From a virus, in IMG/VR virus record IMGVR_UViG_3300030107_006806, positions 1 through 25,540 of that record: a stretch of 25,540 nt of DNA; one strand, 5' to 3'. Positions 1-25,540 of this stretch are shown piece after piece; within the stretch, counting starts at the first letter, position 1, and each line of letters begins with the position of its first letter. A program made the position numbers and the translations under genes. The notes under the pieces were generated by a model. That model was not told the origin of the DNA and did no database searches. It was given only the letters and a program-made list of their open reading frames with translations.

Positions 1-124
1 TTCTATAACCAATGTTATTGATTATGTTACTATTGCAAGTACAGGAAATGCCGCTGATTTTGGAGATGCCGTGGCTGCGATGGAAAAAATGGCAGGTCAT
101 GGAGATTCTCACGGTGGACTTTAG
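1..124 (+). CDS. C-terminal end of a probable tail or fibre structural protein (partial)
   Basis: The reading frame is open from base 2 and closes with TAG at 122-124, so only about the last 40 residues are present. They read through DYVTIASTGNAADFGD and end in a Gly/His-rich tail (MAGHGDSHGGL). I recall the TIASTGNA-DFGD phrase as a recurrent motif in marine phage tail, collar or fibre-like proteins, where it occurs singly or repeated. Here it sits just upstream of oxygenase and tail genes, which fits a virion structural role. The protein's length and the rest of its domains lie outside the window, so the exact function cannot be given. Confidence 0.6.
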   Translation, partial: SITNVIDYVTIASTGNAADFGDAVAAMEKMAGHGDSHGGL

Positions 125-149
125 TATTTAAATATAGTATAAATTCCAT

Positions 150-779
150 ATGAAAGAGAAAGACGAACTATTACAAATTTTCCCAAGCCCTGTACTTATT
201 ACTAAGTATGAACATTCCATTGAAGAGGAATTTAAATTCATTGAAAAATTAAGATACATCGAACAAAAAGAAAATAAAAACTTTAAATCCGATGATACTT
301 ATTTATTGAAGCATAAAGAGTTATCCAAGATTAAAGATTTCATCTATGAAAGTTTAAACAAATTTACAAAAAACATATTCCATACTAAACAAAGACTCGT
401 AGTGACTCAATGCTGGACGAATCGCAATCCACCTCATAGCAAGCATCATGAACATGTACATCCTAATAGTATTGTAAGTGGAGTCTTTTATTTTAAACAA
501 TCCAAGACCCTACCCCCTATACAATTTAGTAAAGCGGTACAAGATTCTTTTAAATTAAGTCCTGAAAAATATAATATATTAAATTCAGAAACTTTTCTTT
601 TGCCGATGGTTGATGGCGAACTAGTATTATTTCCTAGTAGTTTAAGACATTCTGTTCCTATTAATCGAGGCAATGAAGAACGCTATAGTATGTCCTTTAA
701 CACCTTTTGCATTGAGGAACTAGGAAGCAAAGAAAGTTTAACTCATTTAAATATAAAGGAGCTTTATGAAAAAAGTTGA
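150..779 (+). CDS. Putative 2OG-Fe(II) oxygenase (TIGR02466 / 2OG-FeII_Oxy_5-like)
   Basis: A 209-residue protein with the layout of the phage and marine bacterial family of putative 2-oxoglutarate, Fe(II)-dependent oxygenases. A His-rich motif (HHEHVHPNSIVSGVFYF, residues 99-115) carries the probable first metal ligands. A distal motif, LVLFPSSLRHSVP (158-170), holds the second ligand His167. An Arg (R178) followed by YSMSFNTF fits the 2-oxoglutarate-binding strand. These enzymes couple oxidative decarboxylation of 2-oxoglutarate to hydroxylation of a substrate, which is unknown here. The ATG at 150 lacks a clear Shine-Dalgarno sequence. The 3' end overlaps the next oxygenase gene by 14 bases, so the two are probably translated together. 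Family assignment is confident; a virion or host target is only a guess. Confidence 0.8.
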   Translation: MKEKDELLQIFPSPVLITKYEHSIEEEFKFIEKLRYIEQKENKNFKSDDTYLLKHKELSKIKDFIYESLNKFTKNIFHTKQRLVVTQCWTNRNPPHSKHHEHVHPNSIVSGVFYFKQSKTLPPIQFSKAVQDSFKLSPEKYNILNSETFLLPMVDGELVLFPSSLRHSVPINRGNEERYSMSFNTFCIEELGSKESLTHLNIKELYEKS

Positions 780-1332
780 AGACTACATATACGTTGAAAA
801 TCATATACCCAAAGAGTTATGTGAATCTTTAATTGATGAATGTAATAAAAAAGAATGGAAGAAGCATACCTGGAATAATTATGCGACGGGAACATTTAAT
901 TCAGAACCTACAAAAGAATTGGATGTCATGCCTTGTACGCAAGAACAGCAAAATAAAATAACGCCTTACTTGGTTAAAGCTTTAGAAGAATATCAGACAA
1001 AATACGCTACACCTGGCGAGAAAACGCAAGGTGCTTGGTTAACAAAATTTAGTCCGATACGATTTAATAAGTATACTATCGGAACAATGATGAGAGAACA
1101 CTATGATCATATTCATAGTATTTTTGATGGAAAAATGAAAGGTGTACCCATCATATCGATTGTAGGTCAACTCAATGAGGATTATGAAGGTGCAGAATTT
1201 TATTGCAGGGGTAAAGAAATTAAGCTAAAAACAGGAGATATACTTTTATTTCCTTCTAATTTCATGTATCCTCATGAAGTTCGAGAAGCGAAGAAAGGTG
1301 TCAGATATTCATTTGTAAGCTGGGCCTTTTAG
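766..1332 (+). CDS. Prolyl 4-hydroxylase-like 2OG-Fe(II) oxygenase
   Basis: A 188-residue protein resembling the small prolyl 4-hydroxylase-type dioxygenases common in marine phages. The iron-binding triad is visible as H112-x-D114 (in REHYDHIH) and H170 (in FMYPHEV). R180, in KGVRYSFVSW, fits the 2-oxoglutarate carboxylate contact. The central strand GAEFYC and the turn KTGDILLFPSN are typical of the double-stranded beta-helix core. The length is about that of a single catalytic domain with no added module. The start at 766 has an AAAGGAG ribosome site just upstream and lies inside the preceding oxygenase gene. The substrate is unknown; hydroxylation of a virion or host protein, or of another small target, is possible. 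Confidence 0.82.
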   Translation: MKKVEDYIYVENHIPKELCESLIDECNKKEWKKHTWNNYATGTFNSEPTKELDVMPCTQEQQNKITPYLVKALEEYQTKYATPGEKTQGAWLTKFSPIRFNKYTIGTMMREHYDHIHSIFDGKMKGVPIISIVGQLNEDYEGAEFYCRGKEIKLKTGDILLFPSNFMYPHEVREAKKGVRYSFVSWAF

Positions 1333-1347
1333 TACTATAAAGGTTTT

Positions 1348-3504
1348 ATGCTACAGAAAATAGGATTTTTACCAGGATTTAATAAACAAGTCACAGCGAC
1401 TGGCGGAGAAGGTCAGTGGGTTAAAGGAGACTATGTTCGTTTTAGATATGGAACTCCTGAAAAAATAGGAGGCTGGGCACAACTTGGAGATAATACTCTT
1501 ACAGGACGAAACACAGCCCTACATCATTTTATTAACGCGAGTGGTATTAAATATGCTGCTTTAGGAACTAACCGATTTTTATACGTCTATTCTGGAGGTG
1601 CTTTTTATGATATAACTCCTCTTAAAAGTACAACAACTTTAACTAGTGCATTTACAACAACACAAAGTTCAACAACTGTCACGATCACGTTTGCAAGTGC
1701 TCACAATATTACTAAAGGGGATATTATCCTTTGCGATAACTTTAGTTCTGCTACCAATTCTAATTACGATTCTGATGATTTTGATGATAAAAATTTTATG
1801 GTTACCACCGTACCATCCAGCACAACGATTACGGTCACGATGGGATCAGCAGAAAGCGGATCAGGAGCTTCTACATCAGGAGGCGTAAGAGTTAAACATT
1901 ATTATTCTATAGGACCAGCCCTTGAAGAATCTTCAGCAGGTTGGGGATTAGGACTTTGGGGTGGTACGGTTGCTGGAGAAATTACCGATAGCTTAAATGG
2001 AGCTTTAACAAGTTCTTCAACAAGTATTGTTTTAGATAATTCAGCTTCGATGCCTTCTTCAGGAACTCTTTTAATAGATAGTGAACGTATCGCTTATACA
2101 ACAAATACCACAGGAACGAATACGATATCAGGTTTAACTAGAGGAACGGACAACACCACAGCAGCATCTCACTCGGATGGAGCTACGGTTAACGATGCAT
2201 CCGACTATACGAAATGGGGCGCTTCTCAAACAGGGGATATTATTACAGCTCCAGGTTTATGGCACCTTGATAACTTTGGAAATAAACTGATTGCAACCAT
2301 TGTTGATGGTTCAACCTTTGAATGGAATTCAGACGCAACGGGAGCTACATCTACAAGAGCAACCGTTATATCAGGATGTCCAACAGCTACAAGACAAACA
2401 TTAGTTTCAACACCTGATCGACACTTAATTTGTTTTGGAACAGAAACAACGATTGGAACCGCATCTACACAAGATGATATGTATATTAGATGGTCGGATC
2501 AAGAATCATTAACCTCATGGACACCTACAGCAACCAATACCTCAGGCACACAAAGACTGGCCGACGGAACACGGATCATGGGAGCGGTTAGAGGTCGTGA
2601 TGCTATTTATGTTTGGACCGATCATGCTTTATTTGTTATGAAATTTGTAGGAGCTCCTTTTACTTTCTCATTCCAACAAGTAGGAACAGGTTGTGGTTTA
2701 ATTGGTAAAAATGCAGCGGTCGAAGTGGATGGATCTGCCTATTGGATGTCTGAAAATGGTTTCTTTAGATATACTGGTAAATTAGAATCATTACAATGTT
2801 TAGTGGAAGATTATGTTTATGATGATATTAATACTGTTCCAAGAAATCACATTTTTGCAGGATTAAATAACCTATTTGGTGAAGTGACTTGGTTTTATCC
2901 TGGTAGTGGTTCATCTTCAAACAATCGATCGGTGACTTATAATTATATGGATTCAACTTCTCAAAGACCTGTATGGACAACAAGTTCTCTTGCACGTTCT
3001 TCATGGTCTGATTCTCATATCTTTGGAAAACCTCATGGAACTGAATATGATTCAAGTGCAACGAGTGATTCAACTGTAGGTAATACAGATGGAGTAACAA
3101 CTTACTTTGAACATGAAACAGGGGTAAATCAAATTAAAGCAGGATCGGGAACTGCTATCGCAGCAAATATTGAATCAGGAGATTATGATATTTCTCAACA
3201 ACCTCAAAGAGAAGGATTAGGCTTTAGGGGAGATGGAGAATATATGATGAAAATTAGAAGAATTATTCCTGACTTCTTAACACAAACAGGCGATGCAACA
3301 ATAACTTTAAATCTAAGAGATTTTCCAAATCAATCTCAAGCAAGTTCATCATTAGGACCTTTTACATCAACAACAAGTACAACTAAAATAGACACGCGCG
3401 CACGCGCAAGATCTATTTCTTTAAAAATTGCAAATTCAAGTACAGGACAACATTGGAAATTAGGTACCTTTAAACTTGATATTCAACCAGACGGGAGAAG
3501 ATAG
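1348..3504 (+). CDS. Tail hub/nozzle-like structural protein (T7 gp12 / P22 gp10-like, tentative)
   Basis: A large 718-residue, Ser/Thr/Gly-rich, beta-strand-rich protein. The N-terminus (GFLPGFNKQVTATGGEGQW, then GDYVRFRYGTPEKIGGW) matches a family I recall in many uncultured marine phages, in which a propeller-like protein forms the tail nozzle or DNA-stabilising hub. Two Ser/Thr-rich inserts follow, at about residues 95-180 and 215-285. The second contains a GTLLIDSERIAYT and ISGLTRGTDNTTAASH pattern seen in phage surface domains. The C-terminal end (TRARARSISLKI, WKLGTFKLDIQPDGRR) looks like the conserved closing strands of the propeller. An AAAGG ribosome site precedes the ATG. The gene ends one base into the next start. 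The structural role is likely; the exact tail position is inferred. Confidence 0.55.
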   Translation: MLQKIGFLPGFNKQVTATGGEGQWVKGDYVRFRYGTPEKIGGWAQLGDNTLTGRNTALHHFINASGIKYAALGTNRFLYVYSGGAFYDITPLKSTTTLTSAFTTTQSSTTVTITFASAHNITKGDIILCDNFSSATNSNYDSDDFDDKNFMVTTVPSSTTITVTMGSAESGSGASTSGGVRVKHYYSIGPALEESSAGWGLGLWGGTVAGEITDSLNGALTSSSTSIVLDNSASMPSSGTLLIDSERIAYTTNTTGTNTISGLTRGTDNTTAASHSDGATVNDASDYTKWGASQTGDIITAPGLWHLDNFGNKLIATIVDGSTFEWNSDATGATSTRATVISGCPTATRQTLVSTPDRHLICFGTETTIGTASTQDDMYIRWSDQESLTSWTPTATNTSGTQRLADGTRIMGAVRGRDAIYVWTDHALFVMKFVGAPFTFSFQQVGTGCGLIGKNAAVEVDGSAYWMSENGFFRYTGKLESLQCLVEDYVYDDINTVPRNHIFAGLNNLFGEVTWFYPGSGSSSNNRSVTYNYMDSTSQRPVWTTSSLARSSWSDSHIFGKPHGTEYDSSATSDSTVGNTDGVTTYFEHETGVNQIKAGSGTAIAANIESGDYDISQQPQREGLGFRGDGEYMMKIRRIIPDFLTQTGDATITLNLRDFPNQSQASSSLGPFTSTTSTTKIDTRARARSISLKIANSSTGQHWKLGTFKLDIQPDGRR

Positions 3505-4307
3505 TGCCAGGACATTACGGAGGTTCATCAAGTAGCAGAGGATCTCCCCATGCAGGAACTGCAGGATCAACAGGACATGGTGGACCAGATCGTGGAGGTG
3601 GAGCTGATAGAGATCCAGCACCAGCACCTAAACAAAGAGATACCACACCTATTCGTTCACCTCACGTAGATACTCCAACCCAAGTTGAAGAACAAAAGGT
3701 AGCTGATGAAATAAATCGTCAAAATGAAATGCGGGATTTAATTGTCCAGCAACAACAGGAAAAAGATTACATTGATATTATAGATAAAAATTATGCTACA
3801 GACTTTGATGAAACTCCACAAGCAACTCTTGAAGGACAACTTAGATTAAATGAAATTCCACCAAGTGGTGGTATTGTAGATACTGTTGTTGGTGCAGGTT
3901 TAAATATGATCCTACCAGGAGCAGGTATTCTTTATGGTCTTGAAAATAATCCTTATAAAATGTCCAACTTTTTTGGGGGAACGGGGATACAAGATTTAGA
4001 TCGAGAAGCTTTATTAAGTGGTTATCTTAGTCCTGAAGATGCTGCAGCTTATCAAGCAGGTACTTATGGTCAACCCACAGGAGGAGATGGAACAGATCCA
4101 ACTATTATTGGTGGAGGGGGTCCAGATGTCATGCCTATAACTATGGCTCAAGTTCCACCGATTTTACCTACAGGTATAAATACACTTCCCGTTGATCCCA
4201 CTTTAACAGCAGGATACACGGATCAATATGATTTTGTGGATAATGTTTATCATCAAAATTTATTAGATTTTTTTAAAGGTACAGGATATACAGGTTTATA
4301 TGGCTAA
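3504..4307 (+). CDS. Unknown virion-associated protein, Gly/Pro-rich N-terminus
   Basis: A 267-residue protein read from a GTG that overlaps the previous stop by one base, preceded by GGGAGAAG, which supports this start. The first 45 residues are Gly/Ser/Pro/Asp-rich and look disordered. Residues 60-95 are Gln/Glu-rich and probably helical. A hydrophobic glycine-rich stretch (VVGAGLNMILPGAGILYGL) lies near residues 128-146 and could insert in a membrane. The protein ends with FFKGTGYTGLYG. A nearly identical FFTGTGYTG occurs in the 693-residue protein downstream. I do not recognise a catalytic fold. Its place among tail and ejection genes suggests a structural or injected protein. It overlaps the next small gene by 8 bases. 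Confidence 0.6.
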   Translation: MPGHYGGSSSSRGSPHAGTAGSTGHGGPDRGGGADRDPAPAPKQRDTTPIRSPHVDTPTQVEEQKVADEINRQNEMRDLIVQQQQEKDYIDIIDKNYATDFDETPQATLEGQLRLNEIPPSGGIVDTVVGAGLNMILPGAGILYGLENNPYKMSNFFGGTGIQDLDREALLSGYLSPEDAAAYQAGTYGQPTGGDGTDPTIIGGGGPDVMPITMAQVPPILPTGINTLPVDPTLTAGYTDQYDFVDNVYHQNLLDFFKGTGYTGLYG

Positions 4308-4464
4308 AATTGTACAATCATTAACACAACCCACTAGGGAATATGATCAAATGATACAACAGTCTTTTGTTAGAGATGTCGATAGTGTTGTTCAAAAATT
4401 AAATACAACTTTTCAACAAGATATGAAGGATGAGGTTGAAGCATTCAATCTCTTTTTATCGTAA
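4300..4464 (+). CDS. Small conserved structural-region protein, 54 residues
   Basis: A short gene tightly nested between its neighbours: its ATG lies 8 bases before the end of the upstream gene, and its TAA shares one base with the next ATG (TAATG). The product begins MAKIVQSLTQPTREYDQMIQ and continues as one predicted helix rich in Gln, Asp and Lys, ending DEVEAFNLFLS. I recall similar short proteins at this place in marine phages, although their function is unknown. There is no membrane segment. Overlap on both sides and coding-like composition make it a real gene more likely than not. Confidence 0.65.
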   Translation: MAKIVQSLTQPTREYDQMIQQSFVRDVDSVVQKLNTTFQQDMKDEVEAFNLFLS

Positions 4465-4805
4465 TGGCAAATACATTTGTAAATAAAAAGGCAGATCTAA
4501 CGAGTACGAGTGCTACAACACTATATACCGTACCGACAGCTACCACGGCTGTGATTAAGTCTATTGTAGTTTCTGAAGATTCAGGGAACGCGGATACGAT
4601 TACCATTACATTAACCGACGCAGATGCGGCAGTTTTTAGTCTATTTAAGACTAAAGCGATAGCAGCGAATGCAACAACAGAACTGTTAAGTCAACCTTTA
4701 GTCGCCCAGGAGAGCGAAATTATCAAGGTGACAGCAGCGACTGCAAATAGGCTCCATGTAGTACTTTCAGCACTAGAAATTAAGCCTAGAGATGTTACAA
4801 CATAG
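4464..4805 (+). CDS. Small beta-rich structural protein (decoration- or fibre-like), function unknown
   Basis: A 113-residue protein made of alternating hydrophobic and Thr/Ser/Ala-rich strands (TTLYTVPTATTAVIKSIVV, ITITLTDADAAVFSLF, IIKVTAATANRLHVVLSALEI). This looks like a compact beta-sandwich, and similar proteins appear in marine phage structural modules. There is no signal peptide, cysteine or catalytic motif. The start overlaps the previous stop as TAATG, so translation is probably coupled. Its codon use is more GC-rich (ACG, ACC, GCG) than the surrounding genes, which may reflect high expression. A capsid decoration, tail or host-surface-binding role would fit, but the sequence does not decide. 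Confidence 0.6.
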   Translation: MANTFVNKKADLTSTSATTLYTVPTATTAVIKSIVVSEDSGNADTITITLTDADAAVFSLFKTKAIAANATTELLSQPLVAQESEIIKVTAATANRLHVVLSALEIKPRDVTT

Positions 4806-4807
4806 AC

Positions 4808-4927
4808 TTGATTTATTACGATAAATTAAGTAAAAATATAAACTCAGGTATAATATCCCTGCCTTTAAGAAAATTAGCTAAACATTATTATGATAAAAAG
4901 AATGCAGATACCAAGACAATTATATAA
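4808..4927 (+). CDS. Possible 39-residue ORF with TTG start (weak candidate)
   Basis: The 84-base gap between two structural genes holds an open frame from TTG at 4808 that runs 38 bases into the next gene. Its product (LIYYDKLSKNINSGIISLPL, then RKLAKHYYDKKN) has a protein-like composition. No Shine-Dalgarno sequence or ATG precedes it, and the same bases contain TATAAT at 4849-4854, so the gap may be regulatory instead. Kept only as a candidate. Confidence 0.25.
   Translation: MIYYDKLSKNINSGIISLPLRKLAKHYYDKKNADTKTII
4849..4854 (+). promoter_or_regulatory. Possible -10 promoter element before the internal virion protein genes
   Basis: A perfect TATAAT lies in the only sizeable gap of the structural module, about 35 bases before the next ATG. 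The best -35 match at 17-base spacing is weak (TTAAGT, 4826-4831). In AT-rich DNA such a hexamer can arise by chance. Confidence 0.25.
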
Positions 4928-6971
4928 CGAAGGCGGAATATCTTCAGTTCCTCTAAGAAGAGAAAACTTTGGATTAGGAAGCTGGGTTAAAGAACGAGTT
5001 CGTAAAATTATTCCAAAAGAAGTTGCACAAGTTGCTGTAAAAGCAGCACCTTTCGTAGCCCCTTTTAACCCTGCGATTGCAGGTGCAATGTCGGGATTAG
5101 GAACTTTTCAACAAACAGGTAGAATGGGTAAATCCCTTACAGCTGGTGCGTTGAATTATGGTGGTGGTCAAGCTGCACGATATTTAGGAGGAGCAGGATT
5201 TCAAGGTAATCCTTTCGCAGGTGGAACAGGAGCTTTTACACCTTCAGGATTTATGGGTGGCTTTAGTTCACCTTTCGGAACAGAAACAGGATTAGGAAAA
5301 TTTTTACAAGATAGAAGAGTAGCAAGACAAGGAATTAATATTGATAAAGGAAGAGGATCAACTTTAGGACAAACATACCGACAACCAGGACAACAAATGT
5401 CAAGACAATTAATGGATCCAACAATGATGCCAAATCAACTTGGCTCTCCACCACTGATTGACGCTGCAGATGCAGGAACATATTTCCCAAGAAGTGTTGA
5501 AAATGTAGCAGCAATGGAAAATGCTTATACTTTACCTTCTCAACAAATTACAACTGCTCAAGATTTTCAAAAAAAGGCTATAAGTGATGTTCTTAGAAAT
5601 GCAGATGCAAACACTATTGATGAATTAACAAATATTGGAAAAGGTGTAGTAGAAAAATTACCTAAAGGATTAGCAGAAACATCTCAAAAAGCAACTGGTG
5701 AAGGTTTTTTAGATCAAGTTAAAAATTTAATTCCAGGAGAAAACTTTGATTTTACAAAAGCAGGAGAAACAGTTAAGAATTTAGGTGGCAAAGCGTTAAA
5801 TGCTATTTTTAGAGATGCAGAAGGAAACTTAGACAAAACGGCAATACTAGCTGCTCTTGTTACGGTACCTACATTCTTTGAAGCACGAGCCTTGGCTGAC
5901 GAAGCAGGAATAGGAGCCGATGAATTCACAGAAGAAATGTTTACTGCAGCTAAAGCAGATTCTAAAAAAACTTATGAATCTAACCTTGGAAGTTTCTTTA
6001 CAGGAACAGGCTATACAGGCAATTTAGCTAAAGGTGGATTGATTAGAAGAAACTACACTTTCGGATCTGATCCTGATGAATATCCAGAAACAGGAGATGA
6101 TATTACTATTTTTGAAATAATGAAGGAACAAGGAATTCCTGTTGGGGAACAAGTTAAAGGAAAAATTGATGCTGGAGCAAAACCTATTAGAATGGAAGTG
6201 GCTGATTTATCCGCAAACGATATTAAATTAATTAAGTATGGAAAAAAACATGGTTTAACAACACCTAAGGAAATTAGAGAAATATTAGGAGAGAGCTTTA
6301 ACAAGGAAAAACCTCCTACGAATGAAGAAATACAAGGTGTTCTAGAAGGAACCGTTACAAAACCTACAGGAATATTTGCTGCCAAAGGCGGAAGAATAGG
6401 ATTTGATAGGGGTGGTAACGAAGATATTAATTTCATACATAGAAATAAAATTCGTAAGGCAATAGAAGATGCGGAAAAGATGGGATTCGATATGAATGAA
6501 GTGACTGAAGACGCATCAGAATATAATGGTAAAGGTTTACACAGCTTAACTCAATTATTTAAAAATGAAAAAATAAGAAAAGCTTTAATAAATGAAGGAC
6601 ATAATCCTGATAAAATTATGAGAGAATTTCTTGTTGAACAGATGAAATCTGAAACAGGTGATTTACCTTCTGATTCTCGTGGTTATTCAGAATTTTTTAG
6701 AAAAGGCGGAAGAGTAAAATATGCTCTTGGAACCCCACCAGCTGGTGAAGGAGGTCTTGGAGGACTTCCCGTTGAAGCCGATATGAGATATACTGGAGGT
6801 TTTATGCCTTATGGTGAAAAAGAAAAAGCAGACGATGTTCCAGCAAGATTAAGTAAAAATGAATTCGTATTCACAGCCGATGCAGTTAGAGCTGCAGGTG
6901 GAGGAAGTATGCAAAAAGGAGCACAACGAATGTACAACACAATGAAAATGTTAGAAGGACAATTAAGATAA
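4890..6971 (+). CDS. Putative internal virion / DNA-ejection protein, 693 residues
   Basis: A large protein with no recognised enzyme fold. It starts MIKRMQIPRQLYNEGGISS; M5 (base 4902) is an equally plausible start, and neither has a clear ribosome site. Residues 40-140 are Gly/Ala/Phe-rich and hydrophobic. The middle is mostly helical and charged. Distinct tags follow: FFTGTGYTG (about residues 369-377), AKGGRIGFDRGG (498-509) and KGGRVKYALGTPP near residue 606. A C-terminal DDVPARLSKNEFVFTADAV (about 648-666) resembles the closing motif of some phage tail and tape-measure-type proteins. Tags of the GGR type recur in the 457-residue neighbour. Position and composition fit proteins packaged in the capsid and ejected with DNA in short-tailed phages; this is inferred. 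Confidence 0.6.
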   Translation: MIKRMQIPRQLYNEGGISSVPLRRENFGLGSWVKERVRKIIPKEVAQVAVKAAPFVAPFNPAIAGAMSGLGTFQQTGRMGKSLTAGALNYGGGQAARYLGGAGFQGNPFAGGTGAFTPSGFMGGFSSPFGTETGLGKFLQDRRVARQGINIDKGRGSTLGQTYRQPGQQMSRQLMDPTMMPNQLGSPPLIDAADAGTYFPRSVENVAAMENAYTLPSQQITTAQDFQKKAISDVLRNADANTIDELTNIGKGVVEKLPKGLAETSQKATGEGFLDQVKNLIPGENFDFTKAGETVKNLGGKALNAIFRDAEGNLDKTAILAALVTVPTFFEARALADEAGIGADEFTEEMFTAAKADSKKTYESNLGSFFTGTGYTGNLAKGGLIRRNYTFGSDPDEYPETGDDITIFEIMKEQGIPVGEQVKGKIDAGAKPIRMEVADLSANDIKLIKYGKKHGLTTPKEIREILGESFNKEKPPTNEEIQGVLEGTVTKPTGIFAAKGGRIGFDRGGNEDINFIHRNKIRKAIEDAEKMGFDMNEVTEDASEYNGKGLHSLTQLFKNEKIRKALINEGHNPDKIMREFLVEQMKSETGDLPSDSRGYSEFFRKGGRVKYALGTPPAGEGGLGGLPVEADMRYTGGFMPYGEKEKADDVPARLSKNEFVFTADAVRAAGGGSMQKGAQRMYNTMKMLEGQLR

Positions 6972-8239
6972 TGCAAAGAAAAAATTTTCAAACAGGAACA
7001 TCATCCGTAATACAACGATCCGCACCTTATTTAGAACAAGCTGGGGAAACGTTTTTAAAAGACATCGTTACTCCTTTAACAGGACAACGAGTTAAAACAG
7101 AAACGTTTGCACCTAGTGTTGCAGCGTATGATCCCTTTACTCAACAAGCTCAACAAATGGCTGCTTCACAAGCAGGTTTGGGAGCAATTTCTTTTGATCC
7201 AACAACAGGAGCACCAACTTCAATTGGAGCAGGAACAGGAGTTTCAGGTTATCAACCTTATCTAGATCAAGCAGGAACGTATGGTACTCAAGCAGGAACC
7301 ACTTTAGGTGGTGTAGGTGCCGATATTACTTCTGCGAGAGGCGCAATGGGTACAGCAGGAACAACTCTTGCTACAGGATTAGGAACTTTAGGAACAGCAG
7401 GCACGGAGCTCGGAGCCGCAGGAACAACTTTAGGAGGAGTTCCTTCTTACTTAACTTCTGCAGCAGGCTACTCAGGACCTTCTGCTTATTCACAATTTAT
7501 GTCTCCGTACCAATCCGATGTCATTGGTGCAACATTAACAGAATTCGATAAACAAGCCGCAGCAAGACAACAAGCTATTTCCGATAAAGCCGTTCAAGTA
7601 GGTGGTTTTGGTGGAGGTAGAGAAGGTGTTCAGCTTGCTGAATACCAAACACAATCTGACCGAGATAGAGCCTTACTTCAGGCACAATTACTCTCTCAAG
7701 GCTATACACAAGCTCAAGCACTCGCTAATCAAGCCTACGGCCAACAATTAGGCTTAGGAGCAGCACAGCAAGGGTTGGGTACTGCACAAGCAGGAATCGC
7801 TCAACAGAGAGGCTCTCTAGGGCAATTACAGGGTGGTTTAGGTGGAATGCAAGGACAATTAGGTGCTCAATACTTAGGAGCAGCAGGACAACAACAAGGA
7901 TTAGGAACCGCGCAACAGGGACTAGGTGGATACTATGCTGGATTAGCAGGTCTTCAACCAACTCTTGCAGGTGGAAATATTCAAGGCTTAGGCGCAGCAG
8001 GAACACAAGCTTTAGCTTACCAACAAGCAATCAAGGACGCACAAGCACAGGCAGCACAGACGTATGCTTACGAACCTTACCAAAGAGCAGGGTTCCTTGG
8101 TTCAGCAATCACAGGTCTGCTTGCAGGTCAACAAGCTCCTTATCAACCAACAACTCCACAAGCATCGGCAAGTCCATTGTCACAAGCGTTATCGACTGGA
8201 TTAGCAGCTTATGGAATAGGAAGTATGTTCGGGAGATAA
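6971..8239 (+). CDS. Putative internal virion protein with glycine heptad arrays, 422 residues
   Basis: A Gly/Ala/Gln-rich protein with two repeat arrays. One spans residues 101-157 (AGTTLGG, LGTLGTAG types). The other spans about 262-343, in nearly perfect 7-residue steps (QGLGTAQ, GSLGQLQ, GGLGGMQ). Between them lies the most diagnostic part: MSPYQSDVIGATLTEF (177-192) and VGGFGGGREGV (210-220). I recall this combination from internal or ejection-type proteins of many podovirus-like phages. The heptads predict long helices with glycine faces able to pack tightly or enter membranes. The start overlaps the previous stop as TAATG. No enzyme motif is visible. A role in the ejected conduit or core is likely but unproven. 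Confidence 0.65.
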   Translation: MQRKNFQTGTSSVIQRSAPYLEQAGETFLKDIVTPLTGQRVKTETFAPSVAAYDPFTQQAQQMAASQAGLGAISFDPTTGAPTSIGAGTGVSGYQPYLDQAGTYGTQAGTTLGGVGADITSARGAMGTAGTTLATGLGTLGTAGTELGAAGTTLGGVPSYLTSAAGYSGPSAYSQFMSPYQSDVIGATLTEFDKQAAARQQAISDKAVQVGGFGGGREGVQLAEYQTQSDRDRALLQAQLLSQGYTQAQALANQAYGQQLGLGAAQQGLGTAQAGIAQQRGSLGQLQGGLGGMQGQLGAQYLGAAGQQQGLGTAQQGLGGYYAGLAGLQPTLAGGNIQGLGAAGTQALAYQQAIKDAQAQAAQTYAYEPYQRAGFLGSAITGLLAGQQAPYQPTTPQASASPLSQALSTGLAAYGIGSMFGR

Positions 8240-8242
8240 ATT

Positions 8243-9616
8243 ATGAAATATAATGTATTTAAAAGACCGATGTTTAAAAGAGGTGGCATATCTAGAGGAA
8301 CAGGGATCACGTCTGGACTAGATACCCCTAGAATAGGTTTTAGTAATGGTATGGGGTTTGGATTTATGTCAGCAGGACAACAGTTTCCAATAGATTATTT
8401 AAAATATGGACCAGGTGGAAAACCTCCTATGCTTACAAAAAATGCAAGTAGCCCAATAAAAAAAGCTACAAAAGCAGTAGCAGGATCTACCTCTAACTAC
8501 GACGATGGTTTATTAGATTACTGGCCATATAAAGAAGGGGATAAATTTGGAAACTACGATTTTTGGCCAACGGTTCCTCCAGGAACTCGATTAGATGAAG
8601 AAGGTAAAATTATACCAAAAAGAGAAGAACTTCCACCACCTACTATTATACCTGGTGTACCAGGTGGAGGAGATCAAGATATGTTTGCTCCTAAAAAATC
8701 TATAGAAGATGATACTCCTGCAGAGCTAACAGAAGAAAAAGCTACAAAATCCGAAGAAGATCTTTTGTTAGAAAAATTAGGAGACACATCTTTAAGTAAA
8801 GGTGAAAAAGCACTTATGCTTTCTGAAATCATTGGCACAGCAGGAGGCATGGAAGGAAAAACTAAAAAAGCGATTGAATTGATGAAGGCTAAATCTAGAG
8901 AAGATAGACAGCTTAAAAAAGATATTACTAAACTAAAATACCTACAAAAAGGTAAAGAGAGAATTGCTGGAATAGAAGCAGGAGAACTAACAACTTCACA
9001 AAAAGATATTAATGCTAAAGTTGAAAATACAAAGAGAATAGCCAGACAAAAAGGATTGGTTACAGAAAAAGGTGGAGTAACCTACTACGATGGTAAAACT
9101 GAAGCAGAGATAAAAAATGATATTTATGATAAATTATTACAAGATAAAAATGTTAGTCTTGCTGATAAAGTAAGAGCTAAATTTGCTCAACAAATAGTGG
9201 ATCTTCGTGATGAAATAAGGAAGAAAAAAGCAAAAGCAAAACCTGGTGATGAAAACGCACAAGCTAAAATAAGAGCATTAGAAGAGCAATTAGAAGATAT
9301 GATGAATCCTGGAAAATACGGAATAGCAGAAGGTGGAAGAGTGGGATATGCTCAAGGTACACCTATGGCTGAACCTCAGATAGCAGCAACACAAACAGAA
9401 GGTGCAAATACTACTGAAAATACAAGACCTGTTAATAAACTATCTTTTGCTGAATTAAGAAACAGATTACCTAAAGAAATAACAGACGATGTAGTTCAAC
9501 TTCTTGCTAATAGTGAAGAAGCTCTACAAGATTTTGCTTATATCCAAACACAAGAGGACATTAATAAATTTAACATTAAATACGGTGTAAATGTAATATT
9601 GCCACCGCAAGCATAG
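8243..9616 (+). CDS. Putative internal virion protein, 457 residues
   Basis: A modular protein of unknown function. The N-terminal part is Gly-rich and probably unstructured, with FKRPMFKRGGISRGTGITSG, then TPRIGFSNGMGFGF, phrases I know from marine phage virion proteins. A Pro-rich linker (residues 115-150) precedes a long, highly charged helical region (about 170-360) with coiled-coil character (LRDEIRKKKAKAK, IRALEEQLEDMM). Next comes the tag AEGGRVGYAQGTP, near-identical to a tag in the 693-residue protein. The last 55 residues look like a small folded helical domain. GGGAG, 7 bases before ATG, supports the start. The neighbours suggest packaging in the virion. The next gene's ribosome site overlaps this stop codon. 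Confidence 0.6.
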   Translation: MKYNVFKRPMFKRGGISRGTGITSGLDTPRIGFSNGMGFGFMSAGQQFPIDYLKYGPGGKPPMLTKNASSPIKKATKAVAGSTSNYDDGLLDYWPYKEGDKFGNYDFWPTVPPGTRLDEEGKIIPKREELPPPTIIPGVPGGGDQDMFAPKKSIEDDTPAELTEEKATKSEEDLLLEKLGDTSLSKGEKALMLSEIIGTAGGMEGKTKKAIELMKAKSREDRQLKKDITKLKYLQKGKERIAGIEAGELTTSQKDINAKVENTKRIARQKGLVTEKGGVTYYDGKTEAEIKNDIYDKLLQDKNVSLADKVRAKFAQQIVDLRDEIRKKKAKAKPGDENAQAKIRALEEQLEDMMNPGKYGIAEGGRVGYAQGTPMAEPQIAATQTEGANTTENTRPVNKLSFAELRNRLPKEITDDVVQLLANSEEALQDFAYIQTQEDINKFNIKYGVNVILPPQA

Positions 9617-9623
9617 GAGGCAT

Positions 9624-12600
9624 ATGGCACAAGACGAACCTTTTGATTTTGATAGTTTTAACTTCTTTGATACGGAGCAACAAGAAGATGTTGTTTCTCC
9701 AAGAGGTCAACCTACCATTTCTGACTATATGGCAGATATTTGGAGAGCACCTGTTAAAGGTGTGGGTATGGCGATTCAAGGATTACTTCAGCTAGGAGCC
9801 ATTCCTATTGATTATGCAGCTGATACAAATTTAACAAGTAAACTCGAAGATCTTTTTGAAAAATATACTCCTGATACTCAAACAGGTGCAGGGGATATTG
9901 TTTCAACCATTGTTCAATTTGGTGTGCCATTAGGGGTTGCATCTAAAATTGGCAGTGGGATGAAAGTTTTAAAAGGAGTTACCAAAGTTAAAAAGCTTAA
10001 GGGAATTCCTACAGTTGGAGGTAAAGCAACCGAACTTGTACGAAGAGCAGGATATTGGGGAACACTAGGAGGTGTTACCGATCTTGCAGTTTCTGTTCCT
10101 GGTCAAAACATAACGGCATCAGAAGCCTTTGGACTTTCTGAATCTAAAGATACTGATGATCTACATGGTAGAGAAAAAGCAGCCGAACTCTTAAAAGAAA
10201 AATTTAAATTTGGTGCCGAAGGAGCAACCGTTGCAGGTGCCATTCCTTTACTCGGTCCTGTAGCAAGTGTAGGTGCAAAATATGGATTAGTACCCGCAGC
10301 TAAAGCTGTAGGATATGTTGGAGGTAAGGCTCTTAAAACAGTAGACTTTACAGTTGTTAATCCTCTATCAAAAATTATCGCAGGAAAAGGAAGCAAGTCT
10401 TTAGTGCAGAGAGGAATTACAAAATCAGGGGAATTAATATCCGCAGCTTTACAAAAAACAGGAATGCCTGCTCCTGAAAGATGGCAGTATTTTTCTAAAA
10501 AAGGAACCTTTAGTGAAAGAATATTTAAAACTTTATCTAACCTTAAAGAACAATTTACATCTGCAGGGGTTTTAAATCCCGCTTTAAAAGCACAAGCGGA
10601 TCAGATTACAAGTAAAATTACTGCAGAAACTAAAACTTTAGGAAAATTAACCCAAAAAATTAATACAACTTTAGAAGATGTCGTTACCAAATTTGAAAAA
10701 AATCTCTATGTACCTGGCATCCTTAAAAAGGATGGTTTTACTATGGATGCATTGCAAGCTGAAAAAAATAAACTATTTGATTATCTCAGAGCTAGTGGAA
10801 AAACAAAAATTAAAAAATCATTAAATGATGTCCATCCTTCTGTGCGTAAAGAGGCTCAAGAATTAAAAAAAATTCTTAAAGAATCTAATAGAAAATATGG
10901 CAATTTATTAAGAAATCCAAAAGAGGGGTTTGGTAAATCTTATAAAATTCTAGCTAATTTTTTAATTAAAGATGGGGATAGTTTTATGAAACAAAGATTT
11001 GCTTCCTTTAACAACTCTTCTTTTAAATTTGATCCTACGAGTGGAACGATAGGCAAAGCTGCTAAAGAAGAAATGAAGAGAATAATTAAAAAAAATAAAG
11101 ATTTAAGAAAAGAAGTTGCAGCTAGATTAGTTAAAAATCCTAAGAAAGGATACGCAAAAGTATTAGACGAACTTGCTGAAGATCAACTTATGAATATAAA
11201 AAGAGCAGCAATTGAATCAGGTCGTAGTCCAGAAATTATTATTAAAGAGATAGCTAATATAATTAAAGTAAAATACCCTAAAGGAGGATATAAACTTGGC
11301 ACAAAAGGTTTTTTAGACCCTGCTCAAAATTTTCCTGATGCTATTAAAAAATGGATAACAACTCCTAAAGGTTTAACGGTTCCAATAAAAAGTTATGAGG
11401 ATTCTCTACTTGATGTAGTAACTTATAATTCTAAACAAATGTATTCAAAAAGATTTTTTGATTCATTTGAAAAAAATAGTGTTGGAAAAACAATCTTCAC
11501 TGAAGAACAAGCTAGGGCTAAAGGAATAAATATTTTAAATTTAGAAAGGATTCAACCGAAAACAAGAGGAGGACCACAACCTTTTCATGAAAGTAGTTTA
11601 TTTAGAAAAAAGAATGATCCTGGTGCATATTACACTCGTCCTGAAATTGCAAATGCCATAGGAGAACAAAAAATAGCATTTGAAAGATTATTTGATATTC
11701 CTTTTTACAAACATTTAATGACTTTAAAAGCAGGAGCTCAAATTGGTAAAACAGTTTTCTCTCCTATGACTCAAGTTAGAAATGTAACGACTGCATCATT
11801 CTTTCCTCTAGCAAGTGGATTGATTGGAGGTCGTGCTTCTTTATCCGAGTCTTGGAGATTAGTGGCAGATGATATTTTTGCAGGTGCAAAAACAGATCTT
11901 AAAGCCTTGAACAAAGAAATTGATGACATGGTTACAAGAGGAGTGATCGATCAGAACATACAGGTTAATGAAATTAGAGCTATATTAAGTAAGGCACAAA
12001 ATGGAACGATTAGTTTTGAATCCTTTCTCAATAATCCAACGGTTAAAAAGTTTGTGGATGTCTATCAAGGGGGAGATAATATTTGGAAAGTGTACTCTGA
12101 TAAATTTTACCAAAGTGCATTAAAGGATGCTTTTGGAGATCCTAAAGCTACTCCAGATAAAGTTTTAGCTAATGTTAAAGATTGGTACCGAACGGTGGCT
12201 AAACAAGATTTTATTGAAGATAGTATTATTACAGGACAGAAAAAGACAGCCGAAGAAGCTTTAAAAGAAGCCTCTGCTTATTTAGTAACCAATACAATTC
12301 CAACTTATAGTAAGGTTCCTCAAATTATAAAAAATATTAGAGCTTTACCTTTTGGAAACTTTGTAGCCTTTCCCGCAGAAATATTAAGAACCAGTTCAAA
12401 TCTTTTAATGATTGGTGCGAGAGAACTAACAAGTTCAAATCCTTTTATTAGACAAATGGGTGCAAGAAGATTAATTGGTGCTTCAGCAACTTTTGGAGGA
12501 ATTGGAAAAGTGGTACAAGAAACCGCAGAATGGGCAACAGGAGTTACACCTGATCAAATGGATGCTTTCCAAAGATCCTTTGCTCCAGATTATCAAAAGA

Positions 12601-13811
12601 ACTCAACTTTAATTCCATTAACTCAACCTGATGATGATGGTAAATTTAAATATTTTAATTTTTCTTATACCAACCCGTATAACTCTTTAGTGCAACCTAT
12701 TAATGCTGTTGTTAATGCCTTTGGAGATGGAAGTTTAAATAAAGATAGTGTAGATCGAATAATTATGAATAGTTTATTTGGTAATCCTGTAACGGATAGA
12801 CCAGGAGCTTTAAGTGAATTTTTTTCTCCATTCATCGATGAATCTATTGGTACGGAAAGAGTAGCCGATATTATATTTAGAAATGGTGAAAAAAGAGGAG
12901 GAGGTCGTGTTTACGCTGACACCGATAGTTTAGATAGAAAAATAGCAGCGTCTATGGATCATATCATAGGAGGTTTAACTCCAGGTGCTTTTAATTCTGC
13001 TCAAAGAATATGGGAAGGAGCAACAGGTACCTTTACTGATGCAGGAACAGCAAGAGATAGTAAGAGAGAATTAATGGCTTTAATGTCAGGAATTCGTGTG
13101 GAAGAAACTAAACCATTAGCGAGTATGCCTTTCATTATGAATTCTTATAATAGAGACAAGCAAAGTATTAGTAGTTCCTTTGCTAAACAAGCTTACTCTG
13201 CAAGAACATCTATGGAAGATAAACTTGGTGCTTATAGCAAATATGTTTCTCAAAGTTTTGATTCTCAAAATAAAATGTTTCAATTACTAAAAGATGCAGA
13301 AGCAATGGGATTAGATGAATATGAACTTAAAAAAATCTTTAAAGAACGATTAACTAATACAGAAACTAATTTATTATTTAAAGGAATTTTTAAACCTCCT
13401 ACTTATAGCAAAGGGAGAATTGAATCTTTAATCAAGCGTCTAGAAACAGAAGATCCAGAAGGTGCAACAAGATTAGAGGATCAATTTGATGTTGTTGAAG
13501 ACATCTTTAAAGAAATTCGAAGAGATTTAAGAAACTACGATTTAGGCACTCCTCTAGGTGAACTTCAAAGATATCTTAACGAATTATTAACCCCAGGAAC
13601 AAGAGAAGCTAGAGGAATGGCACTTGGTGGAATAGCAGCTTTACCCCAACAACAAGCACCTAATGCAATGCAAAACTTTGGACAAAGGTTTAATTTAGGT
13701 GTAAGTAAGACGGGAGAGCCTATTCTTCCGACAGGTTTAACAAGAACAGAAACAGCTTTGTTAAGACCGTCAGAACAGGCAATGAGATTAAGGGAACGAG
13801 GACTAGCATAA
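9624..13811 (+). CDS. Large internal virion / DNA-ejection protein (T7 gp16-like by position)
   Basis: At 1395 residues this is the largest gene here, and it ends the structural block, as does the giant ejection protein of T7-like phages. The first 250 residues hold hydrophobic Gly/Val segments (IVSTIVQFGVPLGVASKI, AGATVAGA-like stretches) that could enter membranes. Residues 290-560 are Lys-rich and helical. Later blocks include FAPDYQKNSTLIPLTQP, NFSYTNPYNSLVQP and the C-terminal GLTRTETALLRPSEQAMRLR, which I recall as conserved in marine phages. A short GG tag (MALGGIAALP) precedes that end. I see no lytic transglycosylase or other catalytic motif. The start is well set by AGGAGG at 9615-9620. 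The ejection role is inferred from position, size and neighbours. Confidence 0.65.
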   Translation: MAQDEPFDFDSFNFFDTEQQEDVVSPRGQPTISDYMADIWRAPVKGVGMAIQGLLQLGAIPIDYAADTNLTSKLEDLFEKYTPDTQTGAGDIVSTIVQFGVPLGVASKIGSGMKVLKGVTKVKKLKGIPTVGGKATELVRRAGYWGTLGGVTDLAVSVPGQNITASEAFGLSESKDTDDLHGREKAAELLKEKFKFGAEGATVAGAIPLLGPVASVGAKYGLVPAAKAVGYVGGKALKTVDFTVVNPLSKIIAGKGSKSLVQRGITKSGELISAALQKTGMPAPERWQYFSKKGTFSERIFKTLSNLKEQFTSAGVLNPALKAQADQITSKITAETKTLGKLTQKINTTLEDVVTKFEKNLYVPGILKKDGFTMDALQAEKNKLFDYLRASGKTKIKKSLNDVHPSVRKEAQELKKILKESNRKYGNLLRNPKEGFGKSYKILANFLIKDGDSFMKQRFASFNNSSFKFDPTSGTIGKAAKEEMKRIIKKNKDLRKEVAARLVKNPKKGYAKVLDELAEDQLMNIKRAAIESGRSPEIIIKEIANIIKVKYPKGGYKLGTKGFLDPAQNFPDAIKKWITTPKGLTVPIKSYEDSLLDVVTYNSKQMYSKRFFDSFEKNSVGKTIFTEEQARAKGINILNLERIQPKTRGGPQPFHESSLFRKKNDPGAYYTRPEIANAIGEQKIAFERLFDIPFYKHLMTLKAGAQIGKTVFSPMTQVRNVTTASFFPLASGLIGGRASLSESWRLVADDIFAGAKTDLKALNKEIDDMVTRGVIDQNIQVNEIRAILSKAQNGTISFESFLNNPTVKKFVDVYQGGDNIWKVYSDKFYQSALKDAFGDPKATPDKVLANVKDWYRTVAKQDFIEDSIITGQKKTAEEALKEASAYLVTNTIPTYSKVPQIIKNIRALPFGNFVAFPAEILRTSSNLLMIGARELTSSNPFIRQMGARRLIGASATFGGIGKVVQETAEWATGVTPDQMDAFQRSFAPDYQKNSTLIPLTQPDDDGKFKYFNFSYTNPYNSLVQPINAVVNAFGDGSLNKDSVDRIIMNSLFGNPVTDRPGALSEFFSPFIDESIGTERVADIIFRNGEKRGGGRVYADTDSLDRKIAASMDHIIGGLTPGAFNSAQRIWEGATGTFTDAGTARDSKRELMALMSGIRVEETKPLASMPFIMNSYNRDKQSISSSFAKQAYSARTSMEDKLGAYSKYVSQSFDSQNKMFQLLKDAEAMGLDEYELKKIFKERLTNTETNLLFKGIFKPPTYSKGRIESLIKRLETEDPEGATRLEDQFDVVEDIFKEIRRDLRNYDLGTPLGELQRYLNELLTPGTREARGMALGGIAALPQQQAPNAMQNFGQRFNLGVSKTGEPILPTGLTRTETALLRPSEQAMRLRERGLA

Positions 13812-14020
13812 TGACACCCAAGACAACACGAGAACACATTATCAGTTTGCAAGGACATGTTACAGGTTTGAAGAGAGATATATCTAATATCAAAACAAAT
13901 CATTTAAAACACATGCATGAAGATATTGACAAATTGGGTGGCAAGGTAGACAGAATCTACTGGGTATTATTGGCTGCGGTGGGGACCGTGGTCTTACAAT
14001 TAATGGAGCGTTTATTTTGA
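13811..14020 (+). CDS. Small coiled-coil protein with C-terminal membrane anchor (XhlA-like, possible holin)
   Basis: A 69-residue protein with a charged helix (residues 5-47, with regularly spaced Ile/Leu) followed by one transmembrane segment (YWVLLAAVGTVVLQL, 50-64) and a short positively charged tail. This layout is that of haemolysin XhlA-type phage proteins, which assist holin-mediated lysis. It opens a run of five tiny genes after the ejection protein, the usual place for lysis genes. The ATG shares its first base with the previous stop codon. No endolysin is next to it, so the lysis role rests on topology and position only. Confidence 0.55.
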   Translation: MTPKTTREHIISLQGHVTGLKRDISNIKTNHLKHMHEDIDKLGGKVDRIYWVLLAAVGTVVLQLMERLF

Positions 14021-14427
14021 CACTAAAAATTTCAGACGAAGCTAAAGTTCAAATGCCGATGAAGACCGTAGTCTCTTTGATCGCCCTCGTCGCGATCGGA
14101 ACCTGGGCTTATTTCGGTATTATTGAGACCCAAAACAGAATTTCTACTCAATTAGAAATTATGAATAAAGATTTAGAACACAACACAGAATTTAGGATCA
14201 AGTGGCCTCGGGGGATGCTAGGGGCGCTTCCAGCGGACCAGGAGCAATTTATGATGATCGAGGACCTTTACAAATCCGTTGATAAGCTTCAAAAAGCTAT
14301 TGAAGATGGGATGCACAATAAAGTTAACATAGAATTTTTAACTAAACAGATGAATAAAGTTCTAGGGGATATCGAGAAACTTAAAGATAAACAAAGAACT
14401 TTTTCAAATGGAAATGGAGTACATTAA
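14017..14427 (+). CDS. Membrane-anchored coiled-coil protein, possible lysis or spanin-type role
   Basis: A 136-residue protein read from a TTG that overlaps the previous stop. One N-terminal membrane segment (VVSLIALVAIGTWAYFGII, residues 18-36) is followed by about 95 residues outside or inside the membrane. These include FRIKWPRGMLGALPADQEQF and a long amphipathic helix ending in a Lys-rich coiled coil. I recall close relatives in marine phages, annotated as hypothetical. The arrangement (anchor plus long helix) resembles inner-membrane spanins or holin partners but is not diagnostic. The first 250 bases are visibly richer in GC and in C-ending codons than nearby genes. Confidence 0.55.
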   Translation: MTLKISDEAKVQMPMKTVVSLIALVAIGTWAYFGIIETQNRISTQLEIMNKDLEHNTEFRIKWPRGMLGALPADQEQFMMIEDLYKSVDKLQKAIEDGMHNKVNIEFLTKQMNKVLGDIEKLKDKQRTFSNGNGVH

Positions 14428-14637
14428 ATGGAAACAGTCGTAGCATTACTTATGTTTGTAAATTTTGAAATCAAGGAGCATCGTATCCAGCCCTCCATGG
14501 GAGTTTGTTTACGTGGAAAACGCGAAGCGGAACGCCAGTACAGTGCAACTGTAACTTACAAATGCATAAAATCTGAGGCAGAATTAGAGACCAATATAGA
14601 TGGTTCAATTGCTATCAAAAAACTTATTTTAAAATAA
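14428..14637 (+). CDS. Small conserved protein of unknown function, 69 residues
   Basis: A 69-residue protein with a hydrophobic N-terminus (METVVALLMFVNFEI), a Cys at each end of a small basic domain (VCLRGKREAERQYSATVTYK, then C), and an IDGSIAIKKLI tail. The hydrophobic start could be a short membrane anchor or an export signal, and the two Cys could pair outside the cytoplasm. The ATG directly abuts the previous stop and has GGAG upstream. I have seen such proteins in marine phages without a function. It shares the lysis-like cluster. Confidence 0.55.
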   Translation: METVVALLMFVNFEIKEHRIQPSMGVCLRGKREAERQYSATVTYKCIKSEAELETNIDGSIAIKKLILK

Positions 14638-14834
14638 TGTCTAAAACAGATTATCAGGAAATTATTTCTGAGTACAAGGAGCAAGTTCGAGTGCTTAAGG
14701 AGCAAAATAATGAACTCACCGATGCCTGTAAGATTAAAGATTCAGCTTTAAAAAGAGCTCTACAAAAGTTAGAATATGTCACAAACGATTTAGATAAATT
14801 ACAGGAGAAAAAAGATGTTCCAAAATCTGATTAG
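14637..14834 (+). CDS. Small soluble coiled-coil protein, 65 residues
   Basis: A 65-residue protein that is almost entirely one charged helix (YQEIISEYKEQVRVLKEQN, then ALKRALQKLEYVTNDLDKL). Hydrophobic spacing is typical of a coiled-coil dimer. There is no membrane segment, signal or cysteine pair. The start overlaps the previous stop as TAATG, and its end overlaps the next tiny gene by 20 bases. Function unknown; it may partner one of the coiled-coil membrane proteins just upstream. Confidence 0.5.
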   Translation: MSKTDYQEIISEYKEQVRVLKEQNNELTDACKIKDSALKRALQKLEYVTNDLDKLQEKKDVPKSD

Positions 14835-14934
14835 ATTTTATCGCAGCATAAAACATAGATATTTAGTTAAAATCCCTAATGATTATCAGGGGTTAATTTT
14901 ATTATTAATTCTTGTTGTAATTCTCTTTAAATAA
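14815..14934 (+). CDS. Tiny membrane peptide, 39 residues
   Basis: An open frame with a good ribosome site (AGGAGA about 7 bases before ATG), starting inside the previous gene. The peptide has a basic N-terminal half (FQNLIRFYRSIKHRYLVKIP) and a single C-terminal membrane span (GLILLLILVVILFK). A basic head followed by one hydrophobic helix suits an inner-membrane microprotein, perhaps a holin or antiholin. It is the last gene before the Hsp20 promoter region. The coding call rests on the ribosome site and topology. Confidence 0.5.
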   Translation: MFQNLIRFYRSIKHRYLVKIPNDYQGLILLLILVVILFK

Positions 14935-14942
14935 CATATATT
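14915..14942 (+). promoter_or_regulatory. Candidate sigma-70 promoter for the Hsp20 gene
   Basis: TTGTAA (14915-14920) and TATATT (14937-14942) are separated by 16 bases, giving 4/6 and 5/6 matches to the sigma-70 consensus. The predicted transcript would begin near 14949, just where a hairpin starts. The -35 lies inside the preceding small gene. Plausible but not strong in AT-rich DNA. Confidence 0.35.
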
Positions 14943-14947
14943 AGTCA

Positions 14948-14968
14948 TGGGTGCTTTGGAAAGGCCCA
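14948..14968 (+). promoter_or_regulatory. Hairpin in the leader before Hsp20
   Basis: TGGG pairs with CCCA and CTTT with AAAG-type bases, with a G bulge and a four-base loop. The only downstream T-rich run (CTTTATT) is poor, so it may be a weak terminator for the small-gene cluster or a 5'-end stabiliser of the Hsp20 message. Confidence 0.4.
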
Positions 14969-14986
14969 CTTTATTAACTGTCTAAC

Positions 14987-14994
14987 AAAGGAGG
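14987..14994 (+). promoter_or_regulatory. Strong ribosome binding site of Hsp20
   Basis: AAAGGAGG lies nine bases before the ATG at 15004. It is among the best Shine-Dalgarno matches in the window, alongside those of the 1395-residue protein and the 34-residue peptide, and implies high translation. Confidence 0.75.
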
Positions 14995-15003
14995 TTATAT
15001 ACC

Positions 15004-15447
15004 ATGACAAATAGAGCATTATCCATATTTAATCAGTTAAGACCCGTATCGGTAGGTTTCGATAGCATCTTCGATCATTTCGAAAGAATGTTTGATAACG
15101 AAAACCCACCACAGTTTAACTATCCACCTTATAATATTGTTAAGACTGGAACGTACACATACGACATCGAAGTGGCGTTAGCAGGTTACAATAAAAAGGA
15201 GATAGCTGTAACATTCGCAGAGGGTGTATTAACTATCAGGTCATCTAGAAAACAAGAGACGAGCGATAAAGACAAAAAAGATGGAGTAATCCATAAAGGA
15301 ATCGCTAAAAGACTTTTCTCAAGATCTTTCACAATCGCCAACGATGTTGAAATCGAAGGTGCAGAACTGAAAGACGGTTTGTTGAAAGTATCGTTACTTA
15401 AGATTGTTCCTGAAGGCAGAAAAGCCAAAGAAATAAAAATCAAGTAA
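15004..15447 (+). CDS. Small heat shock protein (Hsp20 / IbpA-type chaperone)
   Basis: A 147-residue alpha-crystallin-domain protein. The domain starts at PPYNIVKTG (residues 41-49), runs through YDIEVALAGYNKKEI and GVLTI, and has the IbpA-type HKGIAKRLFSRSF (97-109). It closes with DGLLKVSL (124-131). The C-terminal IKI (144-146) is the I-x-I motif used to dock neighbouring dimers. Such proteins bind unfolding proteins without ATP and form oligomers. Phage Hsp20 genes are known from marine cyanophages and pelagiphages. Here the gene stands alone between a candidate promoter and a strong terminator, after the structural and lysis-like genes, suggesting late expression and help with virion protein folding. 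Its codons are more C-rich than those of its neighbours, perhaps for high expression. Confidence 0.93.
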   Translation: MTNRALSIFNQLRPVSVGFDSIFDHFERMFDNENPPQFNYPPYNIVKTGTYTYDIEVALAGYNKKEIAVTFAEGVLTIRSSRKQETSDKDKKDGVIHKGIAKRLFSRSFTIANDVEIEGAELKDGLLKVSLLKIVPEGRKAKEIKIK

Positions 15448-15452
15448 TAAGA

Positions 15453-15475
15453 AGGGGGCGAAAGCCCCCTTTTTT
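15453..15475 (+). terminator. Intrinsic terminator after Hsp20
   Basis: A perfect 7-bp stem (AGGGGGC pairing with GCCCCCT), a GAAA tetraloop and a run of six T (15470-15475). It ends the plus-strand late region. The stop codon of the minus-strand gene lies at 15474-15476, so minus-strand transcripts also read this stem, followed there by TTCTTATT; it may work weakly in both directions. Confidence 0.93.
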
Positions 15476-15692
15476 ATGCATCTTTTCCTAAATATTTTTT
15501 AACTCTTTCTTTATTAAACCAACCAATTGGTATTTCATTTTCTCCTAAAGAATGAGCAATTTTAAATTTACTATGAGGATCGTCTAACTGATATTCTTTT
15601 AAAAGTTTATTAACTTCTAAAATTGAATCAGTAACATCACAAATCCAAGATTCACCATCGGATCTACATCTAATATAATATAATTTATTCAT
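15474..15692 (-). CDS. Small unknown protein co-transcribed with the SNF2 helicase
   Basis: A 72-residue, probably alpha/beta protein. It has a YYIRCRSDGESWICDVTDS start, a helix (ILEVNKLLKEYQL) and the phrase IPIGWFNKERVKKYLG near its end. I recall similar small early proteins in marine phages, without a known function. It lies 39 bases after the SNF2 gene on the same strand and has no clear ribosome site of its own, so it is probably the second gene of that short transcript. It converges on Hsp20 and shares the terminator region. Confidence 0.6.
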   Translation of the reverse strand: MNKLYYIRCRSDGESWICDVTDSILEVNKLLKEYQLDDPHSKFKIAHSLGENEIPIGWFNKERVKKYLGKDA

Positions 15693-15731
15693 TTATAAAA
15701 TAATACCAAAACTTTGTGGCGTATTTATGAC

Positions 15732-17168
15732 TTAAATCCAGTCTTTTAATTCTTCACCCATAATCTTGGATGCAATATTTACTTTTTTACGAAGAGCTTT
15801 AACGATTCGTTCATCAACCGTATTCTCTGCAAGGATATCAATATAGGTCATAGGTTTCTTTTGACCAATACGATCAATTCGTGCTTCAGATTGTTGACGT
15901 TTTTCTAAATCATAACCATTAGAATAATAAATCATGGTCGATGCTGCAGTTAAAGTAATTCCATAACCTCCTGTTTGAGGAGTTCCAACAAGAAATCTAA
16001 CTTTAGCATCTTCTTGAAATTTTTTTCTATTAATGTCTCTATCTTCTGATGGAGTTAAACCATAATAAGTTACAACGGATCCTTTGCCGTAATCTTCATT
16101 CTTCTCTATGGCTTTAACAATGGTTTGAACATCGTGTTGATAGTGTGCCCAAATTACAGCCTTACCTTCAATTTCGTCTAAAACATCCATTAACTCTGAT
16201 AAACGATTATTTTTAATATTTTGTATGGATCTATCATCTGCAGTAAAATGACCACAGGTAATCTGATGTAATCGCATTAATTGAGTTAATGCGGTGGCTG
16301 TGGTTATAATTTTTCCATTCATTTCTGCAAGAGCCATCTGTTTCATTTGATTGTAAATCTTTTGTTGTTCTGCAGATAACTGAACAATTCGTTTCATAAA
16401 GGTTTTTGGAGGAAGATCCAAACAATCATCTTTGAGAACACGATCTGAAAAAGGCTTAAGTTTCTCGGACAATTCAGGTAGATTTCTATAACCTACGACA
16501 AGCTGCACAGACTTACCCCCAAAGTTAGCAGATTTCATAATAGCATATCGTGAACGGAACGAGTAAAACGAATCATGACCTAGGAGCCACGGATCAAGAA
16601 ACTCGCATTGCTTGTATAAATCTAAAGGAGATTTAGTTACAGGAGACCCTGTTAGTATTCTTCGATATTTAGAGTGTTTGGATAAACCAATAATATTTTT
16701 TGTTCGTTTAGCAGAAGGAGTTTTAATTGTAGTACTTTCATCAATAGCCATTAAAGTTTCGTGTGAATTCAAAAATTTAAAAGCAAAATCAACACCTTTT
16801 TTAGTCGAGAAAGCTTCTACATTCATAATGAGAATATGAAGATCATTTCCTGTTTCAAATAAAGTATCAAGTTTTGTTTGTTGTGTTTGATTTATGTTAG
16901 CTTGCCATAAAACGGTCTTATTTCTGACATGATCTACAAGGTGCGTTGGGATTTCTTGAGTGTACCAGTTTTTATAAACTCCTTTGGGAGCAATAATTAA
17001 AGTTCCATTTATCTTACCTTTATCATAGAGCATAGACATATTATCTATAAGTACTTTTGATTTACCTGTACCCATTTCCATGAAGTAGGCAAAAACCTCT
17101 TTATTCCATGATTTTTCCAAAGCAACAAGTTGATGCTTATACGGCTGCGTCTTAAATTTATAATTCAT
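15732..17168 (-). CDS. SNF2-family DEAD-like helicase/translocase
   Basis: A two-lobed superfamily 2 ATPase of 478 residues. Lobe 1 has a Q-type start (YKHQ), Walker A (MGTGKS, 32-37), a Walker B with DEST (143-146) in place of DEAH, and LTGSP (172-176). Lobe 2 has ILAENTVDERI and QSEARIDRIGQ, the arginine-finger motif of SNF2 proteins. These proteins move along double-stranded DNA using ATP. In phages they probably remodel replication or recombination intermediates. I place the start at MNYKF (17168). A TTG start at 17216 would extend the frame, but it coincides with the -35 of a promoter predicted to begin transcription near 17181, after that TTG. It is one of only two minus-strand genes. 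Confidence 0.87.
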   Translation of the reverse strand: MNYKFKTQPYKHQLVALEKSWNKEVFAYFMEMGTGKSKVLIDNMSMLYDKGKINGTLIIAPKGVYKNWYTQEIPTHLVDHVRNKTVLWQANINQTQQTKLDTLFETGNDLHILIMNVEAFSTKKGVDFAFKFLNSHETLMAIDESTTIKTPSAKRTKNIIGLSKHSKYRRILTGSPVTKSPLDLYKQCEFLDPWLLGHDSFYSFRSRYAIMKSANFGGKSVQLVVGYRNLPELSEKLKPFSDRVLKDDCLDLPPKTFMKRIVQLSAEQQKIYNQMKQMALAEMNGKIITTATALTQLMRLHQITCGHFTADDRSIQNIKNNRLSELMDVLDEIEGKAVIWAHYQHDVQTIVKAIEKNEDYGKGSVVTYYGLTPSEDRDINRKKFQEDAKVRFLVGTPQTGGYGITLTAASTMIYYSNGYDLEKRQQSEARIDRIGQKKPMTYIDILAENTVDERIVKALRKKVNIASKIMGEELKDWI

Positions 17169-17180
17169 AATTCTTTCTAA

Positions 17181-17207
17181 TTGACAAATCTTACTAAATA
17201 ATATATT
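17181..17207 (+). promoter_or_regulatory. Candidate sigma-70 promoter for the replication operon
   Basis: A perfect TTGACA (17181-17186) and TATATT (17202-17207, 5/6), spaced by a short 15 bases. The predicted start near 17214 gives a 13-base leader to the ATG at 17227. The plus strand carries the whole early/replication block from here. Confidence 0.55.
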
Positions 17208-17216
17208 CAAAGTCAA
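17188..17216 (-). promoter_or_regulatory. Candidate sigma-70 promoter for the SNF2 gene, overlapping the divergent one
   Basis: On the minus strand, TTGACT (17216-17211) and TAAGAT (17193-17188) are separated by 17 bases. The predicted start near 17181 gives a leader of about 13 bases to the SNF2 ATG. Both elements interleave with those of the plus-strand promoter. Confidence 0.5.
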
Positions 17217-17226
17217 ATAGAAAGCT

Positions 17227-17616
17227 ATGACAACTTTAGAAAATAAAGCAGTAAAACAAGATCTTGAAAAAACCGTGTATGTTATTCAAGAAATTCCAGG
17301 TACTAAAGAGGGTCGCCCTAAAATTAATATTATGGGAGCTCAAAAGTTTGGGAAAATTAAAGTTCTATTAAGAGAAGATTCTCAAATGATTTTTAGCCCT
17401 GGTCCAATAATTTTTGAACTTCGAAAATTATTGAAGGATTATACTTCTGAAGATTATTTACTACTTACAGGTGATCCAGCAATTATTGGAGTAGCATGTT
17501 CTGTAGTATCTGATATAACCCACGGAAAATATAATTTATTAAAATGGGATAGACAAGAAAGAATGTATTACCCAATACAAATTAACTTATATGAGAAAGG
17601 AAAAATAAATGAATAA
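17227..17616 (+). CDS. Conserved early protein of unknown function, 129 residues
   Basis: The first gene after the divergent promoters. The product has a strand-rich first half (VYVIQEIPG, KINIMGAQKFGKIKVLL) and a conserved-looking second half with YLLLTGDPAIIGVACSVVSD and NLLKWDRQERMYYPI. I recall this second block in marine phage replication regions, where it stays unnamed. There is no nucleotide-binding loop, zinc site or membrane segment. AGAAAG, a weak ribosome site, precedes the ATG. Its last 8 bases overlap the next gene. As the first early gene it could encode a regulatory or host-takeover protein, but nothing in the sequence shows it. Confidence 0.65.
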   Translation: MTTLENKAVKQDLEKTVYVIQEIPGTKEGRPKINIMGAQKFGKIKVLLREDSQMIFSPGPIIFELRKLLKDYTSEDYLLLTGDPAIIGVACSVVSDITHGKYNLLKWDRQERMYYPIQINLYEKGKINE

Positions 17617-18166
17617 ATTAAATGAAATGTTTGAAAAAGATCAAACTCAATCCATTGATAAAACTAAAGATGTGAATAAACTTTCAGATCAAGTTTTAAA
17701 ATTACAAGGATTAGAAAAAGAAATTAAAGAAGATGAAGAAGCACTTAAGAATAAAAAGAAGAGTGCTGCTATGTTGTCAGAGGAAATTATTCCTACGATG
17801 ATGACAGAGATGTCTTTATCTTCACTAAAATTAGCAGACGGATCTTCAGTTGAAGTTAAACCCGTCTACGGTGCTTCAATTCCTGTTTCAAGGAAAGAAG
17901 AAGCATTTAAATGGCTTCGAGACAACGGCTTAGGTGATCTTATTAAAAATGAGGTTACTGTTTCTTTTGGTCGTAACGAAGACAACAAGGCAGTACAATA
18001 TGCTGTCCTTGCACAGGGTCAAGGGTTTCAACCTGTCCAGAAATTGAAGGTTGAACCTATGACTCTTAAAGCATTGGTCAGAGAGCGTATCGAATCTGGA
18101 CGAGAGATACCTTCTGACCTATTTAACGTGTACGCAGGAAACCGTACCTCAATAAAAAGGAAATAA
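17609..18166 (+). CDS. Conserved early/replication-region protein, unknown function, 185 residues
   Basis: An N-terminal coiled coil (about residues 18-60, Lys/Glu/Leu-rich, with KLQGLEKEIKEDEEALKNKK) precedes a compact domain with SSLKLADGSSVEVKPVYGAS and FKWLRDNGLGDLIKNEVTV. The C-terminus (LFNVYAGNRTSIKRK) is basic. I recall this closing phrase from many marine phages, in which the protein lies beside primase or single-strand-binding genes. There is no catalytic motif. The basic tail and location suggest a DNA- or protein-binding replication accessory. The AAAGGA ribosome site and the overlap with the upstream gene support this start. Confidence 0.62.
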   Translation: MNKLNEMFEKDQTQSIDKTKDVNKLSDQVLKLQGLEKEIKEDEEALKNKKKSAAMLSEEIIPTMMTEMSLSSLKLADGSSVEVKPVYGASIPVSRKEEAFKWLRDNGLGDLIKNEVTVSFGRNEDNKAVQYAVLAQGQGFQPVQKLKVEPMTLKALVRERIESGREIPSDLFNVYAGNRTSIKRK

Positions 18167-18171
18167 GAAAC

Positions 18172-18936
18172 ATGAAACAAGAAATAGAAACCAAGAAGAG
18201 TAATCTTCCTCAGATGAGTGTATTTGAGGATGATGCAGGGAAAGGATTGGGTAAACTAACTCAAGAAGATTTAGCTTTACCTTTTCTTAAAATCTTAGGA
18301 CAATTATCTCCTGAGGTTAACAAAAGAGACGGGAAGTATGTTCAAGGTGCAGAACCTGGAATGATATACAATACTGTTTCTGGAGAACTCCATAATGGAG
18401 AGAAAGGTATTCAAGTTTTACCATGCTTCTACAAATTAGAATATGTAGAGTGGCAAAACATTGGAGAAGGCTCTGGTGCTCCAGTGAATATCTATCCATC
18501 ATCAAGTGATATCCTTAGTAAAACAACTAGAGGAGCTGATTTTAAAGATAGATTACCAAACGGTAATTATATTGAAAAAACAGCAAGTCACTTTGTGATC
18601 GTATTGGGAGATTCGCCTACAACGGCGTTGATCAATATGAAATCAACTCAACTTAAAACAAGTCGAAAATGGAATTCGATGATGGCAGGAGTTAAACTTA
18701 AAGGCAAGAATGGTCTTTTTACTCCGTCATCTTTTAGCCATGTTTATCGTTTAAGAACTGTTCAACAGTCAAATGATAAAGGAACATGGTTCGGTTGGGA
18801 AGTTAGCAAAGTTAGTCAAGTGGAAGATACTCCACTTTACGAACAAGCAAGAACTTTTGCTGAAAGTATCAGCAAGGGGGCTATTGTAGCTAAACATAAT
18901 TCAGAAAATAAAACTTCTGAATCAACCCACTTCTAA
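18172..18936 (+). CDS. Conserved replication-region protein, possible single-stranded-DNA-binding role
   Basis: A 254-residue protein starting six bases after the previous gene with AAGGAAATAAG upstream. Residues 30-150 contain conserved-looking blocks (LALPFLKILGQLSPEV, GAEPGMIYNTVSGEL, GIQVLPCFYKLEYVEW), followed by strand-rich TASHFVIVLGD, TALINMKSTQLKTSRKWN and VYRLRTVQQ. The last 20 residues are polar, probably disordered, and end in THF. A beta-rich core with a flexible tail ending in an aromatic residue, just before primase, is what a phage single-strand-binding protein would look like. However, the tail is not strongly acidic and I recognise no OB-fold signature, so this is position-based inference. 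Confidence 0.5.
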   Translation: MKQEIETKKSNLPQMSVFEDDAGKGLGKLTQEDLALPFLKILGQLSPEVNKRDGKYVQGAEPGMIYNTVSGELHNGEKGIQVLPCFYKLEYVEWQNIGEGSGAPVNIYPSSSDILSKTTRGADFKDRLPNGNYIEKTASHFVIVLGDSPTTALINMKSTQLKTSRKWNSMMAGVKLKGKNGLFTPSSFSHVYRLRTVQQSNDKGTWFGWEVSKVSQVEDTPLYEQARTFAESISKGAIVAKHNSENKTSESTHF

Positions 18937-18941
18937 AATTC

Positions 18942-18955
18942 TTTTACGGACGTAA
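18942..18955 (+). promoter_or_regulatory. Small hairpin after the SSB-like gene
   Basis: TTTAC and GTAAA pair around GGAC, only a few bases after the TAA of the upstream gene. There is no T-run, so it is not an intrinsic terminator; it is the first of three hairpin-forming segments in a 73-base gap. Confidence 0.45.
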
Positions 18956-18960
18956 AGATA

Positions 18961-18999
18961 CTAGGCGGTAGCGGGAGACTTAAACCGCCTAGGTTTAAG
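18961..18999 (+). promoter_or_regulatory. Two mutually exclusive hairpins before the primase gene
   Basis: Hairpin A: CTAGGCGGT (18961-18969) pairs perfectly with ACCGCCTAG (18984-18992) around a 14-base loop. Hairpin B: CTTAAACC (18979-18986) pairs perfectly with GGTTTAAG (18992-18999) around GCCTA. They share bases 18984-18992, so only one can form at a time. The A loop carries GGGAG (18973-18977), the only good ribosome site for the ATG at 19010, which lies 32 bases away unless hairpin B closes the gap to 11. This suggests a translational switch or hairpin-assisted start; an origin or DNA-level protein site is an alternative. Confidence 0.6.
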
Positions 19000-19009
19000 A
19001 AAATGAAAA

Positions 19010-20575
19010 ATGATAGAAGATTTTATAAAAATATTTAGTGGATTTGATTTGGACTTCGGCAAAGCCGATATGTCCAACATCGAGGTCGACACAGAAAGAA
19101 ATAAAGTTAAACCTAGATACGAATGGGCGGGAAGAAACATCAATACTCAAGACTACCAATTACATTTAAACGGCAAAATATCCATCGGCATACAACCTTG
19201 TAGAATAGACCGAAAAGCATCCTTTGGTTGTATAGACATTGATCCAAAAAATTATAGTGAATTTAAAATTGAAACTTATTTAGCTTACTTTCAACAATAT
19301 GGACTTCCTCTAATTCCTTGTTTATCTAAAAGTGGAGGTTTGCATTGTTATATTTTTTTAAAAGAACCTGTTCCAGCTTCTGATTTAAGAGAAGCTCTAC
19401 AATCTTTCTTATTACCTTTAAAATTAGATCCAAAAACTGAAGTCTTTCCAAAACAATCTAAACTTGAAAAAATTGGAGATCAATATTCTCCAGGTAATTT
19501 TATTAATCTTCCTTATTTTAATTGTAAAAAAACTAGTCGTTATGCTGTTGATAAAAATAATCATAAATTAAGTTTAGAACAATTTATTGAATTAGTTAAA
19601 AATTCTAGAATAGATGGCAAAGCTTTAGATAGCTTAGTTGAAGAATCAAGAAGAAAAATACTATTAGGAGCAGATCCAGAATTTAATGATGGACCTCCTT
19701 GTTTAGGTTGTTTATCAAAAACAAAATTAGATGATGGTAGAGATAGATTTTTATATAACTACATGGTCTTTGCTAAAAAGAAATATAAAGAAGAATGGGA
19801 AGATAAGGTTATGGAAGCAAATACTAAATATTTTGAACAACCTTTCAGCAACGAAAAATTACAAAAAAAATTAAAAGCTTGGAGAAAAGAAACAGCAAGT
19901 CATACTTGTCATGAAAATCCAATAGCTCCTGTTTGTCAAAGAACATTATGTGCAAGTAGGACATTTGGTATTAGATCCGATTCAAATGTTGCATTCCCAA
20001 TGATAAGTGACTTTGAAATTATTTTAGGAAATCCACGTAGGTATCACTTTAATATCGAAGCACAAGACGGAAAATTAAAACCTGCTGTGGTTAGAGATAA
20101 AAATATATTTTGTAAGCAGGAACAGTTTGCAGCGTTATGTTGGGAAGTTGCTGGTTTTTATCCTGAACGTCTTAAATTTAATGATTTTATTGCTAAAATA
20201 AATGGAATGAGGGCTTCTGCAATGGAGGTTAAACCTGCAGCAGGAACTTCTGATGTAGATAAATTGTATAATCATTTATATGAATTTTGTGTCAATAGTT
20301 CTCAAGCAAAACAAAAAATACAAATTAGAAGTGGATCTTGCTACACAGATAAAGGATTTCATTTTTTTAAATTTCAATCTTTTTATGATTCATTAGGTAA
20401 TCGTTGGAAATTTTCTGAAGAAGAAACTGCTTATATAATGAAAAAAGAATTTGGAGCAATATTTAATCACTCTTTTAATATTGATGGTAAGACAGAAAAA
20501 GTTATTAAAATAAAACAACTACATGTAGATCAAATAGAATATAATCCAATTAAACGCGAGGAAGATAACTTCTAA
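19010..20575 (+). CDS. Archaeo-eukaryotic-type DNA primase (AEP, TOTE-like domain)
   Basis: A 521-residue primase. The catalytic acidic pair is D76-x-D78 (FGCIDIDPKNY). The nucleotide-binding SGGLH is at 108-112. EVFPKQ (144-149) and GNFINLPYF (162-170) complete the AEP signature as I know it in the domain Pfam calls AEP-TOTE. A second module follows: PPCLGCL (229-235), a helical stretch (DDGRDRFLYNYMVFAKKKY), then C300, C309 and C314 in a HENPIAPVCQRTLCASRTFG context, which fits a zinc or iron-sulfur site together with C231. The last 170 residues are unassigned. There is no helicase domain; a UvrD-like helicase follows directly (TAATG overlap). The role is primer synthesis. The start is discussed with the upstream hairpins. 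Confidence 0.8.
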   Translation: MIEDFIKIFSGFDLDFGKADMSNIEVDTERNKVKPRYEWAGRNINTQDYQLHLNGKISIGIQPCRIDRKASFGCIDIDPKNYSEFKIETYLAYFQQYGLPLIPCLSKSGGLHCYIFLKEPVPASDLREALQSFLLPLKLDPKTEVFPKQSKLEKIGDQYSPGNFINLPYFNCKKTSRYAVDKNNHKLSLEQFIELVKNSRIDGKALDSLVEESRRKILLGADPEFNDGPPCLGCLSKTKLDDGRDRFLYNYMVFAKKKYKEEWEDKVMEANTKYFEQPFSNEKLQKKLKAWRKETASHTCHENPIAPVCQRTLCASRTFGIRSDSNVAFPMISDFEIILGNPRRYHFNIEAQDGKLKPAVVRDKNIFCKQEQFAALCWEVAGFYPERLKFNDFIAKINGMRASAMEVKPAAGTSDVDKLYNHLYEFCVNSSQAKQKIQIRSGSCYTDKGFHFFKFQSFYDSLGNRWKFSEEETAYIMKKEFGAIFNHSFNIDGKTEKVIKIKQLHVDQIEYNPIKREEDNF

Positions 20576-22050
20576 TGAATTATAAAGTTATTGGTCCACC
20601 AGGAACAGGTAAGACACATACTCTTTTAGAAAAGGTAAAAGAATATATTAATAAAGGAACACCTTTAACTCGTATTGGTTATTTTGCATTTACTCGTAAA
20701 GCAGCTTACGAAGCAAGAAATAGATTTTTAAAAGAATTTCCTAATCTTGTTAAAAAAGATTTAAAATATTTTCAAACACTTCATTCTTTTTGTTTTAATT
20801 ATTTAGGATTAAAAGAAGAAGATGTTATTCAAGAAGACCACTATCGTTCTATAGGAGAAACCATTGGAGTAAGAATTAATTATGCAAACTATGAAAAGAA
20901 CGAATACAATGGAATATTTACTTCTAATAGTGAATATTTAAACATTGTTAATTTAGCTAGTGTAAGAAAAATTAGTGCTTTAGATCAATTAGATCGTAAT
21001 GAACATTTAGGAAAAATAGAAAGATATAAATTAGATATTATTTCTAAAGAAATTGATTCTTATAAGAAAACTTACCATCTCATTGATTTTACAGATATGA
21101 TAAAAAAATTTATTGACTGTGGTCATTGTCCAGAATTTGATGTTATTTTTATTGATGAGGCACAAGATTTATCCCTTATCCAATGGAATATGGTTAAAAA
21201 ATTACAAGAATATTCTGAAGATGTTTATATAGCAGGAGATGATGACCAAGCTATTTTTGGTTGGGCAGGTGCTGATGTAGAATCTTTTATTAATTTTGAC
21301 GCAAAAGAAATACCTTTAACCCAATCTAATAGGATACCTGCAGAAATACAAGCAATAGCTCTTAAAATAATATCAAAAGTAGATAATCGTATTGATAAGA
21401 CCTATAAACCTAGAGATGAATTGGGTTCGATCAATTTAGCTTTTTCTATTAATCAATTAGATATGTCTAAAGGAACATGGTTAATCTTAGCTAGGACTAA
21501 CGAACTTGTCCGAGGACTTATTTCTATCCTCAAGAAAAAAGGTGTTTACTTTGAAAGTAAAAATGGTAGAAGCATCAGCGAAAGTCTATACAAAGACATC
21601 TTAAATTGGGAAAAATGGAGAAAAGGAGAAAAATTAAACACTATAGAAATTACTAGAATTTTTGAAAGAATGAACAAAGAATTTAAAGAAACACTGGATA
21701 AAGAATTTACTTTAGAAGAAGTTGGAATAAAGGATAAAGGTCCTTGGTATGATGTTTTCACAGCAGTTTCACCTCAAATATCTGCTTATATTCGTTCAAT
21801 GCGAATCAACGGTGAGGATTTAAGATTAGCTCCTAGAGTTAAAATATCAACAATTCATGGAGCCAAAGGCGGAGAAGCAGAAAATGTGGTCTTACTACAA
21901 GATCAAACAGCGAATACATTAAAATCTTCAAAAAAATCAATTTCTAAACAAGATGAAGAACATCGTGTTTGGTATGTAGGTGTAACAAGAGCAAAACAAA
22001 ATCTATTTCTAATTAGAGGAAGGGATAGAAGAAAGGAGTATAAAATATGA
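20575..22050 (+). CDS. UvrD/Rep-like superfamily 1 DNA helicase
   Basis: A 491-residue superfamily 1A helicase, compact compared with bacterial UvrD (about 720). All main motifs are visible: Walker A GPPGTGKT (7-14), FAFTRKAA (motif Ia, 37-44), Walker B DEAQD (194-198), GDDDQAIFGWAGAD (motif III, 221-234), STIHGAKGGEAENVVL (motif V) and RVWYVGVTRAKQNLFL (motif VI). These enzymes unwind DNA 3' to 5' using ATP, although some relatives such as T4 Dda go 5' to 3', so polarity is not settled. The coupled start after primase suggests both act at the same fork. The 3' end overlaps a 28-residue peptide gene by 4 bases. No insertion beyond 1A/1B/2A/2B is seen; 2B seems short. Confidence 0.9.
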   Translation: MNYKVIGPPGTGKTHTLLEKVKEYINKGTPLTRIGYFAFTRKAAYEARNRFLKEFPNLVKKDLKYFQTLHSFCFNYLGLKEEDVIQEDHYRSIGETIGVRINYANYEKNEYNGIFTSNSEYLNIVNLASVRKISALDQLDRNEHLGKIERYKLDIISKEIDSYKKTYHLIDFTDMIKKFIDCGHCPEFDVIFIDEAQDLSLIQWNMVKKLQEYSEDVYIAGDDDQAIFGWAGADVESFINFDAKEIPLTQSNRIPAEIQAIALKIISKVDNRIDKTYKPRDELGSINLAFSINQLDMSKGTWLILARTNELVRGLISILKKKGVYFESKNGRSISESLYKDILNWEKWRKGEKLNTIEITRIFERMNKEFKETLDKEFTLEEVGIKDKGPWYDVFTAVSPQISAYIRSMRINGEDLRLAPRVKISTIHGAKGGEAENVVLLQDQTANTLKSSKKSISKQDEEHRVWYVGVTRAKQNLFLIRGRDRRKEYKI

Positions 22051-22133
22051 TATTAGTAAAACGACATTGGGGAAAAGCGTTAGTAGTTGTTTGGGCATGC
22101 TGCTTCGCTTTTAACGTTTGGTATATTTTATGA
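22047..22133 (+). CDS. Tiny membrane peptide, 28 residues
   Basis: An ATGA junction at each end links this frame to the helicase gene and to the methylase-like gene. An AAAGGAG ribosome site lies before it. The product MILVKRHWGKALVVVWACC-FAFNVWYIL has a basic head and a single hydrophobic span with two adjacent cysteines. It has the layout of an inner-membrane microprotein. Its function is unknown; the good ribosome site and exact stop/start coupling argue against chance. Confidence 0.5.
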   Translation: MILVKRHWGKALVVVWACCFAFNVWYIL

Positions 22134-22666
22134 GAAAATTAAATAAAAAATTAAAACATCAAAAAAATCAATTATCTTTTCAAACTTCAAAGGTAATGAA
22201 ATGGTTAAGAACTCCTAAAGATATATGGGATGATTTAATTAAAGAATTTAATTTTACAGTTGATTGTTGTGCATCAGACCAAAATCATCTGCTGCCTAAA
22301 TACTATACAATTAAAGATGATTGTTTAACAAAGGATTGGTCAGGTGAAATAGCCTACATCCACCCTTTATTTGATGGTAAAATAGGTAAATTTGTAGAAA
22401 AAGCATATCACACTAAAAACTTTACAGGGATTTTTTTATTACCTGCGTCGACCCATACTAAATACTTCCATGATTTTATTTATCATAATCCGAATTGTGA
22501 AATTCGTTTTTTAAGAAAACCCGTTAAGGGGTTCAGATTTGGACACGATGATGGAACAGAAGATGACCCTAATAAAATTGCTTATATTAAACCCTTAATG
22601 ATTGTAATATTTAGAAACGGTGCAATTAATACTCAAGCTAGTTTTAAAAGTAGAGATTATAAATAA
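22130..22666 (+). CDS. Phage Dam-like DNA N6-adenine methyltransferase family protein with altered motif IV
   Basis: A 178-residue protein resembling phage N6-adenine methylases (PF05869-type Dam). Seen in order: TPKDIWDDL (28-36), DCCASD (45-50, S-adenosylmethionine-side region), DDCLTKDWSGEIAYIHPLF, LLPASTHTKYFHDFIY (103-118) and FLRKPVKGFRFG (127-138). The expected catalytic NPPY is HPLF (78-81), so activity on adenine is uncertain. The protein could be inactive, act on another base, or bind DNA only. I use the ATG at 22130, which overlaps the stop of the 28-residue peptide; an upstream TTG at 22118 would add four residues. It sits in the replication operon, where phage DNA modification against host restriction would fit. 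Confidence 0.72.
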   Translation: MRKLNKKLKHQKNQLSFQTSKVMKWLRTPKDIWDDLIKEFNFTVDCCASDQNHLLPKYYTIKDDCLTKDWSGEIAYIHPLFDGKIGKFVEKAYHTKNFTGIFLLPASTHTKYFHDFIYHNPNCEIRFLRKPVKGFRFGHDDGTEDDPNKIAYIKPLMIVIFRNGAINTQASFKSRDYK

Positions 22667-22977
22667 TGGGTGCATACGATAAACAAATAGGGGGATCTCA
22701 TTATAAAAAAATGAAGATTCAGCCCAGCACCTTTATCAACGAGAACAGGTTGCTGTTTGCTGAAGGAAATGCTATTAAATATATCTGCAGACACAATGCA
22801 AAAAACGGAAAGGAAGATTTGGAGAAAGCAAAACATTATATTGATATGATTATTGAAAGAGATTATCAACTAATTCCTATGACCGAAGAAGAAGAATACC
22901 GTAATGCGGGTATCACGAAAGAAGAAGCTGAAAAGAAACCATCTACTAAAAATAACTCATGGGGTATATTAAAATGA
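22666..22977 (+). CDS. DUF3310-family protein (T7 gp1.7-related)
   Basis: A 103-residue protein whose first 65 residues are a clear DUF3310 domain: IGGSHYKKMKIQP (8-20) and GNAIKYICRHNAKNGKEDLE (34-53), then KAKHYIDMII. This domain is found in phage T7 gp1.7, reported as a nucleoside monophosphate kinase, and widely in phages, although the enzyme role may not hold for all members. The C-terminal 35 residues (Glu/Lys-rich) look like a flexible tail. The start overlaps the upstream stop as TAATG. In a replication operon, a nucleotide-metabolism role is plausible. Confidence 0.88.
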   Translation: MGAYDKQIGGSHYKKMKIQPSTFINENRLLFAEGNAIKYICRHNAKNGKEDLEKAKHYIDMIIERDYQLIPMTEEEEYRNAGITKEEAEKKPSTKNNSWGILK

Positions 22978-23342
22978 AACAAAGTACCAAAGGAACAATC
23001 AATGAAAAAAGAGCAATTATTTATTTTTTAAAGAAAGGATGTGTCGTTTGTAAAAATGTAGAACAACATGGTCCTTATGATATTTCTGTAACTCACCCTG
23101 GGGGAGATACAGAATTATTAGACATTAAAACCTATCTAAAAAGAAAAAGAGATGGATATCCCATCCATCGTAGTCTAAATGCTTTACAAAAAAAATTAGG
23201 AGTTAAACTTTTCTATATTGATGAAGATATGGAAGGACATTATCACCCTCCTAAAGGAATAACTTTTACAGAAATTAAACAGGAGAAATGGATAAACGGC
23301 TACAAAAAATGGAAAGCAGAACATGATCACTCCAAAATTTGA
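22974..23342 (+). CDS. PD-(D/E)XK nuclease, Holliday-junction-resolvase-like
   Basis: A 122-residue protein starting at an ATGA overlap with the DUF3310 gene; an upstream in-frame ATG at 22959 would add five residues. The nuclease core is visible: E11 on the first helix (KGTINEKRAI), D36 after GPY (HGPYDISV), and D50-x-K52 (ELLDIKTYLK), followed by a basic RKRDG and a final LNALQKKLGVKLFYIDED. This order matches PD-(D/E)XK phage endonucleases and archaeal-type Holliday junction resolvases. Size fits a single domain. It would cleave branched DNA formed in replication or recombination before packaging. The target structure is not shown by sequence. Its 3' end overlaps polA by 20 bases. Confidence 0.75.
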   Translation: MKQSTKGTINEKRAIIYFLKKGCVVCKNVEQHGPYDISVTHPGGDTELLDIKTYLKRKRDGYPIHRSLNALQKKLGVKLFYIDEDMEGHYHPPKGITFTEIKQEKWINGYKKWKAEHDHSKI

Positions 23343-25176
23343 AGCACAGAAAGAATGGGTTAAACCCACAGAACTACCTAATTTAAATAGCTATGATGAA
23401 ATAGCCATTGATTTAGAAACCTGTGATCCTAATTTAAATCATCATATGGGTTCAGGAGCTGTCATCCAAGAAGGTAAAATTGTAGGTATTTCAGTTGCTA
23501 CCAATGACTATTGTAGATACTTCCCTTTCGATCATGAAGGTGGAGGTAATATGGAACCTACTAGAGTTCTACCTTGGTTTAGAGATCTTTTAAAAAATAA
23601 TGCCGTTAAAATATTTCACAACGCTATGTATGACGTTTGTTGGATTCGTTCAATGGGTATGGAAATCAATGGTTTAATTGTTGACACCATGATCGCCACA
23701 TCCCTCGTTGATGAAAATAGAATGCGATACGATTTAAATAGTGTAGGTAAAGAATATTTAGGATACGGAAAAGATGAACTTGCACTTCAAACTGCAGCTA
23801 AAGAATGGGGCATTAATCCTAAAGCAGATATGTGGAGACTCCCTGCTTTATATGTAGGTAATTATGCAGAAAAAGATGCACGAGTTACTTATGATCTTTG
23901 GCAAAAACTTAAACAAGAAATTATTAACCAAGACGTTGAATCAATTTTTAATTTAGAAACAGATTTATTTCCCTGCCTAGTTGATATGCGTTTTAAGGGA
24001 GTTCGTGTACAGGTTGAAAAAGCGAACCAAACTAAGAAACAACTAGCAACAAAAGAGGAACAATTATTGTTTGAAATTAAAAAAGAAACAAACATAGAAC
24101 CCCAAATTTGGGCTGCAGCCTCTATTGCTAAAATGTTTGATAAATTAAAACTACCTTATGATCGAACAGAAAAAACAGGAGCTCCATCTTTTACTAAAAA
24201 CTTTTTACAAAATCACCAACACCCTTTAGTAAAAAAAATTGCTCAAGCAAGAGAAATTAATAAAGCTCACACCACGTTTATTGACACCATTATAAAACAT
24301 GAACATCATGGAAGAATACATTCAGAAATTAACCAATTAAGATCGGATAATGGAGGAACCGTGACAGGAAGATTTAGTTATCAAAACCCAAATCTTCAGC
24401 AAGTTCCTGCACGAAACAAGGAACTCGGACCGTTAATTAGAAGTCTATTTATTCCTGAAGAAGATCATAAGTGGGGTTGTTTTGATTACTCACAGCAAGA
24501 ACCACGACTCGTAGTACATTATGCATCACTTCAAAATTTACCAGGTGTTTATGATGTTATAGAATCCTACAGAGAAGGTGAAGCAGATTTTCATAAAATT
24601 GTAGCGGATATGGCAGACATACCTAGATCTCAAGCTAAAACAATTAACCTTGGTTTATTTTATGGAATGGGTAAAGCTAAACTTCAAGCAGAACTTGGAG
24701 TTAGTAAAGATAAAGCAGCAGGATTATTTTCTACTTATCATAATAAAGTTCCATTTGTTAAACAACTTATGGAAGCAGTATCACGAAGAGCTCAAAATCG
24801 TGGACAGATTAGAACGTTACTTGGAAGATTATGTCGATTTCATTTATGGGAACCTGCCGTATTCGGGATTCATAAAGCATTGCCTCATGAAGCAGCACTC
24901 CAGGAACACGGACCAGGGATAAGAAGAGCTTATACTTACAAAGCGCTAAACAAACTTATACAAGGATCCGCAGCAGATATGACTAAAAAAGCTATGATTG
25001 AACTACACAAAGAAGGAATTATACCTCATATTCAGGTGCATGATGAACTGGACATTTCAGTTAAAGATGATAAACAAGCAAAACAAATAGCGGAAATTAT
25101 GGAATCTGCAGTTGAACTTGAAGTACCTAATAAGGTAGACTATGAATCTGGTAAAAACTGGGGAGAAATAAATTAG
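23323..25176 (+). CDS. polA: Family A DNA polymerase (Pol I-like) with 3'-5' exonuclease
   Basis: A 617-residue replicative polymerase without a 5'-3' exonuclease domain. Proofreading motifs are intact: D30-x-E32 (IDLET), HNAMYD (99-104, D104) and Y181-x3-D185 (NYAEKDA). Polymerase motif A is FDYSQQEPR (387-395, D388, E393). Motif B is RSQAKTINLGLFYG (435-448), with K439 and Y447. Motif C is QVHDELD (571-577, H573-D574-E575). The residue aligned with E. coli Phe762 is Leu443. The fingers and thumb look complete. It copies the genome behind the primase and helicase made upstream. The ATG at 23323 lies within the nuclease gene. The stop codon is part of the next ribosome site (TAGGAGG), so translation is coupled. 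Confidence 0.96.
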   Translation: MITPKFEAQKEWVKPTELPNLNSYDEIAIDLETCDPNLNHHMGSGAVIQEGKIVGISVATNDYCRYFPFDHEGGGNMEPTRVLPWFRDLLKNNAVKIFHNAMYDVCWIRSMGMEINGLIVDTMIATSLVDENRMRYDLNSVGKEYLGYGKDELALQTAAKEWGINPKADMWRLPALYVGNYAEKDARVTYDLWQKLKQEIINQDVESIFNLETDLFPCLVDMRFKGVRVQVEKANQTKKQLATKEEQLLFEIKKETNIEPQIWAAASIAKMFDKLKLPYDRTEKTGAPSFTKNFLQNHQHPLVKKIAQAREINKAHTTFIDTIIKHEHHGRIHSEINQLRSDNGGTVTGRFSYQNPNLQQVPARNKELGPLIRSLFIPEEDHKWGCFDYSQQEPRLVVHYASLQNLPGVYDVIESYREGEADFHKIVADMADIPRSQAKTINLGLFYGMGKAKLQAELGVSKDKAAGLFSTYHNKVPFVKQLMEAVSRRAQNRGQIRTLLGRLCRFHLWEPAVFGIHKALPHEAALQEHGPGIRRAYTYKALNKLIQGSAADMTKKAMIELHKEGIIPHIQVHDELDISVKDDKQAKQIAEIMESAVELEVPNKVDYESGKNWGEIN

Positions 25177-25184
25177 GAGGAAAC

Positions 25185-25289
25185 ATGGAAATGATAAGAG
25201 AAGCAATTGAACACATGTGGAAAGATCACCGAAAAGTTTGTATTGGTGCAGGTGTTGTACTTGTGATTTTAATAATCGCAGCACTTTAA
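25185..25289 (+). CDS. Tiny membrane peptide, 34 residues
   Basis: An open frame with a perfect AGGAGG (25175-25180) four bases before ATG, overlapping the polymerase stop. The product MEMIREAIEHMWKDHRKV is followed by a single hydrophobic span (IGAGVVLVILIIAAL). The charged helix plus one span at the C-terminus would place it in the inner membrane with the head in the cytoplasm. I recall similar short peptides near polymerase genes in marine phages. Function unknown. Confidence 0.6.
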   Translation: MEMIREAIEHMWKDHRKVCIGAGVVLVILIIAAL

Positions 25290-25311
25290 TAACTAAAGGA
25301 TTTTATGTTGG

Positions 25312-25540
25312 ATGGCATATTTAAACGCAAATATTCCTGTAACTTATGCACAGATCAGGAGAGAATATCTCTATGACCTTAAAGCACACCATGGAGAAGT
25401 GGAAGACTGTATTATCTTTGGCATGGCATCGATTTCAGGCCGTGCAATACTCTTCCATGCAGTTATGGAAAATGGTGCTATCTTCTATCGTTTACCGATT
25501 AGCGCCTTTATCCAAAGAGACTTTGATGTCAAAAAAGTTC
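25312..25540 (+). CDS. Conserved phage protein of unknown function (partial, 5' end only)
   Basis: The gene runs off the window; 76 codons are present. The product begins MAYLNANIPVTYAQIRREYL, then YDLKAHHGEVEDCIIFGMAS, and continues with a hydrophobic ILFHAVMENGAIFYRLPISAF. I recall this N-terminus as highly conserved in marine phages, in the gap between replication and packaging modules, without a known function. An ATG at 25305 is in another frame and stops after 23 codons, so I use 25312. AAAGGA lies 11 bases before it. Confidence 0.75.
   Translation, partial: MAYLNANIPVTYAQIRREYLYDLKAHHGEVEDCIIFGMASISGRAILFHAVMENGAIFYRLPISAFIQRDFDVKKV

Follow-up and report, generated by a model that had tools for sequence, protein, structure and literature searches.

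What do two overlapping hairpins in front of a phage primase gene do, and for whom? The window that we analysed, a viral stretch of 25,540 nt, holds an intergenic gap of 73 bases that contains both hairpins. Upstream lies a gene of the Pam3_Gp34/phrog_2402 family, to which no predicted function is assigned (18172-18936, + strand; Pfam PF23977, E=8e-66; phrog_2402, E=1e-65), and downstream a gene for an archaeo-eukaryotic-type (AEP) primase (19010-20575, + strand; phrog_21866, E=3e-96; PF22548 AEP-TOTE, E=2e-14); an earlier ATG at 19003 opens a short frame only. Judged from the relatives of the locus, the host is probably a member of SAR11. No other bacterial group in the ocean is as abundant, and SAR11 phages rank high among viruses in abundance, yet hardly anything has been learned of how RNA exerts control in SAR11 or in its phages.

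Two mutually exclusive hairpins in the window

Hairpin A, or P2 (18961-18992, + strand), pairs CTAGGCGGT (18961-18969) with ACCGCCTAG (18984-18992) in nine perfect pairs and gives a CM match with E=4e-8, a value that rests, like all CM E-values given here, on a short calibration. Above the stem follow a 3x3 internal loop, with AGC on its 5′ side (18970-18972, + strand) facing UAA (18981-18983), and the apical core GGGAGACU (18973-18980, + strand), which is made of a G-U pair, a G-C pair and a GAGA loop of the GNRA type. Hairpin B joins CTTAAACC (18979-18986) to GGTTTAAG (18992-18999) in eight perfect pairs around the loop GCCTA. Because all nine bases of the 3′ arm of A lie within B, four of them in its paired arms, the two hairpins are mutually exclusive, as the initial annotation had stated. 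Its arithmetic was also correct in that GGGAG (18973-18977) precedes the ATG at 19010 by 32 bases and would precede it by 11 with B looped out. The small hairpin that it had placed upstream at 18942-18955 exists, but occupies 18943-18956 (+ strand), one base further on. This accessory hairpin, P1, directly follows the stop codon of the upstream gene and is a weak five-pair stem in the window (folding z = -0.8).

Hairpin A exceeds chance: no other stem in the 25.5-kb window reaches 9 perfect pairs with six or more G-C pairs among them, and none of this kind arose in any of 12 dinucleotide shuffles. The 111-nt leader has a folding z of -2.8 and, when folded alone, adopts hairpin A with pair probabilities of 0.95-1.0, the probability of stem B being 0.0. 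The free energies are -17.3 kcal/mol for A and -9.3 kcal/mol for B, which is thus weaker by 8 kcal/mol and forms in the folded leader only when the 5′ arm of A is taken away. A pseudoknot between the loop CUUAA and a downstream UUAAG, in which A and part of B would coexist, was judged by eye and dropped because its connecting loop of 2 nt would have to span a 9-bp stem. Scans of the window leader found no sigma-70 promoter on the + strand and no T-run or intrinsic terminator. An ordinary intrinsic terminator, GGGGGCGAAAGCCCCC followed by T6, lies elsewhere in the window at 15449-15475, 3′ of an Hsp20 gene (15004-15447); in phage HTVC008M a gene similar to Hsp20 is likewise followed by a GC hairpin and a short T tract (near 92418).

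Conservation and covariation among primase relatives

For comparison we used 80 IMG/VR loci encoding the primase at 54-99% identity, and because these were gathered by the primase alone, the conservation of the hairpin core among them is unbiased; the later scans demanded the core GGGAGACU or GCGAGAGU. Hairpin A stands upstream of the start codon in 79 of the 80, and likewise before the AEP primase start codon of the cultured SAR11 phage HTVC027P, where it occupies 1828-1863 of MN698241. Across 44 distinct rows, changes on both sides were found in 10 of 11 pairs, including all nine stem pairs, and the covariation score of 0.563 (0.207 in shuffles) was reached by none of 500 shuffles and was lost when partners were slid. 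The G-U pair (G15-U22) is kept in 43 of the 44 rows and GAGA is invariant, while the inner loop pair is G-C in 23 rows and C-G in 21, so that GG-GAGA-CU is swapped for GC-GAGA-GU. The element is thus a variable 9-bp stem, a 3x3 internal loop whose size is constant in nearly all relatives and which is mostly purine-rich, two pairs (G-U and G-C) and the GAGA loop. Loop bases that stay fixed while the stem sequence changes freely are characteristic of an RNA hairpin that is recognised. P1 accompanies it in the AEP leaders with its structure kept and its sequence variable (mean folding z = -2.95 in 40 distinct leaders).

The annotation's expectation of a functional RNA structure in the primase leader is therefore borne out, with the compensatory changes that it had proposed to look for present in stem A. 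Stem B has none and is limited to the closest clade of the window: its 8 bp shrink to 7 in two loci (L005 and L008), where the lost pair is uncompensated, and to 2 in L009, whose primase is 96% identical. Among 55 distinct leaders, 49 have a stem B of 3 bp or less, and two of the other six (L010 and L058) pair through an unrelated GGGATC repeat. A two-state switch, in which A and B would set primase translation by bringing GGGAG near the ATG, draws on the perfection and mutual exclusion of both stems in the window and on the formation of B without the 5′ arm of A. We give it almost no chance, as B is neither conserved nor covarying, is absent from distant relatives and does not form in the free leader, and as GGGAG is not retained as a ribosome site, about half of the distinct leaders having GCGAGAG instead (21 of 44 rows). 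The analogy drawn with T4 genes, in which a hairpin brings the ribosome site near the start, falls too, since the distance from hairpin to start ranges from 6 to 183 nt, a poor fit to a hairpin that positions a ribosome site.

The conservation also indicates in which molecule the element acts. G-U pairs outnumber A-C in all three stem sets (18:3, 27:9 and 19:2), from which it follows that the + strand folds, and this excess together with the constant position of phage copies on the coding strand argues that the element works as RNA.

Several smaller features accompany these leaders. In the clade of 54-57% identity (L010-L084) a conserved GGGATC, which is not a standard Shine-Dalgarno sequence, lies 2-3 nt before the primase ATG; as a pairing partner of the hairpin it was rejected, having no consistent complement in this large clade and being absent from the window clade. 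Six loci (L028, L030, L045, L048, L065 and L073) have an insert of ~20 nt between hairpin and primase start, seemingly a third hairpin just before GGGATC. A different hairpin, with the motif absent, occupies the same junction in 023Pt_psg01 (L086, ~1786-1807) and DSL-LC04 (L087, ~2952-2971).

One hairpin in unrelated phages and in SAR11 chromosomes

A pattern scan of IMG/VR with another stem sequence returned 120 contigs, in 118 of which an AEP primase adjoins the hairpin. One of the remaining two ends before the primase; the other, the T4-like phage contig L165, encodes gp32 and has its hairpin directly after a TTGACA-17-TATATT promoter and before thyX. Two further scans placed the hairpin before AEP primases only 25-29% identical to that of the window, so that the AEP primases with an upstream hairpin now reach down to 25% identity (25-57% in this set); they also placed it between a capsid gene and a gene for tail tubular A, and ahead of T7-like primases that share no sequence similarity with AEP primases. 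In an alignment across these contexts GAGA and the G-U pair are kept in 32 of 32 rows, the last A of the internal loop (18983 in the window) is invariant, and covariation is again present.

Searching the whole records of cultured phages, we obtained one confident match per positive phage: before the AEP primase in HTVC027P, upstream of the T7-like primase in HTVC019P, 022P, 201P, 021P, 105P and 304P, with the 022P copy at 8212-8247 of MH598798, at the junction of capsid and tail tubular A genes in HTVC031P, before endonuclease V in the T4-like HTVC008M, and at 19246-19281 in HTVC168P. Weaker matches were found in HTVC309P and HTVC134P and a marginal one, with the first model only, in HTVC011P (E 0.77); the same searches gave no match in HTVC010P, HTVC023P, HTVC119P, 023Pt_psg01 and DSL-LC04. 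Because the hairpin is missing from some SAR11 phages (HTVC010P, HTVC023P and HTVC119P), infection of SAR11 does not require it. A search of five T7-like phages that infect Roseobacter relatives found no copy. Phage copies always lie at gene junctions on the coding strand, and the presence of the element before a tail gene, thyX and endonuclease V and in host chromosomes speaks against the primase-specific control that had been suggested. One contig binned as Marinimicrobia (L225) has a phage primase with the hairpin and is probably a phage contig in the bin.

Among the genomes searched, the bacterial copies are confined to SAR11. A fixed-stem pattern scan of 84,980 species genomes had 48 matches, 27 of them in contigs titled Pelagibacteraceae; the 20 matches that were neither SAR11 nor phage are near chance expectation (estimated at roughly 15) and were set aside. 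With the phage-derived model, 162 of 297 Pelagibacteraceae genomes match (E down to 2e-9), 161 of them with one copy, and a further sample of relatives yields matches in 40 of 121 genomes; both proportions are lower bounds because many of the genomes are incomplete assemblies, and the SAR11 label of the genome set follows its centre genome (G004, locus L224), which is titled Pelagibacteraceae. Among 385 alphaproteobacterial genomes drawn from the class there was no real match outside SAR11, and two weak CM matches (L322 and L323) were rejected, the GAGA core being absent.

The stem covaries in the host set as well, and P1 is not part of the host copy. Upstream, a GANTC-N3-TA block is present in 75 of 76 distinct host copies, with GANTC almost always GAATC (in L260-L319, GAATC lies ~31-34 nt upstream of the GGGAGAC core, with a single GACTC, in L310). 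The invariant TA three bases after GANTC fits a -10 box, a TTNAA-like -35 region lies 18 bases before it, and the hairpin starts 7-8 nt after this promoter-like block. Most copies are followed by a T-rich tail (mostly 4-9 T in the next 10 nt). The predicted start at the hairpin and this tail together predict a hairpin RNA of ~40 nt, which SAR11 cells would transcribe from its own promoter. A strict promoter-plus-hairpin pattern, which was too narrow, had 0 matches in three SAR11 genomes. Genes near the host copies that we read include pgm, TauE, HIT and an NlpC/P60-like gene, and because these neighbours vary, the host hairpin is a separate locus. No tRNA was found near the host copies scanned, and a tRNA-linked att site was dropped as an account of this locus. 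In Caulobacter, GcrA is a regulator that acts at methylated GANTC promoters. GcrA is present in six of six SAR11 genomes, and the motif suggests a GcrA/CcrM-type promoter at the host locus, possibly under GcrA control. One subgroup (L309, L276, L299 and others) has a DnaA-box-like TTATCCACA 30-50 nt upstream of GANTC.

This distribution also bears on the annotation's alternative of a DNA site, for which a replication origin, a primosome site or a hairpin in single-stranded DNA, one per replicon, would be the candidates. A single copy per genome, often beside a primase gene, and the DnaA-box-like sequence upstream of some host copies would suit it, but the element also stands at capsid/tail, thyX and endonuclease V junctions, the host copy is spaced as from a promoter and followed by a T tail, and phage copies keep to the coding strand. 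We regard a DNA site as very unlikely. A riboswitch was rejected on the grounds that there is no metabolic-gene regulon and one copy per genome.

An element without a specific partner, serving as an ordinary intercistronic stabiliser or attenuator of mRNA with its GNRA loop kept for stability, would explain why phage copies always sit on the coding strand at gene junctions and why the host copy resembles an intrinsic terminator. Generic hairpins would alternate between GNRA and UNCG loops, however, whereas this one retains GAGA, the G-U pair and the 3x3 loop in the host and in unrelated phages alike and ends at the boundary of SAR11 hosts. The AEP phage copies also have no T-run, with 0-4 T in the next 10 nt, and an intrinsic terminator was rejected for the phage copies on this ground. 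Such a partnerless role appears improbable to us.

A candidate SAR11 partner of the hairpin

We propose, with a probability of roughly 0.48, that hairpin A is a phage copy of a SAR11 RNA hairpin element, placed at a gene junction and bound there by a predicted SAR11 factor. SAR11 cells would make the element as a tiny hairpin RNA from its own promoter, and a putative RNA-binding factor would recognise the loop end of this RNA. Phages would carry this binding site once, placed where two genes meet or where a transcript begins (in the window, between the Pam3_Gp34-like gene and that for the primase), and the factor, bound to phage mRNA, would set processing, stability or translation at that junction. 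A protein-dependent tuning of the primase, as the initial annotation had also considered, is possible. The restriction to SAR11 hosts and their phages, with T7-like phages differing in this respect from those of Roseobacter relatives, argues for a SAR11 partner, and the occurrence of the hairpin once per host genome and in several phages that are unrelated to one another suggests that a putative, as yet undescribed RNA-binding factor of the host has been exploited repeatedly. More tentatively, and with some doubt, we suggest a whole SAR11 lineage-specific system, consisting of a ~40-nt hairpin RNA, a GANTC promoter and a putative protein partner, which unrelated phages (T7-like, T4-like and AEP-primase podoviruses, each with one copy in its own transcripts) would mimic to capture the partner. 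If true, this would be an RNA mimic common to phages of the ocean's most abundant bacteria.

An effect on the primase in cis is less certain than binding, because the single copy lies at different junctions in related phages and because a complete tRNA-Cys gene (8946-9019, minus strand) separates hairpin and primase in HTVC019P (L327). A role in trans agrees as well as one in cis with a single copy per genome at differing junctions, and the main rival is accordingly a decoy: the phage hairpin, within an abundant mRNA or freed from it, would titrate or replace the host tiny RNA, and the neighbouring gene would hardly matter. The single copy in phage and host genomes, the differing junctions of related phages (before the primase in HTVC019P, between capsid and tail genes in HTVC031P) and the intervening tRNA gene would all be expected of it. 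A pure decoy has no need, however, of the pre-primase position that recurs in unrelated phages with non-homologous primases, and on balance we consider it unlikely, though well worth keeping in mind. For HTVC022P, of the same group as HTVC019P, integration at tRNA-Cys has been reported (PMC12753301), and the tRNA-Cys region of HTVC019P is therefore probably an attachment region. Repeats in HTVC019P were uninformative as a source of a phage-promoter motif.

Hairpin A offers a defined bait in a search for such a factor, 32 nt with invariant loop bases, and may help to assign uncultured phages to SAR11. In Rfam 15 no family matched the window at 18700-19200 with E<=5, and neither the gathering nor relaxed thresholds gave a match over the hairpin of host or phage loci. 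The translational operators of T4 gp43 and RegA and the MS2-type operator hairpins are short hairpins with conserved loops upstream of phage replication genes, which the present element resembles; it differs from them in that it lies at varying distances from the start codon, that it also precedes non-replication genes and that the same hairpin forms a host locus. T7 has an RNase III site, R3.8, before gene 4 and the terminator T-phi after gene 10, two junctions (ahead of the primase gene and behind the capsid gene) at which copies described here also lie. Hairpin A, at ~14 pair-equivalents with a conserved loop sequence, is shorter than RNase III substrates, and, unlike the T7 sites, lacks a T-run in phage copies and occurs in phages unrelated to T7.

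In 'Ca. Pelagibacter ubique', Meyer 2009 described the rhtB-associated element, a bulged hairpin restricted to SAR11 with a conserved loop and, in about half of the cases, a U tract (PMC2704228). It lies upstream of rhtB (LysE) in a largely conserved context and was not reported in phages (PMC2704228). The restriction to SAR11, the conserved loop and the T-rich tail of most host copies are shared with our element, whereas the host copies read here adjoin pgm, TauE, HIT and NlpC/P60-like genes and not LysE; in this comparison, by description and not by sequence, the rhtB element could be a related account of a SAR11 hairpin.

The nearest phage RNA in layout, although not in its defining features, is the antitermination RNA put of HK022, in which two adjacent stem-loops form a ~70-nt fold with an RNA triplex that acts directly on RNAP at the zinc-binding domain of beta′, putL lying just downstream of a promoter for the host RNAP (PMC9378689). 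The AEP leaders likewise present two adjacent stem-loops, P1 and P2, in a phage leader RNA. Here, by contrast, only P2 is universal, P1 being missing from the host copy, and the hairpin is carried by T7-like SAR11 phages that have an RNAP of their own.
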